Positions 1 to 64,000 of a stretch of 64,000 nt of DNA are shown one piece after another (positions within the stretch are counted from its first letter, which is position 1; every line of letters starts with the position of its first letter). Location: NCBI GenBank assembly GCA_037157565.1, contig JAZHRO010000039.1, forward strand, positions 45,384,001 through 45,448,000. The letters are read 5' to 3'. The position numbers and the translations under genes were made by a program. The notes under the pieces were generated by a model. The model ran no database searches, had not been told where the DNA came from, and was given only the letters and a program-made list of their open reading frames with translations. This DNA comes from Thalassia testudinum. Its lineage: Eukaryota > Streptophyta > Magnoliopsida > Alismatales > Hydrocharitaceae.

Positions 1-240
1 GACGACTGCATGCATTTATTGAGAGGGGAGGAGAATGTGAATAATTGGCCATCTACTAATTAACATCTTCATGAAGTGCTGCATTGCAATTTTACCATTT
101 TCATTTCTTTATTTGCTTTGAAATTCTTCTCTCCCGCGGCTGCAGGGCATGGGGCACGCGCTCCTCTTCGCGCCACTCCTTTGCCAGTAGCATGGCTAGA
201 CATGCGATGCCAGCAGCATGGCTGTGGCATGCTTCCTCTT

Positions 241-270
241 CTTTAAAGGCCTTGCCCTCTCCCTTGCAGC
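241..270 (+). promoter_or_regulatory. candidate LTR core promoter (TTTAAAGGCC plus pyrimidine patch)
   Basis: A TATA-like TTTAAAGGCC is followed directly by GCCCTCTCCCT. The 3' LTR keeps it as TTTAAAAGGCC at 21990-22020, and family X LTRs carry a very similar module at 7029-7052 and 10576-10602. Position and composition fit a plant TATA box with a TC-rich initiator; activity is inferred only. Confidence 0.45.
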
Positions 271-999
271 GGAGGCCCATACACACACACATACAGGCAC
301 TTCCCTCTACCGTCAGGCCAACCTCCTCCCCTCTCCCTCTCCATGCGCAGTATCTCTTCTCACTGAAGAGACACACTGTGGGTAGGAGAAAACTCACAGT
401 GGTCCCACAACCTCCACTGTGAGTTCCACCACCGCCTAGCTCTTTCGTGAGTAGGTGAGCGTGGTGGATTCACCTTTCGTTTTCACTGCTGATCTCCATT
501 TCCGCCATTGCCAGAGCTTCAAGGTCAGAAGCTCCAACAGCGCACAAGTTAACCTTCAGCAGTTGCCAGCCACTCCACGCACGCTAGTAGGCCTCCGCAG
601 CTCCTTTCCGTGCACACAGAACCGGCCGCTACCGGTTGCCCGCTCCGTGCGGCACTGTAGCTACTGTTCACGCCTCTCAGCGTGACACTGTAGCCACCGG
701 CTCGCTTCTCACTTAGCCGGTGGCAGCGTGCTCTCTATCCTTTCCCGCTACCCGCGCCAGCCGGTCGCCCCCGCTCGCCCACCCGCGCCCGCTCCCACCC
801 GCAGCGCTGTGCACTGCGCTACGCAGTGTGCTGCGCTGCACTCTCCCGCACTCGCCCGCGCACGAAGACAGCGCAAGCGCTCCTTCCAACGCCCCACGCG
901 CACTTTCCCTCCTGCGCCTGCACAGCTGCGTGCATGAGACGACGGGGCAACGCAGCAGAAGGCTTAGTTGCTGCACTCCCCCTCATTCGCCAGCGCGCA

Positions 1000-1190
1000 C
1001 ACACACACCCACTTGTACACGCACTTGTACTCTCTTACACACACTTGTGCATACTAACACACACCCTTATATACTCACGCCTCCACACATATATATTTAT
1101 ATATCCACTCACATATATACATAAATATATATATATAGAGAGAGAGAGAGAAAGCTAGAACTATATTGGTATATATATATATATCTACAT
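1000..1190. repeat. CA/TA/GA microsatellite block
   Basis: ACACAC runs grade into TATATA and then GAGAGA at about 1134-1152, followed by more TATATA. The same block in the 3' LTR (22750-22920) is the site where a solo LTR inserted. Confidence 0.8.
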
Positions 1191-2004
1191 ACACATCACC
1201 TACCCGTATCCATACCCCCGTGCACTAGTCACTCCACCGCGCATCATATCGCGGGAATATCTACACCAGTTGCTGATATTCCCTGATATCTGTGCAAAGC
1301 AAGTACCTCCACACACACTCCCACACATCCGCCCTACACTCTACGCGGCACTCCGTCTTATTGGTTGCATCTTACTAGACGTGGACCAACTTGACACTGC
1401 GCTACACTCCATTTCCACTTTCACCTCCACCCTATAGATATTATATACATATATATATATACTGTATCTACTATATATCTAAACATATATTAAGCTAAGT
1501 ATTCCTTTCTTTGCTAGCAACCTACCACTGTTTTTATTTATGTATTGTTTCTTACTATTAAAAAGATAAAAAAAAGAGTAAAAGAGAAAAGATAATTCTT
1601 GTCTTGCAGGTACTTGGTCTTACGAATAACATGACTAGTTTTTGGAAACCCAAAGTTGGCTACAAGCCAAGAACCATTTCGCTCAAAGCCAAGAACTTGA
1701 TTTTGAGGGTGTGCCTCAAAGACAATATTTTCAACAAAAAAATATTAAATAGAAAAACCAAAACACATAATAAACGCAAGGAAGAGATACGTTTTAGGAA
1801 AGGCGTAAAAACTCCTTGACCTTTAATTCCCGCCTCCCTGAGATCGACCCTCGGCCTAAAAGTGACCAAGATAAAATTAAGTAGGCTAGGTAAAAAAATT
1901 TTGTGAAAGATGGTTAGACTCGATTTAGGTTAACTCACTATAATAACTTTAACGATAATTTCATCATATTAACACAACCTATTCAAGTTCTACCACCCTT
2001 GTTC

Positions 2005-2022
2005 TGGTGCCGTTGCCAGGGA
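2005..2022 (+). other. primer binding site of the Athila-type element
   Basis: TGGTGCCGTTGCCAGGGA begins nine bases after the LTR end. It differs from the usual Athila site TGGCGCCGTTGCCGGGGA, complementary to the 3' end of tRNA-Asp, at two positions. Both differences are C-to-T or G-to-A changes at CpG, as expected of a formerly methylated old copy. Confidence 0.82.
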
Positions 2023-3093
2023 TGTGCAAATTGAGATAAGTTTCTACTCCATTCCTTTGATTTTCTCTTCTCACACCCTTCTCTTAACGGGTGTTTTGTT
2101 TGCTGGTGTGCAGGTAAACTAGTTGCAAGGAGGAGGCAAGCAGAAGTTGGAGACGTAGGCAGATCCAAGGTGGGAGTGAGAGCGTAAAGTCGCCGGCGCC
2201 GCAATGGAGCTTCGCCCACATTGCTGAAGAGGTAGGTGTCTCTCCCTTAGCAACCTAGGTTAACTTGTCACCTAAGAAAAAAAAAAATTAAAAACACTCT
2301 TGGGAATTTCTTGGGGCAAGTGGATAAAAAATCATTTGATTGATTGTTTGCTATCACCCTCACCGCCCCTTGATTTCCCGTCAAACTTCGCATAGCGAAA
2401 AGATTCTTGGATCTTTCGTCATGTGAAGTGTTCTTTGAGGCAAGTTTAAATAGATTAATTGCCATCCTTCCTTACCTCATTTATTCACAATTCGGGATCA
2501 CATTTTTTTGGTGGGGAGACTTGGAATTGTGTTGATTCCAACCCCACCACGACCTTTCACGTGCCTTAGATTTGATCCCGAATATTTCAACCCCAACACT
2601 TTAATTTTCTTTACATCATCTTGTGGTTGAGCCTTGTGTGTGGAACATTATTTTGGTGATTGGGAGCCACTTAAATTGAAGTGTTTTGGCTCCCTTTCAC
2701 ATTGACTTAAAATAAACTCGTGCATCCACATATAGAAATTTCCATCTAGGGAAGTCCGTTGCATTTTTAGCATGCATTAACTAATTCACATTGAAGAAGG
2801 GTTTGTTGGGCATAGAAGAACTTGTGTTTTCTCAAAACCTAGAGATTGGTTGAATTGGTAATTCAGCGAAATCTTAAAATCCATACTACTTAAGGCTGAA
2901 ATTCTAAAAGCCATTCACCATCTAAAACTCAAATTCGGGGAGATTTCCCCGTTGCATGCTTGGTTTATACACTTTTCAAAATCAACGCACTTAGGCATTA
3001 CCCGTATACAACGCCCTTCACATTCCTGGAGTACTTGATCCTAAGCCTCTAAATAAAACTGGTAGCAACATGACCCTTATTAAAGAGTGAAGG
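2023..3093 (+). other. Athila-type leader, first part (non-coding)
   Basis: This lies between the primer site and the first nested LTR. It has a short purine tract near 2278-2295 and no coding sequence I can support. It continues after the nested LTR at 5728-5999, just before gag. Long untranslated leaders are usual in Athila/Tat elements. Confidence 0.6.
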
Positions 3094-3125
3094 TGTTAAG
3101 ACCCGTGCCACCAAAACCCTTTTAA

Positions 3126-3871
3126 GACGTCTAGGAGTTGCTCCAGACGTCTGGACACCGTCCCAGACATCCAGAAATCAATTTTTGCGTGCGTACGACC
3201 GCGAGTCAATGCTCGTGCCGCGTGCAGACTAAGCCCCAGCCGCCTTCTCTTTCTTCCCTCGCCAACATGCAGAGCTGCCCCCATCCGTCTCCCCTTTCCT
3301 CCAGCGCGAGAGCGAGGGCAGCAGGTGTAGTCGAGTGCAGCGGAGGAGAGGAGAGGAACAGCAAGGAGGGAAGAGAAGAGAGCGCGCGAGCCGTGAGAGA
3401 GAGAGAGCTCACCGGAGCAGCTCGAGGCCGGTTGGCTTGCGCGAGGCGAAGTGTGTGTCGGGGAGGTTCCCCCGATGCTGCTGCAACTAGAGCAGCGGAT
3501 GAGCGAGCGCGGCGCGGCCGCACGCAGCAGGAAGAAGATGAGGGAGCTTCTGATTCTGGGATTTTTTTCCCAGAATCAGACGTCCTGACCTACTTCCAGA
3601 TGACGTGGACGACATCTGGAGGGAGCTCCAGACGACTGAGAGGTACGTTTTGCGTCCTACGCTTCCTTTTGTGGACGTCTGTTGCATGCCGTGTTGAGAG
3701 ATTCTGCGTACGCGTGCAGGTTTCGCTTCGGGAAGGTACGGGACATACCCTCCCACGCGGTTCAGACGTCTGGGCGAGGCACCAGACGGCGAAGAGCGTC
3801 TCCAAACGTCCGAAGGAATAGTCGGACGTCTGGAACTGGGTCCAGACGGTTCAACACGATCCCTGGACGTC
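3126..3871. promoter_or_regulatory. GACGTC palindrome arrays in LTR A
   Basis: Six-base cores matching GACGTC exactly or nearly start at 3126, 3146, 3166; 3579, 3599, 3611, 3631; and 3765, 3785, 3805, 3825, 3845, 3866. The steps are 20, 20; then 20, 12, 20; then 20, 20, 20, 20, 21. Intact units extend to CAGACGTCTG. GACGTC is a C-box-like ACGT core bound by plant bZIP factors; binding here is inference. Confidence 0.7.
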
Positions 3872-4211
3872 TGAGGAGCAGCACAGAGTGAGGTATGATC
3901 TGGACCCCTTTTTATTCCAGACGTCTGATTTGAGTCAGAGTTGTCGCTTTTGACCTGTTAAGGGTCCGTTCGAGGTCCGATTTCCGCGTTTAAGATTTCG
4001 TTCTTCTTCGTATAAGTTCCTCTACTTGTTGGAATGCTTTTATCATGTTCTGAGTGGTTTCTTATGGTCGATCCTTGTGTTAGGACCACGTTCTATTGCG
4101 GATTTGGGGGTTGCGGAGGCACGTGGACCTGCCGACCACGCCCCCATTACTCTCGATTTTGTGGGTAGAGTGGCTTCCCTTAGTTAACTACAAACATAAA
4201 TGCATATCTGG

Positions 4212-4262
4212 AATGAATGATAGATCCTAGGGTATGGCATGAATCCTAGGACTAGAAACAGT
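4212..4262 (+). repeat. single unit of the ~52-bp CCTAGG minisatellite
   Basis: One unit with the pattern GATCCTAGGGTATGGCATGA followed by a second CCTAGG. The related LTRs have about three units (7995-8140), about five (11600-11850) and two (19330-19430, reversed). Confidence 0.6.
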
Positions 4263-5727
4263 GGAACGATTGTATTAAATGCCTGAAATGCAGTCTTGGA
4301 ATGAGTAGATGGAATAATAATTGCCTGTAATTGGATAACAGCTGCCAGTGAAATGTAGAGTACTGTTCTTAATAACTACTACATGTAATTTCTGTTGTTT
4401 GAAATTAAACACGAGCTGCATGTATATAAATTGGAAAAGAAAGTTTAAATGTTGGAAACCAGTGCTATATGCGAATAAACCTGAAATGATGAAACCTAGT
4501 ATGGCTTGGCCTGAGAAACATGAGCATGAACCCTACGGGAAATTAGGAGTAGAGCTTCTGGAAATAAATAGAATGGAACTGGAGAAGTGAATGGGAAAGT
4601 GTGCTGTCTCTTGGGTACATGATACTAAGGGAAGCACATGTTACCTCTTAGTGCAGAGCGGAGCTTGCCGCCCTAGGGTCGAGACCCAGGGTTAGGTCTG
4701 GCCACTTTGTACCGACTCTTGGCCCTCGCGTACACAGTACCGAGGAGAGCTACTAGTGTAGGGAGAGAGCTAGCCACCCCACGGGGCCCAGGGTTTAGCC
4801 AGCCATCTTACACTGACTTGTTAGGGCCACTGGGCAAACCAGGGTAGTCAGGCGAGGGTGCGCGAACTGTGGAGGGGCGAGACCCTTATTTGGTTACTGT
4901 GGAGGGGCTAGACCCCTGTTACTGAGAGGGCTCTGCCCTATACTGGTTCCGTGCTGTGCTTTGGACGCACCCATTAACGGAAACGACTGACCACGTACCA
5001 ATGCGGGGTAACTACCTGTGAGTTCATCGCGCGTGCCGTAGTCACCGTTACGTCTGTCAGCGACCTTGGGGTGGTTGACTGAGGGTAGGACCACCACGGG
5101 AGACTCTCCCGGCCAAGAGAGCACTACGTGCTATTTCTACTCTTCGGAAAAGACTACAATCAAGATCGTTCATACGAGGAACATTCGAGATCAAGAAAAA
5201 GACCTGATAAATAAACCAAGTGATGAAAGAAAGAATAATTAGTTGAATAAAGAAAGAAATTGAAAACAACAGCTACCTGTCCACCTTTACTGTTTAGTTA
5301 GCTGGTTGCCACTCTACTCAGCGTTTCGCTGATGTGTTGTACTTACCACCTTTTTCAGGTCCAGGTGTTGAGCATCCAGAGCCTACGGCTGCAGAGGGTG
5401 CTGGGCCTAATAGAGCCTAGAAGTTGTACTTTTGTTGTACCCGTTTTCTATAGTAGTAAGTATTTTGTTACACTTTTGTACTCTTTATTGTAAACTTCAT
5501 AATTCTGTACCTATTTTTAATTCTATACCGTTGTGGTGGTGTGTGCTGTAGTAGTTACTTCTTTAATGCTGTACTTTATTACTTTTAGTTGCTTGCATGG
5601 TGAATGTAGTTTATTTTACTGCTTTTTTGTTACTTTCTCGTTGGATGACTGGGTCTTGGGATCAGTCGAGTCGGTCCGATTCTCGTGTCTCGTAGGGATT
5701 CGGAGACACGAGAATCGGGTCGTAACA

Positions 5728-5999
5728 GGAGGTCTAACTACCTGCATGTAGCGCCTACGCAGGTATCGAGTGTCTAAGACTGGGGCAAACGACCTTTCAA
5801 TCTGGCCCAGTGGTTCCGCGGTGCTCTCATTTAGTTCCGTAGGTTGTGATAGTAGGTAACATAGATCTTTAGGTCTAAGGGCACATTGTAGAGGTTAGGA
5901 AATTGATTACTTTGATTTGTTATCAAGTGTACCCTTGCGGCGTCATTTCTCTCATCCCCGTTTCCCTTCTTATCTCCCTAATTCTTCCTGTGGTAGTGA
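5728..5999 (+). other. Athila-type leader, second part
   Basis: This continues the leader after solo LTR A and runs to the gag start codon at 6000. No feature is recognised in it. Confidence 0.55.
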
Positions 6000-6806
6000 A
6001 TGTTTGGGAGGAGGTCACAAAACCCTGAATTTTTTGATAATTCTAGAAGGATAGAAACCGAATCGTCATCCTCCTCCACAAAAATGGCTGCACGCCCACC
6101 CCCAAATCTCGAGGGAGGAAATCGCCCCCCTCAAATCCCACCAGGTGGTGGTGGAGCCGTAGACCCCATAACCCGCCTCCAAGCCCAGATGGAAATGTAT
6201 AACAAGCAGATTGAAGCCATTAGGGAAACCTTGGAGGAAATGCAGAACCCTCCCGAACGGGAGGAGCCTAGGTCTCTTAGCTCTTATCAAAATCCTGCTG
6301 CTACCGAGACCATAGGACAAATTCGAGTCCCCATGGGCGGGGACGATTTTGAACTTAAACCTAATGTAATTGGCCTAATTAACTTTCACTTCCATGGTCT
6401 TGCAAGTGAAGATCCATTTCTCCATTTGGAAGACTTAACCCGATTGGTTGAAACGGTTAAACCAAGAAACATCGGGTTATCAATTATCCTCATGAAAATG
6501 TTCCCGTTTTCGTTGTGGGATAAAGCGTCGCAATGGTTACGCACCCTTGGGAGAACTATCCATTCTTGGGAAGAGATGCGAACAACATTTCTCGAGAAAT
6601 TCTTCCCAATCGAGTGAACCAATGCGCTTCGCCATGCTATAACTTCCTTCACGCAACAAAATGGTGAGCAGTTTCATTAGTCTTGGGAGAGGTATAATGA
6701 CCTCCCCCAGAAGTGTCTGCACCACGGTCTGCCTAAGTGGCATATAGCCCAGATTTTCTATTATGGGCTAAATTAGACTTTGAAGCAGATTGCAGATGCT
6801 TCCTGC
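6000..6806 (+). pseudogene. gag: gag of the Athila-type element, N-terminal part
   Basis: The ATG at 6000 opens 205 codons to a TGA at 6615-6617. The frame then continues as recognisable gag with further stops near 6676 and 6772, until solo LTR B interrupts it at 6807. The retrotransposon gag domain is visible from about residue 120: GLASEDPFLHLEDL, then MKMFPFSLWDKASQWLRTL, then TWEEM-like HSWEEMRTTFLEKFFP. After the first stop the typical SWERYNDLPQKCLHHGLPKW segment follows. Gag would form the particle that packages the element RNA. Stops plus two nested LTRs make this copy non-functional. Confidence 0.9.
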
Positions 6807-6826
6807 TGTTACGAACGCGCGCTTCA

Positions 6827-7701
6827 GACGTCTTTTAAGACGTCTGGGAAGTGGCCCAGACGTCTGGAACCACTTCCAGACGTCTGGGAATCGGTTATTT
6901 TTTGGCACGCGTGTTTCGTCTGCGCGCCTGAGCGCGCAGACCTGCGTACGCTCTCTCTCCCTCTCTTTTTCCCTCTCTCCTGCGGCCGCAGACCCACCTT
7001 GTCCGCTCTCTCTCTCCTCCTCGCGCGGCCTTAAAAGGCCACGCCCTCTCCCTCACTCCCGTCACCTCCGCCCCCTTCCTCTTCTCCTTCCAGCCAGTGC
7101 GCGAGAGCGAGCGCAAGTGAGCGACGGCAGCGACAGCCGCGGTGAGCGTGGGAGGTGGTGCTGCGCGTGGAAGAGGCGCTCGGCCGTGAGGGCGAGCTCG
7201 CCGGGGCTGCTAGGGTCGGCCGGCGGGGTGCGCAGCGGGCACGGAGCGACGCGGGGGGGGACTGCTGCAGTTTGAGCAGCAAGCGGACGAGACGCGGCGC
7301 GGCCGGGCGTCGTGAGCGGAGGGCGAGTCGCGCCCTGGTTCTGGAAACTTTTCCAGAATCAGACGTCTGGGCTTCTAGCCAGACAACTGGAACGATGTCT
7401 GGAAGACTGTCCAGACGTCTGAAAGGTGAGTTATTTCCGTCTTCTTCGTTTTCTTCGACTGACCGTACTGAGAGGGAGAGATGGGTACGCGCAGGTTCGG
7501 TGATTCGCCATCCAACGCGAATCCGACGTCTGGCTGTAGCACCAGACGACGGGAGCGACATCCAGACGTCCGGGGTGACCATCGGACGTCTGGGAACTAG
7601 GCCAGACGCCCCCGCAGGCTTCTGGACGTCTGAGAGCCCACACAGAGCAAGGTAATCCCTGATCCACCTTTTTAAGACGTCTGGAAGAAGTTCCAGACGT
7701 C
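6827..7701. promoter_or_regulatory. GACGTC palindrome arrays in LTR B
   Basis: Cores start at 6827, 6839, 6859, 6879; 7362, 7382, 7394, 7414; 7525, 7545, 7565, 7585, 7605, 7625; and 7676, 7696. Steps are 12, 20, 20; 20, 12, 20; five steps of exactly 20; and 20. Degenerate members such as GACAAC (7382), GATGTC (7394) and GACGCC (7605) still hold the register. The first array sits within 80 bp of the LTR start. Confidence 0.8.
7029..7052 (+). promoter_or_regulatory. candidate core promoter of LTR B
   Basis: TTAAAAGGCC is followed by GCCCTCTCCCTC. LTR C has TTATAAGGCC and the same pyrimidine patch at 10578-10602. The Athila-type LTRs share the module. Transcription from it is inferred. Confidence 0.45.
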
Positions 7702-7994
7702 TGATTTTGCACTTTTTCGTCGTTTTCGACCCGTTTAGGGCCCGTTCGAGTCCCGTTTTCCGCGTTTCGAGTTGCGTTCTTTTCGGAATTAAATCCTCTG
7801 CCCGTCTATAGTAGCTATGTACTATTTTGAGAAACTCCTTGTGTTTGATCCTTGTGACAGGACCCCGTTCCATTGCAGTCTCGGGGGTTGCGGAGGCACT
7901 CGGGATTCCCGACCACGCCCCCAGTACTCCTGTTGTAACCGGTAGAGTGGCTTTTAAGTTTATTAGTATAATCTGTTAATTATGAACCATAAAT

Positions 7995-8140
7995 AGAACC
8001 TAGGACATTGCATGAATCCTAGGAATGAGAAACAAGAATGAATGGTAGATCCTAGGGTGTTGCATGAATCCTAGGGCTGGAAAACTAGATTGTATGATAG
8101 ATCCTAGGGTATGGCATGAATCCTAGGATGAGAAGAACTA
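7995..8140 (+). repeat. ~50-bp CCTAGG minisatellite, about three units
   Basis: Units repeat AGATCCTAGGGT..GGCATGAATCCTAGG with small changes. Copy number differs between the homologous LTRs. Confidence 0.7.
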
Positions 8141-9505
8141 GTGGAATATATGAATAACTGCAGTCTTGGAAAATGTGGAAAGGAAATAATAGCTACCTGT
8201 AAATTGGTTTAACAACTGCCTGTTATGAATAAATGAGCATGTCTGGGAATATGGGATGTATGAATATGAAACTGGGAAGGTGAAACCTGAATGTGCTGAG
8301 TTAAAAGAACTGGAACCCTACGGGGAATTAGGAGTGGAGCTCCTAGAAAGAGAAAGGAATGGAACCGAGAAAGAAAGACGTGGTAGAGTGCTGTCTCTTG
8401 GGTACGTAGTACCAAGGGAAGTACCTGTACCTGTTTAGTGCAGAGCAGAGCCAGCCGCCCCAGGGACCCGGGGTTAGGACTAGCCACTTTGTACCGACTT
8501 GCTGGCCCTCGTGTACGTAGTATCGAGGAGAGCTACTAGTGTAGGGAGGTGCTAGCTACCCCACGGGCCCCGGGGTTCTGCTAGCCTCCTACACCGACTT
8601 GTTAGGCCCACTGGGCAAACCAGGGTAGTCAGGCGAGGGTGCGCGGACTGTGGAGGGGCAAGGCCCCTGTTTGGTTACTGTGGAGGGGTTGGACCCCTGT
8701 TACTGAGAGGGCTCTGCCCTGTACTGGTTCCGTGCTGTGCTTTGGGCGCATCCGTTAACGGAAACAACTGACCGCATGCCAGTGCGGGTTAGCTACCTGT
8801 GCGTTTATCGCGCGTGCCGTAGTCACCGTTACGCCTGTCCGTGACCTTGGGGTGGTTGACTGAGAGTAGGATCACCACGGGGGACTCTCCCGACCAGGAG
8901 AGCACCACGTGCTACTTCTACTTTTTGGAAAAGACTGCAATCAAGATCGTTCCCACGAGGAACATTCGAGATCAAGTAAAGGATCTGAGGAATAATTGAA
9001 ATCGTGAGACAAGTGAAAGACGTAAATAAAGAAAGTAACAGAACATAACAACTACTGTACACTCTACTGTTTTCTTTAGTTTTATTTACCACTCTACTCA
9101 GTGTTTTGCTGACATGTTACACTCGTTACCTTTCAGGACCAGGTGTTGAGCAGCCAGGGTCAACGGCTGCAGAGGACGCTGGGCAGAGTAGGGTCCAGTA
9201 GAGTTACCACCGTTCTCTTGTACCTCTTTTTGTTCCACTGTAGTGAGTAGTTCTTGTTTCCGCTGTACTTTTCTTTACCTGCAGTTCATATTATGTTATG
9301 AATGTTGTTCTACTGTTGTGGTGATATATACTGTAGTGGTTTCTTTCCTTACTGCTGTACTTTCTTACTGTCAGTTATATTCATGCTGAATGTGGTTTAT
9401 TTTACTGCTCTTTTGGTTACTTCCTCGTTGGACGACCAGGTCTTGGGATTAGTCGAGTCGGTCCGGTTCTTGTGTCTCGTAGGGACTCGGGAATCGGGTC
9501 GTTCA

Positions 9506-10345
9506 CCTGCCGAGGGAATTTCATGAATAAAGACGAGAATGGAGCATTCAAATTATTCGAAAACATGAGCGAAAATTCAATAACAATGCCTCCATTGTTG
9601 TCTTTAATCGTACCAACCTGCCCCGTAATGTTCACGAAGTTGACACGGGACCCTCCCATTCATCCACTGATCTTAGCCTTATCGCACAAAAATTGGATGA
9701 AGTCTCCGTCGTGCACAAGAAGCTGGACGAGCTTCTGGCCAATACCGCCCGTTCTATGGCAAACACCTCCACCTCACCACTTCGTCACAATCCTAATCTT
9801 TCCAACGCCAGTCTTATTCCCAAAAACTCCGTGAGATCTTCCTTACCAAGTGTCGTGCCAAGCGATTCGGTAAGTCATGTGGATCTGGCTTCTGCAAGCC
9901 AGTATTTTGATATGGAGGACCAAGCCTCCGTCTGCTCGGATGCATATTTAAATGCGGACTCGTCTTCTGGCTTAGGAGACGCTTACGCCCTGGGGAACAA
10001 CCCGTTTTCGGCTACTTACAACCTAGGGTGGCGAAATCATCCTAACTTCACATGGTCCAGTAACCCGCAACGCCAAAACCCCACGGGTGGGCTAATGCGA
10101 CTGTCCGCACCTGTCATCCCAAGGGCTCAATCTAATCCTGTTGAAAATCCGCCATCGGGTCCTTACACACCACAAACAGAACACGCATCAAGTCCTCTTG
10201 ATAAACTGATGCGAATGGTGACGGAAATGTCTAAGCGCCATGAAGAAAACATGACCTCTCCTCAGCACCAATTGGCGCAGCAGAATGCTGAGATTAGTCA
10301 ACTACGCATGGCAACTCGATCTCAAGGCACTTTTCCAGCCAAACC
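9506..10345 (+). pseudogene. gag: gag of the Athila-type element, C-terminal part
   Basis: Gag resumes after LTR B with GNFMNKDENGAFKLFENMSE, a conserved Athila segment. A frame change near 9600 breaks the reading frame. The longest open stretch is 9693-10345, where LDEVSVVHKKLDELL and then DAYALGNNPFSATYNLGW, RNHPNFTWSSN and a Q-rich coiled stretch (QHQLAQQNAEISQL) are seen. These match the linker and C-terminal part of Athila gag. LTR C interrupts it at 10346, just after GTFPAKP. Protease and the rest of pol never reappear before the integrase tail. Confidence 0.88.
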
Positions 10346-10365
10346 TGTTACGAACGCGGCCTCAA

Positions 10366-11302
10366 GACGGGTTTTTAAGACGTCTGGGAAGTGGCCTAGA
10401 CGTCTGACCCGACGTCTGGAACCCTTTCTAGACGTCTGGTATTAAATTTTTGCGACGTATGGGGTTGCGTCTGTGCTCATGCACGCGGAGACCTACACCT
10501 GCCGCTCTCTTCCCTCTTTTTCCCTCTCTCCTCCTGCAGGGCGCAACACGTCTCTCTCTCTCTCTCCCCGCGCAGCCTTATAAGGCCCCTCGCCCTCTCC
10601 CTCACCCTCATCTCCTCCGCGTCCTTCATCTTCTTCTCCCAGCCGGTGCGAGAGCGCGAGCGAGCAAGCGGCGGCAGCAGCGCGCTGCGGCGAGTGTGCG
10701 AGAGGAGGTGTTGCGCGAGGGAGACGCTCGATCGTGAGGGCTCGAGCTTGCCGAGGCAGCTAGAGCCGGCTAGCGGGGGGGAGCAGCAGGCGTGGAGTGT
10801 CGCAGAGGGACTGCTGCAGCTTGAGCAACAGGCGGACGAGGCACGACGCAGCCGTGCATCGCAGGCGGAGGGCGAGTTGAGCTCTAGTTCTGGAAATTTT
10901 TCCAGAATCAGACGTCTGGAATTACGACCAGACGACGGTGAAGACATTTGGAGGACTGTCCAGACGTCTGTCAGGTAAGATATTTCGGTCTTCTTCCTTT
11001 TCGCGCGTACGGCCATGCAGCCATCCGCCGCGCCTTCGTCTGCGACCCGTCGTACTGAGAGTAGGTATGGGTGCGTGCAGGTTCTGCTCGGGAGGGCGCG
11101 AGGGCTCGCCATCCCACGTGAATCAGACGTCTGGCCGCAGTGCCAGACGACGGGAAGGAATTCCAGACGTCCGGGGTGACCATCGGACGTCTGGGAACTA
11201 AGCCAGACGCCCCCACAGGCTTCTGGACGTCTAAGGGACTACACAGAACGAAGGTACGCTCTGACCCACATTTTAAGACGTCTGGAAGAGGTTCCAGACG
11301 TC
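10366..11302. promoter_or_regulatory. GACGTC palindrome arrays in LTR C
   Basis: Cores start at 10379, 10399, 10411, 10431 (20, 12, 20); 10911, 10931, 10943, 10963 (20, 12, 20); 11126, 11146, 11166, 11186, 11206, 11226 (five steps of exactly 20); and 11277, 11297 (20). A degenerate GACGGG at 10366 precedes the first set by 13. Confidence 0.8.
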
Positions 11303-11599
11303 TGATTTTGGGCAGTTTCGTCGTTTTCGACCCGTTTAGAGCCCGTTCGGAGTCTGTTTTTCGCGTTTCGAGTTGCGTTCTTTCCAGAATAAAATCCTCT
11401 ACCCATTTACAGAAATTATATACCATTCTGAGAAACTCCTTGTGTTTGATCCTTGTGTTAGGACCCCGTTTCATTGCAGTCTTGGGGGTTGCGGAGGCGC
11501 GCGGGATTTCCAACCACGCCCCCAATACTCCCGTTGTAGCTGGTAGAGTGGCTTTTAATTTACTTAATTCAAAATTGTTACAATTGTGGAATAATTAAT

Positions 11600-11850
11600 A
11601 GAGTCGAGGGCACTGCATGAACCCTAGGACTGAGGAACTAGATTGAATGATTGATCCTAGGGTATTGCATGAAACCTAAGACTGAGGAATTAGATTGAAT
11701 GATAGATCCTAGGGTATTGCATGAAGCCTAGGACTGAGGAACTAGATTGAATGATAGATCCTACGGTATTGCATGAAACCTACGACTGGAAACTAGATTG
11801 AATGATAGATCCTAGGGTACGGCATGAATCCTAGGACTGGAAAACTAGTG
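11600..11850 (+). repeat. 50-52-bp CCTAGG minisatellite, about five units
   Basis: Units begin GATAGATCCTAGGGTATTGC and recur at about 11649, 11701, 11753 and 11803, with an older partial unit before them. This is the longest tract among the family X LTRs here. Confidence 0.8.
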
Positions 11851-12597
11851 ATATGTATATAAATATTGCAGTCTTGGAAAGGTGGAAAGGAAATAATAGC
11901 TGCCTGTAAATTGATTTAACCGCTGCCTGTTATGAAAGAATAAATATGATTGAGAACATGGGTTGTATGAACGTAAAACTGGAACGGTGAAACCTAAATG
12001 TGCTGAGTTAAAAGAGCTGGAACCCTACGGGGAATTAGGAGTAGAACTCCTAGAAAGAGAATGGATGGAACTGAGAAAGAAAGACGTGGAAGTGTGTTGT
12101 CTCTGGGGTACGTGGTACCAACGAGAGCACACGTTACCTCTTCGTGTAGAAGGGAGCTTGCCGTCCTCAGGTTGAGACTGGGGTGGGTTTGGCCACTGTA
12201 CACTGACTTGCTGGCCCTCACGTACGCAGTACCGAGGAGAGCTACTAGTGTAGGGAGAGCACTAGGTACCCCACGGGCCCCTGGGTTATGCTAGCCTCCT
12301 ACACCGACTTGTTAGGCCCACTGGGCAAACTAGGGTAGTCAGGCGAGGGTGCGTGGACTGTGGAGGGGTTGGACCCCTGTTACTGAGAGGGCTCTGCCCT
12401 ATAATGGTTCCGTACTGTGCTTTAGGCGCACCCGTTAACGAAAACGACTGACCGTGTGCCAGTGCGGGGTAGCTACCCGTGCACTTATCGCGCGTGTCGT
12501 AGTCACCGTTACGTCTATCAGCGACCCTGGGGTGGTTGACTGAGGGTAGGATCACCACGGGGACTCTCCCGGCCAGGAGAGCACCACGTGTTACTTC

Positions 12598-13082
12598 AAA
12601 GCTCCCCTAGGTATGTCTCCTTATAGAATCATTCACAGGAGGCCTTGTCATTTGCCTGTGGAGCTGGAGCACCGCGCTTATTGGGCGGTTCGCTAATGTA
12701 ACCTCGACCCAGACCTGTGTGGTTGAGAAAGGAAACTCCAACTCCAAGAGCTGGAAGAGCTCCGTCGTGAAGCCTATGATTCTGCCTTAACTTTCAAGCA
12801 ACGACTAAGGCTTTTCACGACAGCCGAATTCGACGGAAGGAATTTGAGCCATCTCAGCAAGTTTGGCTTTACAATGCCCGGCTCAAATTCTTTCCAGGGA
12901 AATTAAAGTCCAAATGGACTGGTCCCTTCTTGTTCTCGAGACCATTTCCCAACGGGGTCATCGAAATTGAAGATCCCAAATCTGGGAATAAATTTACGGT
13001 CAATGGGCAGCGTTTAAAACCCTATCTTACTCATGAACCTGCCCCCGTTGGTGAAACTGTTGCCCTGCGGGAGGGTAACTAA
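12598..13082 (+). pseudogene. integrase C-terminal fragment of the Athila-type element
   Basis: The translation opens KAPLGMSPYRI, then CHLPVELEHRAYWAV, which marks the end of the integrase core in Athila elements. After two stops comes LQLQELEELRREAYDSA. A frameshift near 12815 leads to KEFEPSQQVWLYNARLKFFP, GKLKSKWTGPF, GVIEIEDPKSGNKFTVNGQR and LKPYL, the C-terminal DNA-binding part. A TAA at 13080-13082 ends the frame. Integrase joins element cDNA to chromosomal DNA; here the catalytic core is deleted. Confidence 0.9.
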
Positions 13083-13206
13083 TTTCGTGCCTCATTCTGA
13101 GTCCAGCTAGGGACTTTAAATTCATCGCTCGTTGGGAGGCACCCCGCCAACACTCCTCCACTGTCACGTACACACTTCCATGTCACTTCACTTCGCACCT
13201 TTTCAC
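13083..13206 (+). other. post-integrase segment of the Athila-type element
   Basis: Immediately after the integrase stop, GGGACTTTAAATTCATCGCT leads to CGTTGGGAGGCACCCC. A matching segment (CTGGCTAGGAGGCAACCC on the minus strand, 45053-45085) occurs in the second Athila-type element, supporting one lineage for both. Confidence 0.65.
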
Positions 13207-13617
13207 TGTTGGTGCTAGAGCACCACGATCATTTGTTTTGATGATAACAAAACACGTGTTATTTAACATTTGCAATTTGAGTCCTAGATTTCAGGTCAAT
13301 TGCAAATGTGGACGTGTTTAGACGGAGTTCAAGCTCGCATCCAGGACGGATTGGAGGAGCTTGACGGAAAACAGAGGAGGTTCGCGTGGAGTGAAAGATT
13401 GGAGATGGAAGACAAGAAGAATAGGATAGATTCTTTTTTATCCTTTCATGTATCTCTTGTCTTTATTTTCTTGCTCTTTTTGATTTCTTAGAACATTATG
13501 TTAAAGAGCCTCAAAGAACCCTAACAGTAGTCCTACGAACACCGGCACAACCCTAGGATACTTAGGTTTTCTGTAGAATACTTAGAAAACCCATATAGGG
13601 TTCAAACAGCACTTCCA

Positions 13618-14155
13618 GACGTCTAATTCCCAAATCAGACGTCTGATAAAGAATTTTAAGACGTCTGACTGTTGTTTCAGACGTCTGATAACTGTTAGGC
13701 TGGACATAGTTAGTTCTGTCTGAGGAAATCAGACATCCAGACCTTAGACCAGACGTCTTAGGAGACGTCTGATGACTTTGCCAGACGTCCAATTAGTGGA
13801 CCGTTGGCTGGCTTAGAAAACACTCAAGATTATGACCGTTAGAGCCTTATCAGACGTCCATAGGACTTACCAGACGTCTGATAAATGACCGTTTTGCCTC
13901 GGCTGACCCAAAATCTCTTCTCAGAGATTTTCTAGCCGTTGCAACGTTTGGAAATCAATTCCCACAGTAAAAGTAGGTTTCCAGACGTCCATACATAGTA
14001 CCAGACGTCCTGTAAGTCGTCTCATGGACTTGCACAAAAACCCTGTTTAGATCTGATTCAAGTCAGGGAGAAACCCGCGTAGAATCAGACGTCTGACCTT
14101 GAGATCAGACGTCTTAAAGTGGCCTTCCAGACGTCTGATGCCAGAGTTAGACGTC
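13618..14155. promoter_or_regulatory. GACGTC palindrome arrays in LTR D
   Basis: Cores start at 13618, 13638, 13660, 13680 (20, 22, 20); 13732, 13752, 13764, 13784 (20, 12, 20); 13853, 13873 (20); 13984, 14004 (20); and 14088, 14108, 14130, 14150 (20, 22, 20). All lie upstream of the TATA box at 14269, the expected place for enhancer elements. Confidence 0.8.
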
Positions 14156-14268
14156 TGATAACCCTGTCAAATGCAATCATTGTCCTGATTTCGGCCTGAT
14201 TCTCTTGGGCTTTGCACCTAACGGCTATGGAAGCTTTTCCAAGCCTTCCAAAGCCTTCCTAAGGCCTC

Positions 14269-14276
14269 TATAAATA
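14269..14276 (+). promoter_or_regulatory. TATA box of LTR D
   Basis: TATAAATA lies in CCTCTATAAATAGAGG, a classic plant TATA context, and is conserved in the reversed copy at 23644-23651. Transcription would start about 30 bp downstream, near 14300-14310. Confidence 0.7.
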
Positions 14277-14960
14277 GAGGGGAGCCTTTACACACAAAAC
14301 ACACACCTAGAGACACAAGAGATACACTTAGAAACACAAGATATACACACTAAGACACACACTTTGCAATACACTTTCAAACCTTTTGTGTCCAAAGAAA
14401 AGACTCTCTTGCTCTCCAAGCTCAAGCTCCATTTTCTTGAGAGCATTCAACCGTTGCGCACCCGCTCTCCCGGCGTTGTTAACGAGAGCGACGTAGCGCC
14501 ATCGCGTGGCACACGCACCGCGTCATCGTCGACGCACTCCTTGCAAAGGGGAGTTTCCTATTTCCTATAGAAGCTAGGTTTAATTTTGTTGGCTCTATAG
14601 GACTGTTGTTTTATTTGATCTTTGTATTTTGGTTGGGTATTCGCTTTGCGAATTCCCGTCTCCTACGTGGGACAAAATCCTTCTCGTGGAGAGAAGGGGT
14701 TGAGGAACGCTACCCTCGTACTTGTAGCGTGGTTGTATTGAGGTTGAATCACCCTCGTTTTAAGTGATTCGGTTTAGTGGATTTGATCAACTAGGTTGAT
14801 CGGAAAATCCTAACTCAAGAGGGTTAGGTGGTGGTTTTCACCCGGTTTGGGTTTCCACCTAAAAATACCTGTGTACATTGTGCGATTGATTTTTGTGAGA
14901 TTGCTTTATATTTTTATTTCCGCATATTTTTACGTCACCCCTCCTAGTAGGGAACCTTCA

Positions 14961-15131
14961 TTCACTTCACCACCCACCATCCACCCACCCTACCACCCTA
15001 CTATATACCTTGCACGTCAGCTCTCGTTCCCCGATCTTTGGACCTTCCTCTACCATGCATGCATATGAGGGCATAGCATCATTTGGCATGGGGGGGTGGA
15101 TAGGCATCCATAAGATCTGGGTATTATATGG
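14961..15131 (+). other. 3' non-coding part of the Athila-type element, first piece
   Basis: This lies between solo LTRs D and E. It begins with the second copy of TTCAC and ends with the first copy of TATGG. It contains repeated CCACCCA/CACCCTA. No coding signal. Confidence 0.5.
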
Positions 15132-15927
15132 TGTTACAACCCGGTTCCCGAATCTCGACAGGACACGAGACCGGACCGACTCGACTGATCCCAAGACCTA
15201 GTCGTCCAACGAGAAAGTAACCAAAAAGCAGTAAAACAAACCACATTCACCATGCAAGCAACTAATAGTAACAAAAGTACAGTAGTAAAGAAGTAAACTA
15301 CTACAGTGCACACCACCACAACAGCAAAAAATTAAACAGGTAAAGGAATATAAAGTTTATAATAAAAGAGTACAGAAGTGTAACAAAATTACTCACTACA
15401 ACGGAAACGTGGTACAACAAAAAGGTACAACTACTGGGCTCTACTGCGCCCAGCACCCTCTGCAGCCGTAGGCTCTGGCTGCTCGACACCTGGACTTAAA
15501 AAAGGTTACGAGTACAAAACGTCAACGAACGCTGAGTAGAGTGGCAACCAGCTAACTAAACAGTAAAGATGGATAGGTAGCTGTTGTTTTTCAATTTCTT
15601 TCTTTCTTTAACTAATTATTCTTTGTTTCATCACTTGGTTTATTTATCAGGTCCTTTTCTTGATCTCGAATGTTCCTCGTGGGAACGATTTTGATTGCGG
15701 TTTTTTCCGAAGAGTAGAAGTAGCATGTGGTGCTCTTTTGGTCGGGAGAGTCTCCCGTGGTGGTCCTAGACTCAGTCAACCACCCCAAGGTCACTGATAG
15801 ACGTAACGGTGACTACGGCACGCGCGAAAAACGCACGGGTAGCTACCCCGCACTGGCATGCGGTCAGTCGTTTTCGTTAACGAGTGAGCCTAAAGCACAA
15901 CATAGAACCAGTATAGGACATAACCGA

Positions 15928-18686
15928 TGTTAACGGGGACAACCGCAACGCGTCTCTTATAGTAGAGTCATTGTAGTATAGGATAAGATGGCTCTACGGT
16001 TGCCGTTACAATTAAAAATTTATTACTCGGAAATAAAAGAGTTCCCGAGGTCGAACTCAGGGAGCAAGTCGTATTCTAGAAGTACAGTATTTCTTATTAC
16101 AAAAATAAAGAGAGAGAGAGAGAGATGAAAATTTGGCTTCTCCTTCTTCTCTTCTTTCTTCCTCTTTGTCTTCTCTTCTCTTTGGCTCTTGGTTTCTTCT
16201 TCTTTGTCTATCTCCTCGTGGTCTTCTCTTCTGCCTTCTGTTCTTCCTTGTTTTCTCTTCTTCTTCTGTTCTTCAGATCTTCCTCTCGTGCTCTTCTTCT
16301 TCTTTGTCTATCTCCTCGTGGTCTTCTCTTCTGCCTTCTGTTTTCAGGACGTCGTCTCTCCTTCTTTCTTCTTTTCTTCTTCTTCTTCTTCAGTCCTTCT
16401 GTCCTTCTTCTTCTTTTGCCTTCAGGACGTCGTCTGATTTTCCAATCAGACGACTTAAACTGCTGCTGCTACAGTGTCTTCCTCAGCTTTCTTCTTCTCC
16501 TTCCTGCCTTCTCTTCTTCTTCTTCACCTGTGCCTGCACACTCAAAGTTCGATCAGAGGGCAAAACCTACTCTACACTCCCCCGCGTCTCTCTCTCTCTG
16601 AATTCGCTCTTAGGAAAGCTCTCCCAGAGCAACCGGGTAATCGGGTACGCGGGTCGCGCCCGGGTCCAGGCCCACCAGCGTGCGGTGGTGGGCGAGGAGT
16701 GCAGGTCGGACTTAGTTGGGTCGGGTCAGGTCCGCGGGGCATGAGCGCGGACGAGGCCGGGTAATCGGGCGGGTGAAGGGGACCTCACCCCGTGATCTGA
16801 GGCGAACAGCTTAAGGCACTTTTTGCCTTTAAGCGCCCGCTCGCCTCAGTGGGTTTCCGAGGTGGGACTAAATGTCCCACCCCAATTTGGATGCCTGCGC
16901 GGAGGAAGCAGCGGCAGTCGAGGCTTCGTGCGAGGGCTTCGCCTCAACTGCAGCCTGGCACTTCGGGAAGACACCCCATGCAGCCTGGGAGCCTGATCTG
17001 GGCGTGGCGTGCTTGGAGCAGCAGGTCGAAGGAGCTTCTTCACCTCAGCAATGGCGGTAGCGAGCGAAGTTCCTGTTTACAGAGAAAGGGCCTCTCGGCC
17101 TAATTAGATACGCGGAGTACCTTCGCCGTGGCACGGCGAAGGTGGTCAGAGGGTCTGCAGGTGGCAGGGTGAAGCCTAAGGGCCGCCCTAGGTCAAACTG
17201 CGGGTTGGGAAATGGGTGTATTCGGTGGAGTTGCAGAGGGCGATTTGGGGGAAGTGGAAGGGCAGAGGATGATCAGGGTAAGGAGGCGAAGGTTCTGCGG
17301 TGGTCGGCGAGCCGTGTGGGTTGCTGGAGTGATGGGAGCGGGTCGCCGGAGTGTGGCCGAAGGTGGAGAAGGTGTGGGTGATTAGGCGCGGTCGAGGGGT
17401 AATTAGATAAAAATAGCAGGGGGAAAAGAGAGAGAGGATAGAGAAGACTAATTCTAATCTAGCTAAAGTGACGAAGGGGACGAAGAGGCTGCCGGCTCGT
17501 ACCTACCGGAGCTGGAGAAGAAATGCCCAGTGGAGGAGGACGGCGGCGACGACGGGGCAGAGGCAGCGCGCACCGGTATTGCGCGACGCGGAGGAGAATC
17601 AGGAAGAAGTCTCTGCTGCTGGTATTGCGGCAGAGCGAAGAGGAGGAGGAGAAATCGCCGGAGCAAGGGGGCGTCTGTCGGAGTGGGAAGAGAGGAAGTG
17701 AGGGGGTATCTCCGTCAGATCCGAGCTGGGAAGAACGGCGGAGCGACGGGGGTATTTATAGGGGCAGAACCAGAGAGGAGGGCGGAGGGAGACGACGTGT
17801 CTCCCTCGCCGGGGGACGCCGGAGGAAGGATACCCATACCGTCCGTGCGTTCGCACGGGCGGTATGGGTGGTCGCAGCACTCAGGGGGGTGCTCCTGTGC
17901 TGGCTGACGACGCAGGGACCCCCATTTGACCTGGCAGGCCCTCCCCCTCACCCTGCGCGGCGCCATGCTCCGCGCAAGGTCGTCGGAGCATGGTGCTGGT
18001 CAGGTTTTGCAGGAGGGACCTGAATGCAAGGAATGAAGGAGAGTTAGGGGCCAAAATGTGAGGGTTCAAAAGTTGAGGGCCAAAAAGTAAATATATGAGG
18101 ACCAAAGTGTAAAGTTGGTCAAGAAGGTTTCTTCTTAGGCTCAAGTTTTTATACATGACTAATTAGGACCTAAGGATTCTGATGGTGAATTTTATTTCTA
18201 GATTAAACCTTGTTTGACCGATCAATTTACGTAAAAACCCAAATTAAGTTGTTAATTGGGCATGGTTCTCAATGTAAGTCAAAATGGGTTTCTAAGGCCA
18301 AATTGAAGGTTCTAAACCCTAGAGATTATTTTTCTATGAATTTTAGAGAGTTTATTTTATTTTTTCTCTGCCTCGAACCTCGTGTATTTAAGTGGGTTTG
18401 TTTTTAGGGTTACAAGATGTCATTTAATTCTTCGGAGTTGCTGTAGCCCTTGTTGAGTCATTTTATCCCACTTTTCTTCTTATTAGGTTGTTTTGACCTA
18501 TGTTTGGACCCTGAGTTACCCTGTTTTCAGATTGGATTGGTGAAATTACATTTTTACCCCTCAGTTTATGTTTTCTTTACAAACTCAGAATCTCTCTGAG
18601 CCAAGCCTTTCTAAGGTTATGTAGGAGCTTTTTCTTGCAAATCAGGGTTAAATGGTGCTAGTTTAGGGTTTGTGACGAGGTTCTCA
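15928..18686 (-). mobile_element. unclassified LTR-like insert inside LTR E
   Basis: The limits are set by where the LTR E sequence stops and resumes. The insert runs TGTTAACGGGGAC to GGTTCTCA, so it has TG/CA ends and may be a solo LTR. The flanks TAACC (15921-15925) and TTGCC (18687-18691) both align with GAGCC of intact family members, consistent with a decayed 5-bp duplication. On the minus strand a TATA box, CCTATAAATACC, lies at 17752-17765, so it is probably in minus orientation. It holds a long plus-strand pyrimidine tract (16133-16530). ORFs here are low-complexity and not credible genes. Confidence 0.65.
16133..16530. repeat. CTT-rich pyrimidine tract with a 100-bp tandem duplication
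   Basis: Almost pure C/T on the plus strand. The segment TCTTTGTCTATCTCCTCGTG at 16201 recurs exactly 100 bp later at 16301 with its surroundings. CAGGACGTCGTCT also occurs twice nearby (16346 and 16422), each a GACGTC core. Confidence 0.75.
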
Positions 18687-19329
18687 TTGCCCTCTCAGTA
18701 ACAGGGGTCTAGCCACTAAGAACCAAACAGGGGTCTCGCCCTCCACAGTCTGCACACCCTCGCCTAACTACCCTAGTTTTCTTAATGGGCCTAACAAGTC
18801 GGTGTAGGACGGCTAACTGAACCCCGGGCCCCATGGGGTGGCTAGCTGTCTCCCTACACTAGTAGCTCTCCCCGGTACAGTGTACACGAGGGCCAAAAAG
18901 TCGGTACAGAGTGGCCAATCCTAACCCCAGGTCCTAACCCTAAGGTGGCTAGCTCCGCTCTGCACTAAACAGGGGAATAGTTGCTCTCCTTGGTACTCTG
19001 TACTCAAGGGCCAGCTCACTTTCCCATTCTCATTTCCAGTTACATTCCATTTATTTCCAAGAGCTCTACTCCTAATTCCCCGTAGGGTTCATGCTCATGT
19101 TTCTCAGCCCAAGCCATACTAGGTTTTATCATTTCTATTTCCATTTCATATACAGGCAGCTCGTATTTAATTACAACAATAGGAATATACATGCAACAGT
19201 TGCTAACAACAGTACTTTACATTTCATAGGCGGTTGTTATTCAATTACGGGCAATTGTTATTATTTTATTTACTCATCCAAGACTGCAATTCATGCATTC
19301 AATACAATTATTCCAGTGTTTCTAGTCCT

Positions 19330-19430
19330 AGAATTCATGCCATACCCTAGGATCTAACATTCAATCTAGTGTCTCTAGTTCTAGGATTCATGCCATACCC
19401 TAGGATTTAACATTCATTCCAGATATGCAT
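19330..19430 (-). repeat. CCTAGG minisatellite, two units, in LTR E
   Basis: Two units of TTCATGCCATACCCTAGGAT occur in reverse orientation relative to LTRs A-C. Confidence 0.65.
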
Positions 19431-19704
19431 TCATGTTTGTAATTAATCTAGGGGAAGCCACTCTACCAATAAAACCAGGAGTAATGGGGGCTTGATCGGC
19501 AAGTCCACGTGCCTCCGCAACCTCCAAATCCACAACGGAACGAGGACCTAACACATGGATCAACCACAAGAAATCACTCAGAACATGATAAAAGCATTCC
19601 AACAAGTAGAGGAACTTATACGAAGAAGAACAAAATCTTAATTGCGGAAATCGGACCTCAAACGGACCCTAAACGGGTCAAAACAACAATCCTGATTCAA
19701 ATCA

Positions 19705-20099
19705 GACGTCTGGAACACCTTCCAGACGTATTAAAAGAAGTCCAGAACCATACCTCGACCCTGCATTACTCCTCAGACGTCCAAGGACTCTGTTGAACCG
19801 TCTGGACTCAGTTTCAGACGTCCGACCTCTTCTCTGGACGTCTGGAGACGCTTCCCGTTGTCTGGTGCCTCGCCCAGACGTCTAAACTACGTGGGAGGGT
19901 GTGTCCCGCGCCTTCCCGAAACGAATCCTGCACGCATGACGCAAAATCTTCTTGAAAGGGCACGAAGCAATGCCTCGGCGGAACGGCCTGCATGGCTGTA
20001 TCCGCAAAGGGAGGTGTAGGTGGGGGGACGTACCTCTCAATCATCTGGAGCTTCTTCCAAACGTCTACGTCGTCTGGATGTCAATCCAGACGTCTGATT
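19705..20099. promoter_or_regulatory. GACGTC palindrome arrays in LTR E
   Basis: A pair starts at 19705 and 19725 (20). A longer row starts at 19776, about 19797, 19817, 19837, about 19857 and 19877, where the members at 19797 and 19857 are degenerate. This mirrors the six-member row of LTRs A-C. Further cores occur near 20090. Confidence 0.7.
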
Positions 20100-20613
20100 C
20101 CAGGAAAATACCAGAACCAGGGACTGCCCTCGCCTTCTCGCGCTACGCGCAGCCGCGCCGTGCCCGCTCGACCGCTGCTTTGGCTGCAGCAGCGTCGGGG
20201 AGAACCTCCCCGACGCAACTCTCCGCCTTGCTCTCTCTCGACCGACCGTGAGCTTCTTCGGTGAGCTCTCTCGCGAGCTCGCGCGCTCTCCTCTCTTTCC
20301 CCTTCGTTGCTCCTCCTCTTCGCCACTTCACTCGCTGCACTCGCTCTCGCTGGAGGAAGGAGAAGGTGGCTGGAAGTGGGGTGGTGAACGAGGGAGAGAA
20401 GGGTTTAAGTAGGTGCGGGGGAGGGTTTCGTTTGTGAGAGGGGAGAGAAGAAGGCGGCTGTGCACAGTCTGCGTGCGGCACGCGTGCAGACTCGAGGACG
20501 TACCCACACAAAAATTGATTTCCAGACATCTGGGAAGGTGTCCAGGCGTCTAACCAGATGTCTAACCCAAGTCCCAGATGTCTTAAAGGGCTTTAATAGC
20601 ATGGGTCTTAACA

Positions 20614-21650
20614 TATGGTATCATGCAGCTTCTATTATACATATCCATCTATAAATATGTACATAAAAAAAAAGGTGTTTAGTAATGATCTAAAGGCTGA
20701 AACAAAAATACAATAAGTGTTTATGGATATTCAACCGCTGTTTTGAAGACTTTCCAGGCCAAAGAAGCTTGACTCGCTCAGGCTCAGCTTAATTCACTTG
20801 AGCATTGATAAGATAGATCGGAATCTCTCCTAACTAAGGACGTATTCTTGTACCTGAGACACCAGTATAGGATTCGTTGGTTTGCTTCTACTTGAAAGCC
20901 TAAGTAATCTTGGTTCACACTACACATATCAAGAAAGACCAGGTGAACATAAGATCCAATCCTAGTGTTCATTAGGGAAGGTGGAGTCCTTACCTGTGTG
21001 CGTAGGTAGACTTTTTATCCCAGGCTTTAGTCTTGTGTCTAGAGAAACTCTTTCCACCAAAAAGGTACTCTCCCACCAAAAATGTGTGATTCTCCAAATA
21101 AAGTTGTAAGAGATATACTGACACTTGTTTCAAAAAAAAAAAAACTGTGCAAATAAGTCAGTATATCTTTCAAATGTCCGTAAAATCTCCTCTTCAAAAA
21201 TTTTTTAGGGCAGGTCATAAATACCCTGTTTCTACCATATATTCCTTGAGCCACAAAAGCAATGGGGGTTGAGTTTTCCATCATCTTTTTAAGGGCCAAT
21301 TCGAAGACACGAGCTGAAACTGGGACCAACTTGCACGTAAAAATTCGTGAAACCCTGGGCTTGAGCCTTAATGTTCATTTGGTCAGTCTTGATCGTTCAC
21401 TATGCACAAACCATAATCTCTTGAGCTCTCGAGTACGGTAAAAACCTTCTAAGTCCTGGAAATCGTACTTAAGGTTTAAATATCAAGAGTTCAAGTTAGT
21501 CGAGAGATGGTCTATGTCATATAAGACTTAAAGTACCGGTAGTCTTCTTTGCAATTGGTTCTCACAATATCCAACAAATAAACACACACCTCAGAAAAAT
21601 CTTCGGCTTAAGATTATTTCTAAATACAAAACAAAATGCTTTGCTAGGGA
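20614..21650 (+). other. 3' non-coding part of the Athila-type element, second piece
   Basis: From the second TATGG to the polypurine tract. AT-rich, with an A-run at 21130-21142. It has no open frame with a recognisable domain; an env-like gene is not seen. Long non-coding DNA before the 3' LTR is usual in this lineage. Confidence 0.55.
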
Positions 21651-21675
21651 CTAGCAAAAGATAGGCATGGGGGTA
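21651..21675 (+). other. polypurine tract of the Athila-type element
   Basis: AGCAAAAGATAGGCATGGGG is followed by GTA and the LTR start TGTTTGCATGCC. The second Athila-type element has a similar GGGACTAGCAA..GGTA before its 3' LTR (minus strand, 43404-43435). The tract would prime plus-strand DNA synthesis. Confidence 0.72.
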
Positions 21676-22921
21676 TGTTTGCATGCCAAAAATACTCCAG
21701 TAAAAATGTCATCTTGTGTTATTCCCTAGCACTGCCATTGCATCTTATGTAGCTATAATTGCATTTGCAAATAGACGACTGCATGCATTTATTGAAAGGG
21801 GAGGAGAATGTGAATAATTGGTCATCTATTAATTAACATCATCATCAAGTGCTGCATTTCAATTTCACCATTTTCATTTATTTATTTACTTTGAAATTCT
21901 TCTCTCCCGCGGCTATAGGACATGGGGCACGCGCGCCTCTTCGCGCCACTCCTCTACCAGCAGCATGGCTGTGGCATGCTTCCTCTTCTTTAAAAGGCCT
22001 TGCCCTCTCCCTTGCAGCGGAGGCCCATACACATCCACATACAAGCACTTCCCTCTACCATCAGGCCAACCTCCTCCCCTCTCCCTCTCTATATGCAGTA
22101 TCTCTTCTCACTGAAGAGACACACTGTGGGCAGGAGAAAACTCACAGTGGTCCCACAACCTCCACTGTGAGTTCCACCACCGCCCAGCTCTTTCGTGAGC
22201 AGGTGGGGGTGGTAGATTCACCTTTCGTTTTCACTGCTGATCTCCATTTCTGCCATTGCCAGAGCTTTAAGGTCAGAAGCTCCAGCAGCGCACAAGTCAG
22301 CCTGCAGCAGCTGCCGACCATCGCACGGATGCCAGCAAGCCTCCGCAGCTCCTTTCTGCGCGTGCAGGCACTTCCCAGCGTGCCCGCGCAAGCAGAACCG
22401 GCCGCTACCGGTCGCCCGCTCTGCGTGGCACTGTAGCTACTGTTCACGCCTCTCAGCGGACACTGTAGCCACCGGCTCGCTTCTCACTTAACTAGTGGAA
22501 GCACACTCTCTCTCCTCGCTCGCTACCCGCGCCAACCGGTTGCCCCCCGCTCGTGCCTGCTCCTGCCCGCAGCACTGTGCGCTACGCTGCACTCTCCCGC
22601 ACTCGCCCACACACGAAGACAGCGCAGGCGCTCCTTCCAGCGCCCCGCGCGCGCTTTCCCTCCTGCACCCGCGCAGCTGCTCACATTAGATGATGGCGCA
22701 GCGCAGCAGATGGCTTAGCTGCTGCGCTCACCGCCATCCGCCAGCGCGCACACACACGCACTTGTACTCTCTCACACACACTTGTACATACTCACACACA
22801 CCCTTATATACTCACGCCTACACACATATATATTTATATAGCCACTCACATATATACATAAATATATATCTACATATATGTTTATGTATATATATATCTA
22901 TATATATCTATATACATATAT

Positions 22922-24691
22922 TGAAGGTTTCCTACTAGGAGGGGGTGACGTAATAATATGCGGAATTGAAATATAAAGCAATCTCACAAAAATCAATCGC
23001 ACAATGTGAAAGTTCTCCCTACCAGGAGGGGTGACGTAATAAAATTGCGGACATAAAAAATTAAAGCAATCTCACAAATATCAATCGCAAAATGTACACA
23101 GGTATTTTTAGGTGGAAACCCAAACTGGGTGAAAACCACCACCTAACCCTCTCGAGTTAGGATTTTCCGATCAACCAAGTTGATCAAATCCACTAACCGA
23201 ATCACTTTGAACGAGGGTGATTCAACCTCAATACAACCACGCTACAAGTACGAGGATAGCGTTCCTCAACCCCTTCTCTCCACGAGAAGGATTTTGTCCC
23301 ACGAAGGAGACGGGAATTCGCAAAGCAAATACCCAACCAAAAGACAAAGATAAAATAAAACAACAGTCCTATAGAGCCAACAAAATCAAACCTAGCTTCT
23401 ATAGGAAATAGGAAACTCCCCTTTGCAAGGAGTGCGTCGACGATGACGCGGTGCGTGTGCCACGCGATGGCGCTACGTCGCTCTCGTTATCAACAGCGGG
23501 AGAGCGGGCGCGCGAAGGCTTGATGCTCTCAAGAGAATGAAACTAAAGCTTGGAGAGCAAGGGCCTCAATTGGACACAAAAGAGTGGAACTAAGTTGCTT
23601 AGGTGTGTCTCTTGTTTCTCTTAGTGTGTAAAGGCTCCCCTTCTATTTATAGAGGCCTTAGGAAGGCTTTGGAAGGCTTAGAAAAGCTTCCATAGCCGTT
23701 GGGTGCAAAGCCCAAGAGAATCAGGCCGAAATCAGGACAATGATTGCATTTGACAGGGTTATCAGACGTCTAACTCTGGCATCAGACGTCTGATTCCAAT
23801 GTCAGACGTCTGATTCTATGCGGGTTTCTCCCTGACTTGAATCAGATCTAAACAGGATTTTTGTGCAAGTCCATCAGACGACGTACAGGACGTCTGGCAC
23901 TATGTCTGGACGTCTGGAAACCTACTTTTACTGTGGGAATTGATTTCCAAACGTTGCAACGGCTAGAAAATCTCTGAGAAGAGATTTTGGGTCAGCCGAG
24001 GCAAAACGGTCATTTATCAGACGTCTGTAAAGTCCTATGGACGTCTGATAAGGCTCTAACGGTCATATTCTTGAGTGTCTTCTAAGCCAGCCAACGGTCC
24101 ACTAACTGGACGTCTGGCAAAGTCATCAGACGTCTCCTAAGACGTCTGGTCTAAGGTCTGGACGTCTGATTTCATCAGACAGAACTAACTATGTCCAGCC
24201 TAACAGTTATCGGACGTCTGAAACAACAGTCAGACGTCTTAAAATTCTTTATCAGACGTCTGATTTTGGGATTAGACGTCTGGAAATGCTGTTTGAGCCC
24301 TATATTGGTTTTCTAAGTATTCTATAGAAAACCTAAGTATCCTAGGGTTGTGCAGGTGTTCCTAGGACTACTTTTAGGGTACTTTGAGGCTCTTTAACAT
24401 AATGTTCTAAGGAATAAAAAAGAGCAAGAAAGTAAATACAAGAGATACATGAAAGGATAAAAAAGAATCTATCCTATTCTTCTTGTCTTCCATCTCCAAT
24501 CTTTCGCTCCACGCGAACCTCCTCTGTTTTCCGTCAAGCTCCTCCAATCCGTCCTGGATGCGAGCTTGAACTTCGTCTAAACACGTCCACATTTGCAATT
24601 GACCTGAAATCTAGGACTCAAATTGCAAATGTTAAATAACACGTGTTTTGTTATCATCAAAATAAATGATCGTGGTGCTCTAGCACCAACA
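22922..24691 (-). mobile_element. Solo LTR F, family Y, reversed
   Basis: The plus strand reads TGAAGGTTTCC at the left and GGTGCTCTAGCACCAACA at the right, the reverse complement of LTR D. Flanks are TATAT on both sides (22917-22921, 24692-24696), a target duplication, though within TA-rich DNA. GACGTC cores start at 23765, 23785, 23805; 23889, 23909; 24020, 24040; 24109, 24129, 24141, 24161; 24213, 24233, 24255, 24275. The 20 and 12/22 steps match LTR D. The LTR terminus is tandemly duplicated at the left (22922 to about 23110), which D lacks. Confidence 0.9.
23644..23651 (-). promoter_or_regulatory. TATA box of LTR F
   Basis: TATTTATA on the plus strand, in CTATTTATAGAGG, corresponds to the TATAAATA of LTR D. 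Confidence 0.65.
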
Positions 24692-24719
24692 TATATAACT
24701 ATATATATACATATATAGT

Positions 24720-24769
<50 letters not shown>

Positions 24770-24770
24770 C
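24692..24770. repeat. (TA)n microsatellite
   Basis: An uninterrupted TA run follows solo LTR F. It continues the microsatellite of the host LTR that the insertion split. Confidence 0.85.
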
Positions 24771-25578
24771 ATACACATCACCTACCTGAATCAATACGCC
24801 CGTACATTAGTCACTCCACCGTGCATCATATCGCGAAAATATTTGTACCAGTTGCTGATATTCCCTGATATTCGTGCAAAGCAAGCACCTCCACACACAC
24901 TTCTACACATCCGCTCCACACTCCACGCGACACTCCATCTTGTTGGTTGCGTCTTATTAGACGTGAACCAACTTGACACTATGCTACACTCCATTTCCAC
25001 TTCCACCTCCACCCCTATATATATTATATACATATATATATATATACTGTTTCTACTATATATCTAAACATATATTAAGCTAAATATTCTTTTCTTTGCC
25101 AGCAACCTACCTTATTTTTATTTATTTGTTGTTTCTTACTATTAAAAAGATAAAAAAAAGAGGAAAAGAGAAAAAATAATTCTTGTCTTGCAAGTACTCG
25201 GTCTTGCGAATAACAAGACCAGTTTTTGGAAACCCGAAGTTAGCTACAAGCTAAGAACCATTTGGCTCAAAGTTAAGAACTTGATTTTGAGGGTGTGCCT
25301 CAAGGACAATATTTTCAACAAAAAAATATTAAATAAAAAACCAACAAATATAATAAACTCAAGGAAGAGATACGTTTTAGGAAAGGCGTAGAAACTCCTT
25401 GACCTTTAATTCCCGCCTCCCTGAGATCGACCCTGGGCCTAAAAATGACCAAGATAAAATCAAGTAGGCTAGGTAAAAAAAATTTGTGAAAAATGATTAG
25501 ACTCGATTTAGGTTAACTCACTATAATAACTTCGACGATAATTTTACCATATTAACACAGCCTATTCAAGTTCTACCA

Positions 25579-26520
25579 CCCGCCAACCTTGAAACCTATT
25601 TTTTGAACTAAGGCTTAAATTAGGGGATTAAGGGAAGAAAAGAAGAAAAAGAGAATCGTAAAAGAAGAGAAGAAAGAGCGAAAGAGAAGAAGTATGTGCA
25701 TGTATACATATATGTGTATGGTGTATATAAGTGTATACTGTAAATAATAAGTATATGTATATAAGTATACGTAATATAACTATATATGTATATAAATAAT
25801 AGTATAGCTTTATTGACAGAATTATCCATTACAATAGATAGAATAAGTGTCACTATAGACCCTAGTTTTTACTTTAGATTCTGTACATAGTCTTCCTAAG
25901 GTTTAGCGACATTTATATTTGTCGCTATATATATTATATATGCTACTGTATATGTTAATATACTAAGTTAAGTTAGTATAGTATATATTATTACTTATTA
26001 TCGTGTATATATATAAGTATTAGTAATATAAGTTATAAATAGATAGAATATAATATTTAATTATAGAGTTTGATGCTTGCTCATAATTAAGTGTTTGCAA
26101 GCATTTTAATTGATTCTTTGTACATAATTAAGGTATTATTTCATTCATTAATTATTCATTAATTCATTCATTTATGATTGTATATAAAATTGATCTTTTT
26201 GGAATTAAAGAATAATATTGAACTTAGAGAGTGATGTATAAAAATAATTACCTCCTAGTAAATGACCTGGAATAAACCAATAAAAATTATGTAATTAAAT
26301 AAAATTGACGCAATAACGGTTTGTAGTTGTGACATATACTACAACAACGATGATGATTTTTTTATACAAATCGTAGTCGATCGCAGAAAGTCGATTTCAA
26401 TGGAGGAAATTTTTGAGGCATTTTGCGACGGGGGAGAGTTAGGCACGTGTGTGGATTTTTTTGTGGGAAAGTGTGAATTTTAATTAATTTGAGACAGTTT
26501 AATATATCCTTCTCAAATTA
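25579..26520. other. AT-rich DNA right of the Athila-type element
   Basis: TATA/GTATA-rich sequence with no coding signal or recognisable repeat. The element's right target-site flank starts here. Confidence 0.4.
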
Positions 26521-26529
26521 GTGTCTCTA

Positions 26530-26830
26530 AAGATTTGTCAAATGTGAAAGATGTGAGGTGCAACCTCCTAATGACCCCATAAAGAGTGGCCCAATTGAAT
26601 CTGAAACTAAAGAAGAGATGGTCTCTCGATTCAACATCATCCCCAACACAGGATGCATAGGGGGTCCACATTGATCCCTCATGTGCACAGCCTATCCTTG
26701 ATTAGGAAGCAACCTCTCATGACGATAGCGGCACAAGCTGACCACCTTGACACATTTACACTTTGCCCATATGACCAAAATGACCAAACCATTTGTGTTT
26801 AAATTGATAAAATTGTTGGTCACATTTGAA
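26530..26830 (-). pseudogene. LINE fragment with RT-associated zinc-finger (zf-RVT) domain
   Basis: On the minus strand the translation includes RHERLLPNQG and then INVDPLCILCWGDDVESRDH followed by LFFSFRFNWATLYGVI. This is the zinc-finger region downstream of the reverse transcriptase in plant L1-type LINEs: DPLC..C, then ESRDHLFFSC, with the last cysteine replaced here by F. A stop lies between the two parts. Both ends are lost; no poly-A end is seen. Confidence 0.75.
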
Positions 26831-28930
26831 CTCTTTGGACTCCCAAGCTCGATATCCTACCATACTTGAACTTCAGATAAAAGAAAAATTACATGGAATC
26901 AAAACTTTATTATTTAAGGAAACTAAAATAAATATAGAGAAATTAACTTGAAAACTACTCATCTTGAGTTTGATATTACATGCAGGAAATCTCGAAGATT
27001 TATACTTCTTTAAGGTGAGACTTAAAGAGAATATATTAACTAAAAAGAATGCCATGATGCATGGATTACTAACTTATGCATTTTTGTCATTAGTACCCGT
27101 TTCTTACTTAGTTTAGTTCCAACTTTCTATAAAATAATCGAATTGTAAGGAGTTCTACTATAAGTTTTTAGCCTCGATGACCTCCTTGAATAATGTCCAA
27201 AATTTCTAGCATGGATCCCTTTGTTTGTTGCTTGGTTTGAATTAAAAAAAAAATGAAACAGTCTATCTATATCCTCCACATCAAGTAATATTTCCTTAAC
27301 CTTCAAATATTCCTGCAATTAATAGTTTTCCATTAGAGGTGAATTTAAATTCCACTGTGTATATTTTATACTAATTGATTAGTTAAATGCTATAAATCTA
27401 TTTTTGAAAGAAAGGGATAATCTCCAATCTAACAACTTAGAATAATGTTCCCTCGTATACGTAGAAATTTAAACCCATGAATATGCCTATTGGATCCCTG
27501 CTTTGTTTAATGGGAAGCTCAAAGATTCAAAGCTTAAAAGCCATTAAATCCATTTGTTTATGGTATTAATCATACATGCAAAATAAATAAAGGTAAACTT
27601 ATCTCATATTAGCTTCTTAATTTCCAATAATCGACTCTTTTTCATGTGCAAAGACTATATAAGACTATCTCTCTCCCACTCTCGAAAGGTAATCTCACAT
27701 TTTGTTTCTAACCTAGGAAATCGACAGCTGTGCGTCCATGATCCTTACATTATTGTTAGAGGTTTGTGCAGTAAATGATTACATGCATGCAGATAAAACA
27801 AGAGCACAAAGGTGAAGGATTGACCTGTACTTCTCTCCTTCCTAGCCTTTTTCCTATTGTTGACCGTAACCTTCTTTTATATTATCCTAATTGTTTCTTT
27901 CTTATACTTATATCCAAAATTTTCCTTGCTTATTCAACGGCCTCTTAATTCTCCACTTGAAAGCTCATCTTGCCTAGGGTGGAGCATTGGCTCGGTCTAG
28001 GGATGGCCCAAACTCAACCTTAAAAAAATATGATCTAATTTGAACTCAAATTTTATATGGATCAAACTTAAGCCTTGATATTTAAGAAAAATTAAGTTTG
28101 GGTTGGATCAGGTCTAAACTTGAAAGAACTCAAGAGATTCGATGGACTGGTTTGTATATAAAGCCCCAATAGGTTTTAGAGTTTAAGATTCAAAATGCAT
28201 TGCTTAAAGTAGTAGCTATGAGCTTTGGTCCTCTCTCCTCTTAACCTTAACTCCCTATGCCCTCTGGCAGCTAAGGCTTTAGCAGACTCAACTGTGCCTT
28301 ATGTAGATAATAATAGAAAATGATCTTTAATAAGTTTAGTCGGACTCTATCTAAATATCCATTAAAAATTGGCCCTAGTAGGTTTTATGAATCATTTCTA
28401 TAAAATCATAAAAAAATGGGCCTCAGTTGCTTATCTGGACCCAACTCAAAATCTCGACCTAGACACTAAAATTAAATCCAACCCAGCCTAATCCATTCCC
28501 CATAGACATGGCCAGGGATAGAACTTAGGCTTTATTTGTTAAAAATTTTGGAACTCAAAAAATTACATTAGTCTTTTCAAACAAATGCCACTTAAGCATG
28601 AATAGGAAAAAGACAGGTACTAAAAGAATAAAAAAGATTCAAACTTTAACAACCATGCCCATATCTTAATCCCTAATCATTGTTATTCATGTTGAGTCTG
28701 ATTGGTTGATGCTAATGAATTAACTGCAATATTACCCTAAAGATAGCAATTTCTCAAGTGAATTGAAATTTCAATAATTAGAAGAGAGTTTAAATACTAA
28801 AAAGGTAAGTTTTTTGAAACGATAGTAAATTTCATAATTCGATGCAATTTCCTATTCTATCAAATGCAAAGTACTTTATCAACAATGTTACATGGCTATG
28901 GGAAGAAACCAATTTAACTGGGACAACAAA
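26831..28930. other. AT-rich DNA without supported genes
   Basis: No coding sequence recognised. Around 27960-28510 is a stretch rich in TTGGGTTGGATCAGG-like and CCCAACTCAA-like words, which resembles decayed interspersed repeat DNA. It has no clear ends and I cannot classify it. Confidence 0.35.
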
Positions 28931-29290
28931 CTTGAATTAATGGTTACAAAGGTGTCTAAGGAAAATCAAGTATAAAAATTGATATACTTGAAACATAATA
29001 CCCAACCACATCACTAATTCTTGAGAATAGAGATGGAGAGGTAAGAGAGAGTAGAGAGAGTGAGAGTGAGAGAGAGATGGGACAAGAGGCAGAGGAAAGG
29101 GGATGAGGAGAGAGGGATAGAAGGGGTGGAGGTTGGAGTAGCTGCCATCGTCGCAGTAGAGGCCAAAAGAGCTACTCACAGGGTGGTGACCATCCATGGG
29201 TAAAACCAACGAGATAGAGGCAAATCAAGGAATGGGGAGATTGGAGGAGAGATGGGGGAAGAGAAAGAGAGGGTGCTCTGTTGTGGCACC
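28931..29290. other. purine-rich AG tract region
   Basis: 29030-29280 is strongly G/A-rich on the plus strand (GAGAGAGTGAGAGTGAGAGA and similar). It could be a CT-rich leader of a minus-strand transcript, but no coding exon follows, so I leave it unassigned. Confidence 0.3.
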
Positions 29291-30860
29291 TCAGATTCAT
29301 TAATATGTGGCTCTTGAGTTAAACATGTGATTTACTTGTACCTGTGTTGTACTTGTGCCAGTACACGTACACACCAACATACGAATCATCCACAACTGAA
29401 TAAAATGCGGAAGTGATATTTGAGGAAGGAAAACCATAAATAAATCTGAAGGCATCCACGAGAAGCATACCTCTCTGATTATCAAACATTGGCTCATATC
29501 ACATCATGATATATCACATCATCATCACCACATGGCCATAACACATCAACACATCATGCATAATAGTAGTAGTAGTAGTTATATATGTATATATACATAT
29601 CACATAATATTGCATATCCACGAAAGGTTCATCATTGTCCTTGACCATTCAAAGTTCCATACATATACATGCCTTTCTACCACCTTTTATATAACAAAAA
29701 ATGGCTTATAATTGAAAGCAAGAAACGTGAAGAGGAATCCTACCTACTCGCTATCCGAAAAGAAAGAAGAGTCCGTTGTCCTCATCTTGCATCATGCTAA
29801 CTCGCCCTGCTTTAGGAGGTCTACGATGTCCATGATTACCCCGATAAGCTCACAGATGCACATTCGTAAGAGTTCCTCTCTACCCCTGCTGCTGAACACG
29901 GCCTCCACCTCTTAAGGTATAGGGATGAGGATCCAAGCTAGCTGCAGTCTCTCTCATAGTACATGATCCCATCTTTGCATTGCCTAGATGTGCAAGTAAC
30001 ATGACACCCTAAACATTGGCATGATGACCTAAAAATGGAAAACATTGTAGGTGTGAATCAAGTGGTTCAATAGGGTTATACCTAATTATATATGTGTATG
30101 TATAGGTATGCAATACATACATACATATATACATGCGCACATATAAACAATTGTGTAGTTATCTCCTGTGTGAAACCCACTACTTACACATACATAAGCA
30201 TTGTTGTGAGTTTAATCCCTGCTCACTCTTGTGGGCATCCCTATAACACTAGACCTACATGACTTAACTCATGACATGACTCGTTACTTGTTGCTACATG
30301 GACCCCTTCCTTGGTCAGCCAAAGAATCAAGCAACCCCATGAGGATTCGAGGTAGATTTTATTTGTGCACTTTCTTCTTCAGGATTCGAGGTTTGGGCTA
30401 CCTTAGCCTTTGATAGCTTATGTTCTTATCTCGAGTTTGGAGGCTGCCCAAGATAGCTATAATCAGTTACATTCTGTACCCAACGTCGGTAACCAACTCC
30501 TATCCCTTGGTGACTCCCTGTGGAGCATCACCAGATGCTTCCATTAGGTTGCCCGGACAGTTCTTTGACTGCATCCGAGGAGTTAGGACCTGTTGTGCAA
30601 CTCTCATTGACCACCCTATCATAGGTACTAGAGGCACAACCTTCATTCAACTAACTCATGTTGATCTTATAAGTAGTCCCCATGTTTCCCTTCCTCAAGA
30701 GAAATTTATTTGGTCAATGATCTTGTACGTATATCCGATGATTCTCTATAGAGATATCATCAGGCATCCCCATCGGACTGCCTTACCAAGTATCCTCTCC
30801 TGATCTGTAGTGGTGTCCCACCATTTCTCGCATGACAAAACTGAGCTTAAAACCATCACC
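29291..30860. repeat. unclassified repeat-like stretch
   Basis: Moderate GC, many short frames, a TAG trinucleotide run (29564-29580) and a near-repeat of GAGGATTCGAGGT / AGGATTCGAGGTTTGG (30340 and 30381). It leads directly into the decayed GACGTC array. By position and texture it may be the upstream part of a long, worn LTR; no second copy is in the window to prove it. Confidence 0.3.
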
Positions 30861-30880
30861 ATACTAATATAATAGTATCA

Positions 30881-31196
30881 AACGTTTGATTATGTCCATT
30901 AGACGTCTGATGTCAAAATCAGATGACGACCTGGTGCAGTATTGCTATATTAGGGTTACTCTCCCTGATCTCACCTTTAGACATTTGCCCAACCATAAGT
31001 CGTCTAGGCTCACTTATCAGATGTTTGGTAGTCTTTTCAAATGCCATATTTGGTAAAATAAGGCATTCACATTATTCGCTAGCCGTTGTTTGGGCCATAT
31101 TATAAAATGACCCAAAATTCCTTGCCATTAGATGTTCAGGCTCATATATGGACTTCTAAAGTCCTCTCCATACGTCTGACTACCATGCCAGACTTC
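30881..31196. promoter_or_regulatory. decayed GACGTC-type array
   Basis: Cores or their remnants: AACGTT (30881), GACGTC (30902), GATGAC (30922), GACATT (30980), GTCGTC (30999), GATGTT (31020), then GATGTT (31131), GACTTC (31151), TACGTC (31171) and GACTTC (31191). The last four are exactly 20 bp apart. Most differences from GACGTC are transitions at CpG. TAGCCGTT at 31080 and GACCCAAAAT at 31110 recall LTRs D and F, so this is probably an ancient LTR of that type. Confidence 0.6.
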
Positions 31197-31209
31197 TGAT
31201 GGCATGCAC

Positions 31210-32640
31210 TTTGAGACATAAGTGTATTCACTACAAGGTTCATATGGTTGGACCATTAAATGCCCTTTATATGTAGTATTGGACCTCTAACCACTACGTT
31301 AGATGACTAAAATTGTAATCTTGCAACTTTGGAGGAAAATTCCCTCCAACAACTGTTTGATTTAAGCCTCAAACGTATGATCACAAAGTTAGATGTCGCC
31401 TGATACACATCAGTGAGCTCTTCTTAAGCTGCACTGCACCCTACTTCATTCCAATCACTTGGGAATTGAGAATAAAGTTTCTAAGCACTATCTATACCAC
31501 CAATTAATGTCCCTTATAACCTAAGGATTGTAAAAATCACCACAAATGTGCTTTAATCTAAACTCTCTCTAGATGAGAGAGAAGCCATATCTCTCCCCAA
31601 CATTTCGTTTGAAATGCGCAATCACACATTCATGAAAAGGGAATAAATACCCTATGTTGTTTTCAGATGTGTTGCTGAATGGATTGTTGGTGCAGCTTTA
31701 CTCCCCTTTTTGTAGCACCACCTCTAGAGTTGTTCCAACAACATCTACGACACCACCCACAATAGAACAATCTCAAATCTCTAAGATCAGGGATAGGGAA
31801 ATTGGGAAAATCTATTCTGACGTTCCCCTCCCCAAAACAACAACATGCACGGGAAGAAAGGGTCCCATCTTCAAGAACCCAAAGACCTCAAATTTGAAAA
31901 ATGGCTCACCTTGTTGCTGCCATACAATAGGACCAAAGGGGTGAACTCCCCTCCTTCTGATTAGCCTCTAAGAGTAGCTAGAACTCCTGATCTCTCCTCT
32001 TCTCCTTCCCTGCTACTTTGCCATCGTCGTTCTCCCTTTCATTGTCTTCCTCTCTCATGTGAAGAAGAAAGGTATGGATAAGGAAGGGAGGATTCTAGAG
32101 TGTTATCAGGTAGGGGGCACTCAAGGGGTCACTTATTTTTTTTATGGATGGAGAAATTTCTTAGGTGGCCCTCCAAGTCCCACCCCTTTGATCTTCTCTT
32201 GCCAACACTTGTTTCCTCTTGATCTAATGTCCTTGAAGCAAATCACCATCCATTTTAGAGTTTGGGGCATCTACCTACTAAAAAATTTAACACTTAGATC
32301 TTAGGTCATTTAAGTAGGTGATTAAAGTTTTGAATCACATTTAGGGTGAACAAAATCCCAAATCATATTTTGAATGAATAATTTACATTAGTCCCTTAAT
32401 ATTTCAATTAGGTGCCTAGATCTCTAATTCATAAATTGAAATGGTTATCTACTTGATAGTCTTAATTAACCTTAAAATTACATGCAAGCTCTTATATTCG
32501 CCATGATTGATTGTGAAGGTGGGTGGGTGGTCGCTACTGCGGGGGAACTGTGGGGTGGAGAGAAATGTTAGAATGAGGTGGTTGGGCATGGGTGGCTCTA
32601 GGCAAAAGGAGAGAGCTCGTCGAAGTGGTGCTGGTAACGA
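31210..32640. other. no supported feature
   Basis: Mixed AT-rich sequence with short frames only. The first part probably continues the decayed LTR. The 81-codon frame at 32059-32304 shows no domain and is not called. Confidence 0.3.
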
Positions 32641-32875
32641 GTGTGGGGCAGGGGAGGTGGAGGTGATTAGGAGAGGAGTTGTAGGTGATAGGGGTGGTGG
32701 TTGTGGTGTGGTGTAGAGAAATAGAGAGGTGGCTGTGTGAGAGATGTGTTGGTCACGAGTCGGTAGCAAGAGAGGTGGAGGTGGATGGGGGAGGACCTAC
32801 AAGTGATGGGGGTGGTGGTCATAGCATGGTATGGAGAAAGGGAGAGGTGGTTGTAGGAGGGATAGGGAGCTTATG
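32640..32875 (+). repeat. G-rich minisatellite, two ~123-bp units
   Basis: GGAGGTGGAGGTG at about 32650 recurs at about 32773. Both are followed by GATGGGGGTGGTGG or GATAGGGGTGGTGG and ATGGAGAAAG or TAGAGAAATA. G-runs of 3-5 are frequent. Short ORFs on both strands here are low-complexity. Confidence 0.55.
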
Positions 32876-33075
32876 AAAGAGAGAAAAAAAAAATTTATAG
32901 GAGAGAATATGAACGAAAGATTAAGAAAGAGAATTTATAAAATATGTAATATAAATGTATTTATTAGAAGATTTAATAAAAAATAAAATTTTAAATTTTT
33001 ATATAGAATATCATTAGATCATGTAATAATATAGTAAATAAGAATTTAAAAATAAAATTTTAATTAAAAAAAAAT

Positions 33076-33351
33076 CTTTTTACAATAACGTAACCACCGT
33101 CGCGGACAAAATTACTCCCTTACACAGTCGGACGTAAAACTCGACGACCCGGGTAGCCGCCTCACCTCCAGCTGTTCCCACTTCTGAAGCTCCGGAGACC
33201 CCCACAACCCCTTCGCAAAACCCTCTTTTCCCCCTCGTCGGCTCCGCTCCCGCTCTGCTTCGCCGGCGCCGGTGCTCGCCGTTCACCTCCTCTCTCTCTC
33301 GGCCGTCTGCCGATTCTCACGACATCCCCTCACGCTATCTCTCACCTTGAG
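33076..33351 (+). promoter_or_regulatory. candidate promoter-proximal region and 5' non-coding exon of NRPD2/NRPE2
   Basis: An abrupt change from AT-rich to C/T-rich, GC-rich DNA, typical of a plant transcription start and leader. A donor-like GAG|GTAAAAC occurs at 33351/33352. A matching acceptor, CTTACAG, lies at 36101-36107 shortly before the NRPD2 start codon. The link to that gene is inferred from order, strand and splice signals. cDNA evidence is not available here. Confidence 0.45.
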
Positions 33352-36107
33352 GTAAAACTCATGGAGGACTCCGCACCTTCCTCGCCCACTCACTATACGT
33401 CCATATGTTACAGAATCCAAAGCAAGCCCTCTCACTTGATCGTGTAGTCTCTCTAACCCGTAAAAGGCATATCGACGATCGGCATTAACCCCCAATGGCC
33501 CCTTCTCTTCTGCGTGATCTTTACTTGGATGCAGCTATGTTTAACACATCGAATGTCGTCACCTAAATGCTGGTTCGATGGCACTCCCAATCTTCCTTTT
33601 CTTTCTTCGTGCCCGTGCATGTTGTCATTTGTGCTTGTCCGATAGATGTGGTTTCTAATGAAGCAGAGGGAGACGAAGTTCCTGGTGATTCATAGTTTAA
33701 TTGGTTTGGTTATGTTTTATCAAATCATGTTCTTTTGCCTGTGAGCTCGTATATGCTTGTACTTCTCTCTTTTGAGCCACTTTTTGAGCACAACTGTGAT
33801 GGTGAGTCGCCTTTTGCGTAATTGATGTATGTGATGTGGCATTGGCATGTGCTCTGGTTGTTGATGTTAGGGATGCTCAGATTAGGTTCTTCATGTTACA
33901 GTGCTGGTGTTTTTGCCTTCCAAACGACATAGAAGAGAGATTTTTTGTGCCTTTGCTACAAAAAGACTTCTGATGCTCAGCGAAGGTTGCTTGTAAGTGT
34001 GTTTGGAAAGCCAAAGATTTCTGATGTTACAAGGAAGCTTGAAGTGATCATGTAAAAAAAAAACACTAGCAATCTCTCTCTCAACTTACGGGTTAAAGGA
34101 GACGTTATCATACAAGATATCCTAAGAAGAAGATGGAAAGTGGAGTATAAGAAAGGAAGCAAGAAACACTCCTTCCACATCTTTCTATTATAGACATGGT
34201 TCTTGCAGTTGGATCCAATTTTAGCAATCTCTTTCCTATGTTGGTTGTTTTTCATGATTAGTTGAAACATAAATTTGACAATCTTTTTCTTAATGTGTCT
34301 AAGTGGTAGCTAGGAGCTTATGCTTGGTTGCTTTTGATATTATTAAGCAGGGTTTTAAGTGTTCATGTGAATGTTGTTTTGGCAAGTTGTAGAGTGTGCA
34401 TGCTAGAGAACATCACCGGAATATTGTTGATTTCGGGAAATTGACAAAAATCATAAACAAATAGAAATTCACACCTGTCTGTTTGAAGGTAAGAATCATC
34501 ATTTTGGATTATATATTAGAGAAATACATTAATAATAAGTTAAAAGAAGTCAAGCCACGTCCACAGCAGTATAAGCTAGCTTATAGGCTTGTACGTACGT
34601 ATTCAAGAGCAAGCTAGCTTGTACACAAATCTAGGTGCAGGCACAGATACTGGACAAGTACCTTATGCTCAGAAGTTACAGAAACAACCCAGTATACACT
34701 TTTGCAAATATAGATACAATCATGGCATGGCTACAAACGTAACACGTTGAAGAATTGTACCACATCAGAAACTCGCAAAAATAGATGTGGCTATAAGAGC
34801 CGAGAACTGTTACTCAATAACGTGGGAGTGCATTTTGGGTGGTTGCTTTGGATCTGTACAAACAAGTTGGCTCAAATTAAGGTTTAGGTCAATAGATCAA
34901 GTTGTAAGGTACATATATTGCTATTTCAAAAAAGTACATATATTGCACAAATAGTTACACATTTATATGCGTTAGGCACCCAAGCTCTTAAGGAAGAGGT
35001 CGCATGTTTGACTCTCCACCCCAACACAATTTATTTTATTTTTCCTTTTCAAAAAAAAAAAAAATCAAAGTGTAGAAAACTGCAATGTGCCTGCGGGGAT
35101 TCAAAATTTTTAAATTATGAGGATTAATTTCTTACTTCTAGCAAGCAAGTGAACAACTCAATATGCACGAGTCATAAATGTATGATTCCGTGATTACAGG
35201 AGCTTGAGCTTCAAGGTTTGATATGGAGATGGAGTCATGGAAAGAGTAGAGATGGAACTAGAGAGAGACGGTGTTGTAGTAAGCTGGGATTTAGCAAAAG
35301 AATGCAGAGAGAAGGTGGAGCCTAGAAACTGATACTTCGAAGAAATGGAAAGAAAAGACAGGGAATGGAGTCTTGGAGGCAAGGTAGAGGGTAGCAACAT
35401 AGAGGACAGAGACCACAAGCCAAGAACTCAGATTTGTTCAACAATACCACATCTCTAATGATATTTCCCATATTGGCAATATCTTGTAATTCTTGCACTT
35501 AAATAACCTTGTTTCGGTGATATTGGACAAGACCTACCAATGTTTTTCACACATATTGTCAAAATCCCTGACTCTCATTCTTTCAAAATGGAAAAAAAAT
35601 CCCTACTGGCAGTGTTTCATGTAAATTGATGTCAGATCCCCCTCTCTATACATGATGCACACATATATTTTGATATCTTAAAATATGCTGTTGAGTTTAT
35701 TGAGACGTTTGATTCTCTGCGCCTTTCACTTTTCTTCAACAGTCTTAAGTAATACAAGATTTAGTAATTTATATATTTCAGCTGTACCTGCTTCTCTGTA
35801 TTTCAACGTGCTTGTGAGCCTAATCAAGTGCATCCACTGACTTGCCCCTGTATGGTGCATACCATTTTCTTAGTTTAAGTAGTTTTTTCCCTTGTCCAGA
35901 AGCTGTATCCTATCAGGGAATTGTTGGTGGCTACGATGTCTCAATCTTGCTTTTCATGTTGACATTAATAAGGACTTTTCAATAAAAAAAAAAACATTGA
36001 GAAAAATAAGAAGTGTAAGTGATGTTAGTTTTCATGGATCCTCATTAGGACATAATCTATTAGATTATTAAGTGACAACAACTTCTAAAAATTACTTTTT
36101 CTTACAG
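33352..36107 (+). other. candidate long leader intron of NRPD2/NRPE2
   Basis: T-rich DNA without coding signal between the candidate donor and the acceptor at 36107. It holds a SINE-like sequence (34915-35065). At about 2.75 kb it would be a long leader intron. Confidence 0.4.
34915..35065 (+). repeat. SINE-like tRNA-derived sequence
   Basis: GTTAGGCACCCAAGCTCTTA could be an A-box region, and GGTCGCATGTTTGACTC resembles the RNA polymerase III B box (GGTTCGANNCC). A C-rich link, a T-rich stretch and a 14-base A-run (35050-35064) follow, the layout of plant SINEs. The B box is not a full match and no target duplication was found. Confidence 0.4.
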
Positions 36108-36589
36108 AGTTGAGGAAATTTCCTTGCAAGATTAGTAGGCTGCAGTAACCGTTCTGCTGCTTTGTCCAACTACGGGATTCCTCTGAGCTAATGGATATTG
36201 ACAAGGTGGCTGATCCCCTTGAAGAGCGAAACTTGGATGTTGAGACAGTAAAGAAGTTCAGCAAGGAGGCTGCAAAATCGTTTTTTGATGAGTATGGCCC
36301 CATCAGTCATCAGATCAACTCATATAATGAGTTCATCACGAGTGGCATTCAGAATCTATTTGATTCTCTTGGGGAAATCACAGTTGAACCAAACTATGAA
36401 CCCAATAAAAAAGGGGAGAGTGGATGGAGATATGCGACTATAACCTATGGAAACGTCTCACTGGAGCCACCGACATTTTGGATACCATCTGGGGATCATG
36501 AGGGGGAAGAGCTAAAATTACTGCCAAGGCATGCACGACTTCAACATATGACCTATTCATCTCGTATGAAGGCTGAAGTGAATGTGCAG
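36108..36589 (+). CDS. NRPD2: second-largest subunit of RNA polymerase IV/V (NRPD2/NRPE2), first coding exon; CDS from 36191
   Basis: The ATG at 36191 opens 133 codons to a donor CAG|GTAATC at 36589/36590, phase 0. The protein reads SFFDEYGPISHQINSYNEFI, then QNLFDSLGE, SGWRYATITYGNVSLEPPTF, and LPRHARLQHMTYSSRMKAEV before NVQ. This matches the N-terminal protrusion region of NRPD2/NRPE2: SHQxNSYNxFI, WRYAT, LPxHARLQxMTYS. Pol II Rpb2 lacks this wording. The protein is the shared catalytic second subunit of Pol IV and Pol V, which drive RNA-directed DNA methylation of transposons in the nucleus. No later exon was recognised to 64000, so this is either the 5' end of a gene with a transposon-filled intron or an orphan fragment. 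Confidence 0.85.
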
Positions 36590-36936
36590 GTAATCGAGTT
36601 GTGTTCAATGATCTGATTTTTTCCATATTTCTTGTCATATTAATTTTTTTAACAATTAGATATTGCTCATTGAATTCTAAGCATTTGCAGTGAAGCTATA
36701 AAGTCTGTCAAACCATACAAGGGACTAAAAGTTTTTTGAATTATTTTTGTTTTGAGCATCTATTTTAGTTAGTGATTATGGTTGCACTCCAACTGTTGTG
36801 TGACTTAGGGAATATGTACTTATCTTTACTGCATTTTCTGGTAATACTAGTAGTAATTAGCTATTTGCATGCAGTTTACAAATGAATCTCTAATTACCTT
36901 CAATGAAGGAGACACTGTTGCCATCCATTTTGTTGG
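36590..36936 (+). other. start of NRPD2/NRPE2 intron, up to the copia insertion
   Basis: A T-rich intron-like stretch. TTTACAAATGAATC at 36873 follows an AG and stays open for about 60 bp, but its translation does not resemble the next NRPD2 exon. It ends with GTTGG, the target duplication of the copia composite. Confidence 0.45.
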
Positions 36937-37196
36937 TGTCAGAGAAATATCCCATGTTAGGAATGGAAATTATCTTCCTATTTTATGTTTTTTTTTTTTT
37001 TTTAAATTTTAGAAAGTTGATAGAGAAATGTTAGGAATTTAGAATTCTTAGAGATTTAATGAGATTTGGAGAGATTTAGTATGTTTCCTTTTGTGATTGA
37101 ATTAGGATTGTTACCCTCTCTATGTAAAAGGGACTAAATATTATGTTTTGTTCTTGAGTTTGATTAATAACAGTTTCTATTCTTTAAAACTTCACA
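36937..37196 (+). repeat. 5' LTR of the copia composite
   Basis: TGTCAGAGAAATATCCC to CTTCACA, 260 bp, homologous to 39736-39977. It contains a run of T (36990-37003) absent in the partner. Confidence 0.82.
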
Positions 37197-37213
37197 TGGT
37201 ATCAGAGCAGGTC
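37197..37213 (+). other. primer binding site, initiator Met tRNA type
   Basis: TGGTATCAGAGCAGGTC follows the LTR directly. TGGTATCAGAGC is the standard copia primer site. Confidence 0.88.
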
Positions 37214-38289
37214 TATTGTGGGACCACAACGTGTTCTACCATGTTCTAGGGGTGTCGCTGGCACCTCCTTGCATTGGGTGCATGTGCAACCCTTATGGAC
37301 TCTATCTGCGACACAATGTGTGGCTTTATTGTTGAGATATTTATCTCGGTTCTCCTCTTCGTCCTCTCTGTGTCGATCTTCATCTTGTCCAAAGCGTTGC
37401 CAAGCATTAGTGCTTGGCTTATCTCCAATGTGGTGTCAATTGAGGGGACTCTATCTAGCCCTTGCATCGTTGCGTGGGCTTCTATCACATGACAAGGTTT
37501 GCAGTATGACTAGGCAATGCCACGCAAGAAGATCGAATAGGCTCGAGCCTAGTTCAACGATTTAGTCATCCCCATTGATCGATTTCTAGTCTTCTTCTTG
37601 ATTGGTGAGATTTCAGCAATGGTGGATGAAGAGACTTCGATGGACTGCCTTAGGAATCTTCTAAAGTGCAAAGAACCCTCTCCTACAACAGCTGTAGCTG
37701 TGACTATTATTGATGTCGCAAAAGTACCCTTTACCCAACTTGTAAGTAGCTCAAAGTACTATATTGAAGCCTCGAGTCACATGATTGACGTTGAAGACAT
37801 CGGTGAGTTGTGGCGTAACTGAGCCATGCATCGGCCCCATCTGTAAATGCCCTACGTCAGTTCTGCCTCCTCATAGCAAAAAGGATTTTTGTTGGTGTAA
37901 GACCACTACTAGTGCTTGGGATCGTCTTTCCTTTGGTAATTGCTTGGGATCGTCTCCCCTACTAGTAGTGGTTGGGTTCGTCTCCCTTATGTTGTTGCTT
38001 GCTTGGGATTGACTCCCCTATTCCACTATGGCCTGGGATTGTCTATTCTACTAGTGCAACTTAGTTGGGATTGCTTTTCGACTATCTAAAGGTCTCTGAG
38101 TCTTTTTTTTTTTATAACTCCAAAGGAGTTAGGCTTCCATTGGCGAAGGGATGATTGCTTGCGTGCCTGTTTAATTACACACCTACCTTGCCTGTCTACT
38201 ACAACCCTGAATTGCATTAGATGGGGGGAGCTCTCCTACTGTATTGTTTTTACAAGTTGGGTGTTGCACGTTTCAACTGGACAGGGTAG

Positions 38290-38556
38290 TGTTAGAGATA
38301 ATTTAGAAAAGTAGAAACTATAGAGATACTTTAGGTAAACAGAAATTATCTCTTTCTATGTTTTAGGAATTATCTCTTTCCATGTTTTATCTCTTTCAAA
38401 TTGTAAGAGATATATTCTGGATTTGATTTGTTTCCATGTTTAGGATTAAGATTGGAATTGAGATAATAGGATTGATCTCTCTCTATTTAAAGGGATGAAT
38501 TTTATTTGTTTTATTGAGATTAAGATCAATGAATGCTAGTTACAAAAATCTTTATA
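38290..38556 (+). repeat. inner LTR of the copia composite
   Basis: TGTTAGAGATAATTTAG to CTTTATA, 267 bp. It is clearly different in sequence from the outer LTRs but has the same layout and similar length. The last two bases are TA where CA is expected. Confidence 0.72.
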
Positions 38557-38573
38557 TGGTATCAGAGCAAGTC
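38557..38573 (+). other. second primer binding site in the copia composite
   Basis: TGGTATCAGAGCAAGTC directly follows the inner LTR. Confidence 0.85.
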
Positions 38574-39656
38574 TTTCTTGTGAAGACCTCGACCCTTACC
38601 AAACCCTAAGAGGCTACTATTGTCTACCTTTGGCTGGTTGGAGGGCCTTGGCAATTGGTCACTAGAGTCGCCACCGCCGACCAACCTCCTATCGGCGTTG
38701 CTGCCCTTTGACAGTCCTTGTTGTTGTTGTTGTGATTACTTTTGGCTCATTATTTCTGTTGGTATTGCTGATGTTGTTGCCTCGTGGAAGGTAGCCTGGG
38801 GTTTGACGATCCGCCCTCTTCCCTTATGGTGATCAGATCTGGCTGCCACAAGGCCAGATCTAGCAGAAAACTTACCTGGGCAGTGCCATCGGTCATGATT
38901 TTGGCATCGATGAAGTCCTTGTGACCTTAGCGATCAGTTCAGCGTGCTCCTATTGAGGAATTGCGAGCTCTGTTTGCTTTGTTTTACGATTCGTGCCTCT
39001 GGCAATCCTTAATGTTGTTGCCTTGGTTGCTATTGCGTCTATTGCTGCTGTTGCATGTGCGTTTGTTGCTGCTGCTATGATTATTGCTATTGATTCGTAC
39101 TGCGGGGGGAGGACCCCTTGCACCCCTTGTGGGAAGTCCTCGGACACCTCAGACTTTTCCATTGAAAATTGAAGAAAAAAAGTTATACTAAAGAGCAAGA
39201 CCTCTGCAACCACTGATTGGGAACGTTTCTCATATGTGGTTGCTACTTTTGTTATGGTCTTCGTCTTCTACTGCTACAGTTGCAACCAATATAGAAGTCG
39301 CAAAAGTATTGTCTATGTGGCTTGTGCTTGGTTTGACAGAAAGCTCTGAAGTCTCGGCTCATGTCATTAACATAGAGGACGTCGATGAGTGGTGGGGAAA
39401 TTGACCCACAAGCTCTGCCCCATTCATAAATGTCTGGACGCATTTCTCCTCTTCTCCGAGTGCGAAGAGTTTTTTCTCTAGAGATGGGCAATTGCTAGTG
39501 CTTAGGAGCATGCCCCAATATAAAGGTCTCCAATTCAGTTGAAATTCTGTTGAAATATTTTTGTGTTCAAGTTCATGCTTGAGATCGACTCTTGTTGAAG
39601 ACAAAGTATGTGCATGAAGAAGTCTACACACATGCTTTAGGCTTAACTACCTCAGA

Positions 39657-39735
39657 TTGGGGGGGGGGGGGGTGGAGAGCATCTCTCAAGTCCTACTCCT
39701 TTAAGTTGGAGCGTGCACATCCAACTTAGGACGAG
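39657..39735 (+). other. polypurine (G-run) tract and stem-loop before the 3' LTR
   Basis: A long G-run (39658-39672) is followed by AAGTTGGAGCGTGCACATCC and AACTT, which can pair as AAGTTGGA/TCCAACTT. The same order is found at 38223-38289 and 59355-59420. Confidence 0.6.
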
Positions 39736-39977
39736 TGTTATAGAAAAATCCCATGTTAGGAGTGAAAATTATCCACTTCCTATTTTGTATTTTTAGTTTT
39801 AGAAAGTTGTTAGGGAAATGTTAGGATTATTAGAGATTTGATGAAATTTGGAGAGATTTAATTTGTTTCATTTTGTGATGGAATTAGGATTGGTACCCTC
39901 ACTATATAAAGGAACCAAATGTCATGCTTTATTCTTGAGTTTCATTAATAATGGTTTCTATTCCTCAAAACTTCATA
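39736..39977 (+). repeat. 3' LTR of the copia composite
   Basis: TGTTATAGAAAAATCCC to CTTCATA, 242 bp. The terminal CA has become TA. GTTGG follows as the target duplication. Confidence 0.82.
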
Positions 39978-39982
39978 GTTGG

Positions 39983-40329
39983 AAAGATTTACGTAGAGTC
40001 AGAAGGTGGGGAAATAAATCCTCTACTTATGAATCGTTAGTTAATTATGCATGTAGTGGCTTAAATGTGTTTTCCTCTTAGACGATAATGAATGAAAGAA
40101 ACATCTAGATTTTTGGTTGTTCATGTATGATTATCACATACTCTAATCATCTTGTGACAAAAGTGTATCGCGTGGTTAGGCATTTCTTGTCTTCCACTTT
40201 CTCCTTTTGTGATGAGAGCAGGCTGCAGGACACTCCATCGCGCACACACCCTTACATGGAGGCTGCAACACAGAAATGGATAGAGGTCTCCATACTAACA
40301 CACCTCATCCATATGATTATTTATAATAC
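39983..40329. other. no supported feature
   Basis: About 350 bp between the two copia elements with short frames only and no NRPD2 exon recognised. Confidence 0.35.
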
Positions 40330-40587
40330 ACCCAGACAAGGACTATCATAACAACATGTAATACAAGAGTGATTGAGGTTTAGTTTAATTACAATGGTTG
40401 CCTCACATTCTTTAATATCTTCCCTCAAACTGAAGGCTTTTGAAGAAGCTAAAGTTTGCCATGGATTGGTACTCATATTTGTCGCAGCAATGTAACAATG
40501 TGGTATACACTTACTTATAGGCCACCATACACAACATAAAGCCCCATCCACTATGTTGGACAAAACCACTATACAATTCTCTCTACA
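40330..40587 (-). repeat. 3' LTR of a minus-strand copia-type element (inner limit approximate)
   Basis: The minus strand starts TGTAGAGAGAATTGTATAGTGG at 40587, right after a GAGGGAG purine tract. About 120 bp match the LTR at 51772-52024 (the ATACAATT, CCACTA and ACACAGCATAAAG region). The rest differs, so the lower limit is a length estimate. A stem AAGCT/AGCTT precedes the purine tract. Confidence 0.55.
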
Positions 40588-41795
40588 CTCCCTCTTAAGC
40601 TAAATGCTCAGCTTGTAACACAAAGAAACTTATTCTACAAACAGAACACAACACTGTGGATTAGTTCTTGCTTGTAGACGGGAACACGGGCTGGAGCTGT
40701 TGGACGAATTGTAGCTGGCTATGAAATGAGGGCTCTCCTCTAGAGACTAGATGTTGGTGGCCCTCCATTCAGTATCCTTGAAATGTGCCTTCCTTTGAAG
40801 ACCTCGAAGCTATATCTCTCACATAGAAATCAACTAGGCCCTTCCTCTGAGGACCTCGAAGATGGATCTCCCTCTCTGGAGGCCTTGAAACTCTGGACCT
40901 CCCAGAGTTTGTTTTCTTATGTGATGATCAGCTACTCTAAAAGTCCGTAGCGGTATCCAATGCCATCCATCGTAACTTGGGATTGCAATAAAGGGACTTT
41001 CAAACGGGGGTGACTACACTAGACTTTCACACTCCCCCTTTCTCCCATACTCATATGAGAGAAAATAACAACAAGAAGGAATAATAAAGACTAGAGAAGT
41101 GCTTCTCCCCCTCTTCTCGTAATCATCGCCAATTTTATTTTATCCTTTTGCTTTTCTTTCTCCATTTTCTTCTCTCTCTTTTTTTCAACAACTAAACATA
41201 AACTTGGAAAGATAGAGAGCAACAATGTAAAATGCCTACCCCCCACCCAAAAAAAAAGGAAGAAACTGAGGGTGAAAATTGCAAAAGACCCAAAAATATT
41301 TCATCTAAGATTTAAAGAACCCATTCTGATTGTTACTTCCCAAACTTTCTCTATTTTCCTCTTCTCTTTCTCTCTTTTTATTTTCAATCATGGAATAGAG
41401 ATCAAGGCTTTGCTGTTGCTCCACGCACTGCGCGATATCTCCACCTTCATTGCTGATCGCATGCGCTAGCTGTTCTCATAAGATCTGCACTGAGATGATC
41501 GTCGTGCCATCGCGAGATCGACGTCAAGAGATCTCGATCACTATGCGCGATCTCCATCGCTTCAACCACGCGCAAGCCCTTGCATCGCCATCATCTCCTC
41601 GTCGAGTCAACGTCTCTGTCCTCGAGGTCGACCTCCCAGCCGAGTCGACCTGCCACTTCTCCAAGATCCTCGATGCCCGTCGCGGTTTCCCACACGTCTT
41701 CGTCATTGGTTGCCTCATCAGCCGTGTTGCAGCCCACCATGTCATCGAGTGTGTGACCAAGGCCATCATCGACTGCAACAGGGTCCTCGCTGTCA
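40588..41795 (-). mobile_element. internal part of the minus-strand copia-type element, lower piece
   Basis: It runs from the 3' LTR to the nested Athila-type element. It has no gag or pol motif on either strand. 41400-41795 is GC-rich, with long open frames on both strands (123 codons plus, 90 minus) that look like a mirror effect of composition. The piece continues at 51369-51771. Confidence 0.5.
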
Positions 41796-41800
41796 ACCTC

Positions 41801-43403
41801 TGTTCGCTGCGAAATGCATAAAAATAATATTTCTATCATTGTAGTTGCGAATCACATTGAAACAAATAAACTTATAAATATTTCGGTAAGTATCGAGTCG
41901 TTCGCAAGGAGGCAAAACGTGATTTTCAACACTTTTCGTATTAGCTAATCTAGCCTAATGAAAGCATGAAAATAGAGACATGATATTTATAATATCATAT
42001 TTTCATTGCTACTTGCAAACAATTCTCAAACTAGGAATTAAAACAACTATACTAAAGAATAAAGAGAGAGAAAATAGATGAAGGGTGACGCTGCTTGTGG
42101 GATGCTTGTGCAAAGTGCAGCAACACTTAAGATCCAGAGCGTCGAGAGGAAGATTGGAGAGAGAGACTGCAGTGAGAGAGGCTGGAGATGTGTCTGGTGT
42201 GAGTTGCCTCTCAACTAGGGGCTTTGGGGCTCTTTTTATAGCATCAATGAGGGGCAAAATAGGTATTTAGGCCCTAAAAACCATGCAACACCTTAGGTGT
42301 AATCAGATCCGTCGTTCAGGAGATCAACGGATTAGATTGCGCCTTAAACAACCTTTATTGTGCCTTATATGCATGGATTTCACAAGATTGTGCCACGTGT
42401 CAGTTGCCGAGCTGCTCGATCTGCCGTCGAGCAGCCCTTCAGCATGTGCACGCGCGCTTTCAATTTCAGCCATTCGATTTTACAATCGGATGGCTTAAAC
42501 TCATCCCAACACCGCCTAATTCTTACGCGTCTATCGGCACATCCACCTGATCACGTGTGCTCATCCGCACCGCCTAATCCAACGCATCCCCGCGCCCCGC
42601 GTGGCTGTCTCCGTGCCGCTTGATCTCCACATGACGGTTCAATTGAATCCGTGCACACCGCCTCTTTGATTTCGCACTCTGCGATTCGAACATGCGCACT
42701 TTGCTCTCGTGTGAATGCGGTGACCGCTGCACTACACCGCTTCTTTTGTCGTGGTTTGGAATTTAAGTGCGGCCGCTTTTAGCCGTTAGATGAAGATTTA
42801 ACAACTGAGATGCGTTCTTCTTTGATAAAGGGCGCGCGGACAGGGTGACGTGGCTCCTTCGTGGCCATTGGATGACAATCCAACGACCCATTTTTTCCTT
42901 GAGTAGTTGGGGCGCGGTAGTGGATTGTTGGGATGGTGCCACACGGCACCATCTTGACCGTTCATCTTCTCGCTTTTGTAGTTGGTGCTACAGGGCTTCG
43001 ATCGGGTTGATCTTTGCACCGTTGGATTGTGATCGTTGATCTGGATCCATCCATGCGGTTGGATTTGACATCTGATGTTTGGATTTGTGCTATTTGGCTC
43101 CTTGGCCTATGATCTTCTACAGGTTGTATGTAATGCTACGAAAGTCTGATCAAGACGATTCCGAAAGTGTTGGACTTTCGTCGTCATCCTAATCAGATCC
43201 GTACGATCTGATTTATAATCTGCGGTCGCAGATCATCTACAATTAGTATTGTCTCACTTTTATAGTATAAAGTATCATTATTATCTATAAAGCTAATAAA
43301 TTAACTATGATGCAAATTATGATGCTGATGCATGCATTGTCCCTAAGTTAAGCTAAATCTAGCTAATTTAGGTAGATTAGGTCCTATGATTTTTGTGCAA
43401 TCA
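41801..43403 (-). repeat. 3' LTR of the minus-strand Athila-type element
   Basis: 1,603 bp, against 1,322 bp for its partner. The main difference is an extra GC-rich segment around 42410-42625. It contains a hairpin, CGATTTTACAATCG (42476-42489). A minus-strand TATA box CTATAAAAAG lies at 42231-42241. Confidence 0.88.
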
Positions 43404-45130
43404 TACCTTTATGCTTGAATCTTGCTAGTCCCTACCAAATGCAAGATAAAATGCAAAGTGATCTTAAATGACTAATTTCTATCAGGAGTTCGACTAAAGA
43501 TTTATTTCTTTTGTTTCATCCAAAATTTTAGAAATCCAGATAGTTGTGAAAGTATAGTGTTGTAGTTTATGCAACGGATTCAAGTGAAAAGTCAATCCAC
43601 ATCTAATACTCGTACTTGACCCTTAGTGAAATTCTATCGGAATATGCAATCTTCTTCCTTCAGGGTTATAAAATAATATATAATTTCAACCTCGACTGTT
43701 TGGCTTACGTAGAAGACGTCTGAGTCAAGTGGGCTTGTATTTTGTGGCTCATACTCTTCTGGTGCTACACATAGATTAATACTACAGAACCTAGATTTCC
43801 AGACTTATTAAATAATTCAACTCAAAGAGAGGTGAAACTATGCTCTCTTTAGTTCCGTTGTACTTATTCTCTCTCTTTCTTTTTCTTTTTCTCTTTTTCT
43901 TCTCTTTTCTTTTCCAGCTCACAATCTCACCAGATTTGTAAATATATTTGGTGGCCTCTCATGGCATTAACACTTTGATTACGTTCTGATAATCCTATGA
44001 CTAAGTCAACAATCCTCAGCCCGTATTCAGGCGGTCAGAAATACAGAAAAGTAGGTCAAGGTTGTATTTGGTGGATTGTAAAGGGAATGAGTGTTGTTGC
44101 CTCAATGTGCTTGACATGAAGTAAACATAACGCAATTAAAACACTATCTTGTTTTATATGTATATTTCTTTTGTTTTGCTCTTTCTTTCTTTTTATATGC
44201 ATATTTATTTCTATCAACACAACGTAATGCAGCACTCATGCACATTTTTATTCAGGAGGCATTATTCAGAATTGGAGGTGTTTAAGAGGATATCGGGTGG
44301 CTTATTTAGTAGAAGTGCCTACTCTTGACATCGGGAAAGGAATGGATGAGACAACGTATTTCTGACCTTGATATTAGTACCCTCCTTCAGCCGAGGATTT
44401 CATAAAGGACAGTCGTAACCATCAACCTTAGTCATAGTCTTATTAGAATCTACTCTCTGTGTATGTCTTGTTTGGTGGCTCTCTAAAAATTCTCACAAAG
44501 AATTTATACATAGGAACTAAGAGCGAAAATTATATCTAACTTTGGGTATCATTATCCAATTACACAGAAACTAAGATTCCTTGTACTGGACTTAGAGTAC
44601 CAATAGACTCTCTACTCTCACCTCGCAAATGTTTAGTGGATCTATTAGAAGATAATTTGCTTGACTTCCTAATTACTATCCCAGGGTTCAGGAGAAGAAG
44701 CATTGCTTTTTCTCGACAAACTAAAGATATTGGTCTTCACAGAAGATCCATTGCAAATTTTACGTACAAGTGTGAAATTATTCTGGATTCTAAATTCAGG
44801 AATCAACTTAAGAATAAATCCCTAACAAAATCTTCTTGATAAATTTTTTTTTATACATGAATGTAATATTTTTTTTTTACATAAAAATAAGACGTGATGT
44901 CCACCCCTCATGCTTATTTATTTCAATGTCCTCATTGAAATATATGCAGGAAAATAAAAAGTAATAAGCGATAGGATGACATATTACCTCACTGAGCTTG
45001 TTAATCTAGGTTAGCTTATTTAGTCAAAAATGAAAAATACCTTTATAGAATACTGGGTTGCCTCCTAGCCAGCGCTAAGTTTAACGTCATTTATCGGACC
45101 AAATCCAAAAGAAATATGTATTTCAATATT
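43404..45130 (-). other. 3' non-coding part of the minus-strand Athila-type element
   Basis: It lies between the protease side and the 3' LTR. At 45053-45085 the minus strand reads AACTTAGCGCTGGCTAGGAG and GCAACCC, the conserved segment that normally follows integrase. So the end of pol is next to protease with everything between removed. A single AGACGTCT occurs at 43714. The purine tract AAAGGTA precedes the LTR. Confidence 0.65.
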
Positions 45131-45131
45131 G

Positions 45132-45667
45132 TTAAGAGGAGTAATAATTGTTGCCGAGAGATTTATGATTAAAATAAAGATATGATCGTGCGGTCCAAGA
45201 ATTATTGATCCACAAATGCGGATCAATGTAGCCCCACTCCGAAGAGTTTTTCTGATTTGAAATATAAAATAGGGTCAGATAGATGATGTTCAAGATGCAG
45301 AGCTTGTTTATTAAACCAATCCATAATTCAAGAAGAGGTGATGGAGGGTCTGGATTGAAATCATGATTGAAATTTAAATCTGGTTCTGAATTAGAGTGAT
45401 AAGGATCCTCATAATGGTAATTGATGTCAAAAATCATGAATTCTCCATGCTCTGGGTTATACGAGGATAAAGGTAGAGTTGTGTTGAATTCCTCAAAATC
45501 CTCATTAGAAATTACTCTTCCTTTTCCGAAATCACTTCTTCAGAATCAAGCTATCCATTTGAACCGGTTGGATTATAATTTCTTCCCTATTCCATCATGA
45601 TTTGAGCTTCTTTCTCTGAGGTTGTTTCTTCGTTTTCCTGGTTCATGTCCTTTGGTTGTCCAATTTC
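45132..45667 (-). other. region between protease and post-integrase segment
   Basis: Contains a 101-codon minus frame (45132-45437) and several stops between it and protease. No reverse transcriptase motif such as YxDD, and no integrase zinc finger, is present. The deletion or recombination junction that removed pol should be here. Confidence 0.5.
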
Positions 45668-46534
45668 TCAAACCTCGTCAAAATTCAATAATTCTTGGAT
45701 TTCTGGGTGGATATACTGAGGATTCTTAATGCCATCATCTAATTCATCATAAGATACTCCTAATAGTTTCTCCATCTCACTAATGTCTTTTTCAATATGA
45801 TTATCTATGGGAGGTGTTAAATCAGAAGCATCCTCGAGTACATCACGTCCTTGCCTTTCTTGTTGATCTTGAGATTTGGCAGAATTTGGATTATCCTTAG
45901 TGTGAATTGCCAAAACCTCTTCAATTGTTCCCGCGAGCTCAATAGCACCACAATTCAATTTATTCTTTTGGGAGGCTTTAAAGATATTGAGTTGACAAGT
46001 TTTCCTTCCAGAAGTGATTTGCATATTCTCCGTATCATAGTTGATCGGAGCCTTGGCTGTGGCCAAGAAGGATCTTCCTAAGATTATCAGGGTGTGGTTC
46101 AAGTTTTCTGATGCCTCTATATCTAAAATTAAAAAGTTCACAGGGTACTCAGAATCCCTCACTTTTATAATCACGTTTTGTAAGAGTCCCTTTGGAATCT
46201 TGGTTGATCTATTAGCAAGCTGAAGGGTAACATCAGTGTGTTGCAAGGGACCTAGATCCAACTCTTCATATAATTCCGTGGGGATTAAATTGATGGAGGC
46301 ACCAAGGTCCAGTAAGGCTCGTTCCAAGATAAAATCATCTATTTCAGATGAAATTAAGGGGGTCCCCGGATCTTTCTTTTTAGGATGGAGCTTGTTTAAG
46401 ATGATGGCACTGGCTTGTTTAGAAATTATGACCCTTTTTGATGATTTGGCCTGGCGTTTAGGTGTACACATTTCTTTCAAAAATTTTGCACGGGTTGGGA
46501 TATTCTCAATTGCTTCAAAGAGTGGTATATTCAC
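45668..46534 (-). pseudogene. gag-pol protease region of the minus-strand Athila-type element
   Basis: 288 open codons. The N-terminal part has VNIPLFEAIENIPTRAKFLK, the usual Athila gag-protease link. The retropepsin core is ALLDLGASINLIPTELYEEL, then LQLANRSTKIPKG, FLILDIEASE and ILGRSFLATAKAPIN. Athila proteases normally have DLGAS in place of DT/SGA, so the active-site wording is standard for the lineage. Protease would cut Gag-Pol. A TAG just upstream (46535-46537), probably from CAG, separates it from the preceding frame. Confidence 0.88.
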
Positions 46535-48550
46535 CTAGACTTGTTTAAAAATATCAAACAACTCAGATGGATTTGTTTTCTTTTTCCTAGATTTATTCAA
46601 GGCTTCAGGAAAGGGTGCTTGAGAGAAATCATGAGTATTCAAATCCTGAGCCTTGTCTTTTAGATTATTTTGGTCTCCCAGGTCAGATTTGGGCTCCTCA
46701 AGATCTTGGTAAGATTTGGATGTAGAAGAATATAGATCTTGAATTTGTTTTCCACTTCTCAAGATGACATCACAGGCATAAGCATTAGGGTTAGAAGGGT
46801 AAGGTGTGTTTTGCAAAATGGGTTGAGCCTAGGTTGGGTTAGGGTTAACAAAGCTAGGTGGGTGCTGAGGAGTAGGTTGAGCTATATGTGCCTGTTACTC
46901 CCGTGTGTTGTTTTGGTTAACATTATTGAAGTTCCTTGGGTTGAGGACAGGTTGGGATGGCAGCATCCCGTGTTGTATAACATCAACTAATTGGTCTAGT
47001 CTCTCGTCAAATCGATCCTCCATTGATTCATTTCTTTTTTGTCTCAGATTCATTTCCTGCATTCTTTTGAGGATCAGACTCAGATCAGAAGGTTGGGTTT
47101 CCTGAGTAGGTTGTGGCTGGTATGTGTGCGATTGTGTGTACCTACTAGGCTGCTTATAAGTGTTTGGCTTAGTCAAGTTAGGACCTTGAGTGGGTTTCTG
47201 ACTTGTTAGGATGGTTTCGCCATCCAGGGTTGTGAGTGTTCACATAGGGATCATTTTTAGTGTATCCCTGGAGTGCATTCACATCCTCAGGATAATTAGG
47301 CGTAGGGATGCCTAATTCAGAATTTGAGTGCATCAAGGTCCCTCATTGGTACCCAGAAACAGATGGGTCTAAGTTGAGTTGGCTCATGGGTGATCCATAG
47401 TTAAGTCATTAATATTGTGCACTACTTCTTGACCTAGAGGGTTGGGGAGTTTGGGTGCGAGTTAGGTGTATGGTTTATGCTGGAATGTGTACCTAAGGAA
47501 TTCCCACTCTTAAGAAGGTTGTCCAATATCTTATCCAAACTCTCTACATTTTTCCCGAGTTACACCTTATACAATCGTTGTGTAATCAGTTCTAAATCAA
47601 CCGAGTTTGAATTATTCTTAACTTCATAGACTCTGCTCCTTTTGATTTGATTTGTTGAAAGCGGACATTGAGGCATTGTTGAGGGAATTTTCACTCATAT
47701 TCTCAAATATTTCAAAGGCTCCCTCAGCATCTTTGCTTAGGAAATTGCTCCCACATGCTGCATCAACAAATTTCTTCAATTTGTCACTTAACCTATAATA
47801 GAAAATATAAGCCAAGTGCCACTTGGCAATCCAATGATGAGGGCATTTCCTAGCTAAGTCATTAAACCTCTCCCAAGCCTCATGCAATTGTTCCCTAGGG
47901 TTCTGCTTGAAGGTCGTAATGGCACATTTAAGGGTATTTGTTTTTCCTATGGGAAAGGATTTTTTCAGAAATGTGCATATCAAATCTTCCTAAGTTAGGA
48001 TTGGTCTATCAATTGTCCTCAACCATTGAGCAACTTTATCTTTTAAAGAAAATGGGAACATTTTCATCATTAAGGTATTCTCATTCATGTTCTTCGGACC
48101 AAAGGTTCTTCCTATGTGTAGAAGTTCTTCAAGGTGATGGAAGGGGTCATCGTAGTTGTGGCCATGGAAGTGGGGAATTAGATTGATGATTTATAGTTTG
48201 AGCTCAAAATCATCCCCATCCTGAGGTATCCTAATAAATGGTTTAGGTTGGGCATCAGGAGGATTGTAAAAGTCCCTGAGAGGCTGGTCTGTTCTCTCAT
48301 TTTGGAGTCGGGTAATGGCCTATACTACGACCTGCATTTGTCTGTCATGATGCTGACCTTGCCTATCAATCCCCCTTTGTAAGAGAGCCATTAGATCCAA
48401 ATTTTGTTCCTTCTCTTCAACCTTATCTTCCTCATGGTGACTAGCCAATGAAGAGGGTTTGGATTCAGATCTTGGACAATCAGGTATTCTCATTGGATTT
48501 CTCTCTAAAGGTGGTAGCAAATCAGGACGTAGAGATCTTCTGCTTTGCAT
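46535..48550 (-). pseudogene. gag: gag of the minus-strand Athila-type element
   Basis: From a possible ATG at 48548-48550 the frame reads into gag with single in-frame stops at 48320-48322 and near 48195 and 47985. The gag core shows HFHGHNYDDPFHHLEELLHI, then MMKMFPFSLKDKVAQWLRTI, FLKKSFPIGKTNTL, EAWERFNDLARKCPHHWI and ACGSNFLSKDAEGAFEIFEN. Further down NTHNPGWRNHPN and YACDVILRSGKQIQ mark the linker and C-terminal part. Breaks are few compared with the copy at 6000-10345, so this element is younger or was preserved longer. Confidence 0.88.
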
Positions 48551-50020
48551 GCACTAGAAGAATGTCTATGGATAAGAGAGAGAAGACAATGCGAGAATAT
48601 CCTCCCTCACAGTACAAGCAATCAAGCTAGTCCTTAGAGTGTAAACCTTAAATAGACCTAATCTTGGCTCCCCAAAATACGACTAGGTTAGATCAACCCT
48701 TGAATTACTTAGCTAGCCAGAAGGGTGGGACCCCCTAGGACACCCTGCACGGCGAGGCACCACTAAGGGTTAACGTGGTTATCGCATGGACCTTTCTTGT
48801 CACTGGTTGATCTAAGTAAACAAGGCCTTGACCTTAGCCCAATCTAATTTCAAGTTACCAAGAAAATTAATCCTATCTAGGACATGTCTACTCAGTTTTA
48901 GGCTTAGGCATGAGGTGCTTTTAGAATTATGATGGGCGTTAGGAGGGTATTGCTCTTAAAATTGATTTTTAAAGTGTGAAGTGCACAGACAAGGGGTTTA
49001 CAAGTAATTTTTTATGATGTGAATTTTAAGGTTCAATTGCTTATATTAGTGAATTTTAGGGTTCACTTGATTAAATATCTTCAAACAATGGTTCTGATGA
49101 GGCACACAAGAGGTTTTGCAAGTTCCAATTGTTTGATAGATTTTCTTTAAGTATGGAAATGCAAGTGTACTCTACCTTAATGTGAAACTCTAAGAGCAGA
49201 TAGTGTTAAATGATTGGATTTAAGTTCAAAGCAAGTAAGATAGTGCGACCCAATCAATACAATCAATTGGTCCTATTACATCACCAATTAGGCACTCAAA
49301 ATATTTTTTCAAGAATTTTAATGCACGCTTTCTGTTTTTTTCATATTTAAAGTGTACTGGGGGTTCTGCAGTCTATTTTGACCCCTAGTTGGTGATTAAA
49401 TATTCTGTGTAATCAAACGCGCACCAAATATTTTTTTTTAGAGTTTTCTGAGATTTTATATTATCACAGGAATCCAACGCAGCAAATTTCAGATAAATCG
49501 GAGTTGTATAAAAATTCCTATAATTTTTTGAAGTCCGAAAAATTAAGAGCAATAACTGGTTTGATATCCAGTTCGCTAATTTTTAAAATTTTTATATAAC
49601 TCATAATGGTGTGAAATTTGAATATGTTGTTCTTGGCTTCAAAACCCACTGTCATTAAAAATTTTAGAATTTTTGGATGTGTGAATTTTTGAGAATTGAA
49701 TTTTTAAGATGAGAGTTTGTTTCAGCTCGAAAATATAGGTGGTTTTGTTGATTCCCACCAACGAGATTTTTTTTTTCAAGCAACCAAATGCTAACCTAAG
49801 GATCAAGCAAGCACCTTCTTTTTTTGGATTTTTTTTTGAAAGAAAATCTAACCTAATCTAAGATACGAATACTTAACTGAGATTAGAAACCTGCAAGTTT
49901 TTCGTTGTTGCGTTTCTTCTCGGATTTTCATAGTTTCTGCACACACGAAATCAACGAAATAAAGCCCGTTAGAATTTTCAAATAAGTACTAGGAAGAAAA
50001 GCTTTAAAATTTTAATTGCC
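48551..50020 (-). other. leader of the minus-strand Athila-type element
   Basis: Non-coding DNA between primer site and gag. AT-rich, with runs of T near 49430 and 49770-49850. No other feature seen. Confidence 0.5.
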
Positions 50021-50038
50021 TCTCTAGCAAGGACGCCA
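50021..50038 (-). other. primer binding site of the minus-strand Athila-type element
   Basis: The minus strand reads TGGCGTCCTTGCTAGAGA, three bases after the LTR end. It differs from the Athila site TGGCGCCGTTGCCGGGGA at five positions, mostly transitions. Confidence 0.6.
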
Positions 50039-50041
50039 ATT

Positions 50042-51363
50042 TGTTCGCCATGAAACGCGTAAAGATAATATTTCTATTGTTGTAGTTGCAAATTACGTCG
50101 AAACATATAAATTTATAAGTATTTTAGTAAGTACTGAGTCGTTCGCAGGGAGGTAAAATGTGATTTTCAACGCTTTTCGTACTAACTAATCTAGCCTAAT
50201 GAAAGCATGAAAATAGAGACAGGAAATTCATAGAATCAGATTTTTATTGCTACTTGCAAACAATTCTGAAATTAAGAATTAAAACAACTATGCTAAAGAA
50301 TAGAGAGAGAAAATAGATGAAGGACGATGCTGCTTGTGAGATGTTTGTGCGAAGTGCGGCAGCACTTCAGATCCAGAACGTCGAGAGGAAGATCGGAGAG
50401 AGATTGCAGAGAGAGAGGTCGGAGATGTGTATGATGGGAGTTGCCTCTCAACTGGGGGCTCTAGGGCTCTTTTTATAGTTTCAATGAAGGGCAAAACAGG
50501 TATATAGGACCCCAAAATCGTGCAACACCTTAGGTGCGATCTCGATCGACGGATCAGATCGGGCCTCAAAACAACCTCTATTGCACCTTATACGCATGGA
50601 TTTCACCAGATGGCGCCACGTGTCAGCCGTCGAGTTGCCTGATCGGCCTTCGTGTTGCTCGATCTCCATCTGACGATGCAATTGAATCCGTGCACACCGC
50701 CTCTTCTATTTCGCGTTCCGCGCGATTTGAACACGCGCACTTTGCTCTCGCGTGAAGGCTATGACCGCTGCGCTACATTGCCTCTTGTGTCACGATTTGG
50801 AATTCAAGTGTGGCCGCTCTTAGCCGTTGGATGACGATCCAATGACCCATGTTTTTCCTTGAGTAGTTGGGGCGCAACAGTGGATCATTGGGATGGTGCC
50901 TCGTGGTACCATCCTAATCGTTCATCTTTCTACTTTTGTAGTTGGTGCTATAAGGCTTCGATTGGGTTGATCTTTGTGCTGTTGGATTGTGATCGTTGAT
51001 CTGGATCCATCCGTGCAGTCGAATTTGACATCTGATGTTTGGATTCGTGTTATCTGGCTCCTTTGCCTCTGATCTTCTACAAGCTCTATGTGATGCTACG
51101 AAAGTCTGATTAAGATGATTCTGGAAGTGTTGGACTCCTGTCGTCGTCCTGATTAAATCGTACGAGCTGATTTATAATTTGCGGTCCTAGATTATCTGCA
51201 ATTAATATTGTCTCTCTTTTAGAGCAAAAGTATCATTATTATCTATTAAGCTAACAAATTAACTATAATGTAAATTATGATGCTGATGCATGCATTATCC
51301 CTAAGTTAGGCTAAAATATAACTTAATTCAGGTAGATTAGGTCCTATGATTGTTGTGCAATCA
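50042..51363 (-). repeat. 5' LTR of the minus-strand Athila-type element
   Basis: 1,322 bp, homologous to 41801-43403. A minus-strand TATA box CTATAAAAAG lies at about 50469-50479. Confidence 0.9.
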
Positions 51364-51368
51364 ACCTC

Positions 51369-51771
51369 CTAGAGTCAATCGGGTTGCTCCACGATCGACA
51401 AGGACACCACTCAGCGGCAAGGAAGGCGACCTCCCAGAGCAGCAAGGCTGGTCTCCAGTTCCTCGGGGCTGCATTGCCCGCTTCCTTAAGGTTGTCATGT
51501 ATGTCGAGCACGTCAACGTTGGCACCCTTGTCTGCCTCGTCGTCGCCTCGTCTTCTTCCTCGAGTGCAACGCCTTCATCGTCCTCAGCCTCCTCAACAAG
51601 CATCTCCACGGGCATTGCTGCATGCAACGACGGATGTTGCTGCTCTGGGTCCTCTACGGGATCCTCCACGAAGTCCTCGATCTCTGCATGAATACAAAAT
51701 TGGAACCTCAACAAACTAATGATAGACATGATAAAATAAACCCAAGAATTGAACATGCTCTGATAGCAAGT
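51369..51771 (-). mobile_element. internal part of the minus-strand copia-type element, upper piece, with primer site
   Basis: The minus strand from 51771 reads ACTTGCTATCAGAGCATG, a worn copy of TGGTATCAGAGCA, next to the LTR. GC-rich sequence (51361-51690) follows up to the nested Athila-type element. The 152-codon minus frame at 51361-51819 crosses the primer site into the LTR, so it is not a gene. Confidence 0.55.
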
Positions 51772-52024
51772 TGAAAGATTTAAATAATGTGGAAGCATGA
51801 TATCAAAATAGTAAATCAATTAAGGAACATTTGGGTTTACATGGAAACCACACTCACGAAGAGTGGGGAGAAAATCATGGGAGAAGGCCCCGATAGGGCT
51901 TTGATATTTCTAATCTTCTCAAAAGAATATGTGGGGGGGGATATACGTTTATTTATAGGTCACTACACAGCATAAAGTCCCACTCCACTATGTAGGATTA
52001 AACCACTATACAATTATCTCAACA
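51772..52024 (-). repeat. copia-type LTR
   Basis: The minus strand starts TGTTGAGATAATTGTATAGTGG at 52024 and ends ATCTTTCA at 51772, 253 bp. It is the 5' LTR of the non-autonomous element to its left. It abuts copia RNase H on its right without a purine tract, so it probably inserted into that gene. Confidence 0.68.
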
Positions 52025-52911
52025 TAGCACAATAGAGATTTGTGGACTTGGAGAGAGTGACACTAAGTTCTTGTAATAAGGATTGCATCCAAAAAAGTTT
52101 AGCGGAAGTTTTCTTAACATAAAAAAAATGTTCAGCGGGAGTGTTAGCAATTGCTTTGTATTCTGCCACTATTGATGAATGAACAACTTTGGTTTGCTTT
52201 TTACAAGACCTTGAAATCAGTGGTTTGAAAAGAAGAATGATGAAACCAGTGGTTGATTTGTGATCATTAGGGCAGGAAGCCCAATCCACATCAGAGAAGG
52301 CTAGCAAAACATTTTCATTATGAAATGATATCTTTAGACCATAATCTGTGGTTCCTTTTGAATAGTGTAGAACTTGCTCTAAGTTATCAAAATGAACATC
52401 GATTGATTGGGCCATCATTTACTGGATTGATGGAGAAAGCTATGCCCTATAAAGAGAAGGTCCTGCAAGCTTCCAACTAGTTTCTTATAGAGAGTTGGGT
52501 CAGAGTGGTGTGCTAGAGACATCTTGTAAAATTCAGTGGAGTTGAAGGAAACATTGATCTTTTAATTGGTTTTACACCCATTGGATGAAACTTGATTAGG
52601 ATGTCAGTGATATAACGTTGCTAGGATAGGAGAATGCACAATTGCATGGGGGGATTTCAATGCCAAGGAAATAAGATGGATAATGAAGATCTTTAAATGG
52701 AAAACCTCTGAAATATGTTGTGAATGGCAGTTGCATGAGAGGGGATTAATAATATATCCTCAACATAGATTGAGAAGTGGACCAGATATGATTTTTTTTT
52801 TGTGACGAACAGAGAGGTGTCAGGTTTTGAGCCAAAGAATTCAATGGAGATTTAGGATCCAAGGAAGGGCCTGAACTAGGCTCATGGAGCCTGATTTAGT
52901 CCGTACAAGGA
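52025..52911 (-). pseudogene. copia RNase H and C-terminal half of reverse transcriptase
   Basis: The RNase H domain at 52025-52418 shows YSKGTTDYGLKIS, LAFSDVDWASCPNDHKSTTG, ISRSCKKQTKVVHSSIVAEY and FWMQSLLQEL, all standard copia RNase H landmarks. The frame then continues with stops into reverse transcriptase: YVEDILLIPSH in the place of YVDDI, and FFGSKPDTSLFV. The D-to-E change at the catalytic YVDD site and the stops mean it is dead. A LINE splits it at 52912. Confidence 0.85.
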
Positions 52912-54243
52912 ATTATTTTTTTTTGAAAAGGGTAAAGGTAATTATCCAACATAATATATTATATCAAATCATACAAAAAAGAAAGGGCCTTTAGCCAAAT
53001 ACAAAAACACCCAATTACAAAAGTGTACTCCACAGCCTAACCATAGTTGAAATGGACTTCACAAAATTTTCCACATATGATTGCTGCCCTCTGAATACCA
53101 CATCATTCCTCCCCAATCAGATGCCCCACCGCACCACTAAAGGCCTCGCCCTCTCCTTCTTTGAACAAAAGACATTCTGACCTACATTGATGCCCCTACT
53201 CCTAAAAGATCTCTAGAACTCCCCAAAAGAGGTGTGGCTCCCCCACCTCATCTCCAGGCGCCTCCATATCTGAGATACAAACATGCACGAGAAAAACAAG
53301 TGGTCCACATCTTCTTCTGCCCCACGACAGAGGGGACATTCCTTCTCCCCAAGTGCACATCTAGCTCTCCACATTCTCGTCATAAGCCTGTGCCTCCTAA
53401 GTAGCTAAGTGAAGATTTTCACTTTTAAAGGGCATCCCACTGTCCAAACTTGATTGCAATCTCTCACTAGGTCTAGATCCCCAAGAAGCTCCTCATCTCC
53501 AAGTCTTCTATGTGCAGCCTTCATCATGAACTCACCTTCATTCCAATAGAAAGCATTATTGCCCTCCTCTGGCTGAAAACCCTCCAGCTCCCTAGTAATG
53601 CCTAAAACTCTTAAATCCTTACATCCGAGAGGTTCCTAGCAAAAGATGGGAACCACCCACCCTCCTACCCTGATATCTACCACAGATTCATCTTTGTCTT
53701 TAACTAACGCAAAGAGTCTTTGGAACCTTCGACATAAACTCCCTTTACTCGTCTAGTTGTCTTGCTAAAACCTGAACAACTCGCCTAATCCAATCACCTT
53801 AGGTGCCACCAGAGATAGACCCTTAAGGAAGTGCGAAGCACCCCTTGGCGGGGTAAGGAGAAGGTGCCACTGCACCAGACCACCATAAGAAGATTGAATG
53901 ACCTTCCCCACTAGGCTATTTCCATTATCTAACAATCTTCTAATACACTTCGTTAGTAGGCTATCATTCGTCCTCCCTAGGCCCCTTACACCAAGTTCCC
54001 CTTCTTTCACCGGTTTGCAGATCTCCTCCCATGCCACCAACCTCTCTCCTGGCCCATTTGTACCATAATTTGTCCAAAAGAAATTCCTCATCATGCCCAG
54101 AATCTTCTTACCTTGCTGTGGCATCTTCAAGACGGAAATAAAATAGGACGACATTGCGACCAACATCGTCTTGAGCAAGACCAACCTCTCGCCTTTGGAC
54201 GGCATCCTTGACGCCCAACCTGCTAGTCTTCCTTCCAATGACG
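52912..54243 (-). mobile_element. 5'-truncated L1-type LINE inserted in copia RT
   Basis: The minus strand ends in an A-run (T-run at 52915-52924). The flanks CCGTACAAGGA (52901-52911) and CCATACAAGGA (54244-54254) are an 11-bp target duplication with one change. Coding (53765-54238 minus) starts GWASRMPSKGERLVLLKTML and continues IPxYFISVLKMPQ-like sequence, then ERLVAWEEICKPVKEGELGV, the region after the RT core. Further down ECPLCRGAEEDVDHLFFSC is an intact zf-RVT zinc finger. Endonuclease and most of RT are missing, as usual after incomplete reverse transcription. Confidence 0.88.
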
Positions 54244-54575
54244 GCCATACAAGGACTTATGAAGTCTGCAAATATAAGTCCAAACTCTAGATGAACAATC
54301 CTTGTGGTTGAGGCATAAAAATGTCGTATTCAAGATTTCCATGGAGGAAGGCATTGTATGTCTAATTACTTCATAGGCCAGCTATTGGCAACAACTAACT
54401 CATGCAAGAAATAAATGTATAGTGGTGGTTTACATAAATGGACAAAATGATTCAAAATAATGAAGTCCTTGTTGATCAAACCCTCTTGTGACAAGCCAAG
54501 CTTTATAGCAATCTATATAGCTATCATGTTTACTTTTAATGGAATAAACCCATTTTGTACAAATAATATTCATAT
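54244..54575 (-). pseudogene. copia reverse transcriptase, N-terminal part
   Basis: The minus strand decays from WVYSIKSKHDSYIDCYKAWL, matching KWVYKIKxxxDGxxxRYKARL of copia RT, through a YFESFCPF remnant of YFETFAPV, to FxMPQPQG and SLYG, where the LINE interrupts. RT resumes on the other side of the LINE at LYG, which confirms a single gene split by the insertion. Confidence 0.75.
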
Positions 54576-54581
54576 CACTTA

Positions 54582-54745
54582 TTTAAATGCCGACGGCATG
54601 CCATCGGCAAGGCATGTTTTGGAGAATGACCATGTCGATATGCTTTTAACGTTGAAAGTTAGGAGTTTCGGCGGCATGCCGACGTGCCGATGCCGATGGT
54701 GTGTGCTTGCTGCAGACTGCAGTATGTGCTAGTCCGCTTCGCTAA
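54582..54745. repeat. GGCATGCC palindromic element, fragment
   Basis: ATTTAAATGCCGACGGCATG at the left matches the left end of the element at 57067. GGCATGCC, TGCCGATGCCGATGG and GGCGGCATGCCGACG follow. No matching right end is present. Confidence 0.55.
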
Positions 54746-54841
54746 TGGGCCTATTCCTTTTCAAAAAAGAATCCTACTCAATATTTAACCACAAATAACG
54801 TCCAGAGATTCATTGTTCACCTAATAGTGCTCCTTTTTAAT

Positions 54842-55830
54842 CTATTTCTCATACCTTCTTAGAAACTCTCTTGATGCAAATAACCTTGCTGCCAGAGTAC
54901 AAGTCATTATATCCACTTCCAGTACTTTACACCGGTGCTCCTGTATAAGGTCTCTAAAGTCAGGTTCACAGAACAAAAATTTCTTGAATTTGAAGTACAC
55001 TGCACGCCTGAGATCATCATTTGATCTCCAACACTGTGGAATGTGATCAAAGAAAGGTCTATCCAAGGCAGTTCACCTCAAATAAAGGGAAAAGCTCCAC
55101 AAAATTAATGGAGTAGTAAACCTGTAATTGCATGGGCACTGCTTCTGTGTGTGATGCTTCACCAAGTAAAACAACAGTTGTAGATTATACAATTAGATAA
55201 TGCAAGCTCAGCCAGAATGTCACTGAACTCCATCTCGTCCCTATCCCTTGATACTTTATCCCCTAGTTGGTCATGTATTCCAACTTAATATTAGAATCTC
55301 AACCTACACTCTGGTAAATTGGAAAAGGGCCCTGTGCATGTGTCTCAAATCTTCTTGCAGTACCCTTCTCTCTATCTTTGCATGTGGCCCATACAGAGAA
55401 CTAAAGAGGAATCCGTTCTTATCTAATATATTGCAACATCATTGAAAATAAAATGTTTCAAACCACCGAATCCTCTTGCAAAGTTTCTCACATCCTAGGC
55501 AATCAGACGCCTGCCTAACAAGCCATCTGGATTCTGAGCCACAAAATCATTTCATTATGTTCCCCCAACTGGCCCCAACAGTTAAAAACAACAGACCTCC
55601 AACGTTGCCCCTTGTAAAAATACAAGCACTGGACTCTAACATGACAAGCACCTCCCAAAAGTCCTATGATAGGCAGTATCCCACAAACCCTCGTGTTCCA
55701 ACTATCTTCACCAGAATATAAGACAAAGCCCCCGCTTCCAGAGTTCCAACTATCTACCACAAGCCTGCCTCCTGGCCCCCATCACAACTCTAGCCACTGC
55801 ATCCGTAGTCTATTTGAAGTCTAATGTAAT
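54842..55830 (-). pseudogene. LINE endonuclease-region fragment
   Basis: The minus strand has LINE ORF2 features in several frames: an LYGPHAKIERRVL remnant of the xxYGP motif, MEFSDILAELALSNCIIY, then RPFFDHIPQCW in the place of the endonuclease SDHxP motif, then YFKFKKFLFCEPDFRDLIQE matching the FRFExxWLxxPxF linker to reverse transcriptase. The 75-codon frame at 54842-55066 is this last part, not a host gene. Frameshifts and stops make it dead. It is not continuous with the LINE at 52912-54243. Confidence 0.68.
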
Positions 55831-55942
55831 TCAATTGTTACAACCCCATTGTTAGCCTCCTTTTATGAAGTGTAAACATGGTCGTTTTGAGTGTGGGAGA
55901 CTTCTTCAGATCCAGACATCACATCTGGAAATCAAATCCAAG

Positions 55943-56023
55943 AGCATGCTGACTAATTTTTTTTTGAAAGGAAAAGGAAAGCTATCAAATCGCCAATAGC
56001 AATCTAGCATGCTGTCTAATTTT
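55943..56023 (-). mobile_element. very short LINE-tail insertion with 18-bp target duplication
   Basis: AGCATGCTGACTAATTTT (55943-55960) recurs as AGCATGCTGTCTAATTTT (56006-56023). Between them is a T-run and about 40 bp resembling the 3' tail of the LINE at 52912 (TTTTGAAAGG against TTTTGAAAAGGG). This fits an extreme 5' truncation of a minus-strand LINE. Confidence 0.6.
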
Positions 56024-57061
56024 AAATATAGTTGAGCATAATAGGTCATTGACTTTGTTGGAAACTTATGGTAGTCTCAATTTTTCTATTCAACAAGATT
56101 TTCTAGCCAACCACGATTCTTTCTTAGCAACATGACCTTCTAATGGAAGTAAACAACCAAGCAAACTTAAGACAGCATGAAATCAAGACAAATCACCACC
56201 ATGAACACTGAGAAGGAAACCTCGAAAGGTCACTCTTATACAATGTTGCATAATACAAGATGAAGCAATAATAAGAGATAATCAAGAAATAATGTGCTTC
56301 ATCACAACAAATCCCTTACAAGAGAAGTGGACTAAAGCTAGTTCTTTCTTCTCAAAGAAGAAGAAGAAGACAAAGGGGAAAAAAGGGCCCACCTCAACTT
56401 GAGTAGTATGCCCTATTCACACCCCAAGAAAAAAAAAAGGAAAAGAAAAAAAGAATGGTATGCAACTAACACCCTGAGTACTAACTGGATATAGAGGTAG
56501 ATCCAGCAGGCCATTTAATCAGTTACCTTACTCAACATAGAGTCTTCATCATCCAACTTGGATGCCACTCTTCACACTTAGTTTATATTCTACGTCTCTT
56601 CATGATTAACAGCAATTTCGGTAGTGTTTATGCCCAAATCCATAAATCATGTTTCATGCATGTTGCTTTGGGGTTGATTCTGAAACCCTACTATGCATGT
56701 TCTTATATTATTATTCCATTAAGCATGACTTATGCATCTCACTTGGGATTTTCTTTCGTTAAATAGTGTATCAATGGGTTGTAGCTAAGATTTCTAGTAA
56801 AGGCATCTTATTACTTTTCCCTACTTTGCTGCTCCTCTATGATTTTGTGACTGCATTTAGATGGAAGGATTACTTTAGATGCACATACACTTATATATTA
56901 AGACTAACATTGCACTGACCAAATATTGTTCATGGCGCTTCATGTACAGATACAAAAGGAACCAGTTACATACAAACCCTCCTAACCCGACCCTAGGCAC
57001 TCTAGGATCCCAGTCCATCTGAAATATGCCTCAGTTCAAGTCAAGATATAGATGGGCACAG
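56024..57061. other. no supported gene
   Basis: AT-rich DNA with A-rich and GAAGAAGAAGAAG tracts (56340-56460). No coding or repeat structure recognised. Confidence 0.35.
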
Positions 57062-57066
57062 TGATT

Positions 57067-57744
57067 TAAATGCCGACGGCATGCCGTCGATAAGGGGGGT
57101 TTTTAGAGAAAGGCCATGCCGACACAAAGATAGTATCAGTTCGCAGGGAAACCGTCGGCATGCTGAGGGTTTCGCCGGCATGCCAACAGTTGCCGACGAA
57201 ACGGCGGCATGCCAACCATCTGCTAAGTGGCGCTGGGAATTGGAGCGGCGGGAATTTGAAAAGGAATTGGAGGTTTAAATTTGAGGAAGAGGGACAGGTT
57301 ATACTTTTCAAAATTCGGGAAGAGTCCACACACACACATGTTGATTTTTTGTCATATAGGCTCAAATAACCTGTAAATACGTTTCCAACATCTTGATTTA
57401 GTTGTCTTTCGAATTTTAATCATTCCTGCACACACACGTTGATTTTTTGTCATATAGGCTTAAATAACAATTATTTTTTTGTTCATATAGGCTTACATAC
57501 AACTGTAAATATGTTTCTAACATTTTGATATAGTTATCTTTCAAATTTTAATCATTTCTATCATTTCTGTTGGCATACATCGGCATGCTCTCGGCGTGCC
57601 TCGAAATGTCATTTTTTCGGGCCGTCGAAATCGTCGAAATCTGCCATCGAAAAACGGACATTTCCACGTCATGCCTTAGGCATGCTCACGAAATGCATAC
57701 ATATAATTTCATCGGCACGGCGTCGAAATCGGCATTTCGAACCT
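57067..57744. mobile_element. MITE-like element built on GGCATGCC palindromes, copy 1
   Basis: The left end TAAATGCCGACGGCATGCCG and the right end CGGCATTTCGAACCT both contain AAATGCCGA facing inwards, an imperfect terminal inverted repeat. TGATT flanks both sides (57062-57066, 57745-57749), a possible target duplication. The ends are packed with GGCATGCC, GCCGACGG and CGTCGAAATCG; the middle (57290-57550) is AT-rich, with CACACACACGTTGATTTTTTG repeated at 57329 and 57429. No transposase. 678 bp. Confidence 0.6.
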
Positions 57745-57957
57745 TGATTCATATGAGGTTGCCAAGAAACTAAGGAGTTAGGACCATGTGTTGTTTTTAT
57801 GCTTTAGACTGACTAGTCAGTGTAAACAAGAGTGAACTTGATGATAAGTAGTTGTTTGCCTTCCTTCTGTAAATGCCATGTATAGGACAAGTTATTATAT
57901 GGTGTGTGTGAGCTATTGTAGAAGGCACTAGTGTAGATGACGATGGTTTTGTGGTCA
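57745..57957. other. spacer between the two GGCATGCC elements
   Basis: About 210 bp of AT-rich DNA with no feature seen. Confidence 0.35.
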
Positions 57958-58448
57958 AGGTTCAAAATGCTGATTTCGATACCATGCTGATAAAATTTTA
58001 AGTGTGCATGCCATGGAAATGCCCGTTTTTCAATGGCCATACCGATAGGCATGCCGAGGGCACGTGTGGGAATGTCGAGGGCATGTCGACGACTTGCCGA
58101 CAAAAAATCACAAAAATACAAAATAGTGTAAAAATGCTCAAATTTCACTCAAATCTGTGTGTGTCCATTTTCGAATTTCAGATTTTCAAACTTGGTGCCA
58201 ATTTTCGAATTTATGTGTCTATGTGTGGCCATTTTCAAATTTTAGATTTTCAAAGTCGATGCCAATTTTTGAATTTCAGATTTTCAAACTCGACTCGCTC
58301 GGAATATGCCGGCATGCTGCTGATTTCGTCCGCATGCCGATGAAATGGCCAGATGCCGACGGCATCCTTGCATTTCGATAACTGCTTCGTATCGGCAAGC
58401 ACCCCTTTCGGAAATGACCTTGCCCATGTGGCATGCCGTCAGCATTTA
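57958..58448. mobile_element. MITE-like GGCATGCC element, copy 2, inverted
   Basis: The left end AGGTTCAAAATGCTGATTTC is the reverse complement, with changes, of the right end of copy 1. The right end GGCATGCCGTCAGCATTTA is the reverse complement of copy 1's left end. It is about 490 bp, with an internal triplication of ATTTTCGAATTT/TCAGATTTTCAAA words (58165-58290). Flanks do not give a clear target duplication. Confidence 0.58.
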
Positions 58449-58545
58449 AAACGCTGTTTGTGGTTGGACTAGCAGTGAAATTTAAGGAAGTGTTGGCTTA
58501 AAGGAGGTAGAGGGTTGGGAAAGTGGAGTGGAAGGAGATGCATAG

Positions 58546-58718
58546 TGTAAGGAAATAAATTAGGATTCAATTAGTTAAGAATTTGTTGCCTTTCTTATTT
58601 TAGTCTGTGTTATTTTAGTAACTTAGTTATATTTTTTTATTATACCAAACTCTCTCTCTATAAAGAGGGGTATGGCTTGCTTATTTTAATAAGAAAAATC
58701 CTTCCCTCATTTTTAACA
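58546..58718 (+). repeat. 5' LTR of the TRIM
   Basis: TGTAAGGAAATAAATTAGG to TTTTTAACA, 173 bp, with a TATA-like CTCTATAAAGAGG (58656-58668). Confidence 0.88.
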
Positions 58719-58731
58719 TGGTATCAGAGCC
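58719..58731 (+). other. primer binding site of the TRIM
   Basis: TGGTATCAGAGCC follows the LTR directly; initiator Met tRNA type. Confidence 0.88.
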
Positions 58732-59420
58732 ATCGATCTTTGTGGCTTAGGGTTAGGAGAGAAGAAACCTTAGAGAGCGGAGGGGGATCTCTAGCAGCGT
58801 TGTCGACCTCCAGTAAGCCACCAGACCACGTCAATGTTCTCCGCTATTATCTTCCACTGATCTCCTATCATTTTCTCAACGTTGGAACCCACCAATAGCT
58901 ATTGTGATGGCAACCGAAGGTCATCACCATCGCTACCAACTGCTGCTTTGATCATTGTTAGCCTTCGCATCGTCACGTAGATGGGATGCACTCTCACACA
59001 CCTAGATCATTTTACCTGGATCTTAAGGCGTAGGAGCAATGGCAGCGAGGTGACCTTATGCACGCCCGGAGAAACCAAACATGGTACGCTGGCTCGTGGG
59101 GAGTAAGAGCAATGGCACTCGTGTGACCTTATGTGTATTCAAAAAGGCCAAGCCTCGTCATTTTTAGACTCTTGTATGTGGGAGCAGTAGCACCTGAGTT
59201 GTAGTCGTAATTTCTCACATACCTAATGCCTTATGCAGGACGTACAAGTGGATACTGACTAATAGTTGCGGATGTGGATGCTAATTTCTTGGTCATCTAT
59301 TGTTGATCTTTGACTCTCGTCTACTACTATCACTCCTCCAACTGCCTGGATCAGGGGGGAGCCTCTCGTTTATCGTGACTCTTTCAAGTTGGACGTTGCA
59401 TGATCTAACTTGGGTGAAAG

Positions 59421-59595
59421 TGTTAGTAAATAAATAAGGATTTAATTAATTAAAAAATTGGTTGTCTTTCTTATTTTATTCCTGCCATTTCTAGTAACTT
59501 GGTTTTTATATTTTCTTATTGTACCAAATCCTTTCTCTATATAAAGAGGGGCATGACTTATTTTAATAAGAAAAATCCTTCGCTCATTCTTAACA
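59421..59595 (+). repeat. 3' LTR of the TRIM
   Basis: TGTTAGTAAATAAATAAGG to TTCTTAACA, 175 bp, with CTATATAAAGAGG matching the promoter of the 5' copy. Confidence 0.88.
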
Positions 59596-59699
59596 CATAG
59601 GTTTGCTTAATTGGTGGTTGTAGGTCGTAGGGGATTTTTCTAATAGAGATGGAAGGAGTAGTGTTTGAAGAAATGGGTGTCTCTTTGTACGGTTTCAAG

Positions 59700-60090
59700 A
59701 GGATAGAGAGTTTCATCAAACATCAAACATGACATGTTCTGAAAAAGAAAAAATCAAATGTGATGTCTGGAGAGGAGCACTTAGAGTTAAGGGGATCGGG
59801 GCACCTACATGCTTTGTGAAAAGTACTTTAACCAAGGAAGATATGAAAAGTAGATTATGGTTGAAGGTTGTGCCTATTGTATGGATGAAAAAGGGCATAG
59901 CAACCACATCCAAACACTTTAAGATTGGGCATGGCATCGAAGCTTACAAGGGTTGTTGCCATTGACAGTAAAGGAAGGTAGGACATTAATAAGAAATATG
60001 GCAATATGAAGGGCATAAAGCCAATGCCAGAATGATGTATATGTAGAGATATTTCCGTTGTTTTGTTTTCTGCCTTTTTTGCTATTTCCA
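59700..60090 (-). pseudogene. copia integrase C-terminal fragment, minus strand
   Basis: The minus strand reads NLKVFGCGCYALFHPYNRHN, the conserved LKVFGCxCF...HxxxKLxP segment after the copia integrase core, then broken frames with CVFLGY-like and TSHLIFSFSEHVMFDV wording, which matches the RHVxFDE end. Opposite in strand to the copia that follows, so it is a separate remnant. Confidence 0.65.
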
Positions 60091-60219
60091 TTCTTGTATA
60101 AACTTGTATGTGGTTTACCCTTAGCCTCTCTCTATAAATAGAGGCCTAAGGTTTCAATAGTAAAACATGAGAAACATTTCCTTGATTTTTCTCCATTGTT
60201 TTTCTTTCTACACCTAACA
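60030..60219 (+). repeat. probable 5' LTR of the right-hand copia element (left limit approximate)
   Basis: CTCTCTATAAATAGAGGCC (60128-60146) is a strong TATA context. The stretch ends CACCTAACA at 60219, and a copia polyprotein follows. The expected TGGTATCAGAGC primer site is not preserved and the second LTR lies outside the window, so the limits are tentative. Confidence 0.45.
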
Positions 60220-60239
60220 ATTTAAGCTCTTCTTAGAAT

Positions 60240-63200
60240 TTGTGTATCTTCTTGAGGAGAAAGAAAAGTTTCTTCTAAGAATCTCAAGGGCCCCAACCCT
60301 AAGGCATAAGACCCAAGGGAGTGGACCCCCCATTGACATCACTAGGCCTTGCTATGCTACCTCCCCTACCAGGGTCGTTGGCGACCATCCTTGCCATCGT
60401 TGGGTTAGGGCGACACCAAAGCATCATTGCCAGACCCCAGTAGCATTGCTAGTTGTTGAGCAACCTCCTCTCTTGTATTGGAGGTGCTGGTAGAGCTTGT
60501 TCCCACCATAGTAGGAGTGGTTACTGTATCTTGGTGATGACCCCAGAGAAGTTGCCTGGAGTAGCATCATTGTCGTTGGTGGTCGGTGAGCTTTATGGTC
60601 GTTGGAGAGCCTCGTCAGAGGGCAGAACAGTCATTGATGACCCTTTAGAGGTTTTTGGTGGTCACCAAGACACTTTAGTCTCAATTCAAGGTTATTGGGA
60701 CCTATTTTAGGTGATATTTCAACTGATTTAGATCCAATATGTGAAGATTTAGTGTTTGGATGAGTACTTTCGTGGGTAATGGTATTTTGATGTCTCTTTA
60801 GTAGTTTTGTGGTTGTTGGTTACTGTTTTGTGGTGAGGCCTCGATTTGGCTGAGAAGAGTAGCCTTTGAAATTGTCAATTCACTTGCACAAGGAGATGGA
60901 ACCCAAAGGGGGGTTTTTCAAAAACCCTTTCTTTGGCCCGATCGTGAAGTTTAATTGGACCAATTAAGCATTGTGGTCACAGTTGATCCTCAATGGGTTG
61001 AGGGTTATGACAAGGAGCATATGCTTGAGATGGAGCCAGCTCAAGAGATAGGGAAATACACCTCTTGGAAGAAGAATAACACCATGGTTCATGCGTGGAT
61101 CATGAATATCACTATCCAGCGTATTGCTATTGAGACTATGTACTACAAAATGGCGAAGGAGATGTGGGTGAATCTTCATTAAACTTACTCTCTGGACAAG
61201 AATGCGATGTGATTCTTTAGCTCCATCGTAAGATTGCACACGCGACAGGAAGGCAGGTCACTGGCGTAAAACTACTTGGTTCTCAAGTCAGCCTTTGAGA
61301 GGTTTAATGCCTAGGCCCTTGTATGTTCATGTGAGTCTCAAAAGACATATAGGGTGCAGACCAGGGTGGGGCACTTTCTTGTTGGATTAGTCCCAGCCTA
61401 TGATGCAGCTTGTTCCTAAATGTTGACGTTGCCTAAGATACTGTCGATAGAAGAAGCATACAACTGATTGAGTGGACTTGTTTCTCTAACACCTATTACT
61501 CGTGTAGAACATACTTCTGCCATGGTTGCTTTTTAGGGAAGGGACAGAGGTGTAGGACCATCTACTTGCAATCATGGTAGAGGCTGAGGCGACTAGGGAC
61601 GGGTTAGACCTTAGTGCTCATTTTGAGGGAAACTAGGGCACACTGAGGAGGCTTGTTGGACTAAGTATGGGAAACCTGTTAGTGTTCATTAGGGAGTCAT
61701 AGCTCCAGATGCAGCACAAGAGTTTGTTTTGATCACCAGAGTCTAGTATGATGAGTTGATTTAGCGGTTTAATCACCATGGGATATCAACCACTAGTACT
61801 TCGATAACCACTTTAGGCTTTGCTTTAGGGAATGCAGACATTGTTGCTTTTGCTGGTCTTTTAGGTACATGTCAAGCTTGCCATGCTAATACTAATGATA
61901 TGGATTGGCTCCTGGACTCAGGAGGCTCATGATACATATGTGGGAAGGCCTAGTAACTTTCCCGATTATAGCTTGGCTCTTTCAACCAGACGATTCTTAT
62001 GGCTGATGGGAGACATAATTGAATTTGATTTCAGTTAGTTGCATTATGAATGACTTGAATTTTAGATCTATCTTTCACTTAGTCGCTTATGTTTTAGGAT
62101 ATATTGACGGGGTAGGTGATTGGTTGTGGTTGTGAGGAGGGGGATGTTTGTTGCTTGTTGTAATCATTGTATGCCAGACATGTTTCTGTTCCATCAAGCG
62201 AATCATCCAGCTATCTTTGGCATTTGAGATTCAGTCACTTACCATTACCTAAGCTTCGATGTGTGCTACCTTATATCCCACCTATTGCTACATTTCAATA
62301 TGAGGCGTGTCAACTAGGCAAACAGCATAGGAGTTCTTTCCGTAATCGACAGTCGTAGTGCATGGTCTTTATTTTAGTTACTTCATCCTGATGTTTGGGG
62401 TCCAAGTTGTGCTTCGATTGTATAGGGCTTAGATTTTACTTAGTTATTGCCGATGATTTTGCTTGTATGTCTTGGATTTTCTTGTTAAAGTCAAATCGAA
62501 TGTTGGTGATGTAATCAATCATTTTCTCATAGAATTAAAAAGTCAATTTAGTGTCCATGTGAAGATCATTTGGGTCGATAATGCTTTAGAATTCCGTACC
62601 TATACTCTTTGCTCTATATTTTAGTGGTGTCGAATCATTCATTAAACTAATTGCCCTTGTATATCACAGCAGAGTAGGGTGGCTGAGAGAAAACGTCATT
62701 TCTAGATGTTGCTAGAACCCTACTCATCTAGAATAGTGTTTCTTTGTCTTATTGGGTTGATGTTTTTCTGCATGCTGTTTGATGAATCGAATGCGTTTTA
62801 CTGTTCTTGACGAGGAAGTCCCTTATTCTCTTCTATTCCTTGATAAGAAACTCCTTAGGTTGCCACCTGTGGTATAGGTGTGTCTCCTTTGTTCATCTTT
62901 GTGGTCCTAATAGGGACAAGCTCTCTCTTTGAGTTGTCAAGTGTATATTTATGGGATATTCTAGGACTCAGAAGGGGTAACTGTGTTATGACTTGTTGGT
63001 CGACATTACTATGTTATTGCTGATGTCTCTTTCTTTAAGTCTTCCTTGTATTACTCCTCTATTGGCTCTCAGATTGTCACTTTTGCTATTGACAATAAAG
63101 TTATGATTCTCATGCTAACTCCTGATGAGGCTATGGCACCTACACTTGCTCCACATGGTGGGCATGATGACGAGTTCGAGGTGACCTTTGTTTGTCGTCA

Positions 63201-64000
63201 TAAGCTACAAAAGGACCCCTCTCGTAGAGTCAACACCATCATCTGTGCCTAAGATAATCTCTATACATGATAGTACTGATACACCTTTCAGCTTTGATGT
63301 TTCAAGTGCAAATAGTATTCCACTAGATCAAGAAGATTGCCAACAACTTAAGGTTATGAGGTAGTTGCGGTTGTTGATGACCCTAGAAATGATGGGCTTG
63401 ATCTTCCCATCTTCTTAAGGGACTCAATCTTGCACACTGCATTCCATTTCTAAACACATGTTTATGGCGAATCTATCTCCTTAGTAGAAGTAGTTTATAT
63501 TGGGTCTCTTGGCTGTGCATATACCCACCACTTATCAGGAAACCCTTCTTGATTTGAAGTGGCTGCAAGTCATGGAGGATAAGATTGTTGCTTTGGTCCC
63601 ATCGGAAACTTGTAGTTTGGTTGATCCCTTAACTGATGCTACCACTATAGGTTGTGAGTCGGTATACATTTTCAAATACAAGTCAGATGATACCATGGAA
63701 AGATACAAGGCTCGCTTAGTGGCCAAATGTTACATGTAAACTTATGGAGTTGACTACTTTGATACATTTTCTCCGGTTGCATGGCTTTTGACTACCTGGA
63801 TTCCAATATCCATTGCAGTTCACCTTGATTTGGCACTTCACCAATTAGATGTGATGAATGCATTCCTTTATAGTTATTTCTAAGAAGTTTACATCTCGCA
63901 ACCCTCGGGATTTGAAGCTGAGAGGGGGCGTAGTAAGGTATGCAAACTACAAAAAGCAATCTATGGGCTTAGAGTCAACGTGTATGGTTCCAGAAGCTGT
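60240..64000 (+). pseudogene. copia polyprotein, decayed, running off the right edge
   Basis: Domains in order on the plus strand, with many stops and shifts. Gag: 60955-61182 (NNTMVHAWIMNITIQ, then YYKMAKEMWVNLH). CCHC zinc knuckle: 61615-61662, where GKLGHTEEACWTKYGKP follows a TGA in place of the second cysteine. Protease: about 61900-61935, WLLDSGGS with the catalytic DSG. Integrase zinc-binding region: 62167-62358 (LWHLRFSHLPLPKL, then CQLGKQHRSSF). Integrase core: about 62380-62880, in fragments. Reverse transcriptase: from 63500 (ERYKARLVAK, GVDYFDTFSPVA, LHQLDVMNAFL, KAIYGL). The order gag-PR-IN-RT is the copia order. Confidence 0.88.

Follow-up and report, generated by a model that had tools for sequence, protein, structure and literature searches.

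The window, by which we mean the whole stretch of 64,000 nucleotides of Thalassia testudinum DNA that was analyzed, contains LTRs of two families, X and F, in which palindromes with the core GACGTC recur at regular steps. The features on which the analysis relies are as follows.

Positions 3094–5727, plus strand: LTR A of family X, a member of a diverged subfamily, flanked by GAAGG and GGAGG (one mismatch).
Positions 6807–9505, plus strand: LTR B, a solo LTR of family X, with the TSD CCTGC at 6802–6806 and 9506–9510 (ends and TSD read directly).
Positions 6824–6887, plus strand: cluster 1 of LTR B, in U3 and 5′ of the TATA-like box, with cores at 6827, 6839, 6859 and 6879 (steps 12-20-20).
Positions 7029–7040, plus strand: TATA-like stretch of LTR B, CCTTAAAAGGCC, recognized by its sequence, with a putative TATA-box function.
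Positions 7359–7422, plus strand: cluster 2 of LTR B, with lattice positions 7362, 7382, 7394 and 7414 (steps 20-12-20).
Positions 7522–7633, plus strand: cluster 3 of LTR B, with six lattice positions at 20 bp, from 7525 to 7625.
Positions 7673–7704, plus strand: cluster 4 of LTR B, with cores at 7676 and 7696.
Positions 10346–12597, plus strand: LTR C of family X, without its 3′ end, with four clusters starting at 10379, 10911, 11126 and 11277.
Positions 13207–14960, plus strand: first copy of the family F LTR, TSD TTCAC, with a lattice at 13618–14150 in steps of 20, 22 and 12 bp and longer.
Positions 15132–20613, minus strand: LTR E of family X, split by an insertion at about 15921–18688, TSD TATGG.
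Positions 22922–24691, minus strand: second copy of the family F LTR, TSD ATATA, with 15 exact cores at LTR offsets 412–922.

Over 2767 aligned columns LTR B shares 82.5% identity with the 5′ LTR of a family X element located elsewhere in the genome (L005). All four cores of its cluster 1 are exact GACGTC. Among the 11 aligned copies of family X, cluster 2 measures 64 bp in 10 and 61 bp in LTR E, cluster 3 measures 112 bp in seven and 113 bp in four, and cluster 4 measures 32 bp in 10, being cut to 16 bp in LTR A. In the second F copy all of the exact cores (15/15) lie upstream of TATAAATAG (offset 1041). The X LTRs carry further signals as well. Splice-like signals are located in LTR B at 7425/7426 (an AG/GT donor after cluster 2), 7494 (a CAG acceptor before cluster 3) and 7651/7652 (a donor after cluster 3), and they recur in most aligned copies despite diverged surroundings, which suggests that introns may be present in the untranslated leader around clusters 2 and 3. 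Directly before cluster 2, at 7337–7360, there is the near-palindrome GGTTCTGGAAACTTTTCCAGAATC, found in related form in 10 of the 11 aligned X copies (it is absent from L001) and with a middle of variable length. The downstream part of X LTRs contains 52-bp tandem repeats around CCTAGG (7993–8134 and 11607–11839).

The sequence-only reading of this locus had described six GACGTC cores in a row in LTR B at exactly 20 bp; the positions stand, of which 7525, 7565, 7585 and 7625 are exact, while 7545 (GACGAC) and 7605 (GACGCC) carry one mismatch each. In the 20-12-20 set that it listed for the same LTR, 7382 and 7394 deviate from GACGTC by two mismatches and one, respectively, and 7362 and 7414 match it exactly. 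A direct check showed that LTR C repeats the spacing of LTR B at 10911–10963 and 11126–11226, as had been claimed. The repeat reported for LTR A holds for most of the spacing, with the exception of the last step, which is 41 bp and not 40 (3825 to 3866), and in its 3579–3631 set only 3579 is exact GACGTC. When six LTR stretches of the window were compared with dinucleotide shuffles (300 shuffles each, one mismatch allowed), 5 to 9 pairs were observed at 20 bp, against a shuffled mean of 0.00 to 0.08 and a single maximum of 3, so that the proposed 20-bp peak is clearly above the shuffled background.

The same peak is found beyond the LTRs of the window, both in sampled stretches and in genome counts. 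In 12 stretches of 10 kb, taken outside the window at round genome coordinates, 44 occurrences of GACGTC give 12 pairs at 20 bp, which is the top spacing, while 11 other six-letter words reach a maximum of 3 pairs at any spacing. In the whole 4.26-Gb genome there are 478,420 exact GACGTC pairs at 20 bp vs. 3,075 pairs of the reversed word used as a control; triples at 20-20 number 35,242 (control 16) and mixed 12-20 triples 58,430 (control 18–23). The seven spacings from 13 to 19 bp, summed over the genome, yield just 7,728 GACGTC pairs and 13,078 pairs of the reversed word, the latter count being a rough yardstick only, since the reversed word is a different word and is here the commoner one.

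A scan for CAGACGTCTG with up to 2 mismatches covered the 12 stretches and the window, at spacings up to 70 bp. The main spacings were 20 bp (59 pairs), 32 (23), 52 (17), 40 (14), 12 (10) and 60 (9), followed by 42 (6) and 22 (3); no pairs at all were found in this material at 13–19 or 23–28 bp, and six shuffled palindromes, scanned as a control, gave at most 2 pairs. The repeat unit is a 12-bp dyad, roughly YCAGACGTCTGR, and the spacers between units are 0 or 8 bp long and nearly without letter preference. Among the 376 GACGTC sites with full flanks in the loci sampled, 299 have a second exact core at 12, 20, 32 or 40 bp. Removal of near-identical sites left 77 arrayed and 51 isolated sites for a letter profile. 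With strands pooled, the 77 arrayed sites read Y C A/G GACGTC Y G R, the informative positions being the core and three flanking bases; positions 4–11 from the core contain 0.00 to 0.15 bits and the mid-spacer 0.00–0.04 bits, a profile that is a weaker test than the comparison of subfamily identities given below, since the non-redundancy filter favours divergent spacers. A purine precedes the core in 524 half-sites out of 540 (270 arrayed sites). Complementarity of the left and right flanks within the 77 arrayed sites was 0.62 at k=1 vs. 0.60 permuted, stayed below the permuted value at k=2 to 4 and exceeded it at k=5 alone (0.39 vs. 0.30), while the isolated sites reached 0.63 at k=1 vs. 0.41 permuted (0/1000). 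In the arrayed sites there is no general excess of flank complementarity over the permuted level, hence the dyad is visible as an average of half-sites; at the lattice positions 2639 and 2801 of L005, which are conserved, mainly the left half is kept. Palindromes at 12/20-bp steps with free spacers form a lattice that exists on the scale of the genome and in two superfamilies of retrotransposons.

Family X, the LTRs of which measure ~2.7 kb, is a Ty3/gypsy chromovirus. When pieces of L005 were searched separately, Pfam matches were obtained to Retrotrans_gag, RVP_2, RVT_1, RT_RNaseH, Integrase_H2C2 and SH3_Tf2-1, and also to Chromo (27.4 bits, cut-off 25.1), with an rve match of 29.9 bits just below the cut-off of 32.6; it is this domain set, with a C-terminal chromodomain, that assigns the family. 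By its large LTRs and its tail sequence it presumably resembles the Tekay/Del branch. An antisense frame of 342 codons is located on the minus strand opposite gag (L005 4732–5760 and L022 5757–6785); its length is equal in these two 95% identical copies, and that of L005 is without a Pfam match.

The lattice, which was initially reported for family X, is not restricted to it, since the copia-type LTR family F carries it as well. Two F LTRs at about C1:1171060–1176060 (L038) enclose ~1.5 kb with a gag of copia type (Retrotran_gag_2, E 1.2e-8, 35 bits, cut-off 27), a Met-tRNA-type primer site and, ahead of the 3′ LTR, a purine tract, TGGTATCAGAGC and AAAAAGGGGGAGA adjoining the LTRs; this copy is without pol. 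L038 is a non-autonomous Ty1/copia element, and it is by the gag and ends of this copy only that family F is classed as SIRE-like. With cores masked, no direct blastn match was found between the F LTR copies and X LTRs, and the sole X–F blastn chain passes through L003, a composite of both families. The X and F lattices belong to unrelated LTR lineages, gypsy and copia. After masking, blastn connected the arrays in L014, L031/L032, L036 and L049 with neither the X nor the F references.

For the comparison of cores and spacers 11 X copies were aligned, and L001, the 5′ part of which is not LTR sequence, was dropped from the counts; L027, L028, L030, L031, L032 and L036 stayed outside the alignment, as did L050 and L051, which were fetched later. 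The 12 lattice positions of clusters 2–4, degenerate ones included, were marked on the register of L005, i.e., the lattice is defined on a single copy and the cores anchor the alignment. Between the X subfamilies (6 × 4 copies) identity amounts to 84.7% in the six core bases (core6) and 79.3% in the three bases on each side (flank3), but to 41.3% in the spacers and 55.3% in the other LTR sequence; for the whole 12-bp core it is ~82%, compared with 41–42% for the spacers. Within the two X groups the classes rank alike, with 93.0 and 84.2% for core6 and 71.7 and 72.4% for the spacers. Between subfamilies, gap cells make up 2.1–2.4% of each of the three lattice classes and 7.1% of the remaining sequence, and these low and even rates, taken together with the diverged spacers, imply that spacer length is kept where the letters are not.

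As a neutral yardstick the LTR pairs of seven insertions (six X and one F) were used, paired by spacing and orientation alone. Post-insertion differences were found at 28/1380 core, 8/625 spacer and 97/5440 other positions (without the F pair, 19/1216 core and 7/565 spacer). Since cores mutate at least as fast as spacers after insertion, the cores look as if held by selection on the active lineages. When these differences were contrasted with subfamily divergence, Fisher's test rejected an equal core-to-spacer ratio every time (24 of 24, p 0.00004 to 0.0037), though the comparisons are not independent of one another. The differences between family F and its ~70% relative L048 number 22/130 in cores, 21/48 in spacers and 225/559 elsewhere, a contrast like that in family X. 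The conservation of cores and step length goes beyond what post-insertion mutation explains; what selection seems to preserve is the palindromes and the length of the step, not the letters between them. The former proposal that spacing is better kept than letters, beyond shared descent of the flanks, is upheld by this contrast of subfamily and post-insertion differences. No sign of a protection of the cores from methylation was seen, since the post-insertion decay of CpGs is no slower in cores (14/139) than elsewhere (28/539, p 0.046).

A dimer that contacts its neighbours would need the palindrome and the step, not the letters of the spacer, and this matches what is conserved. It is probable that the lattice in these two unrelated retrotransposon lineages is a cis-acting array of putative dimer-binding sites, which would serve as an LTR enhancer or in promoter licensing. 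Each site would be a 12-bp dyad (about YCAGACGTCTGR), and sites would either abut, giving the 12-bp step, or leave 8 bp free between them, giving the 20-bp step; a sequence-specific protein would bind as a dimer and touch the neighbouring dimers. In both X and F the lattice occupies U3, 5′ of the TATA-like box, and X has lattice clusters downstream of the box as well; given the U3 place common to both lineages, an LTR enhancer or promoter-licensing element would be its likeliest role. One host factor may read the lattice of both lineages, or, alternatively, a factor coded by one lineage might be exploited by the other; since the code is common to two superfamilies, the binding factor is probably host-coded. 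Four points are inferences: that a protein binds, that it is a multimer, that it acts in transcription, and where it comes from.

The DNA helix has ~10.5 bp per turn, at which 20 bp correspond to 1.90 turns, 12 bp to 1.14 turns and 20+12 = 32 bp to 3.05 turns. The suggestion that the sites lie on one face of DNA is thus true only roughly, as six of them in a row at 20 bp drift by about half a turn. Because 32 bp make 3.05 turns, sites at alternating steps of 20 and 12 bp stay in phase, whereas a pure run of 20-bp steps drifts.

Two families of plant factors had been named as possible readers. The bZIP C-box is TGACGTCA, bound by dimers at a GACGTC core. This core is common to both systems, but the lattice flanks have mostly A or G before it; none of the 270 arrayed sites is TGACGTCA and just 2 half-sites out of 540 have a T ahead of the core, and on these counts a bZIP C-box array was rejected. 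ARF proteins recognize the core TGTC, the inverted or everted repeats of which are bound by spacing-dependent cooperative dimers. The dependence on spacing is alike, but the lattice unit YCRGACGTCYGR contains neither TGTC nor GACA, with the reservation that sites were picked by GACGTC and their core was preset. The original observation is confirmed as real and its interpretation is partly supported: a multimeric DNA-binding protein is, as we infer, still the likeliest reader, and bZIP as that protein is not.

It is unlikely, in our estimation, that the lattice acts at the RNA level, with neighbouring palindromes forming stem-loops (GUCUGG-n8-CCAGAC) for packaging, dimerisation or leader splicing. 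Any two neighbouring cores are able to pair, some single examples lengthen the stem, and clusters 2 and 3 of the X LTRs adjoin splice-like signals. When the spacer halves were permuted among 43 non-redundant N14 spacers (93 distinct), pairing at spacer position 1 was 0.65 vs. 0.52 permuted, a value reached by 19/500 shuffles; at position 3, however, it was 0.47 vs. 0.38 permuted (58/500), and neither positions 2 and 4–7 nor the six non-redundant spacers of 12-bp steps showed an excess of pairing. A hairpin of RNA or DNA as the selected unit, which single examples suggest, was set aside, the permutation being not clearly supportive. Moreover, since the TATA-like box comes after both the F lattice and X cluster 1, these would be transcribed from the 3′ LTR only.

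The strand pattern of substitutions bears on the same choice. Nine lattice sites of family X, compared across ten copies, showed 8 C>T and 7 G>A changes at their central CpG, a symmetry expected for a double-stranded site. Substitutions of the whole 10-mer, on the other hand, are strand-asymmetric (in X, C>T 29 vs. G>A 13; in family F, with all positions pooled, C>T 8 vs. G>A 26), which favours RNA and weakens the double-strand argument, although many of them are site variants common to several copies. The strand pattern does not settle whether DNA or RNA is the selected form.

More doubtful again is a VANC-like system, in which the arrays would recruit an element-coded protein that strips silencing marks. 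According to the available parts of two reports, VANC proteins of the Arabidopsis VANDAL elements bind arrays of a short motif clustered in noncoding TE DNA, with one DNA-binding factor involved, and VANC6 motifs are also present in AT9TSD1, a TE unrelated to VANDAL (PMC5735166, PMC10398659). The lattice resembles these arrays in being a cluster of noncoding TE motifs that reaches across families. VANC targets, however, are described there as tandem repeats with units that diverged together, whereas the seagrass lattice is palindromic, has fixed 12/20-bp steps and free spacers, and is located in retrotransposon LTRs; the available parts do not mention a fixed step with free spacers for VANC targets, and the word "spacing" is absent from both main texts (PMC5735166, PMC10398659). 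The elements themselves also argue against it: in L005, the sole X copy examined, Pfam recognized no further DNA-binding protein or domain of this kind in 5 of the 30 listed frames, just ~84 bp are left between pol and the 3′ LTR, and core CpGs are not spared after insertion.

Units of the lattice are gained and lost. Copies of family X differ in cluster 1 by whole units, F copies differ by 12, 20, 22 and 52 bp, and one exact 20-bp duplication is visible in L029. Recombination between identical cores gives whole-unit change automatically, thus a change in whole steps does not by itself prove function, and it is for this reason that the argument for function is built on the conservation of cores relative to spacers. 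Whole-unit changes and the L029 duplication would equally be produced by a neutral and functionless tandem array, its 20-bp unit spread by slippage and homogenised by recombination, but this is very improbable, since the cores are kept between spacers that for the most part have nothing in common, cores are not exempt from mutation after insertion, and an equal step in gypsy and copia LTRs is not predicted.

We class the lattice with LTR cis-regulatory arrays, among which it would be a new form, and not with VANC systems. Plant LTRs are known to have transcription-factor sites repeated in their U3 (the BII boxes of Tnt1, Tto1 and the heat elements of ONSEN), where the enhancer repeats comprise few sites and are confined to one family each. 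Repeated putative factor sites in U3 are what the lattice has in common with them; it differs in having up to 15 exact cores per LTR, fixed steps and carriers in two superfamilies. In the open-access literature searched, no spaced, palindromic or repeated motif of this kind was found in plant LTRs, the string CAGACGTCTG had no match on plant LTRs by title, and the available part of one paper on plant LTRs contained nothing on motif spacing (PMC11656987). The combination of a strict step grammar, free spacers and signs of selection, common to gypsy and copia elements, is unusual.

A matK frame of 509 codons in the assembly is 86% identical to that of Enhalus acoroides, 85% to Stratiotes aloides and 83% to Ottelia fischeri, with one further record at 93%, which places the plant in or near the Hydrocharitaceae; the RT matches listed, at least 120, are 47–68% identical. 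In Thalassia testudinum LTR/Gypsy elements constitute 63.18% of the genome and a gypsy burst is dated to ~200 thousand years ago, as stated in the available part of the report (PMC7615686). The lattice may bear on why LTR/Gypsy elements fill such genomes. It is a tentative thought, though one worth stating, that gypsy and copia elements gained the fixed-step lattice independently or by exchange and have it read by a single trans-acting protein of this plant lineage, which binds DNA and oligomerises, and that one shared activation or licensing system drove the amplification which left about half a million phased pairs in the genome. The lattice predicts one multimeric DNA-binding protein in an aquatic monocot, and the sequence signature helps to find it. 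How did two unrelated element lineages come to one promoter code? This question is directly testable.

Several minor observations were made in the course of the analysis. At L018 2365–10000 a step of 3.9 kb is repeated in tandem, with 3,707 bp aligned at 99.9%, and each step contains one phased core pair beside a purine-rich stretch. An open frame at 36149–36613 of the window matches the RNA polymerase Rpb2 domain (E 1.2e-9) and is possibly a fragment of a host gene. One broken matK-like fragment, covering profile positions 46–117, recurs on 33 contigs in the range C82 to C236, always below 45 kb; these are perhaps organelle-derived repeats.
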